Assembly (NCBI RefSeq): GCF_014042015.1
Contig: NZ_CP059493.1
Location: 992,001 to 1,056,000, forward strand
Length of the DNA stretch: 64,000 nucleotides
Reading direction: 5' to 3'
Origin: Actinotalea sp. JY-7876
GTDB taxonomy: Bacteria > Actinomycetota > Actinomycetes > Actinomycetales > Cellulomonadaceae
Shown here: in pieces, positions 1 to 64,000 of the stretch
How positions within the stretch are numbered: position 1 is the stretch's first letter
Layout: every line of letters begins with the position of its first letter
Made by a program: the position numbers and the translations under genes
Notes under the pieces: generated by a model
Told to the model about the DNA's origin: nothing
Database searches by the model: none
The model's input: only the letters and a program-made list of their open reading frames with translations

Positions 1-896
1 TGCTCGACCTGCAGGCGGGTGTTGACCTCGAGGAAGGAGACGGTGCCGTCGCGCGCGACGAGGAACTCGCAGGTCCCGGCGCCGACGTAGCCGGCCTCGC
101 GCAGGATCGCGATCGACGCGTCGCGCAGGAGCGTCTCCTGCGCCGGGGTGAGGAACGGCGCGGGCGCCTCCTCGACGAGCTTCTGGTGGCGGCGCTGGAG
201 CGAGCAGTCCCGGGTCGAGACGACGACGACCGTGCCGTGCTGGTCCGCGAGGCACTGCGTCTCGACGTGGCGCGGCGCGTCGAGGTAGCGCTCGACGAAG
301 CACTCGCCCCGCCCGAACGCCGCCGTCGCCTCCCGGACGGCGGAGTCGTAGAGCTCCGCGATCTCGGCGGCCTCGCGCGCGACCTTCAGGCCACGGCCGC
401 CGCCGCCGAACGCCGCCTTGATCGCGATGGGCAGGCCGTGCTCCTCGGCGAACGCCTGCACCTCCTCGGCCCCCGTGACGGGGTCGGGCGTGCCCGCGAC
501 GAGCGGCGCGCCGGCGCGGTGTGCGATGTGGCGCGCGCTGACCTTGTCGCCGAGCGCCTCGATGGCGGCGGGCGGCGGGCCGATCCAGGTCAGCCCGGCG
601 TCGATCACCGCCTGCGCGAAGCCCGCGTTCTCGGCGAGGAAGCCGTACCCGGGGTGGACGGCGTCGGCGCCCGAGCGGCGGGCGACGTCGAGCAGCTTGG
701 CGACGTCGAGGTACGTCTCGGCCGCGCGGGTGCCGCCGAGCGCGAACGCCTCGCCCGCGAGCGCGACGTGCAGGGCCTCGCGGTCCTGGTCGGCGTAGAC
801 CGCGACGCTCGCGATGCCGGCGTCGGCGCAGGCCCGGGCGATGCGGACGGCGATCTCACCACGGTTGGCGATCAGGACCTTGTGGATTCCGGGCAC
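1..896 (-). CDS. accA3: acyl-CoA carboxylase alpha subunit (biotin carboxylase part), 3' end cut off by window edge
   Basis: Biotin carboxylase subunit of an actinobacterial acyl-CoA carboxylase; it uses ATP and bicarbonate to carboxylate biotin. The visible 298 residues begin [17 protein letters not shown], the standard family start, and contain [10 protein letters not shown] near residue 85, the ATP-grasp glycine loop GGGGRG near 165, [15 protein letters not shown] near 235 and EVNTRLQVE at the window edge. Family members of this type run to about 590 residues and end in a biotinyl domain, which lies outside the window. The GTG start is chosen because it gives the family N-terminus; a TACGGT hexamer sits five bases upstream. 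AccE and AccD lie about 3 kb away on the same strand, so this is probably the partner subunit. Confidence 0.93.
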
Positions 897-901
897 GGCT
901 C

Positions 902-907
902 ACCGTA
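902..907 (-). promoter_or_regulatory. -10-like hexamer TACGGT of accA3, leaderless arrangement
   Basis: Reads TACGGT on the minus strand, five bases before the GTG of accA3. The spacing fits leaderless transcription, although it is one base shorter than at most other genes here. Confidence 0.4.
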
Positions 908-998
908 ACGTCACGCGCCCCGCCCGTTCACGCACCGGACGCGGCGTCGTCGCACCTTGTACGGATCCACAACCGGCGTCGGCCGGGCTTTGTCGGGA

Positions 999-1670
999 TC
1001 AGCCACGCCAGAGGCGGTGCAGCGGCAGCCCGAGCTCGGCGAGCAGCTCGCGCAGCAGGGGCAGGCTCAGCCCCACGACGCCGTGGTGGTCACCCTCGAT
1101 CCCCGTGACGAACGGGCCTCCCAGGCCGTCGACGGTGAAGGCACCCGCGACCTTGAGGGGCTCGCCCGTCGCGACGTAGGCGTCGATCTCCTCGTCGGAC
1201 AGGTCCGCGAAGTGCACCACCGTGGAGGACACGCCGCCCACGGTGCCGCCGCTGCCGGCGCCCGGGCCGACGGGCCGCAGGTCCACGAGCCAGTGCCCGG
1301 TGTGGAGGACGCCGCTCCGGCCGCGCATCGTGCGCCACCGCTCGACCGCCTGCGCGGCGTCGGCCGGCTTGCCGAACGCACGCCCGTCGAGCTCCAGCAT
1401 CGAGTCGCACCCCACGACGACGACGTCGTCCGCGTCCTCGACGCCGGCCTCACCCAGCGCGTCCTCGTCGAGGCGGCCGGCGACGTCCTGGGCCTTGGCG
1501 TGGGCGAGGAGCAGCACCGCGTCGGCGGGGTCCAGGGGCCCGTCCGTCGACGAGGCCGCCAGGACGGCGTCCTCGTCGACCCGGGACACCTGCACGACGG
1601 CGTCGATGCCGGCCGAGCGGAGCAGGGCGCGGCGGGCGGGGGAGGCGGAGGCGAGCACGAGGGAGGTCAC
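999..1670 (-). CDS. maf: Maf-family nucleoside triphosphate pyrophosphatase
   Basis: Cleaves non-canonical or modified nucleoside triphosphates to the monophosphate and pyrophosphate, a house-cleaning activity linked to septum control in some bacteria. The 223-residue protein begins TSLVLASASPARRALL, the diagnostic S-x-x-R nucleotide-binding start of Maf, and retains the central CDS and KPAD-like segments (GCDSMLELDGRAFGKPAD). The length is normal for actinobacterial Maf. The GTG start is supported by TACCCT six bases upstream and by the motif lying at the extreme N-terminus. It sits between accA3 and a DUF885 gene, all on the minus strand; that order is common in this lineage. Confidence 0.93.
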   Translation of the reverse strand: MTSLVLASASPARRALLRSAGIDAVVQVSRVDEDAVLAASSTDGPLDPADAVLLLAHAKAQDVAGRLDEDALGEAGVEDADDVVVVGCDSMLELDGRAFGKPADAAQAVERWRTMRGRSGVLHTGHWLVDLRPVGPGAGSGGTVGGVSSTVVHFADLSDEEIDAYVATGEPLKVAGAFTVDGLGGPFVTGIEGDHHGVVGLSLPLLRELLAELGLPLHRLWRG

Positions 1671-1676
1671 CGCGGC

Positions 1677-1682
1677 AGGGTA
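1677..1682 (-). promoter_or_regulatory. -10 hexamer TACCCT of maf, leaderless
   Basis: TACCCT followed by six bases and then the GTG start of maf. There is no Shine-Dalgarno sequence between them. Confidence 0.5.
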
Positions 1683-1737
1683 GCCGCGGCGACCTCCCGT
1701 CGCGTCGTCGGGCGCGGGCGCCCTCGGGTGCGTCCGG

Positions 1738-3465
1738 TCAGCGCGCGAGCGCCTCGCGCAGCACGTCCAGGCCCACCGAGCCGAGAGCCAGCGAACGGGC
1801 GTGGAACGCGCGCAGGTCGAACTCCTCGCCGCGCGTGGCCGCGGCGGCCGCCGCCTCGTCGCGCGCCGTCTCCCAGAGGCGCTGGCCGATCTTGTACGCC
1901 GGCGCCTGGCCGCCCCAGCCCAGGTAGCGGTTCAGCTCGAAGCGCAGGAACGCCTCGGGCATGTTGACGTTCGCGGACAGGAAGTCCCACGCCTTGTCGG
2001 CGTCCCACGTCCCGCCGCCCCAGCGCTCCGGGCACGGCAGCCCGAGGTGCACACCGAGGTCGAGGACGACGCGAGCGGCGCGCATGCGCTGCCCGTCGAG
2101 CATCCCGAGGCGGTCGCCCGGGTCGTCGAGGAAGCCGAGGTCGGCCATGAGGCGCTCGGCGTACAGGGCCCAGCCCTCGCCGTGGCCGCTGACCCAGCAG
2201 GCGAGGCGGCGCCAGCTGTTGAGCGTCGCCCGCTCGTAGACGGCCTGGCCCACCTGGAGGTGATGGCCGGGGACGCCCTCGTGGTAGACGGTCGTCTTCT
2301 CGCGCCACGTCGTGTGCGTGGTGACCTCCGGCGGCACGGACCACCACATGGTGCCCGGGCGGGAGAAGTCGTCCGAGGGGCCGGTGTAGTAGATGCCGCC
2401 GTTCTGGGTGGGCGCGATGCGGCACGCGAGGCGCAGGATCGGCTCGGGGATGTCGAAGTGCACGCCGTTCAGGGCGGCGACCGCGGCGTCCGACGTCTCC
2501 TGCATCCACGCCTGGAGGGCGTCGTTGCCGTGCAGGACGCGGGCCGGGTCCTGGTCCAGCACCGCCACCGCGTCGGCGACCGAGGCGCCGTCGCCGGCGA
2601 TCTGCGCGGCGACCGCCTCCTGCTCGGCGATGACGCGGTCCAGCTCCTCCAGGCCCCACCGGTACGTCTCGTCGAGGTCGACGCGGGCGCCGAGGAAGTA
2701 TCGCGACCACAGGGCGTAGCGCTCGCGGCCGAACGCGTCGGCCTGCGGCGCCTGCGCGATGAGCTCCTCGCGCAGGAACTCGGCGATGCGGGCGTACGCC
2801 TGCTTCGCGGCCGCGGCGCCCTCGGACAGGTCACGCCGGATCGCCTGGCACGCGGCGGAGTCGTCGAGCGCGGCGTCGACCGTCGTGCCCGTGACGAAGG
2901 AGTCGAAGAACGACCCGTCGCCCGAGAGCTCGTCGGCCTGCGTGATGCACTCCAGGACCTGGCGCACGGCGGCCACGCGCCCCCGCGACGCGGCGAGCCG
3001 CAGCGACTCGATGACGCCGTCGGCGGCACCGGGCAGCGCGTTCAGGCGTGCCGCGATGTTCTCCCAGTGCTCGGGGGTCGACGTCGGCATGACGTCGAAG
3101 ATGTCCCGCAGCTCCTGGACCGGGGACGCGATGTTGTTCAGCGAGCCGAGGAGCTCGTTCGCGTCGTGCAGCTCGAGCTCCAGGCCGATGCGCTCGCGCA
3201 TGGCGTCGAGCGTGACGCGGTCGACGTCGTCCTGCGGGTCGACGCGGTCGAGCTCGCCCAGCACGGCGCGCGCGGCGTCGGCCTGCGCCCGCCAGCCGGC
3301 GGGCGAGAAGTCGGTCATGAGGTGGTCGTACCCGGCGAGCCCCATCGCGGTCGCGGCGAGCGGGTTCAGGCGGGCGGTCGTCTCGACGTAGGCGTCGGCG
3401 ATCGCGTCGATCGGGGTGGGCTCCCGGTGGGCCGGGGCCCCGGTGGTGCTGTGGTCGGTCGTCAT
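1738..3465 (-). CDS. DUF885 family protein, putative metallo-hydrolase
   Basis: A 575-residue DUF885 protein; the family is widespread, normally 550-600 residues, and its substrate is not settled. Near residue 391 it carries YHEGVPGHHLQ, an HExxxxHH-type cluster typical of the family that resembles a zinc site, and near the C-terminus the family segment ELNRYLGWGGQAPAYKIGQ. There is no signal peptide or membrane segment, so it should be cytoplasmic. The ATG start is placed by TAGGGT six bases upstream. It lies between maf and the ychJ-accE-accD group on the same strand but has its own promoter. Peptidase activity is only inferred. Confidence 0.87.
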   Translation of the reverse strand: MTTDHSTTGAPAHREPTPIDAIADAYVETTARLNPLAATAMGLAGYDHLMTDFSPAGWRAQADAARAVLGELDRVDPQDDVDRVTLDAMRERIGLELELHDANELLGSLNNIASPVQELRDIFDVMPTSTPEHWENIAARLNALPGAADGVIESLRLAASRGRVAAVRQVLECITQADELSGDGSFFDSFVTGTTVDAALDDSAACQAIRRDLSEGAAAAKQAYARIAEFLREELIAQAPQADAFGRERYALWSRYFLGARVDLDETYRWGLEELDRVIAEQEAVAAQIAGDGASVADAVAVLDQDPARVLHGNDALQAWMQETSDAAVAALNGVHFDIPEPILRLACRIAPTQNGGIYYTGPSDDFSRPGTMWWSVPPEVTTHTTWREKTTVYHEGVPGHHLQVGQAVYERATLNSWRRLACWVSGHGEGWALYAERLMADLGFLDDPGDRLGMLDGQRMRAARVVLDLGVHLGLPCPERWGGGTWDADKAWDFLSANVNMPEAFLRFELNRYLGWGGQAPAYKIGQRLWETARDEAAAAAATRGEEFDLRAFHARSLALGSVGLDVLREALAR

Positions 3466-3471
3466 GTACGG

Positions 3472-3477
3472 ACCCTA
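3472..3477 (-). promoter_or_regulatory. -10 hexamer TAGGGT of the DUF885 gene, leaderless
   Basis: TAGGGT, then six bases, then the ATG. No ribosome-binding site is present in the gap. Confidence 0.5.
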
Positions 3478-3523
3478 ACGAGGCTCGCGTGCGCGGGGAA
3501 CGTCGTTCCGTGACGCGGGCTCG

Positions 3524-3904
3524 TCAGCCGGCGTCGACGTCGCCGTCGACGTAGAGCCAGCGGCCGGCGCGCCGCTCGAACCGGCTGCGTTCGCGCAGGT
3601 CGCCGTCGACGTGGCGGGCGACGAACTCGACGACACCCGTCGCGTCGTCGTCGCCGCCCCGGGTGCCGAGCACCTCCAGGCCCCGCCAGCCCGGGTCGGG
3701 GGCGAGCGACAGGTCGTGCGGGCGGGTGCGCGGGTGCCAGGTCGCCAGCAGGTAGGCGGCCTCGCCGCGCACGAAGGCGGTGTAGCGCGAGCGCATGAGC
3801 TCCTCGGGCGTCGCGGCGAGGCCGTCGCCCCGGTGCAGACGTCCGCAGCACAGGTCGTCGCGGACGCCGGACCCGCACGGGCAGGGGGCCGTCGGTCGCG
3901 TCAT
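3524..3904 (-). CDS. YchJ/UPF0225 family SEC-C zinc-motif protein
   Basis: A 126-residue protein of the YchJ (UPF0225) family. It begins with a SEC-C type cysteine cluster, PCPCGSG followed by DLCCG, likely to bind zinc, and continues with the NTF2-like body typical of the family (ELMRSRYTAFV, then VVEFVARH and ERSRFERRAGRWLYVDG). The function is unknown; in other proteins SEC-C motifs bind SecB or ribosomal partners. The start overlaps the stop of accE by ATGA at 3901-3904, so it is probably translated by coupling as the last gene of accD-accE-ychJ. That linkage suggests only co-expression, not a role in carboxylation. Confidence 0.87.
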   Translation of the reverse strand: MTRPTAPCPCGSGVRDDLCCGRLHRGDGLAATPEELMRSRYTAFVRGEAAYLLATWHPRTRPHDLSLAPDPGWRGLEVLGTRGGDDDATGVVEFVARHVDGDLRERSRFERRAGRWLYVDGDVDAG

Positions 3905-4134
3905 GAGCGACCGCTCCACCGCCAGGCGTCCGTGCCGGGGGCGAGCGGGATGCGGGGCGCGCCGAAGGCGGCCGCCGCGCGCCACCGGCGCACTGCGTCG
4001 GCCTCGCCGGCTGCCGCGGGCGCCGTCACCGCGGGTGCGACCGGGGTGCCGGCGGTGGCCGCCAGGCCCGCGACCAGGGCGGCGAGCTCGGCGTCGTCGG
4101 GCTCGCCGCGTACCACCCGCACCTCGGCGCTCAC
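3901..4134 (-). CDS. accE: acyl-CoA carboxylase epsilon subunit
   Basis: A 77-residue protein encoded directly after accD, the usual place and size for the small epsilon subunit of actinobacterial acyl-CoA carboxylases, which helps the alpha and beta subunits assemble. The sequence starts [23 protein letters not shown], the family signature, followed by an alanine-rich spacer and a tail [17 protein letters not shown]. The GTG start overlaps the accD stop as GTGA at 4131-4134, and its own stop overlaps ychJ, so all three should be translated together. Epsilon sequences diverge strongly, so the call rests on context plus the N-terminal motif. Confidence 0.85.
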
Positions 4135-5702
4135 AGGGGGATGTTCCCGTGCTTCTTGGCCGGGAGGCCAGCCCTCTTGGTGCGCAGGGCCCGCAGCGCC
4201 CGGACGATCTGCGTGCGCGTCTGGGACGGGGCGATCACGCCGTCGACGTAGCCGCGGTCCGCGGCTTCGTAGGGGTTGATGAGCGCGTCCTCGTACTCGC
4301 CGGTGAGCCGGGCGCGCTCGGCCTCGACGTCGCCGCCCGCGTCGGCGACCGTCTTGAGCGCGCCGCGCTGGAGGATGTTGACGGCGCCGCCGGCGCCCAT
4401 GACCGCGACCTGCGCCGTCGGCCAGGCGAGGTTGACGTCGGCCCCGAGCTGCTTGGAGCCCATGACGATGTACGCGCCGCCGTAGGCCTTGCGCGTGATG
4501 ACGGTGACGAGAGGGACGGTGGCCTCGGCGTAGGCGTAGATGAGCTTGGCGCCCCGGCGGATGATGCCGTTCCACTCCTGGTCCGTGCCGGGAAGGAAGC
4601 CCGGGACGTCGACGAACGTCAGGACCGGGATGTTGAACGCGTCGCAGGTCCGCACGAAGCGCGCGGCCTTCTCGGCGGCGCTGATGTCGAGCGTGCCCGC
4701 CATCTGCAGGGGCTGGTTGGCGACGATCCCGACCGGGCGGCCCTCGACGTGCCCGAACCCGATGAGCACGTTGGGCGCGTAGAGCGCCTGGACCTCGAGG
4801 AGGTCGCCGTGGTCGAGGACGTGCTCGACGACCGTGCGCATGTCGTAGGGCTGGCTGTCCGAGTCCGGCACGAGCGCGTCGAGCTCGAGGTCCTCGTCCG
4901 TGATCGCGAGGTCGGCCTCCTCGTCCGGCCAGACGACCGGGTCGGTGAGGTTGTTCGAGGGCAGGTAGCCCAGCAGTGCCTTGACGTAGTCGATCGCGTC
5001 GTCCTCGTCGCTGCCGAGGTAGTGCGCGACGCCCGAGCGGGCGTTGTGCGTGTGCCCGCCGCCCAGCTCCTCGAAGCCGACGTCCTCGCCCGTCACGGCC
5101 CGGATGACGTCGGGGCCGGTGATGAACATGTGCGAGGTCTGGTCCGCCATGACGATGAAGTCGGTCAGGGCGGGGGAGTAGACCGCGCCGCCCGCGCTCG
5201 GCCCGAGGATCAGCGAGATCTGCGGGATGACGCCCGACGCGGCGACGTTGCGGCGGAAGATCTCGGCGAACTGCGTCAGGGCCGCGACGCCCTCCTGGAT
5301 GCGCGCGCCGCCGCCGTCGAGGATGCCGATGAGGGGGACGCCGGTGCGCAGCGCGAGGTCCATGACCTTGGTGATCTTCTGGCCGTGCGCCTCGCCGAGC
5401 GAGCCGCCGAAGACGGTGAAGTCCTGGGAGTAGACGGCCACCTGGCGCCCGTCGACCGTCCCGTAGCCGGTGACGACGCCGTCGCCCGGGATCCGCTTCG
5501 CGTCCAGGCCGAAGGCGGTGGAGCGGTGCCGCACGAACGCGTCGAGCTCGACGAAGCTGCCCTCGTCGAGCAGGGCGGCGATGCGCTCGCGGGCCGTCTT
5601 CTTGCCCCGCGCGTGCTGCTTGGTGGCCGCAGCGGTGTCGTCGGCGGCGCGCCCCGCACGATCGGCGAGGTCCTCGAGCTTGGCGGCTGTCGTGTCGGTC
5701 AC
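4131..5702 (-). CDS. accD: acyl-CoA carboxylase beta (carboxyltransferase) subunit
   Basis: Transfers the carboxyl group from biotin to acetyl-, propionyl- or longer acyl-CoA. The 523 residues carry [16 protein letters not shown] at the N-terminus, the crotonase-fold oxyanion segments GGGARIQEG and [16 protein letters not shown], and the C-terminal half [22 protein letters not shown], all standard. In the segment [12 protein letters not shown] the residue after AY is Ile. Streptomyces AccB has Ile there and propionyl-specific PccB has Asp, so broad acetyl/propionyl use is inferred. Longer open sequence exists upstream, but the GTG at 5702 gives the family N-terminus ([11 protein letters not shown]) and has TACCCT seven bases before it. 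Confidence 0.95.
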
Positions 5703-5709
5703 GTCCCCG

Positions 5710-5715
5710 AGGGTA
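5710..5715 (-). promoter_or_regulatory. -10 hexamer TACCCT of accD-accE-ychJ, leaderless
   Basis: TACCCT, seven bases, then the accD GTG. It is divergent from the biotin ligase promoter about 130 bp away. Confidence 0.5.
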
Positions 5716-5842
5716 GTTGTCGGGTGTGCACATCCTCGGTGCGGGTCCCGACGGCGTGGCGCCCCCCGCATGTGCCGGACCCGACAACGCGCGGGGATGG
5801 GCGTGCGCAGACGGGTGGGAACCGAACGGGCTCCGGCCCACG

Positions 5843-5848
5843 TACCGT
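5843..5848 (+). promoter_or_regulatory. -10 hexamer TACCGT of the biotin ligase gene, leaderless
   Basis: TACCGT, six bases, then the ATG at 5855. There is no purine-rich ribosome-binding site. Confidence 0.5.
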
Positions 5849-5854
5849 GGCCGC

Positions 5855-6706
5855 ATGACGACGCCCCCGCCGGTCCTCGACCCGGACGCCGTCGCCCGCG
5901 CCCTGCCCGCAGCCGGCCGCGTCGTCGTGGTGGCGCGCACGGGCTCGACGTCGACGGACCTCGTGGCTGCCGCGCGCGCCGAGCCCGCCGCGTGGCCCGA
6001 CCGGTCCGTGCTCGTCGCCGACCACCAGGCCGGCGGCCGCGGTCGCGCCGGGCGGACGTGGACCACGCCGCCGCGCGCGGCGCTCACGGTGTCGGTGCTG
6101 CTGCGCGCCGACGTGCCGGCGGACCGCCTCGGCTGGCTGCCGCTCCTCGCCGGGCTGGCCGTCGTCCGGGCGGTCGGCGAGGCCGCCGGGACCCGCGCCG
6201 CGCTCAAGTGGCCCAACGACGTCATCGTCCCCGCGCCCGACGGCACGGAGCAGCCCGGGTGGCGCGGGTGGCGCAAGCTCGCGGGCGTCCTGTGCGAGGT
6301 CGTCCCGGATGCGGGGCCGCCACCCGGTGCCGCGCCCCGCTACGACGTCGTGGTCGGCGTGGGGATCAACGTGGCGCAGTCGACGGCGGAGCTGCCCGTC
6401 CCGACCGCCGCCTCGCTCCGGACCCTGGGTGCGCAGGTGGACCGGACGGACCTGCTCGCCTCGCTCGTCCGGCACCTCACCGAGCTCGACGAGCGGTGGC
6501 GGGCCGGCGACCCGGGGCTCCCCGACGAGGTGGCCCGCGCCTGCGTGACCCTGGGCACCCCCGTCCGCGTCGAGCTCCCGGGAGGCGGCACGGTCGAGGG
6601 GACCGCCACGGCGCTCGGGCCCGACGGCGCGCTGGTCGTCGAGGACGCGGCCGGCCGGTCCCGGGACGTCCACGCCGGCGACGTCCAGCACCTGCGGGCA
6701 CGGTAG
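5855..6706 (+). CDS. birA: biotin--[acetyl-CoA carboxylase] ligase
   Basis: Attaches biotin to the biotinyl domain of carboxylases through biotinyl-AMP. The 283 residues include TGSTSTDL near 30, the biotin/AMP loop [10 protein letters not shown] near 63, the core KWPNDV near 119 and GVGINVAQS near 170, followed by a small C-terminal beta domain rich in [14 protein letters not shown]. There is no N-terminal helix-turn-helix, so it is a group I ligase without repressor function. It is divergent from accD, whose partner subunit is its expected substrate. A longer upstream frame is rejected because TACCGT lies six bases before this ATG and homologues start here. Confidence 0.93.
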
Positions 6707-6796
6707 GCACGCCGCGGGCGACCCCGCTGCGGGTCACGACGACGATGGCCGCGGCCACCGGTCGGCCCCCGTCACGGTGACCCTCGTCACCCGGGC

Positions 6797-6802
6797 TAGC
6801 CT
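6797..6802 (+). promoter_or_regulatory. -10 hexamer TAGCCT of the cyclase gene, leaderless
   Basis: TAGCCT, six bases (GAGGCG), then the GTG at 6809. Confidence 0.5.
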
Positions 6803-6808
6803 GAGGCG

Positions 6809-7843
6809 GTGTCACCCGAGACGTCCGAGGCAACGCCCGACCACCCCACGACGTCCCCGATGCTCGACCGGCTCGAGGCGCAGCTGCTGGGCGGTCCCCG
6901 CACCCTGACGCTCGCGCAGGTCGCCGAGCGCCTCGGCGCCGACGTCGACGACCTGAGGCTCTTCTGGCACACGCTCGGCCTGCCGACGGGCGACGAGGAC
7001 GCCGTCGCGTACGCGGAGTCCGACGTCGAGGTGCTCAGCCTCCTGCTGGACGCGCGGGACCGCTACAACCTCAGCCCGCGCGCGACCGTCTCGCTCGTCC
7101 GGTCCATCGGCCACACCACGGACCGGCTGGTGATGTGGCAGGTCGAGGCGCTGGTCGAGCACCTCACCGAGCGTGACGGCCTCGACGACCGCAGCGCGCG
7201 CCTGGCGGTCATCGGGCGCCTGGGCGAGATCGCCGGCCTGCTCGAGCACCAGCTCTCCCACGCCTGGCGCCGCCAGCTCCTGGCGACCGCCGGCAGGTTC
7301 GCGGAGGAGTTCGGCGGCGCCCCGGAGCCGGGCGCGAAGGACGAGCTGCCCCTCGCTCGGGCCGTCGGGTTCGCCGACATGGTCTCGTTCACCACCCGGT
7401 CCGCCGCGCTCGGGGCGCACGAGCTCGCCGAGTTCGTGCAGACCTTCGAGACGCGCGCCCGGGACGTCGTCACGACCGCCGGGGGCCGCGTGGTCAAGAC
7501 CGTGGGGGACGCCGTGCTCTTCGTGGCCGACAACCCGCACCTCGGCGCCGAGGTGGCGCTCGGCCTCGCCGACGCGTTCGGCGTCGACAGCGCCACCCCC
7601 GTGCGCGTCTCGCTCGTCTGGGGGCGCCTGCTGTCGCGGTTCGGTGACGTGTTCGGCCCGTCGGTCAACCTGGCGGCCCGGCTCACGGAGCAGGCCGTGC
7701 CCGGTGCGGTGCTCCTCGACGAGGCCACGGCCGACGCCGTCCGTGGCGCACCCGGCGTGACGCTCGTCCCGCAGGACGAGCGGGAGGTCCCCGGCCTCGG
7801 CGTCCTGCGTCCCGTGCGCCTGCTGCGCGCCGACGCCGCCTGA
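6809..7843 (+). CDS. class III adenylate cyclase with N-terminal regulatory domain
   Basis: Probable soluble adenylate cyclase of 344 residues. The C-terminal half is a complete class III catalytic domain: VGFADMVSFT near residue 190 and VKTVGDAVLFVA near 235 each supply a metal-binding Asp, the Lys before TVGD and the Asp in GDVFG are candidate purine-specificity residues, and NLAARL supplies the Asn/Arg transition-state pair. The N-terminal 170 residues are helical and resemble the regulatory module of stand-alone actinobacterial cyclases such as Rv1264, where it senses pH; that role is inferred. There is no membrane segment. A guanylate cyclase is less likely given the K/D pattern. Confidence 0.87.
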   Translation: MSPETSEATPDHPTTSPMLDRLEAQLLGGPRTLTLAQVAERLGADVDDLRLFWHTLGLPTGDEDAVAYAESDVEVLSLLLDARDRYNLSPRATVSLVRSIGHTTDRLVMWQVEALVEHLTERDGLDDRSARLAVIGRLGEIAGLLEHQLSHAWRRQLLATAGRFAEEFGGAPEPGAKDELPLARAVGFADMVSFTTRSAALGAHELAEFVQTFETRARDVVTTAGGRVVKTVGDAVLFVADNPHLGAEVALGLADAFGVDSATPVRVSLVWGRLLSRFGDVFGPSVNLAARLTEQAVPGAVLLDEATADAVRGAPGVTLVPQDEREVPGLGVLRPVRLLRADAA

Positions 7844-7912
7844 CGCGACGCCGCCCGACGTGGCGCCGCGCGACGCGATCGCCGTCGTGACCCGAGCGCC
7901 GCACTGGCCGCC

Positions 7913-8701
7913 TCAGCCCGGCTGGTCCTCGTCGTCGCCGTCGGGCAGCCGCTCGATCAGCTCGGGCCCGTTCGTCCGCACGGAGTTCACCGCGGTGGAG
8001 ACGGGCGTCGCGACGAGCCGCGGCGCCGGGTCGTGCAGCAGCCCGACCGCCTCGGCGGCGTCCGTGCGGTGCGGGTCGAGCCACTGCGCCCACCGGTCCG
8101 GCGTCAGCACCACCGGCCGCCGGTCGTGGATCTCCGCCAGCACGGGGTCGTCGGTGGGGGCGCCGCCCGTGATGATCGTCATCGTGACGAGCCAGCGGTG
8201 CGGGTCGTCGTCGGGCAGCGAGCGGTCGCGCCAGAACTCGTAGAGACCCGCGAAGGCGAGCGGGGAGCCGTCGCCCGCGTGGATCCAGAACGGCTGCTTG
8301 GGGGCCTTGGCCGGCGAGCCCGCGGGCGGCTTGCGCCACTCGAAGTAGCCCTCGGCGGGCACCAGGCACCGGCGCGCGGCGGCCGCCTTGCGGAACGCGG
8401 GCTTGTCGACGAGCGACTCCACGCGGGCGTTGATCATGCGCGAGCCCACGGACGGGTCCTTGGCCCACCCCGGCACCAGGCCCCAGCGCGCGAGCCGCAG
8501 CGAGCGCTGGACCTCCTCCGGCGGCTCCTCGCCCTCGACGGCCCGGGGCGCGCGCTCGACGACGACGCGCACGGGGTCCGTCGGCGCGACGTTCCAGGAC
8601 GGCGGCAGCAGGGCGGCGTCGGCCGCGATGCCCTCCGGGCTCACGGCGAACGCGTCCGCGAGGTCCTCCGCGTCCCGGAACGAGGCATAGCGTCCGCACA
8701 T
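7913..8701 (-). CDS. SOS response-associated peptidase family protein (SRAP/YedK/HMCES)
   Basis: A 262-residue SRAP-domain protein. The family crosslinks covalently to abasic sites in single-stranded DNA through the amino group of Cys2 and thereby protects the lesion. The protein begins MCGRYASF, the diagnostic start that exposes Cys2, and has the catalytic Asn/Arg region MINARVESL, the Glu in CLVPAEGYFEW near residue 118, and the His in ITGGAPTDDPVLAEIHDRRPVVL. An upstream in-frame extension is rejected because it would bury Cys2. It is divergently transcribed from a Bcr-type efflux gene. No LexA box was recognised upstream. Confidence 0.93.
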   Translation of the reverse strand: MCGRYASFRDAEDLADAFAVSPEGIAADAALLPPSWNVAPTDPVRVVVERAPRAVEGEEPPEEVQRSLRLARWGLVPGWAKDPSVGSRMINARVESLVDKPAFRKAAAARRCLVPAEGYFEWRKPPAGSPAKAPKQPFWIHAGDGSPLAFAGLYEFWRDRSLPDDDPHRWLVTMTIITGGAPTDDPVLAEIHDRRPVVLTPDRWAQWLDPHRTDAAEAVGLLHDPAPRLVATPVSTAVNSVRTNGPELIERLPDGDDEDQPG

Positions 8702-8841
8702 GGCCCCCAGCATGCCGCGGCCCTGCGACACGCGCGCCCCGCGCGTCGCGTGCTCCGGCCGGGTGCACATCCCTCGGCGGCCGTGATGGGACTCACGTCC
8801 CGGGTCCGTCGATTCACCTGTCCTGTCGAAACGATTCGGCA

Positions 8842-8847
8842 TAAACT
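8842..8847 (+). promoter_or_regulatory. -10 hexamer TAAACT of the Bcr/CflA efflux gene, leaderless
   Basis: TAAACT, six bases, then the GTG at 8854. The GGAG at 8851 overlaps the start codon and cannot act as a ribosome-binding site, which supports a leaderless message. Confidence 0.55.
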
Positions 8848-8853
8848 CCTGGA

Positions 8854-10134
8854 GTGACGACACCGACTCCCACGACGCCCGCCCCGCGGGCGGGCACGGA
8901 CCGCGCCGCCGGCTTCGTCCTGCTCGTCGGCCTCCTCACGCTGCTGCCTGCGGTGACGACGGACATGTACCTCCCGTCGCTGCCCGACGTCGCCGCCGAC
9001 CTCATGACGACCGAGGCGGCCGCCCAGTTCACGATCACCGGCATGCTCATCGGCGGCGCGATCGGGCAGCTCATCGTCGGCCCGTTCTCCGACCGCGTCG
9101 GGCGCCGCAAGCCCGTGCTCATCGGCGTGAGCCTGCACGTGGTCATCTCGCTGCTCTGCGTCGTGGCGACCACGATCGGCCAGCTGTCGACGCTGCGCGT
9201 GCTCCAGGGTCTGGTCAGCTCGGGCGCCACCGTGGTCGCCATGGCATGCATCCGGGACCGCTACACCGGGGCCGACGCCGCCAAGCTCATGTCCCGCCTC
9301 ATGCTCGTCATCGCCGTGGCACCGCTGCTCGCGCCGACCGTCGGCAGCGCGATCGCCTCGGTATGGGGCTGGCGCGCGGTGTTCGTGGCGCTCGCCCTCT
9401 TCGCGCTGGTCCTCGTGGTGATCGTGGCGTTCTTCCTGCCCGAGACGCTGCCGGTCGAGCGGCGCACGGCCCACGGCATGCGCGCCTCGCTGCACGGCTA
9501 CGTGGGCCTGCTCCGGGACCGCCGCTTCCTCGCCCTCGCCGCGCTCCCCGGGCTCGGCATGGCCATGATCATGAGCTACGTCGCCGGCTCCCCGTTCGTC
9601 CTGCAGCAGGAGTACGGCCTGTCGCAGTCGCAGTTCGCGCTGGTCTTCGCCATCGGCGGGACGTCGATGGTCACGGGGTCGCAGATCAACGCCGCGCTCG
9701 TGCACCGCGTCGGGCCCGCGCGTCTGCTGCGCACGGCCGTCCCGGTCACGGTCGTGTTCAGCGCCGGGCTCGTCGGCGTCGCCGCCACCCACCTCGGCGG
9801 GATCGTCGGCCTCGTGGTCGCCCTGTGGCTCACGACGGCCGTCCTGGGCTTCGTGATGTCGAACGCCTCGGCGCTCGCGCTGTCCCGTCACGGCAAGCGC
9901 GCGGGGACCGCCGCTGCGACCATCGGCTTCCTGCAGGCGGGCCTCGCCGGCGCCGTGAGCCCGCTCGTCGGGGTCCTCGGCGGGGACGCCGTCGCGATGA
10001 CCGGCGTGATGCTCCTCAGCATCGTCGTGGCGTTCGTCATCCTGGCCGTCGGCACGCCCGCGTACCGCCGGGGTGGGTGGGTCGAGATGGGTACCGAGCG
10101 CGCCGCCGGTGCGCCGGTCGCCGTCGCCCACTGA
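8854..10134 (+). CDS. Bcr/CflA-type multidrug efflux MFS transporter
   Basis: A 12-helix major facilitator drug/proton antiporter of 426 residues. The Bcr/CflA signature is clear: TTDMYLPSLPDVAADL at the end of helix 1 and motif A GPFSDRVGRRKPVL between helices 2 and 3. Helices follow regularly to about residue 405, then a short hydrophilic tail. Family members export chloramphenicol-, bicyclomycin- or sulfonamide-like compounds, or cysteine; the substrate here cannot be read from sequence. It is divergent from the SRAP gene, with no dedicated regulator next to it. Confidence 0.9.
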   Translation: MTTPTPTTPAPRAGTDRAAGFVLLVGLLTLLPAVTTDMYLPSLPDVAADLMTTEAAAQFTITGMLIGGAIGQLIVGPFSDRVGRRKPVLIGVSLHVVISLLCVVATTIGQLSTLRVLQGLVSSGATVVAMACIRDRYTGADAAKLMSRLMLVIAVAPLLAPTVGSAIASVWGWRAVFVALALFALVLVVIVAFFLPETLPVERRTAHGMRASLHGYVGLLRDRRFLALAALPGLGMAMIMSYVAGSPFVLQQEYGLSQSQFALVFAIGGTSMVTGSQINAALVHRVGPARLLRTAVPVTVVFSAGLVGVAATHLGGIVGLVVALWLTTAVLGFVMSNASALALSRHGKRAGTAAATIGFLQAGLAGAVSPLVGVLGGDAVAMTGVMLLSIVVAFVILAVGTPAYRRGGWVEMGTERAAGAPVAVAH

Positions 10135-10168
10135 CCGTCCGGCCCGGGGCGGCTCGCCCCCGCCCTCC

Positions 10169-10174
10169 TACCCT
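10169..10174 (+). promoter_or_regulatory. -10 hexamer TACCCT of the aminotransferase gene, leaderless
   Basis: TACCCT, six bases (GGGGGC), then the ATG at 10181. The G-run could also serve as a weak ribosome-binding site on a longer transcript. Confidence 0.45.
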
Positions 10175-10180
10175 GGGGGC

Positions 10181-11401
10181 ATGACCTCCCTGCGGCCCGG
10201 CCGCTGGCACGACGTCGCCCGCGCGGCCGGGCTCGTCGGGGCCGACGGCGTCGTGCGTCCGACCGTGTTCGCCGAGATGTCGGCGCTCGCCGTGAGCACG
10301 GGCGCGCTCAACCTCGGCCAGGGCTTCCCCGACGTCGACGGCCCCGCGCACGTCGCACGGGCCGCGGCCGACGCCATCCTCGCCGGGCGCAACCAGTACC
10401 CGCCCGGCGCGGGCGCGCCGGAGCTGCTCGACGCCGTCGCGGCGCACCAGGAGCGGCACTACGGCCTGCGGCCGGACCCGTCGTCCGAGGTGCTCGTGAC
10501 CACCGGCGCCACGGAGGCGCTCGCGGCCGCGGTGCTCGCGCTCGCCGGCCCGGGCGACGAGGTCCTGACGATCGAGCCCTACTACGACTCCTACGCCGCC
10601 GTCATCGCCATGGCCGGCGCCACGCACGTCACGGTCGGCCTGCGCGAGGAGGCGGGGCGGTTCCGCCTGGACCTCGACGCGCTCGGCGCGGCGTTCGGGC
10701 CGCGCACGCGCCTGGTGCTGCTCAACTCGCCGCACAACCCGACCGGCACGGTCCTCGAGCGCGCCGAGCTCGAGGCGGTCGCGCGGCTGGCGACGGAGCA
10801 CGACGTCGTCGTCCTCACCGACGAGGTGTACGAGCACCTCACCTACGACGGCGCCCGCCACGTCCCGATCGCGACGCTGCCGGGCATGGCGGGGCGGACG
10901 CTCACCGTCTCCTCGGCGGGCAAGACGCTCTCGTTCACGGGCTGGAAGATCGGCTGGGTGACCGGGCCCGCGCCGCTCGTCGCCGCGGTCCGCGCGGTGA
11001 AGCAGTACCTGACCTACGTCTCGGGCGCCCCGTTCCAGCCCGCGATCGCGCACGCGCTCGCGGACCCCGACGGGCGCACCGCCGCGTACGTCGCCGACCT
11101 GGCCGCGAGCCTCGCCCGTCGGCGCGACCTGCTCTGCGACGGGCTCACGGCGGCGGGGTTCGACGTCGTCGTGCCACGGGGCACGTACTTCGTCGTCGCG
11201 GACGGGTCCGGCCGGTGGGGCGACGACGGCGTGGAGACGTGTCGGCGCCTGGCGCACGAGGTCGGGGTCGTCGGCGTGCCGGTCTCCGCGTTCTGCCGCG
11301 CCGGGTCGGCCACCGCCGACGCGCTGCGCCCCCGCGTCCGCTTCACCTTCGTCAAGCGCGAGGAGGTGCTCGTCGACGCCGTCCGGCGGCTGGGCGCGTG
11401 A
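10181..11401 (+). CDS. PLP-dependent class I/II aminotransferase (DapC / kynurenine aminotransferase-like)
   Basis: A 406-residue fold-type I aminotransferase. Visible motifs are NLGQGFPDVDGP near residue 45, NQYPPGAG near 72, the Asn loop NSPHNPTGTV near 183, LTDEVYEHL near 210, and the PLP lysine in SSAGKTLSFTGWKIGW near 247. The pattern matches actinobacterial N-succinyldiaminopimelate aminotransferase DapC and the related kynurenine/methionine aminotransferases. No lysine-biosynthesis neighbour settles which amino acid is used. A longer upstream frame is rejected in favour of the ATG with a TACCCT box. Confidence 0.88.
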   Translation: MTSLRPGRWHDVARAAGLVGADGVVRPTVFAEMSALAVSTGALNLGQGFPDVDGPAHVARAAADAILAGRNQYPPGAGAPELLDAVAAHQERHYGLRPDPSSEVLVTTGATEALAAAVLALAGPGDEVLTIEPYYDSYAAVIAMAGATHVTVGLREEAGRFRLDLDALGAAFGPRTRLVLLNSPHNPTGTVLERAELEAVARLATEHDVVVLTDEVYEHLTYDGARHVPIATLPGMAGRTLTVSSAGKTLSFTGWKIGWVTGPAPLVAAVRAVKQYLTYVSGAPFQPAIAHALADPDGRTAAYVADLAASLARRRDLLCDGLTAAGFDVVVPRGTYFVVADGSGRWGDDGVETCRRLAHEVGVVGVPVSAFCRAGSATADALRPRVRFTFVKREEVLVDAVRRLGA

Positions 11402-11413
11402 GGCGGGACGCCC

Positions 11414-12031
11414 CTACGCGCCGGTGACCCGCGCCGGGTCGGCGCCGGTGAGCGCGCTGACCAGGCGGACGGCGTCGTCCCACGAGCGCGTGTAGTGGTG
11501 CGGGTCCGCGTTCCGCTGGACCGCGTGCGCCACGGCGGTCGGCGTCATGGCGTCGCGGTCCTCGACGCGCTGGAGGGCCCGGAAGAAGCTCTGCGCGCTC
11601 GCCGTCGGGTCCATGCGCTCGGCGAGCGTGCCCCACGCACCGTTGTCGCGCTGCTGGAACAGGCCGCGGCTGTCGGGCCCGGCCGTGTCCCCGCGGTCCA
11701 GGACGCGCAGGGAGGACTCGCCGAGCGCCGTCATGACGCCGATCGCCTGGTCGCGCGGGGAGAGACCCATGCCCCGGCCCGCCTGCACCACGGCGGCGGC
11801 GTTGGTCACCTGCTCGGCGCTGAAGCCGGCCACCTGCGGGGGCGGGGTGGTCGGGGTGGCCGGGGCGACGCCCTGCGCGGCCGTCGACCCGCGGACCGCG
11901 GCCAGCTCGGTGGCCAGCGCGGCCGCGAAGGCGGTCGCGCCGGCCGGGGACGCCGTCGTGCGGGGACCGAGCTGCGACAGCGTCTGCTGGATGGCGACCA
12001 TGCGCTGGCTCATCGCGGTGATCGCGTCCAT
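11414..12031 (-). CDS. lysozyme-like / transglycosylase-like protein without Sec signal
   Basis: A 205-residue protein in two parts. The first 25 residues are a helical stretch MDAITAMSQRMVAIQQTLSQ, similar in style to peptidoglycan hydrolases encoded in actinobacterial flagellar loci, followed by an Ala/Thr/Pro-rich linker. The rest, from about residue 70, is the lysozyme-like module with GLSPRDQAIGVMTALGESSL, GPDSRGLFQQR and AWGTLAERMDP. The Glu in ALGESSL is the likely catalytic acid. There is no signal peptide or lipobox, so its export route is unclear. A strong GGGGGACGG ribosome-binding site precedes the ATG. It converges on the aminotransferase and stands alone. Confidence 0.72.
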   Translation of the reverse strand: MDAITAMSQRMVAIQQTLSQLGPRTTASPAGATAFAAALATELAAVRGSTAAQGVAPATPTTPPPQVAGFSAEQVTNAAAVVQAGRGMGLSPRDQAIGVMTALGESSLRVLDRGDTAGPDSRGLFQQRDNGAWGTLAERMDPTASAQSFFRALQRVEDRDAMTPTAVAHAVQRNADPHHYTRSWDDAVRLVSALTGADPARVTGA

Positions 12032-12185
12032 GGTCCGTCCCCCCTCGCGCTGCGCGTCTCGGCCGGCTCGGCGAGCCCCGTCGCGGCCGCCGGTCCCATC
12101 GGCCGTCCGGGCGTGGCTGTGAGCGGCCGGGCCAGGGGGCCGGGTGCCAGGATGACGCGACACCCGCTCGCCGACAGGAGCCGCC

Positions 12186-12953
12186 ATGGACTTCCCCCGC
12201 TTCGACGTCCAGGGCCAGGTCGCCCTCGTGACGGGCGCCGCCCGCGGTCTGGGCCGCGCGATCGCGCTCGCCCTCGCGCACGCGGGCGCCGACGTCGCCG
12301 TCGGCCTGCGCGACCCGGCCGCGGACGGCGGGGTCGTCGCCGAGATCGAGGCGCTCGGCCGACGCGCGCTGCCCCTGCCGATGGACGTCGCGGACCTGAC
12401 GCAGGTGCGCGCCGCGGTCCGGCGGGCCGCTGACGAGCTCGGCGGCCTCGACATCCTCGTCAACAACGCGGGCATCGCGCCCGGGTCGATGGCGATCGAC
12501 GTCACCGAGGACGTCTTCGACGCCACCGTGGGGCTCAACGTGCGGGGCACGTTCTTCGCGTCGCAGGAGGCGGCGCGGGTGATGCGTGAGCGCGGCGGCG
12601 GTCGCATCGTCATGGTCGGGTCGCAGGCGGGCGAGGTCGCGCTGCCGGGCGAGACGGTCTACTGCATGACCAAGGCCGCCGTCGCCCACCTCACGCGCTG
12701 CCTCGCGGTCGAGTGGGGGCAGTACGGGATCACCGTCAACAACGTCGCGCCCACGTTCATCCGCACGGACGGCACGGCGGACGCGCTGTCGGACCCGGCG
12801 TTCGAGGCCGACGTCGTCGAGCGCATCGCGGCGCTGCACCGCATCGGCGAGCCGATGGACGTCGCCGGCGCGGTGCTCTACCTGGTCTCGCCCGCGGCGT
12901 CCCTCGTGACCGGCCACACGCTGCTCGTGGACGGTGGCTGGACGGCGCGCTGA
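12186..12953 (+). CDS. SDR-family oxidoreductase
   Basis: Classical short-chain dehydrogenase/reductase of 255 residues. It has the NAD(P)-binding TGAARGLGRA at residues 12-21, NNAG near 95, the catalytic Ser in MVGSQAG near 142 and YCMTK near 158 supplying Tyr and Lys, and ends LLVDGGWTAR as usual. The acidic or basic cofactor residue is ambiguous (GLRDPAA), so NAD versus NADP is not assigned. ACAGGAG precedes the ATG. It is most like sugar alcohol, glucose or 3-oxoacyl reductases. No pathway partner is adjacent. Confidence 0.87.
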   Translation: MDFPRFDVQGQVALVTGAARGLGRAIALALAHAGADVAVGLRDPAADGGVVAEIEALGRRALPLPMDVADLTQVRAAVRRAADELGGLDILVNNAGIAPGSMAIDVTEDVFDATVGLNVRGTFFASQEAARVMRERGGGRIVMVGSQAGEVALPGETVYCMTKAAVAHLTRCLAVEWGQYGITVNNVAPTFIRTDGTADALSDPAFEADVVERIAALHRIGEPMDVAGAVLYLVSPAASLVTGHTLLVDGGWTAR

Positions 12954-12978
12954 CCGGGAGCCCGGTGCCCCGCCGTCC

Positions 12979-13878
12979 TCAGCCGGCCACCCGCTCCGGC
13001 GTCCCGGGGCGCGGCAGCGCGAGGCGGCCCAGGTCCAGGTCCACCTGTGTGCGGCCTGGTCCGACGCCGAGCAGCTGGGCGAGGCGCAGCGCGTCGAACG
13101 GGGCGTGCACCTTGACGTCGTTGTCGAAGTAGACGACGACGTCGCGCCCGTCCGCGGCCCACGCGGCGATCCGCTCGGCCCACCGGGCGAGCGAGGCGTC
13201 GTCGTACCCGCTGACGTACAGCTCCTCGCCGCCGTGCAGGCGGACGTAGACCAGGTCGCTCGTGACGTCCAGCAGGAACGGCCACTTCCCGGCGGTGTCC
13301 GCGACCACGAGGCCGATGTCGTGCCGGCGCAGCAGGTCGACGAAGTCCGGCGTCACGAACGTCGGGTGCCGCACCTCGAGCGCGTGCCGCACGGGCCGGT
13401 CGGCGTCGGTCTGCGTCAGCGCGCGGCCCTCGAGCCGCTCGTCGTGACCTGTCGCCAGCGCCGCGGCGGCCGACGTCGTCCGGGGGAGCAGGTCGAAGAA
13501 GGTAGCGAGCCGGCCGGGGTCGTAACCGAGCATCGGCGGCAGCTGCCACAGCACCGGGCCGAGCTTGTCGCCGAGCGCCAGCACCCCCGACGCGAAGAAG
13601 TTGGCCAGGGGCTGCGCGGGTTCGCGCAGCTTGATCATGTGGGTGATGAAGCGGCCGCCCTTGACCGCGAACCGGAAGTCCGGCGGCGTCGCCTCGTACC
13701 ACCGGCGGTAGCTCTCGGGACGCTGGAGCGAGTAGAAGGACCCGTTGAGCTCGACGGTGCTCAGCAGGCTCGACGCGTGCGTCAGCTCGAGGCGCTGCGG
13801 GAGCCCGGGCGGGTAGAACACGCCGCGCCAGGGCGCGTACCGCCACCCCGAGATCCCGATCCGGACGTCCCCGCTCAC
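12979..13878 (-). CDS. DUF72 family protein
   Basis: A 299-residue DUF72 (YecE-like) TIM-barrel protein of unknown function. It begins SGDVRIGISGWRYAPWRGVFYP and carries the family blocks TVELNGSFYSLQ, RFAVKGGRFITH, LGPVLWQLPP, ALEVRHPTF and VYVRLHGGEELYVSGY. Upstream TTG (13896) and GTG (13887) codons are in frame, but the GTG at 13878 gives the family N-terminus and has TACCGT seven bases before it. It converges on the SDR gene and is followed upstream by a GNAT gene on the same strand. Biochemical activity is unknown. Confidence 0.85.
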   Translation of the reverse strand: MSGDVRIGISGWRYAPWRGVFYPPGLPQRLELTHASSLLSTVELNGSFYSLQRPESYRRWYEATPPDFRFAVKGGRFITHMIKLREPAQPLANFFASGVLALGDKLGPVLWQLPPMLGYDPGRLATFFDLLPRTTSAAAALATGHDERLEGRALTQTDADRPVRHALEVRHPTFVTPDFVDLLRRHDIGLVVADTAGKWPFLLDVTSDLVYVRLHGGEELYVSGYDDASLARWAERIAAWAADGRDVVVYFDNDVKVHAPFDALRLAQLLGVGPGRTQVDLDLGRLALPRPGTPERVAG

Positions 13879-13885
13879 CGGAGCC

Positions 13886-13891
13886 ACGGTA
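13886..13891 (-). promoter_or_regulatory. -10 hexamer TACCGT of the DUF72 gene, leaderless
   Basis: TACCGT, seven bases, then the preferred GTG start at 13878. It overlaps an alternative GTG codon at 13887. Confidence 0.42.
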
Positions 13892-13930
13892 GGCAACCGG
13901 TCCGTCCTCCGCCCGCCGACGGCGTCCGGG

Positions 13931-14458
13931 TCACACGCCGACGACGGCGCTGCGGCGCTCCAGGCGGACCACGTCGCGCCAGACGCCCGCGGCCGTGCGC
14001 CCGAGGCGCTCGTTCACGCCCACCGTGCGGAAGCCGTGCCGGGCGTGGAGCGCGAGGCTTGCCGCGTTCTCGGGGAAGACGCCGGCGGTGAGCGTCCAGA
14101 CCCCGGCGGCCTCCGTCGAGCGCACCAGGGCGTCGAGCAGCGCGGAGCCGACGCCGCGTCCCCGGGCCGCCGCGGCGACGTACACGCTGATCTCGAGCAC
14201 GCCCGCGTACACGCAGCGGCTGCTGGTGGGTGAGCACGCGGCCCACCCGAGCACGACGTGGTCGCGACCGTCGAGGGGACCCGTCGCGACGAGGCGGTGC
14301 TGCCCGACGTGCGCGGCGTCCCACGCCTCCCACGAGGGCACCGTGGTCTCGAAGGTGGCCTCGCCGGTCGCGATGCCGTCGGCGTAGACCGCCGCCACCG
14401 CGGGCCAGTCGTCGGCCGCCATGGCGCGCACCGTCGTGCGGTCGTGCGTCGCCGCCAT
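13931..14458 (-). CDS. GNAT N-acetyltransferase, phosphinothricin acetyltransferase-like
   Basis: A 175-residue GNAT enzyme. The layout follows the phosphinothricin/methionine sulfoximine acetyltransferase group: [29 protein letters not shown] at the N-terminus, [22 protein letters not shown] near 95 as the acetyl-CoA pyrophosphate loop (RGRGVG), and [16 protein letters not shown] near the end. The likely substrate is an amino-acid-like amine, but resistance to phosphinothricin is only a family association. GGAGG sits before the ATG. It lies on the strand opposite to pgi, with about 146 bp between the two starts. Confidence 0.85.
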
Positions 14459-14604
14459 GCGTCCTCCCGAGCCGTCCGTGCTCACCGGGCGTGGCGAGCA
14501 GCCCGCCCGCGGACGAGCATCGTGGCAGGCCCGGGGGTCCGGTGTCAGGACCGCGTCCACGTCAGTACGGTGGAGGCGACACCCCAGCCCGCAGGAGGAC
14601 CCGC

Positions 14605-16299
<1,695 letters not shown>

Positions 16300-16310
16300 C
16301 CGGGGCGGCG

Positions 16311-16793
16311 TCAGCTCTCGAGGTGGTACAGGCGCTTGTGGGGGTCCAGGACGCGGATGAGCGTCAGGGAGATCTCGGACAGCTGCGCGACCTGCTCGGG
16401 GGTGAGCGCGTCGATGACGAGGCGCCGCACCTCGGTGACGTGACCGGGGGCGCTCGCCACGACCTTGTCCCAGCCGGCGTCGGTGAGCACCGCGAGCGTG
16501 GCGCGCTTGTCGGACGGGTCGGGCTCGCGGCGGACGAAGCCGTCGCGTTCGAGCCGCGTGACGACGTGGGACAGGCGGGGGAGCGTCGCGTTGGTCGCCG
16601 AGGCGAGGTGGGACATCCGCAGCGTGCGGTCCCGGGCCTCCGACAGCATCGCGAGCAGCAGGTACTCGTAGTGCGTGAGGTCCGCGTCGCGGCGCAGCTG
16701 TGCGTCCAGCGCGCCGGGCAGCAGCTCGATCACGGCCTGGAGCCGCAGCCACGCCACGAGCTCGTCCTTGCTCAGCCAGTGCGGCTCTGCCAT
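16311..16793 (-). CDS. MarR-family transcriptional regulator
   Basis: A 160-residue winged-helix repressor of the MarR family. The body has the expected dimer helices, the recognition region MSHLASATNATLPRLSHVVTRLERDGFVRR near residues 75-105, and the wing EPDPSDKRATLAVLTDAG. The ligand is unknown, but such proteins usually respond to phenolic or oxidative signals. GGAG precedes the ATG. It faces the S4-domain gene across a 174-bp divergent region containing a GTGAA-N8-TTCAC dyad that may be its own operator. Confidence 0.88.
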   Translation of the reverse strand: MAEPHWLSKDELVAWLRLQAVIELLPGALDAQLRRDADLTHYEYLLLAMLSEARDRTLRMSHLASATNATLPRLSHVVTRLERDGFVRREPDPSDKRATLAVLTDAGWDKVVASAPGHVTEVRRLVIDALTPEQVAQLSEISLTLIRVLDPHKRLYHLES

Positions 16794-16837
16794 GGGACTC
16801 CAATGATCGGGGCGACACCACGAGGGGGATGGCGCGC

Positions 16838-16855
16838 GTGAACTTGTTGCTTCAC
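16838..16855. promoter_or_regulatory. inverted repeat GTGAA-N8-TTCAC, candidate MarR operator
   Basis: Perfect 5-bp arms separated by eight bases, 45-62 bp before the marR start and next to the AT-rich CTATATC. Position and symmetry fit autoregulation; binding is inferred. Confidence 0.35.
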
Positions 16856-16967
16856 CTATATCTCACCACTCCCGCTCGCGCAGGAGACGCCACGACTGCG
16901 CCCGCGCGCTGGTGTGACTAGCGTGGACCGGCGGCCGCCCGGGCCGTCGCAGGCCGAGGAGCGCACC

Positions 16968-17417
16968 GTGAGCGAGGAGCAGGTCGGCGCCGCCGGAGCG
17001 CCCGCACCGGGGCAGGCGCCACCCGCTGCCCCCGCGGTGCGGCCGCCGCCGGCGCCGGACAGCACGCGCATCGACCGGTGGTCGTGGGCGGTCCGGCTGT
17101 TCCGCACACGCTCCCTCGCCGCCGCCGCGTGCCGCGCGGGCCACGTGCGCGTCAACGGGGACCGGGCCAAGCCCGCGACGACCGTGCGTCCCGGCGACGA
17201 GGTGCGGGTGCGCGTCGAGGGCACCGAGCGCATCGTCGAGGTGCGCCTGGCGGTCGAGAAGCGCGTCGGCGCCGCCCTGGTGCCCCTGTGCCTCGTGGAC
17301 CGCACCCCGCCGCCGCCCGCGCGGACCGAGCTCGCGGTCGCGCCGGTGCGGGACCGCGGCGCCGGGCGGCCCACCAAGCGCGAGCGCCGGGACATCGACC
17401 GACTGCGGGGCCGCTGA
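16968..17417 (+). CDS. S4-domain RNA-binding protein (Hsp15-like)
   Basis: A 149-residue protein with a Pro/Ala-rich N-terminal tail of about 45 residues, then an S4 RNA-binding domain RIDRWSWAVRLFRTRSLAAAACRAGHVRVNGDRAKPATTVRPGDEVRVRV and a basic C-terminus with GRPTKRERRDIDRLR. This is the architecture of Hsp15, which binds 50S subunits carrying stalled nascent chains. The GTG at 16968 is preferred because GAGGAG lies seven bases ahead; an in-frame GTG at 16914 lacks a ribosome-binding site. It is divergent from the MarR gene and convergent with the penicillin-binding protein gene. Confidence 0.87.
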   Translation: MSEEQVGAAGAPAPGQAPPAAPAVRPPPAPDSTRIDRWSWAVRLFRTRSLAAAACRAGHVRVNGDRAKPATTVRPGDEVRVRVEGTERIVEVRLAVEKRVGAALVPLCLVDRTPPPPARTELAVAPVRDRGAGRPTKRERRDIDRLRGR

Positions 17418-17454
17418 CCGCCGACGGCGGCTCGAACGGCGGCGAGCGCTCGGC

Positions 17455-19548
17455 TCAGTCGGGGGCGACGCGCAGGAAGTCCTCGAGCAGCGGGCCTGCG
17501 GTGCTGGCGCCCGACTCGCCGTCCTCGACGAACACGGCGACGGCCAGGTCACCCTGGATCCCCAGCATCCAGGCGTGGTTGCGCAGGCCGTCGTCGGCCT
17601 GGAACTGCGCGGTGCCCGTCTTGGCGAGGACGTCGGCCCCCGGCACGTCCTCCAGGGCCGCGCCGCCGCCGTCGGTCACCACTGCCCGCATCAGGGCCTG
17701 GAGCGCCGCCGCCTCCTGCGGCGTCAGCGGTGACGCGTCGGCGGCCGCCGCGGGCGGCTCGGCGCCGACGAGCCACGGCGTCACGGTGCGGCCGGCGGCC
17801 ACGGACGCCGCCACCGTCGCCATGGCCAGCGGCGACGTCTGGATGCGGCCCTGGCCGATGAGCGACGCGGCGTGGTCCGTGCCGGTCGCGTCGGTGGGCA
17901 CCGAGCCGAGGAACGCGGGGAAGCCCAGGTCCCGCGCGCCGCCGAGCCCGAGCGACGCGGCCGCAGCGGCGAGGGCGTCGGCGGGCGCGCGGTCGCGCAG
18001 GCCGATGAACGCGGAGTTGCAGGAGTGCGCGAAGGCCGTCCGGAGGCTCACGGGCCCCAGGGCCGACGACGGGTACCCGGGGACGTTGTCGAACCGGCGG
18101 CCCTCGACGTCGATGCCGTCGCTGCACTCGACCGAGGTGTCGGGGGTGATCCCGGCGCGCAGCAGGGTCAGCGCCGTGACGACCTTGAACACCGACCCGG
18201 GCGCGTAGGTGCCGAGCGTCGCGCGGGACAGCCCGCCGTTGCCCGGACCGTTGGCGACGGCGAGGACCGCGCCCGTGGACGGGCGGATCGCCACGAGGGC
18301 GCTGGGCGCCGCGACGTCGGCCAGGACGCCGTCGGCCGCCTCCTGGAACGGGGTCGAGATCGTGGTGACGAGCGGCTCGCCGGGCACCGGCTCCCGCTGG
18401 AAGAGCACGCGCTCCTGGCCGTTGTCCGACGCGGTCGCCACCACCGACAGGCCCGGCAGGCCGCGCAGCTGCGCGTCGTACTGCCGCTGCAGGCCCGAGA
18501 GGCCGACCGTGTCGCCCGCGACGATGGCGCCGTCCGAGGCCTCGATGACCTCTGCGGTGGCGGGCCCGGCGGTGCCGAGGACCTCGCGCGCGAACCGTCG
18601 GCTCGGCGCGAGGGGCAGCTCGTCCGGCACGCTGTTGGCGCCGGCGAGGAGCCCGAACTCGTCGATCGACACGGGGGAGGAGCCGGTGCGGACGACGAGG
18701 CCCTCGACGAAGGCCTTCTCGCCGGCCGCCGCGACCCGCGCGGCGAACTCCGCGGGGTCGAGGCCGAGGAAGGCGCCCATCGCCTCCGCGGCGGCCGCGT
18801 GCTCGGCGGCGTCGAGCCGGGTCTTGTCGAAGCCCAGCCGGAGCACCTCCCGCGGCTCGACGAGGACCTCCGCGCCGCCCGCGCCGAGGACGTTCGCCCG
18901 CGCCGACGGTGCGTCGCGTCGCACCGCGAGCGTCTCCGTCTCCCGCAGGTCGGGCGCCACCACGAACGGGGACCACTCGACGAGCCACTCGCGCTCGACC
19001 AGCCGGAGGTGGGCCGTGGTGGTGTAGGTCCACGCCGCCCCCTCGACGCCGGCGGCCGGTGCGCCGCCCGTCGCGGCGTCCTCGCCGTCGGCAGTGCCCT
19101 CCGCGTCCTCGGCAGCGCCCTCCGCGTCCTCGTCCGGGTCCGCCTCGGCGGCGGCGGTGACCCCCTCGTCGAGGGACCACGTGTGCTCGAGGACCGCGGT
19201 CGCCGTGCCCGCCTCCTCGTCGACGGCGATCGTGCCCACCTCGACGACCGGCCGCACCGGCGCCATGCCCTGCGTCGCCGACGCGAGCTGTGCCGCCGCC
19301 TCCTCGCCGGCGCCGTCGGCGAAGGGCACGTCGCCGAGGTCGCCGGAGGCGAGGGCGTGCGCCAGCGCCTCCACCGCGGCATCGGGTGTGGGGTCCGCCG
19401 GCGTGCACGCGGCCAGGCCGGCGACGACCGTCACGGTCGCGGCCAGCGCGGCCGGCCACGCACGCCATCGCTCCGCGCGACCCGTGCCACGGGACCGCCC
19501 CCGACCGTGGTCCGCCCGGCCCTGCTCCACCCGACTGCCCCGTCCCAC
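17455..19548 (-). CDS. penicillin-binding transpeptidase, MecA_N-type lipoprotein
   Basis: A 697-residue class B-like penicillin-binding protein. A hydrophobic segment WPAALAATVTVVAGLAAC ends in a lipobox, so the mature protein should be a lipoprotein on the outer face of the membrane. An NTF2-like MecA_N domain follows, interrupted by an acidic Glu/Asp/Ala-rich insert, then a dimerisation domain, then the transpeptidase with SVFK near residue 451, SCN near 508 and KTGTAQ near 643. All three active-site motifs are intact. The GTG start is chosen for its GGGAG site; other in-frame starts upstream would lengthen the basic N-terminus. It stands alone, divergent from the gntR-prp operon. Confidence 0.87.
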   Translation of the reverse strand: MGRGSRVEQGRADHGRGRSRGTGRAERWRAWPAALAATVTVVAGLAACTPADPTPDAAVEALAHALASGDLGDVPFADGAGEEAAAQLASATQGMAPVRPVVEVGTIAVDEEAGTATAVLEHTWSLDEGVTAAAEADPDEDAEGAAEDAEGTADGEDAATGGAPAAGVEGAAWTYTTTAHLRLVEREWLVEWSPFVVAPDLRETETLAVRRDAPSARANVLGAGGAEVLVEPREVLRLGFDKTRLDAAEHAAAAEAMGAFLGLDPAEFAARVAAAGEKAFVEGLVVRTGSSPVSIDEFGLLAGANSVPDELPLAPSRRFAREVLGTAGPATAEVIEASDGAIVAGDTVGLSGLQRQYDAQLRGLPGLSVVATASDNGQERVLFQREPVPGEPLVTTISTPFQEAADGVLADVAAPSALVAIRPSTGAVLAVANGPGNGGLSRATLGTYAPGSVFKVVTALTLLRAGITPDTSVECSDGIDVEGRRFDNVPGYPSSALGPVSLRTAFAHSCNSAFIGLRDRAPADALAAAAASLGLGGARDLGFPAFLGSVPTDATGTDHAASLIGQGRIQTSPLAMATVAASVAAGRTVTPWLVGAEPPAAAADASPLTPQEAAALQALMRAVVTDGGGAALEDVPGADVLAKTGTAQFQADDGLRNHAWMLGIQGDLAVAVFVEDGESGASTAGPLLEDFLRVAPD

Positions 19549-19625
19549 GTGCGCTCCCGCCCGCCGCCCCTCGGCTCGGCCGAACCATCCCAGACCGCGC
19601 CCACGCCGTGCTACCTCCTCCCGTG

Positions 19626-19635
19626 TTGTATGCAC
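19626..19635 (-). promoter_or_regulatory. upstream GntR operator candidate, TTGTATGCAC
   Basis: Matches the reverse complement of the site at 19678-19687 in nine of ten bases. The 8-bp core TGTATGCA is one base off a perfect palindrome. It lies 52 bp upstream of the second core, about five helical turns, and about 80 bp from the divergent penicillin-binding protein start. Confidence 0.5.
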
Positions 19636-19677
19636 CGGGGCCGTGCCGCCCGCCCAGGACGCCCTTCCGGGCATCAT

Positions 19678-19687
19678 GTGTATACAA
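19678..19687 (+). promoter_or_regulatory. promoter-proximal GntR operator candidate with palindromic core TGTATACA
   Basis: The perfect palindrome TGTATACA at 19679-19686 would cover about -37 to -30 if transcription starts at 19716, so binding should block the -35 region. TGTATACA-like cores are typical of FCD-type GntR regulators. Confidence 0.55.
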
Positions 19688-19703
19688 GGAGGGTCTCCGG
19701 ACG

Positions 19704-19709
19704 TACGCT
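19704..19709 (+). promoter_or_regulatory. -10 hexamer TACGCT of the gntR-prp operon, leaderless
   Basis: TACGCT, six bases, then the GTG at 19716. The GGAGG at 19688 is too far upstream to serve this start. Confidence 0.5.
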
Positions 19710-19715
19710 GACGCC

Positions 19716-20366
19716 GTGCGAGCCGGTGACCGGGTGTACGCGGCCCTCCGCGAGGAGATCGTCGCGGGACGGCTGCGCGCGGGCGCCGAGCTCAGCGAGG
19801 TCGAGCAGGCCGAGCGCTGGGGCGTCTCGCGCACGCCCGTCCGGGAGGCGCTCTCGCGCCTGCGCGCGGACGGTCTCGCCGTCGTCGGTCGCGGCCGCAC
19901 CCTGGTCGTGCCCGGGATCAGCGCCGACGACGTCGTGCGGCTCTTCGAGCTGCGCGAGGCGCTGGAGACGCAGGCCGCCCGCCTGGCCGCCCGGCGGTGC
20001 CGACCGGAGGTGTTCGCGGGGCTGGCGCAGCGGTTCGCCGCCACGACGCCCCCGGACCCCAGCGACCCCGAGGACCCGACCGGCCACGACTACTACGCGC
20101 TGGTCGCCGAGCTCGACGCGGCCGTCGACGAGGCCGCGGAGAGCCCCTACCTGCGCAGCGCGCTCGCGGGCCTGCGCACGCACGTCGCGCGGGTGCGCCG
20201 GCTCGCCGCCGACAACCCGGCCCGGCTGCGGCAGGCCGCCGCCGAGCACCGCCTCATCGCCGAGGCCATCGCGCAGCGCGACGAGGTGCTGGCCGTCCAC
20301 GCCACGGCCGTGCACCTGCGCCTCGCCCTGACCACCGTCCTGCAGACCCTGGAGGCAGCCGCATGA
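19716..20366 (+). CDS. GntR-family regulator with FCD domain, probable methylcitrate operon regulator
   Basis: A 216-residue FadR-subfamily regulator. The N-terminal winged helix runs [53 protein letters not shown] (about residues 5-55), the classic GntR box. The C-terminal helical FCD domain begins [22 protein letters not shown] and contains a His in AEHRLI that may bind metal or an acid ligand. It is the first gene of gntR-prpD-prpB-prpC and overlaps prpD by ATGA, so it almost certainly controls propionate catabolism. Two TGTATACA-type sites upstream suggest autoregulation. The ligand, probably methylcitrate or a related acid, is inferred. Confidence 0.88.
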
Positions 20367-21889
20367 CCGTCCACCACGTGCGCGTCCACCCGAGCGCCGC
20401 GCGGCTCCCGCGCGAGGGGCAGCTCGCGTGGGCCTTCGCCGGTCTGGCCTCCGCCCGGGTCCCGGTGCCGGACGACGTCGCGGAGATGGTGGTCAACCGC
20501 GTCATCGACAACGCGGCCGTCGCGGTCGCCTCGCTCACCCGCGCGCCGGTCGCCGCGGCCCGCGCCCAGGCGCTCGCCCACCCCTACCGGCCGGGCGCCA
20601 CCGTCGTCGGTGCGGCGCCGGACGTGCGCGTGAGCCCGGAGTGGGCCGCGTGGGCCAACGGGGTCGCCGTCCGCGAGCTCGACTACCACGACACCTATCT
20701 CGCCGCCGACTACTCGCACCCGGGCGACAACATCCCGCCGGTGCTCGCCGTCGCCCAGCACCTGGCCGAGCGTCGCGGGGTCACGGGCGCCGACGTCGTC
20801 CGCGCGATCGCGACCGGCTACGAGGTTCAGGTCGCGCTCGTGCGGGCCATCAGCCTGCACGCCCACAAGATCGACCACGTGGCCCACCTCGGCCCGTCGG
20901 CGGCGACGGCGCTGGGCTCGCTGCTCGGCCTGGACCCCGACGTCGTCTTCCACGCCGTGGGGCAGGCGCTCCACACGACCACCGCGACGCGGCAGTCGCG
21001 CAAGGGCGAGATCTCGACCTGGAAGGCGTACGCCCCGGCGCTCGCGGGCAAGCTGGCGGTCGAGGCGGTCGACCGCGCCATGCGCGGGCAGACCGCGCCC
21101 GCGCCGATCTACGAGGGCGAGGACGGCGTCGTGGCGTGGCTGCTCGACGGCCCGGACGCGGCGTACGACGTCCTGCTGCCGGACGCGGGGGAGCCGTGCC
21201 GCGCGATCCTGGAGACCTACACCAAGGAGCACTCGGCCGAGTACCAGTCCCAGGCCCTCATCGACCTCGCGCGGCGGCTGCACCGGGACCGTCCGGAGCT
21301 GGCCGATCCCGAGCGCGTGGTCGAGATCGTGCTCCACACGAGCCACCACACCCACCACGTCATCGGGTCGGGCTCGGGCGACCCGCAGAAGTACGACCCG
21401 GGCGCGACGCGCGAGACGCTCGACCACTCGATCCCGTACATCGTCGCGGTCGCGCTGCAGGACGGCCGGTGGCACCACGTCGACTCCTACGCGCCCGAGC
21501 GCGCGTCGCGCCCCGACACCGTCGCGCTGTGGCACAAGATCACCACGCGCGAGGACCCCGAGTGGACGCGGCGCTACCACTCGAGCGACCCGGCCGAGAA
21601 GGCGTTCGGCGCGCGCCTGGAGGCCGTCCTGAGCGACGGCACCCGGGTCGTGGAGGAGATCGCCGTCGCCGACGCCCACCCCCTGGGCGCGCGGCCCTTC
21701 GGCCGGGCGCAGTACCTCGCCAAGCTCCGCACGCTGGCCGACGGCGTCGTCGAGCCGGCGGAGGTCGACCGCTTCGTCGGGCTCGTCGAGCGCCTGCCCG
21801 AGCTGTCGGCGGCCGAGCTCGCCGGGCTCACGCTCACGGCGCCGCCCGAGGTCCTGGCACGCACCGCCGTCCCGGAGGGGATCTTCTGA
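20363..21889 (+). CDS. prpD: 2-methylcitrate dehydratase (MmgE/PrpD family)
   Basis: Dehydrates 2-methylcitrate in the methylcitrate cycle that oxidises propionyl-CoA to pyruvate and succinate. The 508-residue protein shows the MmgE/PrpD fold signatures [62 protein letters not shown] and [30 protein letters not shown]; the last block is characteristic of PrpD itself rather than cis-aconitate decarboxylase. The start overlaps gntR by ATGA and the stop shares a base with prpB (TGATG), so translation is coupled throughout. Confidence 0.95.
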
Positions 21890-22791
21890 TGCTGTACTCG
21901 ACGACCACGGCAGCGGCCAAGCGCGCGACCCTGCGCCGGCGCCTGGCCGACGGCGAGCTGCTGCGGTTCCCGGGGGCGTTCAACCCGCTGTCCGCGCGCC
22001 TGATCCAGGACAAGGGCATGGAGGGCGTCTACATCTCGGGCGCCGTCATCGCGGCGGACCTCGGGCTGCCGGACATCGGCCTCACCACGCTCAGCGAGGT
22101 CGCGGGCCGCAGCGCGCAGATCGCGCGGATGACCGACCTGCCGGCGCTGGTCGACGCGGACACGGGCTTCGGCGAGCCGATGAACGTCGCGCGGACGGTG
22201 CAGACGCTCGAGGACGCGGGCGTCGCCGGCCTGCACATCGAGGACCAGGTCAACCCCAAGCGCTGCGGGCACCTCGACGGCAAGCAGGTCGTCGACCTGC
22301 CCACCGCCGAGCGCCGCATCCGCGCCGCCGTGGACGCGCGCCGCGACCCCGACCTCCTGGTGATGGCCCGCACCGACGTCCGCGCCGTCGAGGGACTGGG
22401 GGCCGCCGTCGACCGGGTCAAGCGGCTCGTCGACGCGGGCGCCGACGCGGTCTTCCCCGAGGCCATGGCCGACGCGCGCGAGCTCGAGGCCGTGTGCCGC
22501 GCCGTCGACGTGCCCGTCCTGGCCAACATGACCGAGTTCGGTCGCTCGCCGCTGCTGGCCACGCGCGAGCTCGCCGACGCCGGCGTCCGCATCGTCATCT
22601 ACCCCGTGTCCCTGCTGCGCCTGGCGATGGGCGCCGCGGAGCGAGGCCTCGACACGCTCGCGGCGCAGGGCACGCTCGAGCCGGTCGTCCCGCAGATGCA
22701 GACCCGGACCCGCCTGTACGAGCTGCTCGACTACGCCGGCTACGGCCGGTTCGACGAGACCGTCTTCACCTCGACCGGCCACGCGGGGTGA
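21889..22791 (+). CDS. prpB: methylisocitrate lyase
   Basis: Cleaves 2-methylisocitrate to pyruvate and succinate, the last step of the cycle. The 300 residues carry FPGAFNPLSARLIQDKGMEGVYISG at the N-terminus, DADTGFGEPMNVARTV for Mg2+ binding, and the lyase loop HIEDQVNPKRCGHLDGK near residue 124 with catalytic Cys in KRCGH. The NMTEFG segment near 210 supports methylisocitrate lyase rather than isocitrate lyase or phosphonomutase. The ATG overlaps the prpD stop by one base. About 33 bp separate it from prpC. Confidence 0.95.
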   Translation: MLYSTTTAAAKRATLRRRLADGELLRFPGAFNPLSARLIQDKGMEGVYISGAVIAADLGLPDIGLTTLSEVAGRSAQIARMTDLPALVDADTGFGEPMNVARTVQTLEDAGVAGLHIEDQVNPKRCGHLDGKQVVDLPTAERRIRAAVDARRDPDLLVMARTDVRAVEGLGAAVDRVKRLVDAGADAVFPEAMADARELEAVCRAVDVPVLANMTEFGRSPLLATRELADAGVRIVIYPVSLLRLAMGAAERGLDTLAAQGTLEPVVPQMQTRTRLYELLDYAGYGRFDETVFTSTGHAG

Positions 22792-22824
22792 GACCCGCGG
22801 GCCCATGACCGCAAGGGAGCGATC

Positions 22825-24000
22825 ATGACCCAGCCACGCAACGGCCGGCCGCACGACGGGGCCCGGCCCGGCACGCCCGCGCCCGACGCGCCCCCTGCAC
22901 CCCAGGTGCACCGGGGCCTCGCGGGCGTCGTCGCCGACACGACGCAGGTCTCGGCGGTCGACCCCGCGAGCAGCTCGCTGCTGTACCGGGGCTACCCGGT
23001 CACCGAGCTCGCCGCCGCGTGCTCGGTGGAGCAGGTGGCCTGGCTCCTGTGGCACGGCGAGCTGCCGACGCCGGACGAGCTCGCCCGCCTGGAGGACGTC
23101 GAGCGCGAGAACCGGGCCCTGGCGCCGCACGTGCGCGAGGTCGTCGACGCGCTCCCGGCGAGCGCGCACCCCATGGACGTGCTGCGCACCGCCGTGAGCG
23201 TCATGGGCGCGTACGCGCCGGTCGAGGACGTGGGGGACCCGGACGCGCTGCTGGAGTCCTCCGTGGCGCTCTTCGCGGGCCTGCCCGCGGTCATCGCCTA
23301 CGACCAGCGCCGCCGCCGCGGCCAGGACCTCGTCGAGCCGCGCGAGGACCTGGGCTACGCCGCGAACTTCCTGCACATGACCTTCGGCGACGTGCCCGAC
23401 GACGTCGTGCTCGACGCCTTCCGGGTCTCGCTGGTGCTCTACGCCGAGCACTCGTTCAACGCCTCGACGTTCACCGCGCGCGTCATCACCTCGACCCTCG
23501 CCGACGTGCACTCCGCGGTGGTCGGCGCGATCGGGGCGCTCAAGGGCCCGCTGCACGGCGGCGCGAACGAGGCCGTCATGGCCATGCTGAGCGAGATCGG
23601 CGACGCGAGCCGGGCGCAGGCGTGGCTGGACGAGGCGCTCGCCGGGAAGCGCAAGATCATGGGCTTCGGGCACCGCGTGTACAAGAACGGCGACTCGCGG
23701 GTGCCGACCATGAAGGCCGCGCTGGACCGCCTCGTCGCGCACACCGACCGGCCCGACGTCGCGGCGCTCTACGACGCGCTCGAGCAGGCGATGGCGAGCC
23801 GCAAGGCGATCCTGCCGAACCTGGACTACCCGTCCGGCCCCGCCTACCACCTCATGGGCTTCGACACCGCGACGTTCACGCCCCTGTTCGTGGCCAGCCG
23901 CGTCCTGGGGTGGACGGCGCACGTGGGTGAGCAGCGCGCCGCCAACTCGCTCATCCGCCCGCTCAGCGCGTACACGGGCCCGGCCGAGCGGCACCTGTGA
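22825..24000 (+). CDS. prpC: 2-methylcitrate synthase
   Basis: Condenses propionyl-CoA with oxaloacetate to form 2-methylcitrate. The 391-residue citrate synthase fold has a Pro/Ala-rich leader of about 27 residues, then HRGLAGVVADTTQVSAVDP, the His loop LKGPLHGGANEAVM, GFGHRVYKNGDSRVPTMK and the Asp/Arg region NLDYPSGPAYHLMGF. The VVADTTQVS start and the operon position after prpD and prpB indicate methylcitrate rather than housekeeping citrate synthase. AAGGGAG precedes the ATG, so it also has independent initiation. A small hairpin-forming sequence at 24059-24080 follows the gene. Confidence 0.93.
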   Translation: MTQPRNGRPHDGARPGTPAPDAPPAPQVHRGLAGVVADTTQVSAVDPASSSLLYRGYPVTELAAACSVEQVAWLLWHGELPTPDELARLEDVERENRALAPHVREVVDALPASAHPMDVLRTAVSVMGAYAPVEDVGDPDALLESSVALFAGLPAVIAYDQRRRRGQDLVEPREDLGYAANFLHMTFGDVPDDVVLDAFRVSLVLYAEHSFNASTFTARVITSTLADVHSAVVGAIGALKGPLHGGANEAVMAMLSEIGDASRAQAWLDEALAGKRKIMGFGHRVYKNGDSRVPTMKAALDRLVAHTDRPDVAALYDALEQAMASRKAILPNLDYPSGPAYHLMGFDTATFTPLFVASRVLGWTAHVGEQRAANSLIRPLSAYTGPAERHL

Positions 24001-24091
24001 CCCCGGCCGTCGCCCGCGTGGACCCCGCCCGCGGGTGGCACGATGACCTCGGGGTCCGCGACGGGCTCGCGCGAGCCGTCCGGAGGCCTGG

Positions 24092-26176
24092 GTGCTGGTG
24101 AACGACGACGAGGCGGCCGACGCCACGGTGGACGCGGCGCTCGTCGACCTCGCCGCGACCCGGATCCGCTCGGACCTCGCCGTCGTCGCCGCCGGGATCG
24201 GCACGTTCGACTGGGACCTCGCGACGGGCGAGCTCGCGTGGGACGCGCAGCTCCGCGAGGTGTTCGGCGTCGGGGACGGGGGCTTCGACGGCACGATCGA
24301 GGGCTTCCACCGTCGCGTGCACCCGGACGACCTCGCGCGCGTGACGGGAGCGCTCGCCGAGGCGGTCGAGCGGTGTGGTGAGTACGCGGCCGAGTACCGC
24401 GTGGTGCGCCCGAACGGCGACCTGCGGTGGGTCCAGGCGCGCGGCCGGGCGCTCGCCGGCCCGTCAGGAGCCGCCGCGCGCGTCATCGGCGCCGCGTACG
24501 ACAGCACCGGCAGGCGCCAGGGCGAGGCGCGCGTGGGCCGCGTCCTGGAGTCGATGTCGACGGCCTTCTTCTCGCTCGACCGGGGCTTCCGCTTCACCTA
24601 CGTCAACGCCGAGGCCGAGCGCGTGCTCGGCGCGCCGCGTGACCGGCTCCTCGGGGGCGTCCTGTGGGAGCTCTTCCCGCACGCCGTCGGCTCCGCGTTC
24701 GAGGAGCGGTACCGCGGCGCGATGGCGTCGGGCGTGCCGACGTCGTTCGAGGAGTTCTACCCGGCGCCGCTCGACCGCTGGTACGACGTGCGCGCGTGGC
24801 CCGACCCCGACGGGCTGTCGGTGTACTTCCACGACATCACGGCGCGCCGCGAGACGGAGGAGCGCCTGCGGCAGGCGATGGCGCGCAGCGCGCTCCTCGC
24901 CGACGTCGCCTCGGAGCTGGCCAGCACGCTCGACCCCGTGGAGGCGGTGGGGCGGCTGGCCCGCGTCGTGGTGCCCACGCTCGCGCAGTGGTGCATCGTC
25001 ACGCTCGTGGACCGCGAGGCCAGCGGGCCCGCCTGGCGGCGCCTGCGCGACGTCGGCTCGTGGCACGAGGACCCGGAGCAGCGCGCCTCCGTCGAGCGGT
25101 ACGCCGCCCTGCGGCTCGGCACCATCGACGCGTCGTCGCCCGTGGCGCGCGCGCTCGAGAGCGCGCATCCGGTGGTCGTCCGCGGTGACGCCACCGAGAA
25201 GATCACGGCGCTCCTCGGCTCGGCCGAGGCGCGGGAGGCGCTCGCGCGCCTCGCCCCCACCGACGTCGTGGTGCTGCCGCTCGTGGCCAAGGGCCGGGTC
25301 CTGGGGCTCCTGAGCCTCTACGACGTGACGGGGCGCCGCGCCGGTGACGCGTCCTCGCTCGAGGAGGACCTGCGGACCGCCACCGACGTCGCCGCCCGCG
25401 CCGGCCTGGCGCTGGACAGCGCGCGCCTGTACGCCCAGCAACGCCGCGTCGCCGAAGGGCTCCAGCGCTCGTTGCTGACCGAGCCGCCGCAGGTCGACGG
25501 GCTGCAGATCGCCGTGCGGTACCAGCCCGCCGCGCGCGCCGCCCGGGTGGGCGGCGACTGGTACGACGCGTTCCGGGTCCGTCCCGGCGTCCTCGGCCTG
25601 GTCATCGGCGACGTCGTCGGGCACGACATCGAGGCGGCGGCCGCGATGGGCCAGGCGCGCTCGCTCCTGCGCGGCATCGCGGCGACCACGGGCGGCGGTC
25701 CGGCGGACCTGCTGAGCCGGCTCGACACCGCCTTCCGGACGCTCGAGCTCGACCTCATGGCCACGGCGCTAGTCGCCGAGGTCGAGGACCACGGCGCGAC
25801 GCCCGACGGCGTCGTGCTCCGCTGGTCCAGCGCCGGGCACCCCACGCCGCTGGTGGTCCTGCCCGGCGGCGAGGTGCGCGAGCTCGGGGCCGCGGACGGC
25901 GTGCGGCCCGACCTGCTGCTGGGCGTCGACCCCCTGCGCACGCGGAGCCAGCACGTCGCCGTGCTGCCGCCCGGCTCCACGCTCCTGCTGTTCACCGACG
26001 GCCTCGTCGAACGTCGCGGCGAGCGCTACGGCGTCGGTCTCGCGCGGCTCGTCACCGTGCTGCGCGAGACGGCGGCGGACGACCTCGAGGCGGTGTGCGA
26101 CGCGGTCCTGGACCGCGTCCTGCCGGAGCAGCCGGGCGACGACGTCGCGCTCGCGGCGGTGAGGCTCGGCTCCTGA
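24092..26176 (+). CDS. PAS-PAS-GAF-SpoIIE serine phosphatase
   Basis: A 694-residue cytoplasmic signalling protein. Two PAS domains (about residues 30-140 and 150-260, with GTFDWDLATGELAWD and FFSLDRGFRFTYVNAEAERVLG) are followed by a GAF domain (about 275-440) and a C-terminal PP2C-type SpoIIE phosphatase (about 460-694) with VGGDWYDAF, VIGDVVGHDIEAAAAMGQ, WSSAGHPTPLVV, LLLFTDGLVERR and DDVALAAVR. Such RsbU-like enzymes dephosphorylate anti-sigma antagonists. No anti-sigma factor or antagonist gene is nearby, so its target is elsewhere. GGAGG precedes the GTG at 24092; a second in-frame GTG lies two codons later. Confidence 0.88.
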   Translation: MLVNDDEAADATVDAALVDLAATRIRSDLAVVAAGIGTFDWDLATGELAWDAQLREVFGVGDGGFDGTIEGFHRRVHPDDLARVTGALAEAVERCGEYAAEYRVVRPNGDLRWVQARGRALAGPSGAAARVIGAAYDSTGRRQGEARVGRVLESMSTAFFSLDRGFRFTYVNAEAERVLGAPRDRLLGGVLWELFPHAVGSAFEERYRGAMASGVPTSFEEFYPAPLDRWYDVRAWPDPDGLSVYFHDITARRETEERLRQAMARSALLADVASELASTLDPVEAVGRLARVVVPTLAQWCIVTLVDREASGPAWRRLRDVGSWHEDPEQRASVERYAALRLGTIDASSPVARALESAHPVVVRGDATEKITALLGSAEAREALARLAPTDVVVLPLVAKGRVLGLLSLYDVTGRRAGDASSLEEDLRTATDVAARAGLALDSARLYAQQRRVAEGLQRSLLTEPPQVDGLQIAVRYQPAARAARVGGDWYDAFRVRPGVLGLVIGDVVGHDIEAAAAMGQARSLLRGIAATTGGGPADLLSRLDTAFRTLELDLMATALVAEVEDHGATPDGVVLRWSSAGHPTPLVVLPGGEVRELGAADGVRPDLLLGVDPLRTRSQHVAVLPPGSTLLLFTDGLVERRGERYGVGLARLVTVLRETAADDLEAVCDAVLDRVLPEQPGDDVALAAVRLGS

Positions 26177-26322
26177 CGACCCGCGCGCGCGCCGGTCGGT
26201 CCGCGGCGAGAGGCCGCCTCCGGTTGCGGGGCTGACGCCGGGGGAGTGGGATCGGGGCTGCACGAGGCGGGTCGGGCGCCGCCCGGCCGCCGAGGACCAG
26301 TGGTGCGGATCGAGGAGACGAC

Positions 26323-26835
26323 ATGGACGACAGCACACGGACCTGGGTCATCGTCGCGGTGGTGGTGGTCGCACTCCTGCTCGTGCTCTTCCTCGCCCTG
26401 CGCGGCCGCCGCGGCAAGGCGCAGGAGGCCAAGCGGGTGGAGGCCCACGAGCTGCGACGCAAGGCCGAGGCCGACCGCATCGAGGTGCAGCAGCGCGAGG
26501 CCGCCGCCGCCAAGGTCGACGCCGAGGCGCGCATGGCGCAGGCCGACGCGGACGTGCGCGCGGCCGAGGCGGCTCGCCTGCAGGCCGAGGCGCACCAGCG
26601 CTCCGAGCAGGTCTCGAGCGCCCGCGCCGAGGTCGACGAGCGGCTGCGCCGAGCGGACGCGCTCGACCCCGACGTGCCCGGTGACGGGCGACGCCCCACG
26701 ACGGGCACGGCCACCACGGCCGCGCCGACCCCGGGCACGACGGGCGCGACCGACCCGACGCCCGCGTCGCACGGCGACCACGTGGCGCAGGACCGCCCGG
26801 TCGACGGGTCGGACGGATCCCGTCCGGGCGCCTGA
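26323..26835 (+). CDS. single-pass membrane protein with Ala/Glu-rich coiled coil
   Basis: A 170-residue protein of unknown function. Residues 8-27 (TWVIVAVVVVALLLVLFLAL) form one membrane helix, followed by a basic stop-transfer RGRRGK, a strongly charged helical stretch to about residue 112 rich in Ala, Glu, Arg and Gln with heptad-like spacing (coiled coil), and a Thr/Pro/Gly-rich disordered tail. A cytoplasmic coiled coil tethered to the membrane is the expected topology. GAGGAG precedes the ATG. The NUDIX gene starts 5 bp after its stop, so the two are probably co-transcribed, but no functional link is evident. Confidence 0.8.
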   Translation: MDDSTRTWVIVAVVVVALLLVLFLALRGRRGKAQEAKRVEAHELRRKAEADRIEVQQREAAAAKVDAEARMAQADADVRAAEAARLQAEAHQRSEQVSSARAEVDERLRRADALDPDVPGDGRRPTTGTATTAAPTPGTTGATDPTPASHGDHVAQDRPVDGSDGSRPGA

Positions 26836-26839
26836 GCGC

Positions 26840-27325
26840 GTGACGGCCGGCCGGAGCAGCGCGGGGCTGCTGCTCTACCGCCACGGCGCCGACGGCCTCG
26901 AGGTCCTGCTCGGCCACATGGGCGGTCCCTTCTGGGCGCGCAAGGAGGCCGGTGCGTGGACCGTGCCGAAGGGCGAGCCGCTCGACGGCGAGGACCCGCG
27001 GGCCACGGCGCTGCGCGAGTTCACGGAGGAGCTCGGCGTGCCGCCGCCCACCTCGCCGCTGGAGGACGTCGACCTGGGCACCGTCACGCAGCGCGCGGGC
27101 AAGACCGTGCGCGCGTGGGCGCGGTTCGCCGACCTCGACCCCGAGCGGCTGGGCCCCGCTCGGAGCACCGTCGAGCTCGAGTGGCCACCGCGCTCGGGCC
27201 GGCGGGTCACCGTCCCCGAGCTCGACCGGGTGCGGTGGTGGCCGCTCGCGCAGGCGCGCGACGTCGTCGTCGCGGCGCAGGCGGAGCTGCTCGACCGCCT
27301 CGCCGCCGCCGCGCCGCGGGCGTGA
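26840..27325 (+). CDS. NUDIX hydrolase
   Basis: A 161-residue NUDIX protein with a complete box: Gly at GEPLDGE, then REFTEELGV, matching the GX5EX7REUXEEXGU pattern near residues 49-71. The start SSAGLLLYRHGADGLEVLLGHMGGPFWARKEAGAWTVPKGE is typical of a group of bacterial NUDIX enzymes annotated as NTP or diadenosine polyphosphate hydrolases; the substrate cannot be set from sequence. The GTG start follows the upstream coiled-coil gene by 4 bp, with weak purines (GAGCGC) only, so translation may depend on the upstream gene. It converges with the PP2C gene. Confidence 0.85.
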   Translation: MTAGRSSAGLLLYRHGADGLEVLLGHMGGPFWARKEAGAWTVPKGEPLDGEDPRATALREFTEELGVPPPTSPLEDVDLGTVTQRAGKTVRAWARFADLDPERLGPARSTVELEWPPRSGRRVTVPELDRVRWWPLAQARDVVVAAQAELLDRLAAAAPRA

Positions 27326-27358
27326 GGCTGGCGTGACGGTCGCCGGCGCGCCGGGCGC

Positions 27359-28165
27359 TCAGCCCAGGGCGCCCTGGAACCCCTGCGCGGGGTCGGCCGC
27401 CGCGCCGAGGTAGCGGGGCCGGTCCTCGGGTCCGGGTGTGCCGTCGCTGACGTCGCAGACGGCGACGCTGACGTTGTCGTGCGCGTCCGCCGCCACGGCG
27501 GCCTCGACCAGGGCGTCGCTCGCCTCCTCGGGACCGTCGGCGTCCGCGAGCCGACGCAGCAGCTGGGCCTCGGCGACGTAGTCCGTCAGGCCGTCGCTCG
27601 TCAGGAGCCAGCGGTCGCCCGGCCGGGCCTCGACGTGCATGAGGGACAGGCCGGCGGTGTCCTCGACGTCGCCGGAGAGCGAGCGCAGGATCACGTTGCG
27701 GTTGGGGTGGTGCTGGGCGTCGCGGGCGTCCACCAGGCCCTGGTCCACGAGCGCCTGCACCAGCGAGTCGTCGCGCGTCACGCGACGGCCTTCGCCGTCG
27801 CGCACGAGGTAGGCCCGCGAGTCGCCGATGTGGGCCACGCTCACCTCGTCGTGGGCGCAGAAGAGCCCGGTGAAGGTCGTGGCCATGCCGTTCAGCCGCG
27901 GCTCGCGGTCGGCTCGCAGCGCGAGGTCGGCGTTGGCCTGCGCGACCATCTCGCGCAGGTCCTCGAGCTCGAGCCGGGCGAGGTCCGTCGTCGCCAGCAT
28001 CGCCATGAGCCGGTGCGTGACCGTCCACGAGGCGACGTCCCCGCCCGCGTGGCCCCCGACCCCGTCGGCGACGAACGCGAAGCACGGGCCACACCCGACG
28101 GAGTCCTGGTTGTCCGCGCGGTGCGGTCCGGTGATCGAGCGTGCGGCCGTCACGAGCCTGACCAT
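27359..28165 (-). CDS. PP2C-family serine/threonine phosphatase
   Basis: A 268-residue soluble PP2C phosphatase. All metal-site motifs are present: RADNQDSVG near residue 17, FVADGVGGHAGGDVAS near 31, HIGDSRAYLV near 112, LLTSDGLTDYV near 190 and HDNVSVAVCD near 232. It resembles the PstP catalytic domain but lacks the membrane helix and extracellular part, and no serine/threonine kinase gene lies next to it, so it is not the cell-division pstP. GGGGGGATC precedes the ATG. It could act on the same class of phosphoproteins as the SpoIIE protein upstream, but that is only a suggestion. Confidence 0.88.
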   Translation of the reverse strand: MVRLVTAARSITGPHRADNQDSVGCGPCFAFVADGVGGHAGGDVASWTVTHRLMAMLATTDLARLELEDLREMVAQANADLALRADREPRLNGMATTFTGLFCAHDEVSVAHIGDSRAYLVRDGEGRRVTRDDSLVQALVDQGLVDARDAQHHPNRNVILRSLSGDVEDTAGLSLMHVEARPGDRWLLTSDGLTDYVAEAQLLRRLADADGPEEASDALVEAAVAADAHDNVSVAVCDVSDGTPGPEDRPRYLGAAADPAQGFQGALG

Positions 28166-28374
28166 GATCCCCCCGAAATCGTGGGCTGTTCCTGGCAGCC
28201 ATGATCGCCGACCCGTGGCGGACGCGCGAGGGCAGGGGCGGCGCGAGCGAGGACCGGACGGCCGCGGCGCGTCCGCTCAGGGCGGACGGCGAAACCGGGC
28301 AAACCGCTCGACCCGTGTCGGAGCCCGGAGCAACACTGGCCGGACGGGACCGCCCAGCCGACCGGGAGGCAGCC

Positions 28375-29874
28375 ATGACCGACGCGCCGACCGTCATGAG
28401 CGCGCGCGACCGCCGCGCCGTCGTGCTGCTGCTCGTCTCGACCTTCGTCGTGATCCTCAACGAGACGATCATGGGCGTCGCGCTGCCGCACCTCATGCGG
28501 GACCTCGACATCACGGCGGGCACCGCCCAGTGGGTCACCGCCGCCTTCCTGCTGACGATGGCCGTGGTCATCCCCGTCACCGGCTTCGTGATCCAGCGCG
28601 TGACGACGCGCCAGGCGTTCCTCGCCGCGATGGGCCTGTTCAGCCTGGGCACCCTGGTGTGCGCCCTGGCGCCCGGCTTCGGCGTCCTCCTCCTGGGGCG
28701 CGTCGTCCAGGCGAGCGGGACGGCGATCATGCTGCCGCTGCTCATGACCACGGTGATGACCGTGACGCCCTCGGCCTCGCGCGGCCGGACGATGGGCAAC
28801 ATCAGCGTGGTCATCTCGGTCGCGCCCGCGCTCGGCCCGACGATCTCCGGGCTCGTCCTGACGGTCCTGGACTGGCGATGGCTGTTCGGGCTGGTGCTGC
28901 CGATCGCCCTTGGTGCGCTGGCGCTCGGGGCCGCGCTGCTGCAGAACCTCACCGAGCCGCGCCAGGCGCGCGTCGACCTCGCCTCCGTGCTGCTGTCCGC
29001 CGTCGGCTTCGGCGGGATCGTCTACGGCCTGAGCCGGTTCGGCGAGGCCGCGGGCGACAGCGGAGCCCTCCTGGCCGCCTGGGCGCCCGTCGTCGTGGGC
29101 GCCGCGGCGCTGTCGCTGTTCGTGGCCCGCCAGGTCTGGCTCCAGCGCAGCGACGCCGCGCTGCTCGACCTGCGCACGTTCCGCTCCGGCACGTTCTCGG
29201 TCGCCGTCGGGCTCATGGCGATCAGCATGATGTCGCTCTTCGGCACGATCATCCTGCTGCCCATCTACGCGCAGGACGTCCTCGGCCTGCAGGCCCTGCA
29301 GACGGGCCTGCTCCTGCTCCCCGGCGGGCTGCTCATGGGCCTTCTCGCGCCGCTCGTCGGGCGGCTGTACGACAGGGTCGGGGCGCGGCGGCTCCTCGTG
29401 CCCGGGACCCTCGTGGTGAGCGCGGCGGCGTGGGGGTTCGCCACGCTCGGCGAGGGGAGCGCACCGTGGCGGCTCACCGCGGCGCACGTCCTGCTGAGCG
29501 GCGGCCTGGCCTTCATGTTCACGCCGCTGTCCACCGCGTCCCTCGGGTCGCTGCGGCCCCGGCTCTACGCGCACGGTAGCGCCGTGGTGGGCACGGTCCA
29601 GCAGGTCGCCGGCGCGGCCGGCACGGCCCTGTTCGTCACCGTCATGACCGCGCACGGGGCGGTCCTGGCGGCCCGGGGGGCGGACGTCGTGGCCGCCACC
29701 GCGGGCGGCGTGCACGCCGCGTTCCTCGTCGGTGGCGTCCTGACGCTGCTGGCCGTGCCCGCGGCCTTCGCCCTCCGCACGCCCGCGGGCCCGCCCGCGA
29801 GCGGGAACGAGGAGGGCGGCGCGCCCGTTGACCAGGACGACGCCGTCGGCCCGGTGCCGTCGGTGGCGCACTGA
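28375..29874 (+). CDS. DHA2-family (EmrB/QacA-like) MFS efflux transporter
   Basis: A 499-residue, 14-helix drug/proton antiporter. It begins with a hydrophobic first helix VVLLLVSTFVVILNETIMGVALPHLMRDLDI, the typical DHA2 motif D1 region, and has the antiporter motif C-like run NISVVISVAPALGPTISG near residue 142. The helices continue to about residue 470, followed by a short hydrophilic tail. GGGAGG precedes the ATG. An ABC exporter gene starts 13 bp after its stop on the same strand, suggesting an efflux operon. The 209 bp upstream hold a CGTCCGC/GCGGACG inverted repeat at 28270-28287 of unknown role. Confidence 0.88.
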   Translation: MTDAPTVMSARDRRAVVLLLVSTFVVILNETIMGVALPHLMRDLDITAGTAQWVTAAFLLTMAVVIPVTGFVIQRVTTRQAFLAAMGLFSLGTLVCALAPGFGVLLLGRVVQASGTAIMLPLLMTTVMTVTPSASRGRTMGNISVVISVAPALGPTISGLVLTVLDWRWLFGLVLPIALGALALGAALLQNLTEPRQARVDLASVLLSAVGFGGIVYGLSRFGEAAGDSGALLAAWAPVVVGAAALSLFVARQVWLQRSDAALLDLRTFRSGTFSVAVGLMAISMMSLFGTIILLPIYAQDVLGLQALQTGLLLLPGGLLMGLLAPLVGRLYDRVGARRLLVPGTLVVSAAAWGFATLGEGSAPWRLTAAHVLLSGGLAFMFTPLSTASLGSLRPRLYAHGSAVVGTVQQVAGAAGTALFVTVMTAHGAVLAARGADVVAATAGGVHAAFLVGGVLTLLAVPAAFALRTPAGPPASGNEEGGAPVDQDDAVGPVPSVAH

Positions 29875-29887
29875 CCACGGAGGGCAC

Positions 29888-31747
29888 ATGGGCGAGCCGG
29901 ACACGCCGGAGGCGGGCACGCGGGAGCCGGGCACGCGGGAGGCGGGCACGGTCGCCAGCGGGGACGCGGCGACGCAGGAGGCGGCACGCGTCCCGTTGCG
30001 CTGGGAGAACCTGCGGCTGCTGTGGGACTTCGTGCGGCCGCACCGCGCCGTGGTCGCGGTCGGCATCGTGCTCGGCCTGGGGGCCACCGCGGCCGCGCTC
30101 GCGATGCCGCTCGCGGTCAAACGCGTCCTGGACACGGTGGGCACGTCGGGGTCGGTGACCGGCCCTGTCGCCCTCCTCATCGGGCTCGTGCTGCTGGGCA
30201 TGCTCACGGGAGTCGCGCAGTGGGTGCTCCTGGGACGGCTCGCGGAGCACATCGTGCTGGACGCGCGGACGTCGCTCGTGCAGCGGTTCCTGCGCGGACG
30301 GCTCGGGGACGTGCAGCGACGGTCCCCGGGTGAGCTCGTCACGCGCGTCACGTCGGACACGCTCCTGCTGCGCGAGGCGGCCTCCTCCAGCGCCGTGCAG
30401 CTGGTCAACGGCACCGTCTCGCTCGTCGGCACGGTCGTGCTCATGGCCGTGCTCGACCTCCAGCTGCTGCTGACGACGCTCGTGGCGATCGTCGTGGTCG
30501 GGCTGCTCATGGCCGTCCTGCTGCCGCGCATCGGCGAGGCGCAGCGCGAGGCGCAGCGCGCGGTCGGCGAGCTCGGGTCCTCGCTCGAGGGGAGCCTGCG
30601 CGCGCTGCGGACCGTGAAGGCGAGCCGCGCCGAGGAGCGACAGGTGGACGCGGTGGTGGCCCGCGCGCGGGAGTCGGCCCGGCACAGCATCCGCGCGGTG
30701 TGGGTCTCGGCGGGTGCGTGGACGATCGCGGGCGGCGGAATCCAGCTCGCGATCATCGCGATCCTCGGGATCGGCGCCTGGCGGGTCGACCAGGGGGCGC
30801 TCGCGGTCTCGACCCTCGTCGCCTTCCTGCTCTACGCGTTCAACATCGTCGACCCGATCACGACGCTCACGCAGACCTTCACGCAGCTCCAGTCCGGGGT
30901 GGCGGCGGCGGCGCGGATCCGGGAGACGCAGGACGTCCCGGTCGAGGACGTCCACGCTGGGCGCACGCTCGCGTACGTGCGCGCCGACACGGCGCCGGAC
31001 GCCCCGGTCCTCGAGCTGCGCGGCGTGCGCCTGACGTACGAGGGCGCCCGAGCGCCCGCGGTCGACGGGCTCGACCTCGTCGTCCCGCGGCGGGGCCACG
31101 TCGCGCTGGTCGGCCCGTCCGGGGCGGGCAAGACGTCGACGTTCTCGCTCGTGCTCCGGTTCGTCGAGCCCGACGAGGGCACGCTGCTCCTCGACGGCGT
31201 GCCGTTCGACGAGCTCAGCATCGACACCGTCCGCGAGCGCCTGGGCTACGTGGAGCAGGAGACCCCGCTCGTCTCGGGCACCGTGCGGGACAACGTGCTG
31301 TTCCGTCACCCGGGGGCGAGCGAGGCGGAGCTCTGGGCGGCCCTCGAGGCGGTGCGCCTGGACGCGACGGTCCGCGCCCTGCCGCAGGGCCTCGACACCC
31401 CGCTGACCGCCACCAGCCTGTCGGGGGGCGAGCGCCAGCGCGTCGCCCTCGCACGGGCCGTCGTGCGTGAGCCCGAGGTGCTGCTGCTCGACGAGGCGAC
31501 CGCCCAGCTCGACGGGCTGACCGAGGCAGCGATCCAGGACGTCATCGCGCGCGTGGCGGCCCACGGCGCGGTCGTGACGATCGCCCACCGGCTCTCCACC
31601 GTCGTCGACGCCGACCGCATCGTCCTCATGGACCACGGTCGGGTGCGCGCGACCGGCACCCACGCCGAGCTCCTGGCCTCCGACGACATGTACGCGGAGC
31701 TCGTGGCCGCGTTGCGGATCTCGACCGAGTCGGCGCCCACGCCCTGA
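29888..31747 (+). CDS. ABC exporter half-transporter (permease-ATPase fusion)
   Basis: A 619-residue type IV ABC exporter. A disordered N-terminus with a repeated Thr-Arg-Glu-Pro/Ala-Gly pattern is followed by six membrane helices (about residues 45-320) and a nucleotide-binding domain with Walker A GPSGAGKT near 413, Q-loop YVEQETPLVSGTVRDNVLF, signature LSGGERQR near 516, Walker B VLLLDEAT and H-loop TIAHRLSTV. It must form a homodimer or pair with a subunit encoded elsewhere. It follows the DHA2 efflux gene by 13 bp, and a lipid or drug substrate is likely. It converges on the two-component system genes. Confidence 0.9.
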   Translation: MGEPDTPEAGTREPGTREAGTVASGDAATQEAARVPLRWENLRLLWDFVRPHRAVVAVGIVLGLGATAAALAMPLAVKRVLDTVGTSGSVTGPVALLIGLVLLGMLTGVAQWVLLGRLAEHIVLDARTSLVQRFLRGRLGDVQRRSPGELVTRVTSDTLLLREAASSSAVQLVNGTVSLVGTVVLMAVLDLQLLLTTLVAIVVVGLLMAVLLPRIGEAQREAQRAVGELGSSLEGSLRALRTVKASRAEERQVDAVVARARESARHSIRAVWVSAGAWTIAGGGIQLAIIAILGIGAWRVDQGALAVSTLVAFLLYAFNIVDPITTLTQTFTQLQSGVAAAARIRETQDVPVEDVHAGRTLAYVRADTAPDAPVLELRGVRLTYEGARAPAVDGLDLVVPRRGHVALVGPSGAGKTSTFSLVLRFVEPDEGTLLLDGVPFDELSIDTVRERLGYVEQETPLVSGTVRDNVLFRHPGASEAELWAALEAVRLDATVRALPQGLDTPLTATSLSGGERQRVALARAVVREPEVLLLDEATAQLDGLTEAAIQDVIARVAAHGAVVTIAHRLSTVVDADRIVLMDHGRVRATGTHAELLASDDMYAELVAALRISTESAPTP

Positions 31748-31760
31748 GCCCGGCGGCCGG

Positions 31761-33209
31761 TCAGGGCGCCGGGAGCGTGAGCACGGCCCGCAGGCCGCCT
31801 GCCGCGGCCTCGCCCAGGACGACGTCCCCGCCGTGGTCGCGCGCGACCTCGCGCGCGATCGGCAGCCCGAGCCCGCTGCCACCCGCGTCCCGCTCGCGCG
31901 CGGCCGCGAGGCGCACGAAGCGCTCGAACACCCGCTCGCGCGCCTCCTGCGGCACGCCCGGCCCGTCGTCGTCGACCACGACCTCGCCGGCCGCGACGGT
32001 GACCGTCACCTGCGACGCCGCGTGGCGCAGCGCGTTGTCGAGGAGGTTGCGCACCACGCGCGCGACGGCTGGCCCGTCGCCGAGGGCCCGGCCCTCGCCC
32101 TCGACGACCACCTCGACCCGGTCCGCGTCCCGCGCCGCCGCGCGGGCCACCGCGAGGCCGTCCGCCACCGCGCCGCGCAGGTCGACGACGCCCCGGGCGG
32201 GGCTCGTCGAGCCGACCCGGGCGAGGAGCAGGAGGTCGTCGACCAGGTGCTGCAGCCGCAGGACCTCTCCCGCGAGCTCGTCGGCGAGCTCGCCCGGAGC
32301 GTAGGACCCCGGGTGCTCGCGCGCGACGTCGACGGCCGCGCGCAGCGCGGCGATCGGCGACCTGAGCTCGTGCGCCGCGTCGGCGACGAACGTCCGCTGG
32401 CGCGCGGCGGCGCCCTCCAGCCGGTCGAGCATGTCGTTGAGCGTCCGCGCGAGCGCACCGATCTCGTCGTCCGCCCGCACGACCGGCAGGGACCCGGGGC
32501 CGCCGGTGCGCGCGACCTGCTCGGCGGCGCGGCGCAGCGCCTCGACCGGTGCCAGGACCCGGCCCAGCACCACCCAGATGACGCCCCCGAGCAGCAGCGT
32601 GAGGAGCGGGACGACCCCGCCCAGCGCGACGGCGAGCGCGCGCAGGAGGCCCTGCACCTCGGCCAGCGGCACGCTGACCACCACGCTCACGGGCGCGCCG
32701 CCCAGCTCGGCGGGCACGACGGCGACGCGCGCGGCCGCGTCGTACGCGCTCGCATCGGTCACCACGACGCGCACGCCGGCGCCGACGTCCTCGGCGGCGT
32801 CGCCCTCCGCGTCGCCCTCCGCGCCGGAGCGAGCCGACGCGGCGCGCAGGCGGTCCAGCTCGTCGCGCGGCAGGACCGGCAGCGTTCGGCTGGCGGTGGA
32901 CGACGTGGCCACCACGCGCCCCTCGGCGTCGAGGACCTGCGCGATCTCGCCCGGCTCGGCGACCGGCAGGGGGTCGGGCAGGCGGTCGTCGGCGACGAGG
33001 ACCAGGAGCGTCGCGGCGCGCGCGCGGACCGCCGCGTCGAGCTCGGCGACGCGCTCGCGCGACAGCACGGTCGTCAGCAGGACGGCGCCGACGACGAGGG
33101 TCACGCACAGCAGGCCGGACGTCAGCAGCGTCAGGCGCAGCCGCAGCGACAGGCCGCGCCGCTGCCCGCGGGGGGCGGGCGCGCCCACCCCGGGAGGGCC
33201 GGGGCTCAC
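31761..33209 (-). CDS. sensor histidine kinase
   Basis: A 482-residue membrane sensor. Helix 1 (about residues 22-45, TLLTSGLLCVTLVVGAVLLTTV) and helix 2 (about 190-215) bracket an extracellular domain with an Ala/Glu/Asp-rich insert (SGAEGDAEGDAAED). A HAMP linker follows, then the phosphoacceptor FVADAAHELRSPIAALR near 268, N-box NLLDNALRHA, G1 VDDDGPGVP and G2 GSGLGLPIA. The GTG start overlaps the response-regulator stop as GTGA at 33206-33209, so the pair is translationally coupled. The stimulus is unknown; neighbours suggest cell-envelope stress. Confidence 0.92.
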   Translation of the reverse strand: MSPGPPGVGAPAPRGQRRGLSLRLRLTLLTSGLLCVTLVVGAVLLTTVLSRERVAELDAAVRARAATLLVLVADDRLPDPLPVAEPGEIAQVLDAEGRVVATSSTASRTLPVLPRDELDRLRAASARSGAEGDAEGDAAEDVGAGVRVVVTDASAYDAAARVAVVPAELGGAPVSVVVSVPLAEVQGLLRALAVALGGVVPLLTLLLGGVIWVVLGRVLAPVEALRRAAEQVARTGGPGSLPVVRADDEIGALARTLNDMLDRLEGAAARQRTFVADAAHELRSPIAALRAAVDVAREHPGSYAPGELADELAGEVLRLQHLVDDLLLLARVGSTSPARGVVDLRGAVADGLAVARAAARDADRVEVVVEGEGRALGDGPAVARVVRNLLDNALRHAASQVTVTVAAGEVVVDDDGPGVPQEARERVFERFVRLAAARERDAGGSGLGLPIAREVARDHGGDVVLGEAAAGGLRAVLTLPAP

Positions 33210-33859
33210 CCGGCGACCCGGTAGCCCGCGCCCCGCACGGTCGTCACCGCCGACCGGCCGAGCTTGCGCCGCAGGTAGCCCACGTAGACCTCGACGACGT
33301 TGAGGTCCTCGCCCGAGCCGTCCCAGACGTGGTCGCGCAGCTCGACCTTGCCGACGACGCGGTCGGCGTGGCGCATCAGGTACTCGAGCAGGGCCAGCTC
33401 CCTGGTGGTGAGCGCGACCGGCCGGCCCGCGAGCGTCACCGTGCGGGCGGCGGGGTCGAGCTCCAGGCGGCCCGCCGTCAGCACCGCGGGACGGGCGCCG
33501 GCCGGGCGGCGCACGAGGGCGCGCAGCCGAGCGACCAGCACGACGAAGGAGAACGGCTTGGTGAGGTAGTCGTCGGCGCCGACGTCCAGGCCGTCGGCGA
33601 CGTCGTGCTCGCCGTCCTTGGCCGACAGCATGAGGACGGGTGTCCAGACGCCGAGCCCGCGCAGCGCCGTCACGACGTCGTAGCCGTTGCGCCGCGGCAG
33701 CATGACGTCCAGGACGATCGCGTCGTACTCGGTGCCGGACGCGAGCTCCAGCCCGGCGTCGCCGTCGTGCGCGACGTCGACCGCGAAGCCCTCCGCCTCG
33801 AGGCCGCGGCGCACGGCACGCGTGAGCGCGACCTCGTCGTCGACCACCAGCACGCGCAT
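33206..33859 (-). CDS. OmpR-family response regulator
   Basis: A 217-residue regulator. The receiver domain has the acidic pair VVDDE, the phosphoacceptor Asp in IVLDVMLPRRNGYD near residue 51, a Ser-type switch in LMLSAKD and Lys in LTKPFSF. The winged-helix effector contains LTTRELALLEYLMRHADRVVGKVELRDHVW and ends TTVRGAGYRVAG. It is divergent from a LolA-like/ABC transporter operon across 81 bp that hold two CTCAG half-sites 11 bp apart, the spacing expected for an OmpR-type dimer bound to direct repeats. Confidence 0.93.
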   Translation of the reverse strand: MRVLVVDDEVALTRAVRRGLEAEGFAVDVAHDGDAGLELASGTEYDAIVLDVMLPRRNGYDVVTALRGLGVWTPVLMLSAKDGEHDVADGLDVGADDYLTKPFSFVVLVARLRALVRRPAGARPAVLTAGRLELDPAARTVTLAGRPVALTTRELALLEYLMRHADRVVGKVELRDHVWDGSGEDLNVVEVYVGYLRRKLGRSAVTTVRGAGYRVAG

Positions 33860-33899
33860 GGGGGCAGCATGCCACCGGCCCCGGGGCCCGGGGCCGGCG

Positions 33900-33918
33900 C
33901 TCTCAGCGTCCTCTCAGG
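33900..33918 (+). promoter_or_regulatory. 19-bp direct-repeat element (CTCAG, 11-bp period), candidate response-regulator box A
   Basis: CTCTCAG occurs at 33900-33906 and again at 33911-33917, exactly one helical turn apart, in the divergent region between the response regulator and the LolA-like gene. It matches the element at 42385-42403 in 15 of 19 positions. Confidence 0.55.
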
Positions 33919-33940
33919 CCGCGGGGCGCACGATGGTCAC

Positions 33941-35218
33941 ATGAGCCAGCCGACCGTTCCCGCACCCGACGTCGCCGACACCCCCCGCAGCGCCCGGCGC
34001 CGCTGGGCCGTCCCGGCCGTGGTCGCCGCCGGCGCCGCCCTCGCCTTCGCCGCGCCGCCCCTGCTCGCGTCCGCGGGCGAGGAGGGCCTGCCCGAGGTCA
34101 CCGCCGAGGAGCTCCTGGCAGCGGTCGCCTCGGCCGAGCCGCAGGCGCTGTCCGGCACCGTGGTCTACACCGCGCGCCTGGGGCTGCCGGAGATCCCGTT
34201 CGCCGAGGCGGGCGGCGCGGACCCGATCGCGCTGCTGGGCGGCAGCTCGACGCTGCGGGTGTGGACCGACGGCGACGACCGCTCGCGCGTCGCCCTGCTC
34301 GGTGCGACGTCGGAGTACTCGGTCGTCCGTGACGGACCCGAGGCGTGGACCTACTCGAGCGAGGACGACGAGGTCGTGCACTACGGCCTCAGCGAGGCGG
34401 ACGCAGCCCGCTACGAGGCCCTGGCGCAGCAGGTCGAGGCGGGACCGTCGCCCGAGGTCGCCGGCGACCTCCCGACGCCGCAGGAGGCGGCGGCCCAGGT
34501 GCTCGCGTACGCCGAGGAGTCCTCGACGGTGTCGGTCGACGGCACCACGACGATCGCCGGCCGCGGCGCCTACCAGCTGGTCGTGACGCCGCGCACGCAG
34601 GACACGCTCGTCGCCCGCGTGGTCGTCGGCGTGGACGCCGAGACGTCCACGCCGCTGCGCGTGCAGGCGTGGAGCACCCAGGACGACGCGGCCCCGGCCC
34701 TCGAGGTCGGCTTCACCGACCTCGACCTCGGCGCGCCGGACGACGCCGTGCTCGCGTTCTCGCCGCCCGCGGGGGCCCAGCAGCGCGACGTCGTCGTGCC
34801 GCTGCCGGTGCCGGACGAGGCGGCCCTGCCCGGTGCCGACGCGCCGGAGCACGCGGACGTGGCGACGGAGCACCCGGACGTGACCGTGCACGGCAGCGGC
34901 TGGGCGAGCGTGGCCGAGGTCGCCGGCGTCGACGTCGCGTCGCTCGTGGCGGGCGACCCCGCCGCGCTCGCGACGCTGCCCGAGGGGGAGCGCACGATCG
35001 GCTCGCCGGAGGCGCAGGAGCTGCTCCAGGAGTTCGAGCCCGGCGACGGCTCGGGCGGCGGCTTCGAGCTCGACCCCCAGGCGCTCTACGACCAGCTCAC
35101 GACCGAGGTGCCCGAGGGGCGGCTGCTGTCCTCGGCGCTGCTGAGCGTGCTCGTCACCCACGACGGCCGCGTGCTCGTCGGCGCGGTCCCGGCCGACACC
35201 CTGCGCGCCCTCGCCTGA
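33941..35218 (+). CDS. LolA-like / DUF2092-type exported protein
   Basis: A 425-residue extracytoplasmic protein. A signal-anchor RRWAVPAVVAAGAALAFAAPPLLASAGEE occupies about residues 20-48. The rest resembles the open beta-barrel of LolA-type lipid carriers: PEVTAEELLAAVASAEPQALSGTVVYTARLGLPEI, then VWTDGDDRSRVALLGATSEYSVVRDG and the strand-rich half with GRGAYQLVVTPRT. A role as lipoprotein or lipid carrier in a Gram-positive is not proven. It is the first gene of a three-gene operon with the ABC genes (its stop overlaps the next start as TGATG) and is divergent from the two-component system that may control it. Confidence 0.8.
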   Translation: MSQPTVPAPDVADTPRSARRRWAVPAVVAAGAALAFAAPPLLASAGEEGLPEVTAEELLAAVASAEPQALSGTVVYTARLGLPEIPFAEAGGADPIALLGGSSTLRVWTDGDDRSRVALLGATSEYSVVRDGPEAWTYSSEDDEVVHYGLSEADAARYEALAQQVEAGPSPEVAGDLPTPQEAAAQVLAYAEESSTVSVDGTTTIAGRGAYQLVVTPRTQDTLVARVVVGVDAETSTPLRVQAWSTQDDAAPALEVGFTDLDLGAPDDAVLAFSPPAGAQQRDVVVPLPVPDEAALPGADAPEHADVATEHPDVTVHGSGWASVAEVAGVDVASLVAGDPAALATLPEGERTIGSPEAQELLQEFEPGDGSGGGFELDPQALYDQLTTEVPEGRLLSSALLSVLVTHDGRVLVGAVPADTLRALA

Positions 35219-36240
35219 TGGCGACCACGCTCGCGCCGGCCACCGCGCCGGCGACCGGGTCCGTCATGCTGGCGGACGTGGACCACGCCGTGCGCACCGT
35301 CGGCCTGACCAAGCGCTTCCGCTCGGGTCAGGTCGCGGTCGACGGCATCGACCTGGAGGTCCCGCGGGGCTCGGTCTACGGCTTCCTCGGGCCCAACGGG
35401 TCGGGCAAGACGACGACCATCCGGATGCTGCTCGGCCTGGTGCGGCCGACGGGCGGCCGGGCCTGGTTGCTGGGCGCGCCGATGCCGGACGGCGCCGCGG
35501 CGGTCCTGCCGCGCGTGGGGGTGCTCGTCGAGGGGCCCGCGTTCCAGCCCTACCTGGGTGGCGCGGCCAACCTCGCGCGCCTGGACGCGAGCGACGCGAC
35601 GGCCGACCCGCGCACGTCGCGGGCGCGGGTGGGCGCGGCGCTCGAGCGGGTGGGGCTCTCGGCCGCCGCGCGCAAGCCGTACCGCCAGTACTCGCTCGGC
35701 ATGAAGCAGCGCCTCGGTCTCGCGGCGGCGCTGCTGCGGCCGCGTGACCTGCTCGTGCTCGACGAGCCGACGAACGGGCTGGACCCGCAGGGCACGCGCG
35801 AGGTCCGCCACCTCGTGCGCGAGCTCGCCGACGCGGGCACGACGGTGCTGGTCTCCTCGCACCTGCTCGCCGAGATCGAGCAGGTCTGCTCGCACATCGG
35901 GATCATGAGCCGCGGGCGCCTGCTCGCCCAGGGCGAGCGCAGCGCGCTGACGGACGCGCGGCCCGCCCGGGTCGTGGTGACGACGACGTCGGCCGCGGCC
36001 GAGCGCGCGGCGGCGGTGCTCGCCGGCCTCGGGACGACCGACGTCGTGCGGGACACAGGGCTCGACGCCGGGCAGCGGCGCGAGGCCGTGCTCGACGCGG
36101 CGCTCGGCGTCGCGCCCGAGCGGGTCGCCGCGGCGCTCGTGGCCGCCGACGTGCCGCTGATCGGGCTCGAGGTACGGCGGGCCAGCCTCGAGCAGCTGTT
36201 CGTCACGCTGACCGGGGAGGGCTTCGATGTCGCCCGCTGA
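35218..36240 (+). CDS. ABC-2 type transporter ATP-binding protein
   Basis: A 340-residue ATPase. It has Walker A FLGPNGSGKTTTIRMLLGL near residue 60, signature region YSLGMKQRLGLA near 160, Walker B LLVLDEPTNGLDPQG near 180 and H-loop VSSHLLAEIEQV. The C-terminal extension of about 90 residues ends SLEQLFVTLTGE, as in CcmA/NatA-type exporters. It powers the permease encoded next, with which it overlaps by 14 bp. The ATG overlaps the stop of the LolA-like gene, so all three are co-translated. A lantibiotic-immunity or lipid-export function is plausible in this setting, but the substrate is unknown. Confidence 0.92.
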   Translation: MATTLAPATAPATGSVMLADVDHAVRTVGLTKRFRSGQVAVDGIDLEVPRGSVYGFLGPNGSGKTTTIRMLLGLVRPTGGRAWLLGAPMPDGAAAVLPRVGVLVEGPAFQPYLGGAANLARLDASDATADPRTSRARVGAALERVGLSAAARKPYRQYSLGMKQRLGLAAALLRPRDLLVLDEPTNGLDPQGTREVRHLVRELADAGTTVLVSSHLLAEIEQVCSHIGIMSRGRLLAQGERSALTDARPARVVVTTTSAAAERAAAVLAGLGTTDVVRDTGLDAGQRREAVLDAALGVAPERVAAALVAADVPLIGLEVRRASLEQLFVTLTGEGFDVAR

Positions 36241-37135
36241 GGTGCCGGTGGTCGAGGCGTCGGTGGGCCCGGCGCCCGTGGTCGCGGGCGCGGGCGCGCC
36301 CGGACGCCCGGTGCGCGGCGCCTTCGGCCGGCTGCTCCGCAGCGAGCTGCGGCTCGTCTTCGGGCGGCGCCGCAACATCGCCCTGCTCGTCGGCCTCTCG
36401 CTCGTGCCGCTGCTCCTCGGGCTCGTCCTGTACGTCACGCGCGACTCCGCGATCGGCGGCCAGGGCCCCGGCTTCCTCGACCGGGTGACGGGCAACGGCC
36501 TCTTCCTGGTCGTGGCGGCGCTGTTCATGTGCCTGCCCTTCCTGCTGCCCCTGACCGCGGGCATCGCGTCCGGCGACGCGATCGCCGGCGAGGCGCAGGC
36601 CGGCACGCTGCGCTACCTGCTCGCGGTGCCCGTCTCGCGCGCGCGCCTGCTCGGCGTCAAGGCGCTCGCGACCCTCGCCTTCGTCACGGCCGCGGTGCTC
36701 GCGATCGCGCTGGTGGCGTTCGTGGTCGGCGCCGCGCTGTTCGGCGTCACCGACGTCACGCTGCTCTCGGGCACGACGGTGCCGGTGGCCGACGGGATCG
36801 CGCGCATCACCGGTGTCGCGCTCTACGTGGCGCTCTCGCTGACGGGGCTCGTCGCCGTCGGCCTGTTCCTGTCGACGCTGACGGAGGTGCCGGTCGGCGC
36901 GATGGCCGCGACCGTCGTCGTCGCGATCGTCTCGGCCGTCCTGGACACGCTGCCGCAGCTCGCGGCCATCCACCCGGGGCTGCTCACCCACCACTGGCTG
37001 GACTTCGCCGAGTTCCTGCGCGTCCAGGTCGACTGGGGCGTGCTGGGGCAGGGCATGGCGGTGCAGGCCGTGTGGGTGGCGATCTTCGGCTCCCTCGCGT
37101 GGAGCAGGTTCACGACGGCGGACGTGACGTCCTGA
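36227..37135 (+). CDS. ABC-2 type transporter permease
   Basis: A 302-residue membrane protein with about six helices. The cytoplasmic start RGAFGRLLRSELRLVFGRRRNIALLVGLSLVPLLLGLVLYV leads into helix 1, and EAQAGTLRYLLAVPVSRARLLGVKALATLAF matches the ABC-2 coupling region. It partners the ATPase encoded immediately upstream with a 14-bp overlap. Its 3' end overlaps the convergent antiporter gene by 26 bp, so the two transcripts must be antisense to each other there. Confidence 0.88.
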   Translation: MSPAEVPVVEASVGPAPVVAGAGAPGRPVRGAFGRLLRSELRLVFGRRRNIALLVGLSLVPLLLGLVLYVTRDSAIGGQGPGFLDRVTGNGLFLVVAALFMCLPFLLPLTAGIASGDAIAGEAQAGTLRYLLAVPVSRARLLGVKALATLAFVTAAVLAIALVAFVVGAALFGVTDVTLLSGTTVPVADGIARITGVALYVALSLTGLVAVGLFLSTLTEVPVGAMAATVVVAIVSAVLDTLPQLAAIHPGLLTHHWLDFAEFLRVQVDWGVLGQGMAVQAVWVAIFGSLAWSRFTTADVTS

Positions 37136-38744
37136 CGTCCTCGTCGCGGCGCCGCCACCAGGTGCGCGACGTCGCCGCCCCCCTGCTCACCAGGTCGAGG
37201 CGGCGCAGCACGCGGTCGGCGGCCGCCGGGTCGATGCCGCGCTCGCCGCGCGCGGCCACCACCTCGCGGCGGGCGGCCGCGAGCGCCTCGTCCTGGAGCC
37301 ACCGCTGCAGCTCCCGGCGGCGCCGGAGCTCGAGCACGCGCTCGCGACGCTCGGCCGTGGCAGGGCCGCCGAGCATCGCCTCGAGCTCGGCCAGGGCGGC
37401 CCGCACCTGTGCCGCGCGGTCCTCCGGGAGCTCCGGGAGCCCGGGCAGGGCGCGCAGGTGCGCCACCACGGCGTCGCGCGCCCGGGCCGCGACGCGGTCC
37501 TCGGCGGCCTGCTCGCGCTCCGCCTCGCGGTCCACGCCGAGCCCGCGCACCACGAGCGGCAGCGTGAAGGCGGGCAGCAGGAGCGTCATGGCGATGACGG
37601 TGGACGCCACGACGACCATCTCGGTCCGGCCGGGCAGCGGCCCACCGTCCTCGAGGGTCGTGGGGATCGCCAGCGCGAGGGCCAGCGTCGCGAGGCCGCG
37701 CATCCCGCACCACGTCAGGACGACCGCCTCGCGCAGGGTGCGCGGTGCGGCCGTGGGGTCACCGGTGGCGCGGACGACCCCTGTCCACCCGCAGAGCCAC
37801 GCGAGGCGCAGCCCCAGGAGCGCGAGCCCGACGACGACGCCCGTGCCGAGCATCGCGGGCAGCTGGTCCCCGGCCTCGCGCACGGCCCAGCCGAGCTCGA
37901 TGCCGATGAGCCCGAACGCGAGCCCGGTCACCAGCAGCTCGATGACGTCCCAGAGCGCGGCGCCGCTGAGGCGGTCCTCGACCTGCTCGGGCTCCTGGCG
38001 GCTGCCGATGTGCAGGGCCGCGACGACCACGGCGACCACGCCCGACGCCTGGAGCTCCTCGGCAGCCAGGTAGACGGCGAACGGGAGCACGAGGGTGACG
38101 GCGTTGCGCGCCGCCACCGCGCCGAGCCGTCCGCGCAGCCAGACCGCGGCGGCACCGAGCGCCATCCCGAGGGCGGTCGCCGCGACGAGGCCGTAGCCGA
38201 AGCGCAGGAGCACCCCGGGCCCGAAGGGCTGTTGCTGCACCGCCGCGGCGACAGCGGTCTGGAAGACGACCAGGGCGACGGCGTCGTTGAACAGGCCCTC
38301 GCTCTGCAGGACCGCGACCAGGCGGCGCGGGATGCCGAGCGGCGCCGCGACCGCCTCCACCGCGACCGGGTCGGGCGGGGACACGGCCGCGCCGATCGCG
38401 ACCGCCACGGCGAACGTGAGGCCGGGCACGAGCGCCCAGACCGTTCCCGCGACCACCGCGATGCTGGCCGTGGTCAGCAGCAGGGCGAGCCCCACCAGGG
38501 TGCGCCACCGGCGCCGGAACAGTCCCCAGGACGTGCGCTGGGCGGTCGCGAAGAGCAGCGGCGGCAGGAACAGCGGCAGGATGAGGTCCGGCTCGACGTG
38601 CACGTCCCGCCACGCGGGGACCAGCCCGGTGCCGGCCGCGATCACGACCATCAGGGCCGGCCAGGCGACGTCCAGGCGCTCGGCGATCCCGACCATGAGG
38701 ATCGAGACGAGCGCGATGACGACGAGGATGACGAGGGTGTCCAC
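37110..38744 (-). CDS. Na+/H+ antiporter, CPA1 (NhaP) family
   Basis: A 544-residue cation/proton antiporter. About 12 helices occupy residues 1-400, with conserved transport motifs AAVSPPDPVAVEAVAAPLGIPRRLVAVLQSEGLFNDAVALVVF near residues 120-160 containing the Asp and Asn-Asp pair used by CPA1 proteins. The last 130 residues are a charged cytoplasmic tail, helical and Arg/Glu-rich. GTG start with GGGAG before it; TAGGGT at 38778-38783 would give a short leader of about 27 bases. The 3' end overlaps the convergent ABC permease gene. Confidence 0.9.
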   Translation of the reverse strand: MDTLVILVVIALVSILMVGIAERLDVAWPALMVVIAAGTGLVPAWRDVHVEPDLILPLFLPPLLFATAQRTSWGLFRRRWRTLVGLALLLTTASIAVVAGTVWALVPGLTFAVAVAIGAAVSPPDPVAVEAVAAPLGIPRRLVAVLQSEGLFNDAVALVVFQTAVAAAVQQQPFGPGVLLRFGYGLVAATALGMALGAAAVWLRGRLGAVAARNAVTLVLPFAVYLAAEELQASGVVAVVVAALHIGSRQEPEQVEDRLSGAALWDVIELLVTGLAFGLIGIELGWAVREAGDQLPAMLGTGVVVGLALLGLRLAWLCGWTGVVRATGDPTAAPRTLREAVVLTWCGMRGLATLALALAIPTTLEDGGPLPGRTEMVVVASTVIAMTLLLPAFTLPLVVRGLGVDREAEREQAAEDRVAARARDAVVAHLRALPGLPELPEDRAAQVRAALAELEAMLGGPATAERRERVLELRRRRELQRWLQDEALAAARREVVAARGERGIDPAAADRVLRRLDLVSRGAATSRTWWRRRDEDVRTSRPPS

Positions 38745-38777
38745 CGGCGGCTCCCGACGGTCGCTGTCCGAGACCCG

Positions 38778-38783
38778 ACCCTA
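38778..38783 (-). promoter_or_regulatory. -10 hexamer TAGGGT of the antiporter gene, leadered
   Basis: TAGGGT about 34 bases before the GTG start, with GGGAG in between. Unlike most promoters here, it would give a message with a short leader and a ribosome-binding site. Confidence 0.4.
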
Positions 38784-38813
38784 GGCGCACCCGGGCCGGG
38801 TCGCGCGGCCGCC

Positions 38814-39608
38814 TCAGACCCGGCGCCGCCCGACGACGACCGTCGCGTCGAGGTCCTCGTCCGTCACGACCCGCGTCGACAGGGCGCCGGCCGCCAGGAG
38901 GGCGACGGTGCGGGCGGCCTGGGTCCGGCCGGTCTCGACGACGAGGTACCCGCCCGGCGCGAGCCACTCGGCGGCCTGCGCAGCGAGGCGTGCGTGGACG
39001 TCCGTCCCGTCGGGTCCGCCGTCGAGCGCGGTCGCCGGCTCGTGGTCGCGGGCCTCGGGAGGCATGAGCGCGATGGCGGCGGTGGGGACGTACGGGGCGT
39101 TCGCGACGACGACGTCGACGCGGCCGCGCAGGTCGCGGGGCAGCGCGTCCCACAGGTCGCCCGCGTGCACGGTGCGGGCGGGCAGGTTCCGGCGCGCGCA
39201 GCGCACGGCGGCCGGGTCGACGTCGGCGGCGTGGAGCTCGACCTCGGCGGACGCCGCCACCGCGGCACCGAGCGCCCCGGCCCCGCAGCACAGGTCGACC
39301 ACGACGGGCCGGCGGGCGCCGTCCCGGGCCTCGCCCTCGCCCAGCAGGCGCAGCGCCTCGCGCACGACCAGCTCGCTGCGCCGCCGCGGGACGAAGACGC
39401 CCGGCTCGACCGCGATCCGGAGCCCCGCGAACGCCACCCACCCGAGCACCTGCTCCAGCGGCTCGCCGGCGACGCGTCGCGCGACGAGGTCGGCGAGCGC
39501 CCCGCCGTCGGTGGCGGCGTCCGCGAGGAGGGCTGCCTCCTCCTCCGCGAAGACGCAGCCCGCCGCGCGCAGCGTCGCCGCGAGCGCGTCCAGGTCCGGG
39601 CCGGTCAT
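38814..39608 (-). CDS. PrmC/HemK-like SAM-dependent methyltransferase with altered NPPY motif
   Basis: A 264-residue methyltransferase of the glutamine N5-methyltransferase group. An N-terminal helical part (AEEEAALLADAA, then GEPLEQVLGWVAFAGLRIAVEPGVFVPRRRSELVV) resembles PrmC, followed by the SAM site VVDLCCGAGALG near residue 104 and VDVVVANAPYVPTAAI near 160. The catalytic tetrad normally reads NPPY and here reads NAPY. ALDGGPDGTDVHARL near 200 matches PrmC. It is probably a paralogue, with methylation of a release factor or another protein as target; the second Pro-to-Ala change is unusual. The ATG has a weaker GATGCT hexamer six bases ahead. Confidence 0.8.
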   Translation of the reverse strand: MTGPDLDALAATLRAAGCVFAEEEAALLADAATDGGALADLVARRVAGEPLEQVLGWVAFAGLRIAVEPGVFVPRRRSELVVREALRLLGEGEARDGARRPVVVDLCCGAGALGAAVAASAEVELHAADVDPAAVRCARRNLPARTVHAGDLWDALPRDLRGRVDVVVANAPYVPTAAIALMPPEARDHEPATALDGGPDGTDVHARLAAQAAEWLAPGGYLVVETGRTQAARTVALLAAGALSTRVVTDEDLDATVVVGRRRV

Positions 39609-39644
39609 CCCCCGAGCATCGCACCGCGCTCGGCCCCGGCACGA

Positions 39645-39678
39645 CCGAGGGGAGCGGCCGGGTGGCCGCTCCCCTCGG
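39645..39678 (-). terminator. strong hairpin downstream of the SRPBCC gene
   Basis: A perfect 15-bp stem (CCGAGGGGAGCGGCC against GGCCGCTCCCCTCGG) with a 4-base loop, 15 bp beyond the stop of the minus-strand SRPBCC gene. There is no U-tract, as is usual for actinobacterial terminators. It also lies upstream of the methyltransferase and would insulate it. Confidence 0.75.
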
Positions 39679-39692
39679 GACGTCGCGACGTG

Positions 39693-40475
39693 TCAGAGGC
39701 GGGTGTCGCCCTGGGCCGGGTGCTCGTCGGTCAGGCTCACCAGCGGGTCGGTCGCCAGCGGGTCGGTGGCCGCCGGGGCCGCCGGGGCCGCGGTGGTCAC
39801 GGGCTCGACCGGTACGACGACGTCGACCTCCACGGCCTCGACCTCGACCTCGACCTCCGCATCGCGCTCGCTGCGCGGGGTCGCGCTCGCGACGGCGGCC
39901 GCCGCGGCACCGGCCGCGAGGCCGATGCCCGCCGCCACGGCCTTGCCGGAGAGGCCGGCCTTGCCGGAGTCGCCCTCGGACGGCACGGCCGCCTCGACGC
40001 CCGGCGACCCGATCGTCGCGCCCTCGTTCACCGAGCCGCGCCACGCGCCGGTCGCGTAGCCCTCCGCCTCGATGAACGTCTTGAAGCGCTCGAGGTCGTG
40101 CTCGGCGCGGTTCTCCACCACGTGCAGCTTGTCGCCGACCTTCTCGACCAGACCCGTGGGCTCGTACTCGAGCGACAGGTGGATCTGCGTCTGCCCGCCA
40201 CCGACGTCCTCGAAGGTCACCGCGCCGGCGTTGGTCACGCCCTCGGTCGCGGCCCACGCGATCTTGCGGTCCGGCACCTGCTCGAGGATGCGAGCGTCCC
40301 ACTGGCGCTTGACGCCGGCGATCTCGACCACCCAGTGCAGCGTGTCGTCGGAGGTCTGGGTGACCTTCTTGACGCCGCTCATGAAGTGCGGGAAGTCCTC
40401 GAACTGCGTCCACTGGTTGTACGCGACGCTCAGCGGCACGTTGACCAGGACAGTCTTCTCGACCTTCGTCGTCAT
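39693..40475 (-). CDS. SRPBCC family protein (cyclase/dehydrase-like) with Ala/Val/Glu-rich tail
   Basis: A 260-residue protein. Residues 1-145 form a polyketide cyclase/dehydrase-like START fold: KVEKTVLVNVPLSVAYNQWTQFEDFPHFMSGVKKVTQ, then HWVVEIAGVKRQWDARILEQVPDRKIAW and FEDVGGGQTQIHLSLEYEP, similar to a common actinobacterial group whose ligand is unknown. The remaining 115 residues form a low-complexity tail with a glycine/alanine hydrophobic run, VEVEVEAVEVDVVVPVEPV and proline-alanine repeats. GAGGGAG precedes the ATG; longer upstream frames are rejected. A strong hairpin follows the gene. Confidence 0.85.
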   Translation of the reverse strand: MTTKVEKTVLVNVPLSVAYNQWTQFEDFPHFMSGVKKVTQTSDDTLHWVVEIAGVKRQWDARILEQVPDRKIAWAATEGVTNAGAVTFEDVGGGQTQIHLSLEYEPTGLVEKVGDKLHVVENRAEHDLERFKTFIEAEGYATGAWRGSVNEGATIGSPGVEAAVPSEGDSGKAGLSGKAVAAGIGLAAGAAAAAVASATPRSERDAEVEVEVEAVEVDVVVPVEPVTTAAPAAPAATDPLATDPLVSLTDEHPAQGDTRL

Positions 40476-40573
40476 GGCATCTCCCTCGTCGGCGGGGGAG
40501 GCGTGGGTCGCACGCCACCTCGGGTGTCGTCCCAGCATGCGCGAGGTGCCGGCGGACCGCGCGGCGACCGACG

Positions 40574-41140
40574 TCAGCCGATGCGCCGCTGCAGCGCCTT
40601 CACGCCCATCAACGCCAGGCCGGCCGCGATGATCCACGGCCCGGCGACGATCACCGGGTCGAGGGCGTGGTGCACCGTGTCGACGCGCGTGCGATCCGTG
40701 AACCGGTCCTTCCCGTGCGCGAGCTCGGCCTTCATCCCCGTCTCGGTGATCGGGTTGTCCGGGCGTAGCCGGACCAGCGAGGTGAGGTGGCTCTCGACGG
40801 CGTCGACCCGGTCGGCCGCGATGAGCAGCAGCCAGTGGGCGGCGCGGGCCTCGCTGTACTGCGCGTACGCCCTGCGCCGGATCACGCCCGAGAGCCCCTT
40901 GAGCGGCTGGACCGTCCCGAAGACGGGCGTCACGAACGCGTGCTCGATCGAGCGCTCGCGTCCCTCGGCGCCAGGCTGGCGCTCGGGGAACTCCCAGTGG
41001 GCCCCGGTCTCGATGCCCGGCACCTCCCGGGGGACCGAGGGCCGGTCGCGGGGGTCGAGGTCCGCGCCCCAGCCCGGGATGCGGGCGCGCAGCTGCTCGG
41101 GCGTCTCGGGCAGCGGCGGCTTGGCGGCGGTGTAGGCCAT
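40574..41140 (-). CDS. conserved hypothetical protein with C-terminal membrane helix
   Basis: A 188-residue protein I do not recognise by function. It begins AYTAAKPPLPETPEQLRARIPGWGADLDPRDRPSVPRE, has a region GAHWEFPERQPGAEGRERSIEHAFVTPVFGTVQPLKGLSGVIRRRAYAQYSEARAAHWLLLIAADRVDAVES, and ends with one hydrophobic helix VIVAGPWIIAAGLALMGVKAL. AAGGAG precedes the ATG. It follows the alcohol dehydrogenase gene by 29 bp on the same strand, so the two are almost certainly one operon. The paired arrangement recurs in other actinobacteria as I recall, which suggests a joint role, but this is inference. Confidence 0.78.
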   Translation of the reverse strand: MAYTAAKPPLPETPEQLRARIPGWGADLDPRDRPSVPREVPGIETGAHWEFPERQPGAEGRERSIEHAFVTPVFGTVQPLKGLSGVIRRRAYAQYSEARAAHWLLLIAADRVDAVESHLTSLVRLRPDNPITETGMKAELAHGKDRFTDRTRVDTVHHALDPVIVAGPWIIAAGLALMGVKALQRRIG

Positions 41141-41169
41141 GGTGCGCTCCTTCGGGTCGGCCGGTGGGG

Positions 41170-42318
41170 TCAGGCGGCGGTGGGGACGATGAGCGGCTTG
41201 ATGCAGCCGTCGAGCTTGGCGGAGAACAGGTGGTAGGCCTCGCCGATCTCCTCGAGCGGGAACCGGTGGGTGACGATGTCGCTCGGGGTCAGGTAGCCGT
41301 TGCGCACGTGCTCGAACAGCCGCGGCCACTGGCGCTTCACGGGGCACTGGTTCATGCGCAGCGTGAGGCCCTTGTTGACGGCGTCGCCGAACTTCACGGC
41401 GCTGAAGATGGGTCCGTAGGCGCCCATGACCGAGACGGTCCCGCCCTTGCGGACGGAGTCGATCGCCCAGTTGAGGGCGACGGGGGAGCCGCCCTGGAGC
41501 TTGAGCTTCGCGCCGGTGACGTGCTGGATCAGGTTCCCGTCGGCCTCGGCCCCCACCGCGTCGATGCAGACGTCGGCGCCGAGGTGGTCGGTGGCCCGCT
41601 TCATCTCGACGACGATGTCGTCGTACTCCGCGAAGTTGTACGTCTCGGCGTGCGCGAACGTGCGGGCCTTCTCCAGGCGGTAGTCGAGGTGGTCGACGAC
41701 GATGACGCGCCCGGCGCCCATGAGCCACGCGGACTTCGCCGCGTAGAGCCCGACGGGACCGGCGCCGAACACCGTGACGACGTCGCCCTCGTGGATGTCG
41801 CCCAGCTGGGCGCCGAAGTACCCCGTGGCGAGGGCGTCCGTCATGAGCACGGCGTCCTCGTCGGCCATCCAGTCGGGGATCACGGCCGGCCCGACGTCGG
41901 CGAAGGGCACGCGGACGTACTCGGCCTGCCCGCCGTCGTAGCCGCCCGTGGTGTGCGAGTAGCCGTAGATGCCGCCGACGGCCGTCGCGTTCGGGTTGAC
42001 GTTGTGGCAGTTGGAGAACAGGCCGCGCGCGCAGAAGAAGCACGAGCCGCAGTAGATGTTGAACGGCACCATGACGCGGTCGCCGACCCTGAGGTTCTGC
42101 ACGGACGGGCCGACCTGGTCGACGACCCCGACGAACTCGTGGCCGAAGGTGTGGCCCACCCGGGTGTCCGGCATGAGGCCGTGGTACAGGTGCAGGTCCG
42201 AGCCGCAGATCGCCGCCAGCGTCACGCGGACGATGGCGTCGTTCGGGTGCTCGATCCGGGGGATGTCCTTCTCCTCGACCCGCAGCTTGTACGGACCGCG
42301 GTACACCATCGCGCGCAT
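41170..42318 (-). CDS. zinc-dependent alcohol dehydrogenase (formaldehyde dehydrogenase-like)
   Basis: A 382-residue medium-chain zinc dehydrogenase. Catalytic zinc ligands are in AAICGSDLHLYHG near residue 38 and GHEFVG near 60; the structural zinc loop is CGSCFFCARGLFSNC near 90. NAD binding is shown by VFGAGPVGLYAAKSA near 185 and the Asp in VVDHLDYRLEKA. The long form and the segment GGYDGGQAEYVRVPFADVGP match the group containing glutathione-independent formaldehyde dehydrogenases. GGAGGGAG precedes the ATG. It is followed by the small membrane-anchored protein gene. The actual alcohol or aldehyde substrate is open. Confidence 0.92.
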   Translation of the reverse strand: MRAMVYRGPYKLRVEEKDIPRIEHPNDAIVRVTLAAICGSDLHLYHGLMPDTRVGHTFGHEFVGVVDQVGPSVQNLRVGDRVMVPFNIYCGSCFFCARGLFSNCHNVNPNATAVGGIYGYSHTTGGYDGGQAEYVRVPFADVGPAVIPDWMADEDAVLMTDALATGYFGAQLGDIHEGDVVTVFGAGPVGLYAAKSAWLMGAGRVIVVDHLDYRLEKARTFAHAETYNFAEYDDIVVEMKRATDHLGADVCIDAVGAEADGNLIQHVTGAKLKLQGGSPVALNWAIDSVRKGGTVSVMGAYGPIFSAVKFGDAVNKGLTLRMNQCPVKRQWPRLFEHVRNGYLTPSDIVTHRFPLEEIGEAYHLFSAKLDGCIKPLIVPTAA

Positions 42319-42384
42319 GGGGCTCCCTCCGTCGGCGTGTGCCGTCCAGGTTCACACGGGGTCCGCGCACCCGCCCGGCGAGCC

Positions 42385-42403
42385 GGCTCAGGGTCATCTC
42401 AGG
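42385..42403 (+). promoter_or_regulatory. 19-bp direct-repeat element, candidate response-regulator box B
   Basis: CTCAG at 42387-42391 and 42398-42402, 11 bp apart, within a stretch that matches box A at 33900-33918 in 15 of 19 bases. It lies about 115 bp before the DUF2807 lipoprotein gene, the expected promoter zone. Confidence 0.5.
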
Positions 42404-42517
42404 GGTCAGTGGGGGGAGAACCCGATGCCGCGGGTGGTGCCGCGCTGCCAGGCTCGACCTGCCCGGGACGGGCGACCGGGCCCCGACGGCGGGCCGGGCC
42501 GACAGACAGAGGACGAC

Positions 42518-43234
42518 ATGACAGCGTGCAGGACCTTCAGCATCACGACCGGCGTCATCACGGCAGGCCTGCTCCTGGGGGCGTGCGGGATCGGCTTCGG
42601 CGGCGACCGGACGACCGAGGACAGGGACGTCGACGGGCTCGCGGAGGTGACGGCCGTCTCGCTCGAGACCTCGGGCGACCTCGTGATCGAGCTCGGCGAG
42701 GAGACGTCCCTCACCGTGACCGCCGGGGACCGGGTCATGGACCGGCTCACGAGCGAGGTCCGCGACGGCGTCCTGGTCCTGGGCTCGAACGACGGCGTGA
42801 ACGTGACGGGTGACATCGACTACCAGCTCGTGCTGAGCGCGCTCGACGCGATCCGCGTGCTCGGGTCCGGCGACGTCGAGGCGGGCGCCGCCACGGCCGA
42901 GAGCCTGACCGTCGAGGTGCGGGGTTCCGGGGACGTCACCGTCCACGACGTCGACGTGGAGGCGCTGGAGGTCGAGATCGAGGGTTCGGGGAACGTCGAG
43001 CTGAGCGGCGTCGCGCTGCGCCAGGTCACCACCATCCGCGGCTCCGGCGGCTTCGACGGGTCCTCGCTCGAGAGCGAGGACGCCGTGGTGGTGCTGGAGG
43101 GGTCGGGAGACGCCGAGGTCGACGTCTCCGACGCGCTCAGCGCGACGATCCGGGGCAGCGGCGACCTGACGTACACCGGCGGCGCCCAGGTCAGCGCCGA
43201 CGTCGAGGGCTCGGGCGAGGTCCGCGAGGGGTAG
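42518..43234 (+). CDS. DUF2807 (head-GIN) lipoprotein
   Basis: A 238-residue secreted lipoprotein. The signal TGVITAGLLLGAC ends in a lipobox Cys near residue 19. The mature part is a DUF2807 beta-helix with seven repeats of the turn Gly-Ser-Gly-(Asp/Asn/Gly/Glu): LGSGDV, RGSGDV, EGSGNV, RGSGGF, EGSGDA, RGSGDL, EGSGEV. Function in the family is unknown; an envelope adhesin or sensor is possible. AGAGGA precedes the ATG. A direct-repeat element matching that beside the two-component system lies in the promoter region, suggesting shared control. Confidence 0.87.
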   Translation: MTACRTFSITTGVITAGLLLGACGIGFGGDRTTEDRDVDGLAEVTAVSLETSGDLVIELGEETSLTVTAGDRVMDRLTSEVRDGVLVLGSNDGVNVTGDIDYQLVLSALDAIRVLGSGDVEAGAATAESLTVEVRGSGDVTVHDVDVEALEVEIEGSGNVELSGVALRQVTTIRGSGGFDGSSLESEDAVVVLEGSGDAEVDVSDALSATIRGSGDLTYTGGAQVSADVEGSGEVREG

Positions 43235-43245
43235 GTCCGGGCGGC

Positions 43246-43857
43246 TCAGCCCCGGGGCGCCGGGAGGCCCGCCGCGAGCGTGTCGAGGACCTCCTCGACG
43301 ACGTCGGGGAAGGGCCTGCCCATGGTGCGCGAGTGCCACAGGGCGGTGCGCACCGCGCTCGAGGTGACGGCGACGAGGAGCGCGGGGTAGAGGTCGTTCT
43401 CGCTGGCGCCGAGCCTGGCCCTGACCGCCGCGGTGAGCGTGCGGTCGAGGTCGGCCGAGGCCCCGGCCAGCGCCGCGCGCAGGTGCGGGTGCGCCTCCAG
43501 CACCCGCAGCCGCAGCGACCAGAAGCGCTCGTCGATCGACACCGTGAGGGCGTAGTCGCAGAGCACCGCCCGCAGCGACTCGAGCGGCTCCTCGTCGGCC
43601 GGGCGTGCCAGGAGCTGGGCCGCGAGCTGCTCGCCGAGCTCCGGGTCGTTGCCGACGAGGGCGTCCTCCTTGCCCGCGAAGTAGTTGAAGAAGGTGCGGG
43701 GGGAGACGTCGACCGCCGCGGCGATGTCGTCCGTCGTGACGTGGTCGAGGCCACGCTCCGCGACGAGCGTGAGGGCTGCCAGCCGCAGCGCCCGGCGCGT
43801 GCTGCGCTTCTTGCGCTCGCGCAGGGTGGGCTCGGGCGGCGCCACGGCGGTCTCCAT
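43246..43857 (-). CDS. TetR-family transcriptional regulator
   Basis: A 203-residue repressor. The N-terminal helix-turn-helix reads TTDDIAAAVDVSPRTFFNYFAGKEDALVGND near residues 39-70, and the C-terminal ligand domain begins after LGEQLAAQLLARPADEEP. FFNYFAGKED is typical of regulators of DHA2 efflux pumps. It is divergent from exactly such a pump, and the 106 bp between the two starts are dense in TGCA/GTTGC dyads. TACCCT lies seven bases before the ATG, so its message is probably leaderless. The inducer is unknown. Confidence 0.9.
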   Translation of the reverse strand: METAVAPPEPTLRERKKRSTRRALRLAALTLVAERGLDHVTTDDIAAAVDVSPRTFFNYFAGKEDALVGNDPELGEQLAAQLLARPADEEPLESLRAVLCDYALTVSIDERFWSLRLRVLEAHPHLRAALAGASADLDRTLTAAVRARLGASENDLYPALLVAVTSSAVRTALWHSRTMGRPFPDVVEEVLDTLAAGLPAPRG

Positions 43858-43864
43858 GCCCACC

Positions 43865-43870
43865 AGGGTA
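43865..43870 (-). promoter_or_regulatory. -10 hexamer TACCCT of tetR, leaderless
   Basis: TACCCT, seven bases, then the tetR ATG. The candidate operators lie just upstream of it. Confidence 0.5.
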
Positions 43871-43886
43871 CTCGTGGTGCATCTTC

Positions 43887-43920
43887 TGCAAAACTGCATC
43901 AGTTGCGAAGTTGCAGCAAC
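43887..43920. promoter_or_regulatory. candidate TetR operator cluster
   Basis: Contains a perfect 11-bp palindrome GTTGC-A-GCAAC (43910-43920), two direct AGTTGC copies (43901 and 43909) and two TGCA cores (43887 and 43895), between the divergent tetR and efflux genes. Confidence 0.45.
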
Positions 43921-43963
43921 CGCAAAAACGCGCGTACCGTGGCGGCTCACCCCGAGGAGATCC

Positions 43964-45640
43964 ATGCCCGACACGCGCGCCGACGCGATGCCCCACCGCA
44001 CGACAGCACCACTGACGACGAAGCTCGACCCGGCCACGCGGAAGGTCTTCATCGGCCTCATGCTGGGCATGCTCGTCGCGTCGATCAGCCAGACCATCGT
44101 CTCGCCGGCGATGCCCATCATCGTCGCCGAGCTCGGCGGCATGGAGCACTACAGCTGGCTGGCCACGGCCGCCATGCTCGTCTCCGCCGTCGTCGTCCCG
44201 ATCGTCGGCAAGCTCTCCGACCTGTACGGTCGCCGCGGCTTCTACCTCGGCGGCCTGGCGGTCTTCATGGTCGGATCGCTGCTCTCCGGGCTCGCCCAGG
44301 ACTTCTGGTGGCTCGTCGGTGCCCGCGCGGTCCAGGGCCTCGGCATGGGCGCCCTGATGACGCTGTCGCAGACCGTGATCGGCGACATCATCCCGCCGCG
44401 CCAGCGCGGCAAGTACCAGGGCTACATGGGTGCCGTCTTCGGGCTCACCTCGATCGCCGGGCCGCTCGTGGGTGGCTCGATCACCGACGCGTGGGGCTGG
44501 CGGTGGCTGTTCTTCGCGACGCTGCCGATCGGCGTCGTCGCGCTCGCCTTCATCGTGCGCTTCCTCCACCCGCCGCACGTCCAGCGCCGGGCCAAGATCG
44601 ACTATGCGGGCTTCGTGACCCTCTCGGCCGCGCTCGTGGCGATCCTGCTCGCCACGTCCTGGGGCGGCACCACCTACCCGTGGGACTCCGCCCAGGTCGT
44701 CGGCCTCTTCGCCCTCGGCGCGGTGCTCCTCGCGGCGTTCATCGCCGTCGAGCGCACGGCCGAGGAGCCGGTCATCCCGCTGCGCCTGTTCCGCAACTCC
44801 ATCTTCACGTGGTCGAACGTGGCCTCGTTCTTCGTCGCGACCGGCATGTTCGGGGCGATCTTCTACATCCCCGTGTACGCCCAGGGCGTGCTCGGCGTCA
44901 GTGCCACCGACTCGGGCCTGATCATCATCCCGATGAGCGCCGCCATGATCGTCGTGGGCATGGTCGTCGGCCTCCTCACCACGCGGTGGGGCCGCTACAA
45001 GCCCTTCATCGTGGGGGGCACCGCCGTCATGCTCGTCGGCTTCTGGCTGCTCACCCGGGTCCACTACGGCTCGTCCGGCCTGCAGCTGGCCCTCGCGATG
45101 GTCGTCATCGGCGCCGGCCTGGGAGCCGCGCAGCAGACCTACACGCTGGTCGTGCAGAACGCCGTCGACCGGCGTGACCTCGGGGTCGCGACGGCCTCCA
45201 CCCAGTTCTTCCGCAGCACCGGCGGCACCGTGGGGATCGCGGTCCTGGGCACGATCATGGGTTCGCGCCTGGCGACGTCCATCCCGGCGCACCTGCCCGA
45301 GGGCGCGGCCGCGGCCCTGCCGGTCGAGGGCATCGACGCGGGCGCGGTCCTCGACCCGACCGTCCTGGCCCAGCTGCCGGACGTGATCGCCGTCGCGGTA
45401 CGTCAGGGGCTCGCCGACGCGCTGCACGACGTGTTCCTGCTGTCCATCCCGCTGGTCGCCATCGCGCTGGTGGCCTCGCTCCTGGTCAAGCAGATCCCGC
45501 TGCGCCAGACGCTGCACCGGGAGGCCCCCGAGGTCGCCGCCGCGGCGACGACCGAGGCGGGCGGCACCGAGGTCACGACGCCGCACGCGCAGGGCATGGT
45601 GGTGCCGGAGCCCGAGAAGGCGGACTCCCGCAGGGCCTAG
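43964..45640 (+). CDS. DHA2-family MFS efflux transporter, TetR-controlled
   Basis: A 558-residue, 14-helix drug/proton antiporter. Helix 1 FIGLMLGMLVASISQTIVSPAMPIIVAELGG, motif A GKLSDLYGRRGFYLGG and motif C MGAVFGLTSIAGPLVGGSITDAWGWRWLFF are all recognisable. A periplasmic loop between helices 13 and 14 is long (PAHLPEGAAAALPVEGIDAGAVLDPTVLAQLPDV), as in actinobacterial LfrA-like and JefA-like pumps. The C-terminus is hydrophilic and Glu/Ala-rich. GAGGAG precedes the ATG. It is divergent from the TetR gene that should repress it. The substrate is unknown. Confidence 0.9.
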   Translation: MPDTRADAMPHRTTAPLTTKLDPATRKVFIGLMLGMLVASISQTIVSPAMPIIVAELGGMEHYSWLATAAMLVSAVVVPIVGKLSDLYGRRGFYLGGLAVFMVGSLLSGLAQDFWWLVGARAVQGLGMGALMTLSQTVIGDIIPPRQRGKYQGYMGAVFGLTSIAGPLVGGSITDAWGWRWLFFATLPIGVVALAFIVRFLHPPHVQRRAKIDYAGFVTLSAALVAILLATSWGGTTYPWDSAQVVGLFALGAVLLAAFIAVERTAEEPVIPLRLFRNSIFTWSNVASFFVATGMFGAIFYIPVYAQGVLGVSATDSGLIIIPMSAAMIVVGMVVGLLTTRWGRYKPFIVGGTAVMLVGFWLLTRVHYGSSGLQLALAMVVIGAGLGAAQQTYTLVVQNAVDRRDLGVATASTQFFRSTGGTVGIAVLGTIMGSRLATSIPAHLPEGAAAALPVEGIDAGAVLDPTVLAQLPDVIAVAVRQGLADALHDVFLLSIPLVAIALVASLLVKQIPLRQTLHREAPEVAAAATTEAGGTEVTTPHAQGMVVPEPEKADSRRA

Positions 45641-45643
45641 GGT
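45638..45643 (+). promoter_or_regulatory. -10 hexamer TAGGGT of the ThuA-like gene, leaderless
   Basis: TAGGGT begins at the TAG stop codon of the upstream efflux gene, with six bases before the GTG at 45650. Both stop codon and -10 are used in the same bases. Confidence 0.4.
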
Positions 45644-45649
45644 CGGGGC

Positions 45650-46324
45650 GTGGCAGCGCAGGTGCTCGTCCTGACCGGACGCGGACGGTACGAGGACCCG
45701 TGGCACGACCACGCCGCGACGTCGGCCCTGGTGGTCGACGCTCTGCGTGAGCAGGGCGTCGACGCCCGCCTGCGGAGCACCTTCCCGGACGCGCTCGACG
45801 ACGTCGACGCGCTCCGGGCGGTGGTCGTCAACGCGGGGCGGGGGCGCTCGGACCCGGACTTCGACGGCGACGACGCCGCCTGGCGCGGTTTCCACGACCG
45901 CCTGCACGCCCTCGTGGCGGCCGGGACCGGCGTGCTGGGCCTGCACCAGGCGGCGAGCACGTTCGCCGACGACCCGCGATGGGCCGCGCTGCTGGGTGGC
46001 AGCTGGACCGCCCGGTCGTGGCACCCGCCGCTCGCCGAGGCGAGGTTCGCCGTCCGGGACGCCGACCATCGGGTGACCCGCGGCCTGGCCGAGGTCGTCG
46101 CGGTCGACGAGCAGTACTGCGATCTCGAGGTGCGTGGTGCGCGGGTGCTCCTGACGACGCGGCACGACGGCGTCGACCACCCCGTGGTGTGGGCCGCTCC
46201 CGGACCGCACCGCGTCCTGTACGACGCGCTGGGCCACGACGTGCGCTCGTACGCGAGCGCGTCACGCCGGGCGCTCCTGGCGCGCGAGCTCGACTGGGTG
46301 ATGGGCGCGCGGGCGCCGCGCTAG
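45650..46324 (+). CDS. ThuA-like domain protein
   Basis: A 224-residue protein of the ThuA/trehalose-utilisation (class I glutamine amidotransferase-like) fold: VLVLTGRGRYEDPWHDHAATSALVVDAL at the start, VVVNAGRGR near 65, AAGTGVLGLHQAASTFADDP near 92, and DHRVTRGLAEVVAVDEQYCDL near 138. ThuA proteins are linked to carbohydrate metabolism, but the reaction is not established. The catalytic Cys of true amidotransferases is not present in the GLHQA position. It starts 9 bp after the efflux gene and converges on the pyruvate oxidase gene with a 4-bp overlap. Confidence 0.85.
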   Translation: MAAQVLVLTGRGRYEDPWHDHAATSALVVDALREQGVDARLRSTFPDALDDVDALRAVVVNAGRGRSDPDFDGDDAAWRGFHDRLHALVAAGTGVLGLHQAASTFADDPRWAALLGGSWTARSWHPPLAEARFAVRDADHRVTRGLAEVVAVDEQYCDLEVRGARVLLTTRHDGVDHPVVWAAPGPHRVLYDALGHDVRSYASASRRALLARELDWVMGARAPR

Positions 46325-48057
46325 GGACGCGGGACGTTGCGCAGGTTGGCGCGCGCGAGGTCGATCATCGTGCCGACCCCGCCGCCGAGGATCGTCTTGC
46401 TCGCGGACAGCGCGAACCCCTTGACCTGCTCGGCCGTGATCGCCGGCGGGATCGAGAGCGCGTTGGCGTCGGTGACGAACTCCATCAGCACGGCACCGGG
46501 CCGCGCGAGGCCGTCGGCGAGGGCGTCGCGCACCTGCGCCGGGTCCTCGACGCGGAGCGCCTCGATGCCCATGCCGCGCGCGATCGCCGCGAAGTCCACG
46601 GGCTCGTGGTCGGTCTCGAACTCGACCATCCCGTCGACCATCATCTCGAGCTTGACCATGCCGAGCGACGCGTTGTTGAACAGGACGATCTTGACCGGGA
46701 GCCGGTGCAGGCGCACGGTGAGCAGCTCGCCGAGGAGCATCGCGAGGCCGCCGTCGCCCGACATGCTCACGACCTGCCGCGAGCGGTCGGCGAGCTGGGC
46801 GCCGATCGCGTGGGGCAGGGCGTTGGCCATGCTGCCGTGCCGGAAGGAGCCGATGACGCGGCGCCGCCCGTTCGGCGTGAGGTACCGGGCCGCCCAGACG
46901 TTGCACATGCCGGTGTCCACCGTGAAGACGGCGTCGTCCGCCGCGAGGTCGTCGAGCTGCGCCGCGACGTACTCCGGGTGGATCGGGCGCATCGTGGGCA
47001 CCTCGCGGGCGTAGGCGCCGACGACCTTCTCGAGCGCGCTCGCGTGCGCGCGCAGCATCTCGTCGAGGAACCGGCGGTCGCTCTTCGGCTCCAGGAGCGG
47101 CAGAAGCGCCCGGATGGTCGCGCCGACGTCGCCGACGACGGCGACGTCGAGCGGGGTGCGGCGGCCCAGGCGCGCCGGGTCGGCGTCGACCTGGGCCGTG
47201 CGCCGCTGGGGCAGGAAGTTCGCGTACGGGAAGTCGGTGCCCAGGAGCACCAGGAGGTCCGCCTCGTGCGTCGCCTTGTGCGCGGCGCCGTACCCGAGGA
47301 GCCCGCTCATGCCGACGTCGAAGGCGTTGTCGTACTGGATCCACTCCTTGCCGCCCAGCGCGTGCGCGACCGGGGCGTGGACGGCGCCGGCGAGCTGCAT
47401 CACCTCGGCGTGCGCGTCGCGGGTGCCCGCGCCGCAGAACAGCGTGACGGTGCCCGCGGCGTTGATGGCGTCGGCGAGGGCCCGGACCTGCTCGGGCGGC
47501 GGCGCGACGGGGGACGGGCCGGGGGCGAGGACGCTCGGCGGCACCGGGTCCGTGGCGGGCATGCCGGCGACGTCGCCCGGCAGGACCATCACCGACACGC
47601 CGCGGCGGCCCAGCGCGGTCTGGATCGCGATGCGCGCGGCGCGCGGCATCTGCTCGGCCGTGACGATCTCGCACCACTCGCTGCAGTCCTGGAACGTGCG
47701 GTCGGGGTGCGTCTCCTGGAAGAAGCCCGTCCCGATCTCGGCGGACTGGATGTGCGACGCGATCGCCAGCACCGGGGCGCCGCTGCGCTGCGCGTCGTAC
47801 AGGCCCTGGACGAGGTGGGTGTTGCCGGGCCCGCAGCTGCCCGCGCACACCGCGAGCCGGCCCGTGATCTGGGCCTCGGCGGCGGCCGCGAACGCGCCCG
47901 CCTCCTCGTTGCGCACGTGGACCCACTCGATCCCGTCGGTCCGGCGGATGGCGTCGACGACGGGGTTGAGGCTGTCGCCGACCACGCCGTAGACGCGCTC
48001 GACGCCCGCGGCACGCAGCATCTGGACGAGCTGGAGGGCGATGGTCGGCTGCGCCAC
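46321..48057 (-). CDS. poxB: pyruvate dehydrogenase (quinone)/pyruvate oxidase-type ThDP enzyme
   Basis: A 578-residue thiamine diphosphate enzyme. The PYR domain has the catalytic Glu in VRNEEAGAFAAAAEA near residue 50 and GSCGPGNTHLVQGLYDA near 70; the PP domain has the ThDP motif MSGDGGLAMLLGEL through LFNNASLGMVKLE near 433-470. The FAD-binding middle domain is present, as is the C-terminal DANALSIPPAITAEQVKGFALS typical of PoxB. It converts pyruvate to acetate and CO2, passing electrons to quinone. GAGGAG precedes the GTG; upstream in-frame codons are rejected. It is divergent from the NYN gene. Confidence 0.92.
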   Translation of the reverse strand: MAQPTIALQLVQMLRAAGVERVYGVVGDSLNPVVDAIRRTDGIEWVHVRNEEAGAFAAAAEAQITGRLAVCAGSCGPGNTHLVQGLYDAQRSGAPVLAIASHIQSAEIGTGFFQETHPDRTFQDCSEWCEIVTAEQMPRAARIAIQTALGRRGVSVMVLPGDVAGMPATDPVPPSVLAPGPSPVAPPPEQVRALADAINAAGTVTLFCGAGTRDAHAEVMQLAGAVHAPVAHALGGKEWIQYDNAFDVGMSGLLGYGAAHKATHEADLLVLLGTDFPYANFLPQRRTAQVDADPARLGRRTPLDVAVVGDVGATIRALLPLLEPKSDRRFLDEMLRAHASALEKVVGAYAREVPTMRPIHPEYVAAQLDDLAADDAVFTVDTGMCNVWAARYLTPNGRRRVIGSFRHGSMANALPHAIGAQLADRSRQVVSMSGDGGLAMLLGELLTVRLHRLPVKIVLFNNASLGMVKLEMMVDGMVEFETDHEPVDFAAIARGMGIEALRVEDPAQVRDALADGLARPGAVLMEFVTDANALSIPPAITAEQVKGFALSASKTILGGGVGTMIDLARANLRNVPRP

Positions 48058-48170
48058 GGGTTGCTCCTCGGTGGGTGCGGCGCGCGTGACGGGTGGCCGG
48101 CGCGCCGTCGGGCCACCGTAACCAGGGGGTCGCGGTGCCGCGATCGGGCCGGGCACGAGAGGATGCACCG

Positions 48171-50177
48171 GTGAGCACCGACATCGCGTACCCCGAGAAC
48201 GGTCGACGACTGCGCTGCGCGCTGTTCGTCGACTTCGACAACGTCTACATCGGACTGCGGCGCCTGGACCCCGCGGCCGCCGAGGCCTTCGCGAGCCAGC
48301 CGGGTCACTGGCTGTCCGCGCTCGAGACCGGCAGCGACGCCGACGGCGACTTCACGCGGCGCTTCCTGGTCCGGGCCTGCTACCTCAATCCGTCCGTGTT
48401 CTCGCAGTTCCGGCCGAACTTCACGCGCGCCGGCTTCCAGGTGGTCGACTGCCCGTCGCTGACCCAGCAGGGCAAGAGCAGCGCCGACATCAGCCTCGTG
48501 CTCGACGCCGTCGACGCGCTCGCGGCGTCCACGCACTACGACGAGTTCGTCCTGATGTCGGCGGACGCCGACTTCACGCCGCTCGCCCTGCGGTGGCGTG
48601 CGGCGGACCGCAAGGTCACCATCATCACCGCCTCGCCCGCCGCCGCGGCGTACCGCGCGGTCGCCGACACCGTCGTCACCGCGGACGGGCTCGCGGAGAT
48701 CGTGCGCTTCCCGGAGCCGTCCCTCGCGGACGAGGTCGCACTCGTGGGTGTCGGCGACCTCGCGCTCGCGGCCGAGCCGGCGCGCGCCGGCGCGTCCCGC
48801 GGCCGCGGGGGCCGGGGGCGTGGCGGGCGTTCCGGCGCCAAGGCCGCCGCGGGTCAGGCGTCCGACGGCCAGGGGACCGCCGACGCCGTGGACGACGACG
48901 CGCTGAACGGTGGGCCCCTGGAGGTCGACGGGCCGCTCGAGGCGGCCGACGCGGCCTCGACGACTGCGTCCTCCACCGGCCGTTCCGGCCGCGGCCGCTC
49001 TGCCGCCGCCCGGGCGGCCGTCGCGGCCGCCCTCGGTTCGGCCACCGACGGCGACCAGGCCGAGGCTGCCGAGGCCGACGACGCCTCGGCAGCCGGTGCC
49101 GAGCAGACCGCCGCTGCGGGCGGCACGCGGGCCCGCCGGGGTGGTGGCGGCCGACGCAAGGCCGGCACCGCGGCGACCGGTGCCGCCGACGTGGCGGGCG
49201 ACGACGCCGCCCCGGACGCGGCCTCGGGTTCTGCGAAGCGCGACGAGGCCGGGCCGGAGGCCGCCGTGGGCGACCCCGACGTCGCCGGGGCGACGCCCGA
49301 GGAGGCGCCCGCCACGACGGCCCGCCGCCGTGGTTCGCGCCGCGCCACCGCTCCGGCGGGCGGCGCGCGAGCCGCCGGGACGCCCACCGCCGACGCCGAC
49401 GCCGACTCGGGCGCTGACGCGGGCGCTGACGCCGGCGCCGGCCCCGAGATCGACATCGACGAGTTCGACGACGCCGCCGAGGCACCGCAGGCGCAGCGAC
49501 AGCAGCGCCGTCAGCAGTCACCGACGCAGTCGCAGGCGCAGTCACCGGCCCGGCGCGCGGTGCTGCGCCAGGTGCGGGGTGCGGACCGCCCGCTGCGAGG
49601 TGGGCTCGTGGCCCAGGCGGCCCACAAGGCCGACCCGACCCTGCGCAGCAGCGGCTGGGACGGCACGGGCGGCTTCTTCGGGTGGATCGCGGAGGCGGTG
49701 CCCGAAGTGGCGGCGTCACCGGAGCCCGCCCCGGGCTTCGTCTGGGACCCGCGCCGGTTCAGCGAGTCCGACCTGCCCGGAGGCGCCCCCAACCTGCCGC
49801 CGCTGCAGCGCCAGGTCGTGGACGTGACCGACGTGCCGAACCTGCCGGCCGACCGGTACCGCGTCCTCATCGCGACCCTCGCCGAGGACGTCGCCGAGCA
49901 TCCCTTCGACCGCCCGGAGACGGCACGGCGCGTGCACGACGCGTGCCAGGCGGCGGGGGAGCCGATTGGTCGTGCGTCCGTCAACGCCGTGATCGCCGGC
50001 GTGCTCTACGCGGGCCTCGACCTCGCGGCGGCGCCGACCGCCCGCGAGGTGGCGGAGACCTGGGCGGAGTACGTCATCGGCCTGTGCCGCGGCGCGCGGA
50101 TGGAGCTCGACGCGTCGGACGCCGCGGCGATCCGCACCTGGCTCGGCGGCGGCCTGGCGGGTCCTGCGGCCGCCTGA
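48171..50177 (+). CDS. NYN-domain (PIN-like nuclease) protein with RG-rich linker and LOTUS-like C-terminus
   Basis: A 668-residue protein. Residues 14-165 form a NYN/LabA-type PIN-like nuclease fold with acidic catalytic positions in FVDFDNVYIG near 20, SSADISLVLDAVD near 105 and LMSADADFTPLALRW near 128. Residues 205-225 are an RG-rich stretch (SRGRGGRGRGG), followed by a 230-residue Ala/Asp/Glu/Gly low-complexity linker with more RR-G motifs. The C-terminus has a segment near 485-525 (KADPTLRSSGWDGTGGFFGWI) resembling an OST-HTH/LOTUS RNA-binding domain and a final helical region. An RNA-directed nuclease or RNA-granule role is inferred. GTG start with GAGAGGA. Confidence 0.82.
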   Translation: MSTDIAYPENGRRLRCALFVDFDNVYIGLRRLDPAAAEAFASQPGHWLSALETGSDADGDFTRRFLVRACYLNPSVFSQFRPNFTRAGFQVVDCPSLTQQGKSSADISLVLDAVDALAASTHYDEFVLMSADADFTPLALRWRAADRKVTIITASPAAAAYRAVADTVVTADGLAEIVRFPEPSLADEVALVGVGDLALAAEPARAGASRGRGGRGRGGRSGAKAAAGQASDGQGTADAVDDDALNGGPLEVDGPLEAADAASTTASSTGRSGRGRSAAARAAVAAALGSATDGDQAEAAEADDASAAGAEQTAAAGGTRARRGGGGRRKAGTAATGAADVAGDDAAPDAASGSAKRDEAGPEAAVGDPDVAGATPEEAPATTARRRGSRRATAPAGGARAAGTPTADADADSGADAGADAGAGPEIDIDEFDDAAEAPQAQRQQRRQQSPTQSQAQSPARRAVLRQVRGADRPLRGGLVAQAAHKADPTLRSSGWDGTGGFFGWIAEAVPEVAASPEPAPGFVWDPRRFSESDLPGGAPNLPPLQRQVVDVTDVPNLPADRYRVLIATLAEDVAEHPFDRPETARRVHDACQAAGEPIGRASVNAVIAGVLYAGLDLAAAPTAREVAETWAEYVIGLCRGARMELDASDAAAIRTWLGGGLAGPAAA

Positions 50178-50245
50178 ACGGCGCGCGTCCGACGACGCGC
50201 GAGCGGCGCGCCCGGGCCCAGCCTCGGGCGCGCCGCGGCCGACAG

Positions 50246-50308
50246 CCGGTCGCGCCGAACCAGCCGGTCGCGCCGAACCAGCCGGTCGCGCCGAACCAGC
50301 CGGTCGCG
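50246..50308. repeat. 18-bp tandem repeat, 3.5 copies
   Basis: The unit CCGGTCGCGCCGAACCAG is repeated head to tail with no spacers between the NYN and HNH genes (50246-50263, 50264-50281, 50282-50299, then nine bases). The first three units are identical. Its length is a multiple of three but no gene reads through it. Confidence 0.9.
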
Positions 50309-50322
50309 CTGCGGTCGGCCTG

Positions 50323-51795
50323 TCACGCCGCGCCCAGGTCGAGGAGCACGGTCTCGCCGCCTGGTGGCGGACGTGTGCCGGTGGCCGGTGGTGCCCCGGA
50401 GGCGTGCTCGGGCTGGGCGGCGGGTCTGCCGTCGGGGTGTCGGAACTCGAACCCGTGGGGGACTCGGGTGATGCGTAGGTCGTGGGTGTGGATGTGGTCG
50501 TGGTGGTGCCAGCAGAGAAGGATGCCGTTGTCGGTGGAGGTGTCGCCGCCGTGTGACCACCACCGGATGTGGTGGATCTCGCCCAGCGTGGGCGGTGCGG
50601 TGCATCCGGGGTACTGGCAGTGGCGGTCGCGGGCGATGACCGCGCGGCGCAGCTGTTTGGTGTAGGTGCGCTCGTCCTGGCCGACGTTGAGGATCTGGCT
50701 GTCGGGTCCGAACACGATGCGGGTGACCTGGGAGTCGCACGCGATGCGCTGCAGGACCGAGGCAGGGACGGGTTCGCCGGATTCGAACTCGGCGGGATCG
50801 ACCAGATCGGTCTCGAGACCCGTGCGCCGCACCTGGTGCGCCGTGCCACCCGCGCTATCCCTGGCGCCCGCGCCGTCCCTGCCACCCGCGCCATCCGTGC
50901 CGCCGGTGCCACGAGCGGCCGCCTCGGCGGCGTCGCGGGCCGCGGCGTCGGTGGCCAGGCGCTGGTAGGTCTCCCAGGAGACGTGCACGCTCAGGTGCGG
51001 GCGGACCTGGGCCCCGGCACCTGTGAGGCCTCTGTCCAGGACCAGGCGGGCGAGGTCGACCAGGGCTTCGGCCTGGCGCTGCTCGACGGGCCGCTGGTCG
51101 TCCTTGGTCGGCACGCCGGCGATGGATCGGACGGCGGTGGCCAGGAGCTGACCGTTCTCGTGGGTGAGGAACCCGCTCAGCGCCAACCCGTCCCCGCGCG
51201 GGGTCAGGGTCAGGCGCTGTCGCGCGACGGCCTGGCGGTGCTCACGCTCGGCGGCTTGGTCGTCGAGCTTCGCGGCCATGCGACTGGTCAGGCGCCGGAA
51301 CTCGTCGACACCCAGGCGGCGCGCTTGGTCGACGAAGAACGCCTCGTTGCGGTCCGGTAGGTCGCTCGCGAGGGCGGCGCGCCTCGCGGGGGAGGACACC
51401 AGGCGGCTCAGCGCCTCGGCGTGACCCCGGGTGATCTCCCCGGACGCCACCGCCTCCCGCACGACGGGGAGTTCGCCCATCGCCCGGCCGAGCTGGGCCT
51501 GGCGGGCCGCGTCCCCGTAGGCGATGCCCTCACGGCGCGCGACGTGCCCCGCCACCGTGCGGTCCGCCCCACCTAGCGCCCAGCGCCCGTCCGCCTCCAC
51601 CGCTGCGAGCAGGACCGAGGCAGCCAGGTGGATCTGGTCTCCGACCACCCGCAGGTCCCTACGCACCGCGGCCGCCCGCGGCCCCTCCAGCGAACCCAGC
51701 GCCATCGCAGCCAACGCCGCGGCGTCCGCGCGCAGCCGGGCGAGCAGCGCGTCGAGGCCCGCAACCCCCGCCGCCTCGCTCGCCGCCTGGACCAT
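50323..51795 (-). CDS. DUF222-HNH endonuclease-domain protein (13E12 repeat family)
   Basis: A 490-residue protein of the multicopy actinobacterial DUF222-HNH group. Residues 20-380 are the helical DUF222 region (LGGADRTVAGHVARREGIAYGDAARQAQLGRAM and similar), with an Ala/Gly-rich insert near 310, and the C-terminal HNH module has CQYPGC, the catalytic HH in EIHHIRWWSHGG near 425, DNGILLCWHHHDHIH for metal binding. It probably cuts DNA, but physiological role is unknown. The ATG has only a G-rich site before it. It stands alone, 30 bp downstream of a LexA-like box. Confidence 0.88.
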   Translation of the reverse strand: MVQAASEAAGVAGLDALLARLRADAAALAAMALGSLEGPRAAAVRRDLRVVGDQIHLAASVLLAAVEADGRWALGGADRTVAGHVARREGIAYGDAARQAQLGRAMGELPVVREAVASGEITRGHAEALSRLVSSPARRAALASDLPDRNEAFFVDQARRLGVDEFRRLTSRMAAKLDDQAAEREHRQAVARQRLTLTPRGDGLALSGFLTHENGQLLATAVRSIAGVPTKDDQRPVEQRQAEALVDLARLVLDRGLTGAGAQVRPHLSVHVSWETYQRLATDAAARDAAEAAARGTGGTDGAGGRDGAGARDSAGGTAHQVRRTGLETDLVDPAEFESGEPVPASVLQRIACDSQVTRIVFGPDSQILNVGQDERTYTKQLRRAVIARDRHCQYPGCTAPPTLGEIHHIRWWSHGGDTSTDNGILLCWHHHDHIHTHDLRITRVPHGFEFRHPDGRPAAQPEHASGAPPATGTRPPPGGETVLLDLGAA

Positions 51796-51825
51796 CCCGA
51801 CCCCCGTGTACCAGTTCGCCCCTGA

Positions 51826-51841
51826 TCGAACTAGTGTACTA
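51826..51841 (-). promoter_or_regulatory. LexA/SOS-like box upstream of the HNH gene
   Basis: TCGAAC-N4-GTACTA on the plus strand. One half matches the actinobacterial SOS consensus TCGAAC-N4-GTTCGA fully and the other in four of six bases. It lies 31 bp before the HNH start codon. Confidence 0.45.
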
Positions 51842-52038
51842 ACGGCCACTGACACGCACCACGCCCCACCCGGGATCTGGACAATTCGGTCACGGCGCTC
51901 CCCGCGAATCCCCGGACCGCCGGAGCCAGCGCGATGCGACCAGGCCCAGCCCGCGAGCCCACTCGAGCCCGCCACCCGAGCCCGCCACCCGAGCCCACCC
52001 ATGCTGCGCCCGAGCCGCGTCCCCGGCACGATCAAGGC

Positions 52039-52881
52039 ATGAGTCGACTCGAGCAGGTCACCGATGCCGTCGCGTACCACGGCGAGGGCCCCGTCTGGTC
52101 CGAGAGCTGGGGCGGCCTCCGCTTCGTGGACATGCTCGCGGGAGACCTCCTCACCCTGCGCGCCGGCGGCGACGTCGACCGGCTGCACGTCGGCGATGTC
52201 GCGGCGTTCGTGCGCCCGCGCCGCGGGGGCGGGTACGTCGTCGGCCTGGAGCGCGGCCTGGGACTCGCCGACGGCCCGGACGCCGCCGCCCACCCCCTGC
52301 CCGAGATGTGGTCCGACACCGGCCTGCGGATGAACGAGGGCGGCTGCGACCCGGCCGGCAACCTGTACGCCGGCTCCATGCGCTACGACCGCGCGCAGGG
52401 CGGCGCGAGCCTGCAGCGCATCGCGCCCGACGGGACCGTCACGACGGTCCTGCCGCACGTCACGATCTCCAACGGCATCGCCTTCAGCCCCGACGGGACC
52501 CTCGCCTACTACAACGACACCGACACCGGCCGGACCGACGTGTTCGACGTCGTCGGTGGCGAGCTGCGGGACCGCCGCCCCTTCCGCTCGGGCGACGACG
52601 GGCGCCCGGACGGCCTGACCGTCGACGCGGCCGGCAACGTGTGGGTCGCGCTCAACGGCGTCGGTCGCGTGCGCTGCTACGCCCCGACCGGCGAGATCCT
52701 GCAGGAGATCCAGCTCCCGGTGCGCCTCGTGACGGCGTGCACGCTCGGCGGACCGGACCTGCGCGACCTCTACGTCACCACGTCCCGCGAGAACCTCGAG
52801 GACCCCGAGCCGGAGGCCGGCGCCCTCTTCCGGCTGCGCGTCGACGTGCCGGGCCTGCCGGTCCTGCCCTACGGCGGCTGA
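52039..52881 (+). CDS. SMP-30/gluconolactonase-like beta-propeller protein
   Basis: A 280-residue six-bladed beta-propeller of the SMP-30 family: EGPVWSESWGGLRFVDM at the N-terminus supplies the metal-binding Glu, MNEGGCDPAGNLYAGSMRYD near 100, ISNGIAFSPDGTLAYYNDTDTGRTDVFDV near 150 supplies Asn, and GRPDGLTVDAAGNVWVALNGVGRVRCY near 190 supplies Asp. Lactone hydrolysis of sugar acids is the usual activity. The ATG has a weak CACGAT six bases ahead. Short GAGCCCGCCACC repeats lie just upstream (51969-52000). Its 3' end overlaps the TRIC gene on the other strand by 13 bp. Confidence 0.88.
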   Translation: MSRLEQVTDAVAYHGEGPVWSESWGGLRFVDMLAGDLLTLRAGGDVDRLHVGDVAAFVRPRRGGGYVVGLERGLGLADGPDAAAHPLPEMWSDTGLRMNEGGCDPAGNLYAGSMRYDRAQGGASLQRIAPDGTVTTVLPHVTISNGIAFSPDGTLAYYNDTDTGRTDVFDVVGGELRDRRPFRSGDDGRPDGLTVDAAGNVWVALNGVGRVRCYAPTGEILQEIQLPVRLVTACTLGGPDLRDLYVTTSRENLEDPEPEAGALFRLRVDVPGLPVLPYGG

Positions 52882-53663
52882 GTGGGCTCAGCCCCGCCCA
52901 CCGGCTGCTCGTCGTCGTCCGGGGGGCGGGCGGCCTCGCCCGGCGCGGCCTCGGGCGGGACCTGCTGGCGCGCGGGATCCGCGCCGCCGACCCGCCGCCG
53001 GCGCGGCGGCCGCCACGCGCTCAGGCGGACGGTGTCGGCGTCGGGCAGCGTCCAGCTGCGCCAGCGCGCGACGATGCTGAGCCCCGAGCCGACGACGATC
53101 GCCGCGAGCAGGCCGAGGTCGTGCTGCCCGACGTGGTTCAGCCCGAGCATCGCGAGGCACGCGAAGACCGCCGACGTCGCGTAGAGCGTGTTGCCGCCGA
53201 AGATGGCGGGGACGCGGCCGACGACGATGTCGCGGATCATCCCGCCGCCGACCGCCGTCGTCACGCCGAGCAGCACGGCGGGTACGGCACCCAGCCCGAC
53301 GTCGAGCGCCTTCGCCGCGCCCGTCGCGGCCCAGCACCCGAGCACGATGGCGTCGCCCACCAGGTACGTGCGCGTCCACCACCGGCCCCCGAGCTTGACG
53401 AAGAAGGCGACGACGGCGCCCGCGAGCGCGGTGGTCAGGTAGACCGGGTCCGTCAGCGCGACCGGGGGACCGGCCTGCAGGAGCGTGTCGCGCAGCATGC
53501 CGCCGCCCAGCGCGGACACGATCGCGAGGATCGCGAAGCCGACGATGTCGAACCGGCGCTGGCGGGCGATGGTCCCGCCGAGGACGGCGTTGAGGAACAC
53601 CCCGACGAGGTCGAGCACGCGGGCGAGGCTGGGCACCAGGTCGGCGACCGGGCTGACGTCCAT
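52869..53663 (-). CDS. TRIC-type cation channel family protein (UPF0126)
   Basis: A 264-residue membrane protein of the bacterial TRIC/UPF0126 family. Seven helices occupy about residues 15-215 as two internal repeats, each with the GG-x-RD signature: ALGGGMLRDTLL near 54 and AVGGGMIRDIVVGRVPAIFGG near 140. These proteins are trimeric potassium-permeable channels in archaea and bacteria. A 50-residue hydrophilic Pro/Arg-rich tail is extra. GGGGGAG precedes the ATG, which starts one base after the stop of the ACT-domain gene, so it is the last gene of a three-gene operon. Confidence 0.88.
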   Translation of the reverse strand: MDVSPVADLVPSLARVLDLVGVFLNAVLGGTIARQRRFDIVGFAILAIVSALGGGMLRDTLLQAGPPVALTDPVYLTTALAGAVVAFFVKLGGRWWTRTYLVGDAIVLGCWAATGAAKALDVGLGAVPAVLLGVTTAVGGGMIRDIVVGRVPAIFGGNTLYATSAVFACLAMLGLNHVGQHDLGLLAAIVVGSGLSIVARWRSWTLPDADTVRLSAWRPPRRRRVGGADPARQQVPPEAAPGEAARPPDDDEQPVGGAEPTQPP

Positions 53664-53664
53664 C

Positions 53665-54159
53665 TCAGGCTCCCCCCGACGCGCCGCCGGCGTCGTCGGC
53701 GGCCACCGGCGGCAGCACCGTCGTCGTCACCGCCATGGCGCCGTCGTCCCGCGCCGCGGCCAGGACCCGCTCGACCGCCGCGAGCGGGCCCTCGACCAGG
53801 ACGGCGTTCCCGGCCGCGCTGTCGCCGGCCCACCGCACGTCCGCGGCATCGGGCCGGAAGACCGCCCCGGCGGGCATGTGGACGACGCCGGCCGCGCGCA
53901 GGCCCGGGTCGTCGGCGCGCCACACCTCGACGCCGCGGACGGCGGCCAGGCGCTCGACGGTGCGGACGAGCACGCGCGTGCGACGCTCGCTCGCGGTGAA
54001 CGTGACGACGATCAGCCCGGCGTCGCCGTGCACCGCGCCCGTCGTCAGCGAGTCGAAGCTCACCCCGCGCGTCGAGAAGACGCTGGTCAGCGCCGTGAGG
54101 GTGCCCACGGTGTCGGCCCCGTGGACGAAGGCGACCCAGCGGGGGTCGTCGGCGCTCAC
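53665..54159 (-). CDS. ACT-domain protein (acetolactate synthase small-subunit-like)
   Basis: A 164-residue protein whose first 75 residues form an ACT-like fold: WVAFVHGADTVGTLTALTSVFSTRGVSFDSLTTG followed by LIVVTFTASERRTRVLVRTVERLAAVRGVEVW, close in style to IlvN. The C-terminal part has a second, weaker alpha/beta unit. ACT domains usually bind amino acids and regulate an enzyme. There is no acetolactate synthase large subunit here; instead it is coupled by a GTGA overlap (54156-54159) to a lactate/malate dehydrogenase-like gene and is followed by the TRIC gene. The function is therefore open. Confidence 0.72.
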   Translation of the reverse strand: MSADDPRWVAFVHGADTVGTLTALTSVFSTRGVSFDSLTTGAVHGDAGLIVVTFTASERRTRVLVRTVERLAAVRGVEVWRADDPGLRAAGVVHMPAGAVFRPDAADVRWAGDSAAGNAVLVEGPLAAVERVLAAARDDGAMAVTTTVLPPVAADDAGGASGGA

Positions 54160-55253
54160 GGGCGGCTCCCGGCGTAGGACGCGGCGTCGAGGCCCCACGG
54201 CGCGAGCATCGCGTCGATGCGCTCGACGGACGCCGCGAGCCGCGCGGCCTCGTCGGGCGCGGGTTCGGCGAGCAGCACCGTGCTCCACCCGTCGGGTCCG
54301 AGGACGACCGGTACCCCGACGACGCCGCGCAGCGGCTGCCCCGCCAGCGTGACCTCGCCGTCGAGCCGGACCTGGCCCGCGACGACGATGTCCCGGCCGT
54401 CGAGCACGGTGTCGACGAGGTCGATCGTCGCGCTCGCGGTGGCGGTGGCGGTCTTGGCGCCGCTCTGGTGGGTCAGCCACGGCCGCGCGACGACTCTCAG
54501 GTCCGGCGGCCAGGTCTCGATCAGCGCGAAGGCGGCGCCCGGGTCGGTCGCCTGCTCACCGAGCAGCGCGACCTTGGCCTGCTCGATCTCGGCGGCGAAC
54601 GTGTCGAGCCGCCGGCCGCGCCGCAGCCGCTCGACCAGCGTGCGTCGCTCGGCCGCGTCGAAACCGCTCACGCGCACGGTGGACCACAGCGGCACGAGGT
54701 CCTCGCCGTGCTGACCGGCGACGAAGCCGCTCACCCGGTGCCGACGCACCCCGAGCGAGACGGCGACCTCGCGCCGGAACCGCAGCGTGTCGAGCCACGC
54801 GCCCATGCCGATGACGCGGTGCGCACCGAGCGCGCGGGACATCACGGCGACGCCGAGCTCGACCGGGTTGGACACGACCACGACGACCTCGTGGCCGGAC
54901 CCGTGGCGCGCGAGCGCGTCGGCGACCTCGGCGAAGACGGCGTGGTTCTCGGCCGCGAGGACCGCCCGGTCCGGGGACGCCCCCGCGCGCGCGGGCGACG
55001 TCCGCCCCGCCGCGACCACGACGACGTCCGCCACCACGTCCTGCGGCCGCAGCGCGACGTCGAGCAGCGGTGCGTGCTCGTCGTAGGCGTCGACGAGGTC
55101 CTGCCGCAGGCCGTGCACCGCGCGCTCCGACGCGCCGCCCGCGCGGCCGACGAGCTGGAGCCGTGATGTCGTGGGCAGCACCCGGCGCTCGACCAGCTGC
55201 GTGCAGATCTGCCGGCCGACGTCACCCGTCGCGCCGATCACGGCTACGTCCAC
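54156..55253 (-). CDS. lactate/malate dehydrogenase family protein
   Basis: A 365-residue member of the L-lactate/malate dehydrogenase family. NAD site VAVIGATGDVGRQI near residues 4-17; VVVVVSNPVELGVAVMSRALGAHRVIGMGAWLDTLRFR near 120-155 gives the catalytic Asp/Arg region; FVAGQHGEDLVPLW near 175 contains the catalytic His. The substrate-loop segment AAGRTSPARAGAS lacks the usual AGxxxKPG pattern, so the acid used is uncertain. A TTG at 55259 is in frame, but GTG at 55253 fits homologues and has TAGCCT six bases ahead. It heads the operon with the ACT and TRIC genes. Confidence 0.83.
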   Translation of the reverse strand: MDVAVIGATGDVGRQICTQLVERRVLPTTSRLQLVGRAGGASERAVHGLRQDLVDAYDEHAPLLDVALRPQDVVADVVVVAAGRTSPARAGASPDRAVLAAENHAVFAEVADALARHGSGHEVVVVVSNPVELGVAVMSRALGAHRVIGMGAWLDTLRFRREVAVSLGVRRHRVSGFVAGQHGEDLVPLWSTVRVSGFDAAERRTLVERLRRGRRLDTFAAEIEQAKVALLGEQATDPGAAFALIETWPPDLRVVARPWLTHQSGAKTATATASATIDLVDTVLDGRDIVVAGQVRLDGEVTLAGQPLRGVVGVPVVLGPDGWSTVLLAEPAPDEAARLAASVERIDAMLAPWGLDAASYAGSRP

Positions 55254-55259
55254 GCGCAA

Positions 55260-55265
55260 AGGCTA
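55260..55265 (-). promoter_or_regulatory. -10 hexamer TAGCCT of the dehydrogenase-ACT-TRIC operon, leaderless
   Basis: TAGCCT, six bases, then the GTG at 55253. The divergent corA start lies 80 bp away. Confidence 0.48.
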
Positions 55266-55344
55266 TGTCTCCCGGCGCCGGGAGGGGCGGTGACGCCGTC
55301 CGGCACGACCCGCGGACCGCTGCGATCGGGGTCACACTGACGGG

Positions 55345-56490
55345 ATGACGCTGCCCTCGGTGCGCCCGTCCGAGCCGGGAGGCGGTGCGCCCGTCCCGGC
55401 ACGGGTCTGGGTCGACGGCACCGACGGCTGGCGGCCCTGGCGCGACGGCGGGGCGAGCGACCTGCGCGACGGCGTCCACGGCCTCCACGGGCCCGCGTGG
55501 GTGGTGGCCGAGGACGCCCCCGGGCTGCTGGCGGCGTGCGGGCTGCTCGGGGTGCACCCGCGGACCGTGGCCGTCGTCGGCCGCCACGTCCAGGCCGGCG
55601 GTCACCGCCGGGTGCGGGTCGAGCGCGGCGCCGGGGACGACGTCGTGCTCACGCTCCCGACCGTCTCCTTCGTCGCGCAGGACCGCGACGTGCGCACCGG
55701 CTGGGTCACCGGGCTCCTGAGCGGGGGGACGGTGGTCATGCTCGAGGAGGGTGACGCCGGGGCCGTCGCCGCCGCGGCGACCGGTCTGGTGGCCGACGGC
55801 TCCCGCGCGCACCACGCCGTCCACGCCGTCCTCGCGGGGGTGCTCCGCGCCGTCGTGGCGGCCGCGTTCGACGTCGAGGACGACGTCGCCGACGCCGTGA
55901 CGGAGACCGAGAAGCTGGTCTTCTCCTCCGACCCGGGCGACGGGGTCGCGGAGGACGTCTACGCCCTCAAGCGGGAGATCGCCGAGGCGCGTCGTGCGCT
56001 CATGCCGCTGACCGGGGCCCTGCCGGAGCTCGTCGAGGAGCTCTCGTCCACCGGGGAGGAGAGCCGCGAGACGGCGTGGCTCGCCCGGGCGCAGGCCGCC
56101 GTCGACCGGCTCGACGGGCGCCTGGACCAGCACGACGGACTGCTCTCCGACATGCTCTCGGTCCACCTCGCCCGGGTCTCGGTGCAGCAGAACGAGGACA
56201 TGCGCCGCATCTCCGCGTGGGCGGCGATCATCGCCGTGCCGACGTTCGTCGCCGGGCTCTACGGCATGAACTTCGAGTTCATCCCGGGGGAGCACTGGCG
56301 CTACGGGTTCGCGGCCGCGCTGCTCGTCATGGCCGCGTCGGCGGCGCTGCTCTGGGGTGGGTTCCGGCGGTCCGGCTGGTGGTGGGGGCGTGCGCACATT
56401 CGCCGACGGCGGCGCGGACCGGCGCCGCAGGCCCGCGCCCACCCGCCGCAGGCCCAGGCCCAGGACGGCCGACCGCCCGCGCGGCCGTGA
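55345..56490 (+). CDS. corA: CorA-family magnesium/divalent cation transporter
   Basis: A 381-residue CorA protein. A large cytoplasmic N-domain of about 260 residues (VFSSDPGDGVAEDVYALKREIAEARRALMPL leads into the stalk helix) is followed by two C-terminal membrane helices; the first ends in the selectivity motif YGMNFEF near residue 308. The second helix ends at about 340, and then an Arg/Pro/Gln-rich tail of about 40 residues follows, longer than usual. The ATG has a weaker CACACT six bases ahead. It is divergent from the dehydrogenase-ACT-TRIC operon, which also encodes a channel. Confidence 0.92.
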   Translation: MTLPSVRPSEPGGGAPVPARVWVDGTDGWRPWRDGGASDLRDGVHGLHGPAWVVAEDAPGLLAACGLLGVHPRTVAVVGRHVQAGGHRRVRVERGAGDDVVLTLPTVSFVAQDRDVRTGWVTGLLSGGTVVMLEEGDAGAVAAAATGLVADGSRAHHAVHAVLAGVLRAVVAAAFDVEDDVADAVTETEKLVFSSDPGDGVAEDVYALKREIAEARRALMPLTGALPELVEELSSTGEESRETAWLARAQAAVDRLDGRLDQHDGLLSDMLSVHLARVSVQQNEDMRRISAWAAIIAVPTFVAGLYGMNFEFIPGEHWRYGFAAALLVMAASAALLWGGFRRSGWWWGRAHIRRRRRGPAPQARAHPPQAQAQDGRPPARP

Positions 56491-56494
56491 CGGC

Positions 56495-57745
56495 TCAGCC
56501 CTGCGCGAGCCGGTCCAGCGCGAGCCCCGCGAGCAGCGCCGCGGACACGGGGAGCGCGTCGTCGTCGAACCGGGCGTGGGGCGAGTGGTTGTACGCCGCG
56601 GTCGCGGGGTCGAGGTCGGGCGGCGTCGCGCCGACGAACACGAACGCCCCCGGCACCTGCTCGAGCACGTAGGAGAAGTCCTCGGCGCCCGAGATCGGCC
56701 GCGGCGCCTCCCGCCACGCACCCTGGCCCACGATCGCGGCGGTGAGGCGCGCGGCGCGCTCGACCTCGGCGGCGTCGTTGACGGTCACGGGGTACCCGCG
56801 CACGTAGTCCACCTCGGCCGTGAGCCCGTGCGCCGCGGCGACGTGCTCGACCACCCGGGTCAGGCGCTCGGGGATCACCGCGTGGTGCTCGGGGGAGAAG
56901 GTCCGGACGGTCGCGTCGAGCTCGGCCGTCTCGGGGATGACGTTGTCGATCGTCCCGGCGGCCAGGCGGCCGACCGTCACGACCACCGGGTCGTGCGCGT
57001 CGAACTGCCGCGTGACGGCGGTCTGGAGCGCGAGGACGATCTCGGCGGCCACGGTGACCGGGTCCGCGGCGTGGTGCGGCGTCGACCCGTGCCCGCCCCG
57101 GCCGTGCACCCGGACGTACATCTGGTCCGCCGCGGCCATGGCCGTGCCGGGACGCCCCGTGACGACGCCGGTCCGCTCGAGGGACGACACCACGTGCACC
57201 CCGTACGCGGCGACGACGCGGTCCCCGGCCGCGTCGAGCACGCCCTCCTCGATCATCAGGCGTGCGCCGTGCTGACCCTCCTCGCCCGGCTGGAACATGA
57301 GCACGACGTCGCCCGCGAGCTCGTCCCGGCGCGCGGCCAGCAGGCGAGCGGCGCCCACCAGGCCTGCGACGTGCAGGTCGTGGCCGCACGCGTGCATGAC
57401 GCCGTCGTGCGTGCTGGTGAAGGGCTCGCCCGAGTCCTCGGTGACCGGCAGGGCGTCCATGTCCCCCCGCAGCAGCACGGCGGGCCCGGGCCGCGCGCCG
57501 CGCAGGACCGCTGTCACGGACGTCAGGCCGCGCCCGAGGGAGACCTCCAGGCCGAGCCCGTCGAGCGCGGCGAGCACGAGCTGCTGCGTGAGCGGCAGGT
57601 CGAGGCCGATCTCGGGGACCCGGTGCAGGTCGTGGCGCAGGGACGCGAGCCCGGGCGCGAGGGCCCGGGCGTCCGTGAGCAGGCGCTGCGCGGCGTCGTC
57701 GGGAAGGGTGCTGGGGCCCTGCGGGCCGGGGAGCGGCGAGGTCAC
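56495..57745 (-). CDS. M20-family amidohydrolase
   Basis: A 416-residue M20 metallopeptidase/aminoacylase. It has LRHDLHRVPEIGLDLP near residue 40, LLRGDMDALPVTEDSGEPF near 92, the di-zinc ligands HACGHDLHVAGLVGAARLL near 117, LMFQPGEEGQHGARLMIEEG near 147 and ISGAEDFSYVLEQVPGAFVFVGA near 355. The group includes hippurate hydrolase, IAA-amino-acid hydrolase and N-acetyl-diaminopimelate deacetylase; the substrate is not decided by sequence. The GTG overlaps the stop of the upstream MFS gene by GTGA at 57742-57745, so uptake and hydrolysis may be coupled. Confidence 0.9.
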   Translation of the reverse strand: MTSPLPGPQGPSTLPDDAAQRLLTDARALAPGLASLRHDLHRVPEIGLDLPLTQQLVLAALDGLGLEVSLGRGLTSVTAVLRGARPGPAVLLRGDMDALPVTEDSGEPFTSTHDGVMHACGHDLHVAGLVGAARLLAARRDELAGDVVLMFQPGEEGQHGARLMIEEGVLDAAGDRVVAAYGVHVVSSLERTGVVTGRPGTAMAAADQMYVRVHGRGGHGSTPHHAADPVTVAAEIVLALQTAVTRQFDAHDPVVVTVGRLAAGTIDNVIPETAELDATVRTFSPEHHAVIPERLTRVVEHVAAAHGLTAEVDYVRGYPVTVNDAAEVERAARLTAAIVGQGAWREAPRPISGAEDFSYVLEQVPGAFVFVGATPPDLDPATAAYNHSPHARFDDDALPVSAALLAGLALDRLAQG

Positions 57746-58989
57746 GCCCCGACCGTATCGGGCGCGACCTCGGCGGGGTCGGGCAGGCCCGCGAGGAACC
57801 GGAAGAGCGCCAGCGCGAGCGCCGTCGCGACCACCCCGCCCACGAGGAGCGGCAGTGCGAGGTCGACGCGCGCCAGCAGGCCGCCGAGCAGGGCGCCGAC
57901 CGGCGTCGTGCCCCACAGCAGCGTGCGCCAGGTCCCGTGCACCCGCCCCAGCAGGGCGCTCGGGACGAGGCTCTGCCGCAGCGAGACGACGAGCACGTTC
58001 CACACCGTGATGGCCGCGGACGTGAGGGCGAAACCGGCGACGCCGACCCAGAGGGTGGGCACCGCGCCCACGCCGATCAGGGCGGCGCTCGCCACGAGGT
58101 TGGCCACCGCCATGACCGGGCCGGTCCCGAAGGCTGTGGCCAGCCGCCCGACGACGAGGGTCCCGAGGATGCCGCCGACCGCGCCGGCCAGCAGGACGGA
58201 CCCGAACCAGGCCTCCGGCACCGCGAGGCGGTCGAGCACGAACACCACCCAGGTCGCCGTCGCGGCGGCGAAGCACAGGCCCGTGGCGGTGCTGAGCAGC
58301 CACAGGGTCAGGAGCATCCGATTCCCCCGGATGAACCGGTAGCCGTCCACGAGCTGGCGGTACCAGCGGACGGCCGGCTCGCTCGTCGAGGCGCGGTGCG
58401 TGCCCGCCGCCGCGGCGGGCAGCAGGAACGCGAGCACGGCGGCGAGAGCGAAGACCGCCGCGCCGAGGCCCAGCGGGGCCACGACGGCGGCCGCGAAGAG
58501 CCACGACGTCAGCGGTGCGGCGGCAAAGTTCTGCACGACGAGCTCGCCCGCCTCGATCCGGGAGTTCGCCCGGTGCAGGTCCGTCCGCCCGACGAGGCTC
58601 GGGACGACGGCGCGCACCGCGCCGTCGTAGACGGTCTCCAGCGCGCCGTAGACGAAGACGACGGCGAGCAGCCACCAGATCGTCAGGGTCCCGGTCGCGA
58701 CGAGGAGGACGAGCGCGAGGGCCGCCGCGGTCCGGGCGCCGTTCGCGAACCCGAGCGCGTGCCGGCGGTCGACCCGGTCGACGAGGACGCCGGCGGGGAT
58801 GGCCAGCAGCAGCCACGGCAGCATGGCCGCGACCGTGACGCCCGCGACCAGGAGCGGGTCGTCCGTCAGCCGCGCCGCGAGCAGCGGGGCTGCGACGCGG
58901 CTGATGCCGTCCCCGAGGCTCGAGCTGAGGTTCGCCGTGAACAGGTTGGTGAACGCCGGCCCGAGACCCTGCCGACGCGCCCTGAACAT
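57742..58989 (-). CDS. MFS transporter (MFS_3-like)
   Basis: A 415-residue, 12-helix transporter of the Enterobactin-exporter/MFS_3 type: FTNLFTANLSSSLGDGISRVAAPLLAARLTDDPLLVAG at the N-terminus, motif A-like AIPAGVLVDRVDRRHALGFAN, and a cytoplasmic loop near 190 ending WYRQLVDGYRFIRGNRML. The ATG at 58989 (MFRARRQGLG) is preferred because TACGCT lies six bases ahead; the longer upstream frame is Arg/Pro-rich and unlike a protein start. It is coupled to the M20 gene downstream. Export is the usual direction in this subfamily. Confidence 0.87.
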   Translation of the reverse strand: MFRARRQGLGPAFTNLFTANLSSSLGDGISRVAAPLLAARLTDDPLLVAGVTVAAMLPWLLLAIPAGVLVDRVDRRHALGFANGARTAAALALVLLVATGTLTIWWLLAVVFVYGALETVYDGAVRAVVPSLVGRTDLHRANSRIEAGELVVQNFAAAPLTSWLFAAAVVAPLGLGAAVFALAAVLAFLLPAAAAGTHRASTSEPAVRWYRQLVDGYRFIRGNRMLLTLWLLSTATGLCFAAATATWVVFVLDRLAVPEAWFGSVLLAGAVGGILGTLVVGRLATAFGTGPVMAVANLVASAALIGVGAVPTLWVGVAGFALTSAAITVWNVLVVSLRQSLVPSALLGRVHGTWRTLLWGTTPVGALLGGLLARVDLALPLLVGGVVATALALALFRFLAGLPDPAEVAPDTVGA

Positions 58990-58995
58990 CCGGTC

Positions 58996-59001
58996 AGCGT
59001 A
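58996..59001 (-). promoter_or_regulatory. -10 hexamer TACGCT of the MFS-M20 pair, leaderless
   Basis: TACGCT, six bases, then the ATG at 58989. It decides this start over upstream in-frame codons. Confidence 0.5.
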
Positions 59002-59083
59002 GGGCGCCGGGCGCCGCGGGCGGCGGGTGGTCCGGTGACCCCGTCGGGCGGCAGGGAGCCGAGGCACCCTGCCGCCCGCGCCC

Positions 59084-62000
59084 TCAGGCCGCGGCGCAGA
59101 CCAGCTGCGCCCCACCCCAGTCGGCGTGGTCGAAGTTCTTGCCGTTCGTGGCCTCGTGGGCGATCAAGGTCAGGCTCCGGACGCCCGTCACGTCGACCGA
59201 GAGCGGCACGCCGCCCGACGCGGACGTGACGACGCCCGTGTCCGCGAGCAGCATCCCGTCCCCGAGCACCTGGAAGCTCACCGAGCCTTCCTGCGTGACC
59301 TCGTCGTCGATGCCGACGACCGCCTCGAACGTCGTGCAGGTGCGGCCGAGCCAGGTCGTGAGCTGTCCGGTCGCGTGCATGCCGACGCCCTTGTCGAAGA
59401 CCTGACCGGCGATGGTCAGCGGGTTGCCGTCGCCGCGTGCGGCCTCGCCGTTGGACTGGTCGCGCTCGACCGGTCCGTACCCGTTGGCCTCGCCCGTCCA
59501 CTCGAGGTCGCTGACGTACGGCGACCCGGTCAGCCCGGCCGGCTCCGTGGGCGGCGTCGGGCCCTGCGCGTCGCCGCACCACACGCTCGCGTCGCCCCAG
59601 TCGGCGTGGTCGTTGTTCTTGCCGTCGCCGCCGTCGGTCGTGCGCAGCGTGAGCCGGTCGACCCCGGCGACGTCGACCACGAGCTCGACGGGCTCCGACG
59701 TCGCCCGCAGCACCGGGGTCTCGGCGAGCAGCCGCCCGTCGCCCAGCACCTGGAACGACACCGAGCTCTCCGCCGGCGTGCCGGCGCCATCGTCCGTCCC
59801 GACCACCGCGCGGAACGCGGTGCACCGACCACCGGCCCAGACCGTCACGGCGCTCGGGGCGTGCGTGCCGACGCCCTTGGCGAAGACCTCGCCCCGCACG
59901 GACAGGGGTCCGCCGGAGTTGGACAGGTCGCGCCGGTTGCTGGCCCACCCCGCGGTGTCCTCGAGCCAGGGCAGGTCCGAGACCCACGCCTGCCCGTCCG
60001 GTGCGTCCGGTGCGACGAAGACCTCGATCCCGTCGGCCGCGAAGACCTCGCGCCCGCCGGACGTGAACGCCGCGCCGACGGCGACCTCCAGGTCGCCGCG
60101 CACCGCGTCGGGCCCGACCGTCAGCGTCCAGGTCCCCTCGAGCACGTCGCCGGTGGCGAGCCGGTCACGCTCGACGGCGGCGCCGGTCATGGTCCAGCCG
60201 GCGGGCAGCCGCGGGCCGAACGACACGTCCGTGCCGTCGCCCGACGTCACGACCGCGCGGGCGGTGACCTCGAGCGTGTCCCCGACCTCGAGCTCGGCGA
60301 CGTCCGGGTCGGCCGTGACGTCGAGCGTCGCGGTCGGCTCGACCGGCGTGAAGCAGGTGGTCCGGCCCTGGGCGGGGCACGCCACCACGACGAAGCCGCC
60401 GTTGGTCGCCGTCGGCAGGCGCAGCGTCTCGTGCGCCCGTCGCGTCGTGACCTGGGTGGCCAGCACGCTGCCGTCCGGTGCCCCGTCGGCTCCGGGGGCG
60501 TCGGTGATCGTGTGGACGAGCCATCGACCCGCGCCGAGGAAGCGCAGCGGCACGTCCAGCGCCGGACCGCTGCCGGCGCGCATGCCGCCGACGAACCACG
60601 TGTCGCCGCTGCGGCGCGCCTGCACGACGTGGCCGCCCGGGTCGCCCGAGAGCAGCTCCGTGCGGTCCCACGTGGTGGGCAGGTTCTGCAGCAGCCCCTC
60701 GGCGACCGGCTCGGCCGCGTACGCCTCGGGCTTGTCGGACATGTGCTGCCAGCCCGACTCGTACACCACGGCCATCGCGAGCTCGTGGGCCTTGGACGAC
60801 GCGCCGCTGCCCCGCGAGAACGTCACCGGCGTCCAGTCCATCGAGCCGAGGACGCCCCGCGCGAACGGCACGGTGAGCGAGCGGCTCGGCGAGATCCCGT
60901 TCTCCGCCCCGCGCACGGCCTCGTAGCTCATGAGGTGCGGCCACGTGCGCTGCAGCCCGTGCGGCAGCGTGGACCCGTGGAAGTTGACCATCAGCTGGTG
61001 ACGCGCGGTGTCCGCGAGGACCGCGTCGTACCACTGGTGGATCTCCTGGGAGTCCGTGTCCATGAAGTCGATCTTGAGCCCGGCGACGCCCCACTCGCGC
61101 AGGAGGGGGAGCCAGTGGTCACGCTGCTCCTGGGTCTGCAGGTCACGGCTGTGGAACCAGACGATCGTGTCGACGCCACGGGCGTTGGCGTACCGGGTCG
61201 TCCGCGGCACCCACTCCGCGCTCCAGCCCTCGTCGAGCAGCACGTACTCCCAGCCGTTGCGCGCCGAGAGGTCGACGAAGTCCCGCTGGCGCGCCTCGTC
61301 GCGCGGGCTGCCCCAGTCGGTCATCCACGACCAGCTCGAGACGCCCGGCCGGATCCACGACGTGTCGGTGTCGGCGAGGCGGCTCGGCGGCGCGAGGTCG
61401 TCGACCAGCGTCGACTCGACGACGGTCGCGAGGTCGCCCACGATCGCGACGCGCCACGGCGTCGCGAGGGGGCCGTCGTGCGTCACGGGGGTGGACTCGA
61501 AGAGCTCGAGCCCGTAGCTGAGCGAGCCGGCCTCGTGCGTGAGGTGGGAGCCCGAGTAGCGCCCGTCGACGTCGGCCTCCGTCAGCAGGGCGTAGCGGCC
61601 TGCGGTCTCGGCGAGGACGGGGAAGCCGATGTCCCCCGCGAGGTTGCCGCTGAGGGTCCGCTCCGCCCAGTCCGCCTCGTAGTTGACGGCGTAGCCGTCC
61701 TGGTTCCACACGGCCCCGTCCCGGGGGAAGGTCCAGCGGCCGCTCTCGGAGCTCACGGTGTGGGCGGCGTCGTCGGGCAGCACGTAGCGGTACGCGACGC
61801 CGTCGGGCGCCACGCGGACGACGACCTGCACGAGGGCGCCGGTCGCACCGCGGAAGGTGAAGGTGGACTCGATCGCGAGGTGCACGCGGTCCAGCCGCTT
61901 GCCCGTGGTCATGGAGTAGCGGTCGTGGACGAGGCGGACGTCCCGGTCGACGAAGCGCAGGTCGCGCGTGAGGTCGGCGTCGGCCGTCACCAGGCCGAGG

Positions 62001-62317
62001 GTCTGCGCCGTGACGACCGTCGACCAGCCCTGCGTCACGGTCAGCGCGAGCTGACCCGCGCCGTCCAGCGTGAGCGTCCCTCGCAGGAGGCCGAGCCCGG
62101 GCGTCGGCCAGCTGCGCTCACGGGCGCTCCCGGGGCCGCCGCCCTGCCACCGTCCCTGCTCCGACGCCTGCGCCGAGGACTGTGCCGCCCCCTGGCCGGG
62201 GTCGTGACCACCCGGTGGCGACGCGGCGGCCGGGGCCGTGAGGGCCCCCGCGGCCATGGCGAGGGCCAGCAGGGGGGTGAGGGTGAGCGCTCCGAGCCGT
62301 CGACGGCGTGATCGCAT
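59084..62317 (-). CDS. secreted GH97 glycosidase with NEW3 and two NPCBM domains
   Basis: A 1077-residue secreted enzyme. Residues 1-32 are a signal peptide (RSRRRRLGALTLTPLLALAMAAGALTAPAAAS). A Gln/Gly-rich stretch precedes the GH97 N-domain and the catalytic barrel: SSWSWMTDWGSPR near 317, YVLLDEGWSAEW near 358, AGLKIDFMDTDSQEIHQWYD near 414 and MSYEAVRGAEN near 470. The Asp in KIDFM suggests a retaining alpha-galactosidase-like site. A NEW3 domain (about 660-760) and two NPCBM/CBM51 modules (about 774-915 and 935-1077) follow. AAAGGAG precedes the ATG. Dyads upstream suggest LacI-type control. Confidence 0.88.
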   Translation of the reverse strand: MRSRRRRLGALTLTPLLALAMAAGALTAPAAASPPGGHDPGQGAAQSSAQASEQGRWQGGGPGSARERSWPTPGLGLLRGTLTLDGAGQLALTVTQGWSTVVTAQTLGLVTADADLTRDLRFVDRDVRLVHDRYSMTTGKRLDRVHLAIESTFTFRGATGALVQVVVRVAPDGVAYRYVLPDDAAHTVSSESGRWTFPRDGAVWNQDGYAVNYEADWAERTLSGNLAGDIGFPVLAETAGRYALLTEADVDGRYSGSHLTHEAGSLSYGLELFESTPVTHDGPLATPWRVAIVGDLATVVESTLVDDLAPPSRLADTDTSWIRPGVSSWSWMTDWGSPRDEARQRDFVDLSARNGWEYVLLDEGWSAEWVPRTTRYANARGVDTIVWFHSRDLQTQEQRDHWLPLLREWGVAGLKIDFMDTDSQEIHQWYDAVLADTARHQLMVNFHGSTLPHGLQRTWPHLMSYEAVRGAENGISPSRSLTVPFARGVLGSMDWTPVTFSRGSGASSKAHELAMAVVYESGWQHMSDKPEAYAAEPVAEGLLQNLPTTWDRTELLSGDPGGHVVQARRSGDTWFVGGMRAGSGPALDVPLRFLGAGRWLVHTITDAPGADGAPDGSVLATQVTTRRAHETLRLPTATNGGFVVVACPAQGRTTCFTPVEPTATLDVTADPDVAELEVGDTLEVTARAVVTSGDGTDVSFGPRLPAGWTMTGAAVERDRLATGDVLEGTWTLTVGPDAVRGDLEVAVGAAFTSGGREVFAADGIEVFVAPDAPDGQAWVSDLPWLEDTAGWASNRRDLSNSGGPLSVRGEVFAKGVGTHAPSAVTVWAGGRCTAFRAVVGTDDGAGTPAESSVSFQVLGDGRLLAETPVLRATSEPVELVVDVAGVDRLTLRTTDGGDGKNNDHADWGDASVWCGDAQGPTPPTEPAGLTGSPYVSDLEWTGEANGYGPVERDQSNGEAARGDGNPLTIAGQVFDKGVGMHATGQLTTWLGRTCTTFEAVVGIDDEVTQEGSVSFQVLGDGMLLADTGVVTSASGGVPLSVDVTGVRSLTLIAHEATNGKNFDHADWGGAQLVCAAA

Positions 62318-62417
62318 GCGGTGGTCTCCTTTGACCGGTCTGCGCGGCGGAGCGCCGGTGCCCCGCCGTCCCCCCGCGAGCGGCCGCGACGACGTCGCGG
62401 CCGAAGTCGACCCACAG

Positions 62418-62435
62418 GATCGAACAAGGACGATC
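62418..62435. promoter_or_regulatory. dyad GATCG-N8-CGATC in the GH97 leader region
   Basis: Perfect 5-bp arms with an 8-base spacer, about 100 bp before the GH97 start and downstream of a TTGACA element (62479-62484, minus strand). Confidence 0.35.
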
Positions 62436-62487
62436 AGCAATCGCGGGGACAGGCTCACTTTCGCACAAGAACGGACGCTGTCAACCC

Positions 62488-62499
62488 TTGATCGTTCAA
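62488..62499. promoter_or_regulatory. LacI-type operator candidate TTGATCGTTCAA
   Basis: Ten of twelve bases are symmetric around a central CG, the style of LacI-family sites. It lies just upstream of a perfect TTGACA (-35, 62484 to 62479) for the GH97 gene and overlaps the 3' end of the methyltransferase gene. Confidence 0.42.
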
Positions 62500-63275
62500 C
62501 CGTCGAGCCGGGCGACCACGTACGACGTCCGCCCCGACGCGAAGGCGTCGAACCCGGGCGAGCCCTCGAGCGCCGCGAAACGCCGCATGAGCGGGTGCAC
62601 CGGCCTCGGCAGCCAGCTGCTGATGAGCGCCGCCTTGCGGGTGTCGTCGGCGCGCAGGGCCGCGACGACCTGCGGCGTGATGTCGTGGTGGGCGACGAGG
62701 CGCAGACCGTCCGCGGACAGGTCGGCGAGCAGGGCCGGCACGGCGTCGGCGGGACGGAAGTCGGCGAAGCAGAACGTGCCGCCGGGCCGCAGCACGCGCC
62801 GCACCTCGCGCACGAACCCCGACGGGTCCGGGTAGCAGTGCGAGGACTCGACGTTCACGACGACGTCGAACGACGCGTCCGGGAACGGCATGGCCTGGGC
62901 GTCGCCCCGCACGAACGAGAGCCCCGCTGCCCGACGGTGCCGTCGGGACAGCGCGACCGCGGACGCGGAGAAGTCGAGCCCGACGGTGCGCCGCGGGCGG
63001 TGCCGGCGGGCGATCCAGGCGCTCCCGCCGCCGCGGCCGGAGCCGACCTCCAGGACGTCGCGGCCGGTCAGCGGCGTGCCGTCGAGCGCGCGCTCGTAGA
63101 GCGCGATGCACAGCCGGTCCGGTTCGTCGGGCGGGTCCAGGACCAGGGGCTCCGTCCCGTCCGGCGCGGCGTAGCCGTAGTTCATGAAGGCCCACTCGGG
63201 CCGGCGCACCTGCGCGCCGAGCAGCTCGTACGCCGCCCGCCAGCCGAGCTTCCTGCCGCGGTTCGGGGTGTGCAT
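62496..63275 (-). CDS. SAM-dependent class I methyltransferase
   Basis: A 259-residue methyltransferase. The SAM site is VLEVGSGRGGGSAWIARRHRPRRTVGLDFS near residue 72-100, followed by FVRGDAQAMPFPDASFDVVVNVESSHCYPDPSGFVREVRRVLRPGG, a layout shared with phthiotriolone, sterol and glycopeptide small-molecule methyltransferases. The N-terminus (TPNRGRKLGWRAAYELLGAQVRRPEWAFMNYGY) is also typical of that group. The ATG has TACCGT five bases ahead. It sits between the GH97 and DUF1905 genes on the same strand without operon spacing; its acceptor is unknown. Confidence 0.86.
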   Translation of the reverse strand: MHTPNRGRKLGWRAAYELLGAQVRRPEWAFMNYGYAAPDGTEPLVLDPPDEPDRLCIALYERALDGTPLTGRDVLEVGSGRGGGSAWIARRHRPRRTVGLDFSASAVALSRRHRRAAGLSFVRGDAQAMPFPDASFDVVVNVESSHCYPDPSGFVREVRRVLRPGGTFCFADFRPADAVPALLADLSADGLRLVAHHDITPQVVAALRADDTRKAALISSWLPRPVHPLMRRFAALEGSPGFDAFASGRTSYVVARLDG

Positions 63276-63280
63276 CCGGC

Positions 63281-63286
63281 ACGGTA
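63281..63286 (-). promoter_or_regulatory. -10 hexamer TACCGT of the methyltransferase gene, leaderless
   Basis: TACCGT, five bases, then the ATG at 63275. Confidence 0.43.
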
Positions 63287-63309
63287 CCGCGCGGGTGGGA
63301 CGGCCCGGG

Positions 63310-63612
63310 TCACACGTCGAGCAGCGTGATGGCGACCCGGACGACGTCGCCCGCCTCGACCCCCTCGGCGTGCCGCACGGCCTTCTTGATCGGCAGCACG
63401 TAGGTCTTCGCGGTGCCGTCGGGGAAGATCGAGGTCCGCCACCGGGAGTCCCCGAGACGCACCTCGACGCGCAGCGAGCCGAACCCGCGGGCGACGCCGC
63501 CCGCGACGTCGAGCACCTCGTCGGCGACGTCGGTCGGCAGGCTCACGAAGGTCCACGTGTCGGTGCGGCGCGCCTGCCACACCCACAGCTCGGCGTCGAA
63601 GTCGAAGACCAC
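63310..63612 (-). CDS. DUF1905 family protein
   Basis: A 100-residue DUF1905 protein of unknown function: VFDFDAELWVWQARRTDTWTFVSLPTDVADEV at the start, then GFGSLRVEVRLGDSRWRTSIFPDGTAKTYVLPIKKAVRHAEGVEAGDVVRVAITLLDV. The fold is a small beta-barrel, and related proteins sometimes carry a C-terminal YdeI/OmpD-associated domain, absent here. The GTG start is chosen because it gives the family N-terminus and has CAGGCT six bases before it; longer upstream frames are rejected. It lies between the methyltransferase and the divergent sugar-binding lipoprotein. Confidence 0.83.
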   Translation of the reverse strand: MVFDFDAELWVWQARRTDTWTFVSLPTDVADEVLDVAGGVARGFGSLRVEVRLGDSRWRTSIFPDGTAKTYVLPIKKAVRHAEGVEAGDVVRVAITLLDV

Positions 63613-63641
63613 CGGTCCAGCCTGCCGTGCCTCGCATGCGG

Positions 63642-63670
63642 TTGACAGCCCCGGCACGGGGGGTGACCAT
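63642..63670 (+). promoter_or_regulatory. promoter TTGACA-N17-GACCAT of the sugar-binding lipoprotein gene
   Basis: A perfect -35 TTGACA (63642-63647), 17 bases, then GACCAT (63665-63670). Transcription would start near 63677, inside the LacI-type dyad. Confidence 0.5.
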
Positions 63671-63685
63671 GGAAAGCGCATTCCA
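63670..63685. promoter_or_regulatory. LacI-family operator candidate TGGAAAGCGCATTCCA
   Basis: A 16-bp near-perfect palindrome with central GCGC, overlapping the last base of the -10 and the expected transcription start. The style matches LacI-type repressors of sugar uptake genes such as CebR or MalR. Confidence 0.6.
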
Positions 63686-63782
63686 GCGCGACCAGCACAT
63701 GCCTCGCACATCCCGCCGTCCCGGACGCGCCCCTCGCGGGCGCCGGCAGCGTCGCCGCCCGGGCGAGACTCCTGGAGCACCC

Positions 63783-64000
63783 GTGCACCCTCTGAGCACC
63801 GCGACCCGAAGCACACGACCCGCCTCCCGGCCCGCGCGCCGTCACCGGACCGCCCGCCTCGGCGCCGGCCTCGCCGTCGGCGCCCTCCTGCTCGCCGGCT
63901 GCGGCCAGGGTGACGCCGGCGCGGGCGAGACCGCAGGAGGCGGCGGAGGCGACGAGGGTGGCGACGTCACCCTGCGCTTCGCGTGGTGGGGCTCGGACCA
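63783..64000 (+). CDS. extracellular sugar-binding lipoprotein of an ABC transporter, 3' end cut off by window edge
   Basis: Only the first 72 residues are visible. A twin-Arg-rich start (RPARRHRTARLGAGLAVGALLLAGC) ends in a lipobox Cys near residue 40, followed by a Gly/Asp/Glu-rich linker and VTLRFAWWGSD, the characteristic first strand of family 1 extracellular solute-binding proteins for sugars (FAWWG). CTGGAG precedes the GTG. A LacI-type dyad at the promoter and a GH97 glycosidase nearby support oligosaccharide uptake. The sugar is not known and permease genes should follow outside the window. Confidence 0.82.
   Translation, partial: MHPLSTATRSTRPASRPARRHRTARLGAGLAVGALLLAGCGQGDAGAGETAGGGGGDEGGDVTLRFAWWGSD

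Follow-up and report, generated by a model that had tools for sequence, protein, structure and literature searches.

Genes and Repeats in the Window

The stretch of Actinotalea sp. JY-7876 DNA analyzed here, 64,000 nt long and referred to below as the window, carries a gene for an OmpR/PhoB-type response regulator (33206–33859, minus strand; 217 aa, helix NVVEVYVGYLRRKL), in which Pfam finds both a receiver domain (Response_reg, PF00072, 93.8 bits) and a winged helix (Trans_reg_C, PF00486, 72.3 bits). The OmpR-type DNA-binding domain has eight matches in the source genome. Beside the regulator gene and on the same strand lies a sensor histidine kinase gene (31761–33209), with HAMP, HisKA, and HATPase domains in Pfam. 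Divergent from both, on the plus strand, are genes for an exported LolA/RseB-like protein of 425 aa (33941–35218), an ABC transporter ATPase (35218–36240; Pfam ABC_tran), and an ABC-2 type permease (36227–37135; Pfam ABC2_membrane_2 and ABC2_membrane_4). The likeness of the exported protein to LolA and RseB is weak. It has no Pfam family at a threshold of 0.001 and reaches 19.2 bits with the NCBIfam model LolA1, for which the cut-off is 100; among 26 members of its own family, LolA_like was detected in three (best E 0.0043) and MucB_RseB in two (best E 0.0033). A profile search of solved structures returned PsbX as the sole match (E 0.038), which is meaningless, and the nearest named relative found is from Actinotalea solisilvae (79%). 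In PADLOC, only the ABC ATPase gave matches, to models of the ATPase type.

Two 19-bp boxes in the window had been proposed as targets of this regulator. Box A (33900–33918, plus strand), in the intergenic region that separates the regulator gene from the LolA-like gene, reads CTCTCAGCGTCCTCTCAGG and contains CTCAG at 33902–33906 and again at 33913–33917, an 11-bp direct repeat. Box B, as delimited in the original prediction (42385–42403, plus strand), reads GGCTCAGGGTCATCTCAGG. The existence of both boxes, the identity of 15 of their 19 bases, and the 11-bp distance between CTCAG starts in each were confirmed by exact match. Box B precedes a plus-strand gene (42518–43234) for a DUF2807 ("Toastrack") lipoprotein of 238 aa (Pfam DUF2807, 112.2 bits against a cut-off of 24.2), with a lipobox, LLGAC, recognized by eye. 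Farther along, the interval 43880–43930 holds the palindrome GTTGCAGCAAC (43910–43920), a possible operator, between a TetR-like regulator gene, so judged by eye (no Pfam match for the stretch tested), and a divergent transporter-like gene.

Within the window, CTCAG-N6-CTCAG occurs twice where 0.11 matches are expected, and none of 100 dinucleotide shuffles contained two or more; allowing one mismatch recovers the same two sites alone, against 4.2 expected. The genome scan suggested in the original prediction showed no clear excess of the bare pattern, with three exact matches in all 3,546,809 bases of the genome, a single contig, and two for the reversed control pattern. The third match (L003) lies inside a coding sequence whose product appears by eye to be a penicillin-binding protein. 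Across 59 genomes, source genome included, the counts were 330 for the pattern and 174 for the control. The bare pattern was therefore rejected as a way of defining a regulon, which leaves conservation as the evidence to go by. Most of the 15/19 likeness between the two boxes comes from a common TCAG core with an 11-bp period.

Conservation and Promoter Geometry of Box A

Box A is kept in all 28 readable regulator/LolA-like intergenic regions, from 27 relatives and the window; one further locus (L013) was left out of the count, because the contig breaks off ahead of the gene start. The box is exact in 24 loci and has CACAG as the second half-site in four, and in all 28 the regulator start is divergent to the LolA-like gene. 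Box A stands 23 nt before the LolA-like ATG in 24 loci and 24 nt before it in the other four, whereas its distance to the regulator start varies from 24 to 83 nt, so the constraint acts on the LolA-like promoter. The consensus runs CTCTCAG-N6-CTCAG, a gap of 11 or 12 nt, an nACnGT-like hexamer, a further six nt or so, and ATG. In the window the predicted −10 element of the LolA-like operon is CACGAT (33929–33934, plus strand), 6 nt before the ATG, which implies a leaderless mRNA. In the 28-row alignment the second-place A and the final T of this hexamer are invariant, and the third-place C is nearly so. Because it is conserved in relatives, box A is far beyond chance, and it looks like an operator, predicted from sequence, that is tied to the adjacent OmpR-type regulator and the divergent LolA-like/ABC operon. 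Box A may also act on the divergent regulator gene, but the spacing gives no indication of this. The regulator gene may be leaderless as well, with CATGCT six nt before its ATG (33857–33871, minus strand).

Close and remote LolA-like genes differ in whether they have the box. With a box A matrix built from the 27 relatives' sites, leaving out the window, 15 of the 16 close LolA-like genes (at least 53% identical, counting the window's) reach 12 bits or more; the start of the sixteenth is cut off by a contig end. Among remote LolA-like genes (about 38–48% identity), 13 of the 16 examined have no box A, those of G001 and G048 included. In one relative (G031, locus L199), more than one box-A-like CTCAG repeat stands in a row before the LolA-like homologue.

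A model of box A, −10 element, and ATG (R1; 28 training rows, including the window's own site) gives 41.7 bits at box A and at most 16.2 bits elsewhere in the source genome. Under strict filters (E up to 0.01), R1 has 22 matches in the 59 genomes, 17 of them beside LolA-like matches and none preceding a DUF2807 match. The remaining five score 18.7–21.0 bits. In G036 the match precedes another OmpR-type regulator, and in G007 a gene for what looks by eye like a glycosyltransferase; in G035 only the −10/ATG part matches, before a small unknown gene, and the matches in G018 and G016 have no clear target. On this distribution, a box A regulon extending beyond its own operon was rejected.

One of the OmpR-type paralogues in the source genome (C1:628148–628396, minus strand) has CTCAG-N6-CCCAG followed by AGACT-GGAGCC-ATG in its own promoter (L058), by eye a box-A-like layout, and the G036 regulator, which is similar to this paralogue, has CTCAG-N6-CTCAG in the same layout (L201). 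The half-site may thus be common to a family of regulators, and cross-talk on box A from the C1:628148 paralogue is possible.

Box B as Part of an 11-bp Ladder

The DUF2807 promoters of relatives are mostly without CTCAG-N6-CTCAG; by eye, many carry units resembling TCAGGG at 11-bp intervals, with CCCGAT or CCCCAT at the end. In the window, the corresponding ladder spans 42388–42426 (plus strand), its rungs starting 11 bp apart: TCAGGG (42388–42393), TCAGGG (42399–42404), a degenerate TGGGGG (42410–42415), and CCCGAT (42421–42426). The conserved form of box B is an 11-bp ladder, TCAGGG-N5-TCAGGG, ending in CCCGAT. Read from the sequence, the probable −10 element of the DUF2807 gene is CAGGCT (42449–42454, plus strand), 22 nt after CCCGAT.

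A looser pattern, TCAG-N7-TCAGG, has 14 matches in the source genome, which by eye mostly fall within genes or at their ends, against 7 for its control, and this search pointed to a locus at C1:2826727 that carries the same ladder as box B. The exact dyad TCAGGG-N5-TCAGGG occurs in the source genome at these two sites alone, with no match to the control. The second dyad lies between a PspC-domain histidine kinase/LuxR-type regulator system (C1:2824652–2826663, with the LuxR-type regulator at C1:2824652–2825326; about 1.8 Mb from box B) and a divergent gene with PspC and LiaF-like parts, assigned by Pfam in the source genome only. A similar ladder, with one rung fewer than at DUF2807, is present in 28 PspC-kinase promoters, and by eye several PspC promoters have hexamers similar to the window's −10 element about 22–23 nt after CCCGAT.

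Across the 59 genomes the exact dyad has 143 matches against 14 for the control. Counting one kinase place per genome and leaving out weaker further matches, 41 of 56 PspC-kinase genes, the source genome's included, have it in the 600 nt upstream of them, on the opposite strand in all 41; the other 15 lack an exact dyad. For split genes the N-terminal piece was used or the pieces were merged (e.g., in G019, G047, G024, G051, and G054). The same distance upstream of LolA-like genes holds no dyad at any of 38 matches (from 35 genomes), while 7 of 21 DUF2807 matches (6 of 20 genomes, G011 having two matches) are preceded by one, always on the gene's own strand. The three genomes with no kinase match have one exact dyad in G013 (fragmentary), one in G037, and none in G046, the last with two weak matches to the promoter model described below. 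TCAGGG-N5-TCAGGG is thus a predicted ladder operator at the divergent promoter of the PspC-kinase/LuxR-type system itself and at DUF2807 promoters. Judged from co-location, the putative reader of this ladder is the LuxR-type regulator.

Matrix scores separate the two boxes. A second matrix was built from 28 PspC promoters among the 30 loci loaded; L119 was left out, having three mismatches at best, as was L093, whose site is exact, and L050–L053, which are fragments or a duplicate, were not scored with either matrix. Box A scores 28.3 bits with the box A matrix and 7.4 with the PspC-promoter matrix, and box B scores 13.9 and 24.9, respectively, the latter value holding also when the source genome's PspC site is left out of training. 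When each training site was left out in turn, box A sites scored 9.0–30.9 bits and PspC sites 14.7–31.7, so that box B, with 13.9 as box A, outscores the weakest of the true box A sites (L005, 9.0). Apart from the two boxes, the maximum in the 64-kb window is 6.6 bits as box A and 8.7 as ladder. The relatives' DUF2807 promoters, the window's not counted, reach at least 10 bits with the PspC-promoter matrix in 12 of 17 cases and with the box A matrix in 2 of 17; by matrix, the other 5 are without a good ladder. One relative's promoter (2 of 18, counting the window's) reaches 13.9 or more as box A. The DUF2807 site of G008 is nearly equal in the two matrices (20.1 as box A, 20.2 as ladder). Five genomes (G001, G007, G015, G030, and G048) have a ladder before DUF2807 (17.0–27.3 bits) together with a remote LolA-like gene that lacks box A.

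A model made from the 28 PspC promoters and from no DUF2807 promoter (R2) has five matches in the source genome: the PspC-kinase promoter, itself a training row (31.4 bits), a site at C1:522679 (19.6), box B (15.6, E 0.067, with rungs one and two matched only), and two below 15. Of the 20 genomes that have a DUF2807 match, it reaches DUF2807 promoters in six (G015, G001, G007, G030, G009, and G005) and misses those of the other 14 at a cut-off of 0.02.

Other Predicted Ladder Targets

Twenty further ladder sites away from kinase and DUF2807 genes, 19 from relatives and one from the source genome, were picked for a closer look, as a chosen sample and not a census. Judged by eye from translations, the genes behind them encode small PspC proteins (six sites), ABC ATPases (nine), and, at one site each, an FtsX-type permease, DedA, YccF, an AI-2E-type transporter, and a TelA-like protein. 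As far as sequence can tell, the ladder targets look like an envelope-stress regulon. In the source genome the C1:522679 site (L237) is a third predicted target: it precedes a small PspC-like gene of 86 aa and has one mismatch in the first rung. In six relatives (L242, L244, L248, L249, L253, and L254), the ladder stands before what is by eye one conserved ABC ATPase gene. Counted from the opening base of the first rung, the apparent start codon of this gene follows after 63–64 nt in each of the six, which suggests that these are fixed-distance and perhaps leaderless promoters.

Two Predicted Operators and Their Alternatives

We consider it likely that the window contains the operators of two different two-component systems, box A belonging to the adjacent OmpR-type regulator and box B to the LuxR-type regulator of the PspC-kinase system. 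The positions, conservation, geometry, and co-location described above are observations; protein binding, phosphorylation, activation, and start sites are the parts supplied by the following model. The phosphorylated OmpR-type regulator encoded next door would bind box A head to tail. With the A of the ATG as the predicted start site, the box would span about −39 to −24 and replace the −35 element, and its occupancy would activate the leaderless LolA-like/ABC operon. Box B would supply rungs one and two of an operator built as an 11-bp ladder, to which the LuxR-type regulator of the PspC-kinase system would bind, switching on the DUF2807 lipoprotein gene and the divergent PspC-LiaF gene; the small PspC gene at C1:522679 would probably be switched on by the same regulator. 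Box B thus most likely places the DUF2807 lipoprotein in a Lia-like envelope-stress regulon.

The original prediction has the OmpR-type regulator acting at both boxes, so that the LolA-like/ABC operon and the DUF2807 gene come under the same control. The part concerning box A and its operon has held up, with conservation in 28 of 28 loci and a fixed promoter geometry. The part concerning DUF2807 has not, as the relatives' promoters reach 10 bits far more often as ladder than as box A (12/17 vs. 2/17), and a shared regulon is further weakened by the dyad, found upstream of 41/56 PspC-kinase genes and 0/38 LolA-like matches, and by R2, which ranks box B third of five in the source genome. That the boxes have 15 of 19 bases in common, lie 8.5 kb apart, and make up two of only three exact genomic matches, and that box B reaches 13.9 bits with the box A matrix, would fit one regulon; however, R1 places none of its 22 matches before DUF2807, and the promoter geometry of the two boxes differs, so that we now regard a single regulon as quite unlikely. 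An intermediate case is that box B receives dual input, with the unrelated winged-helix OmpR-type and LuxR-type regulators both reading the TCAG core in the same 11-bp phase. Box B retains both full CTCAG half-sites, and the G008 site scores equally well either way, as such an arrangement would have it, but these two are alone among 18 DUF2807 promoters in reaching 13.9 bits as box A. It is accordingly doubtful, though conceivable, that convergence has brought the two kinds of DNA-binding domain to the same TCAG core and 11-bp phase, making the box B and G008 promoters dual-input nodes; if true, dual-input DUF2807 promoters would join the LolA-like/ABC system to the Lia-like envelope-stress system.

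For box A itself, the main reader could be another OmpR-type regulator, such as C1:628148, instead of the adjacent one. The CTCAG-N6-CCCAG in that paralogue's own promoter, with its similar leaderless-looking layout by eye, and the CTCAG-N6-CTCAG of the similar G036 regulator speak for this, but in all 28 loci it is the adjacent regulator gene that box A accompanies, and we consider the substitution very improbable. The low genome count of the bare pattern, three against two for the control, would be expected of chance repeats in G+C-rich intergenic DNA, an explanation made almost untenable by conservation across genera with fixed spacing. Returning to the two-operator explanation, a 15/19 match between promoter boxes can evidently join two unrelated regulons on paper, a confusion exposed here by comparison across relatives.

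Comparison With Known Systems

PhoB-type operators (the pho box) and other direct repeats read by OmpR-family regulators have two half-sites with an 11-bp spacing, located some 11 nt upstream of the −10 element, where they replace the −35 element. Box A has the same spacing and placement; it differs in its CTCAG half-site, in the apparently leaderless mRNA, and in that its regulator is uncharacterized. By analogy, a layout with no separate −35 element would make box A an activator site of the PhoB kind. In mycobacteria, the MprA box, to which the original prediction likened the two boxes in style, is a direct repeat read by an actinobacterial OmpR-family regulator. The sequence of the M. tuberculosis MprA box did not appear in the accessible portions of the literature searched, PMC3388012 included, while the available part of another report gives the Corynebacterium glutamicum MprA motif as TKTTAAGAAM (PMC12113857), which differs from both box A and box B. 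The Streptomyces two-component regulator CutR, with envelope-related targets, binds TAWATAAA according to the accessible text of PMC12802291; this octamer is absent from both boxes, and the CutR regulon was set aside as a candidate. On CTCAG repeats and LolA-like two-component systems, nothing usable was found in the open literature searched. Box A thus offers a testable candidate operator for an uncharacterized actinobacterial LolA-like/ABC two-component system.

EsrISR of C. glutamicum and LiaFSR of Bacillus are envelope-stress systems in which a kinase and a regulator have PspC/LiaF partners, and the PspC-kinase system of the source genome likewise pairs kinase and regulator with such partners. 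A closer counterpart is the PspA-free Lia-like system of actinobacteria, for which the available part of PMC11237479 describes a kinase fused to PspC, a receiver-HTH partner, and a promoter common with a divergent PspC/Toastrack gene. The locus at C1:2824652–2828316 matches this layout in the kinase-PspC fusion, the partner, and the divergent promoter. One point of difference concerns location, in that an intracellular Toastrack is inferred in the accessible text of that work (PMC11237479), whereas the lipobox of the DUF2807 protein points to the outside. In the open literature searched on PspC, Esr, and Toastrack systems, as far as its text was accessible, no description of a TCAGGG ladder operator was found. 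The ladder would give the PspC-kinase (Lia-like) envelope-stress system of this order a sharply defined predicted operator, and the system's regulon would then be readable from sequence, taking in small PspC genes, Toastrack lipoproteins, ABC transporters, and DedA-, YccF-, and TelA-like genes. Whereas the available part of the earlier work describes gene neighborhoods and no operator (PMC11237479), the ladder described here also links a distant, stand-alone Toastrack lipoprotein to the Lia-like system.
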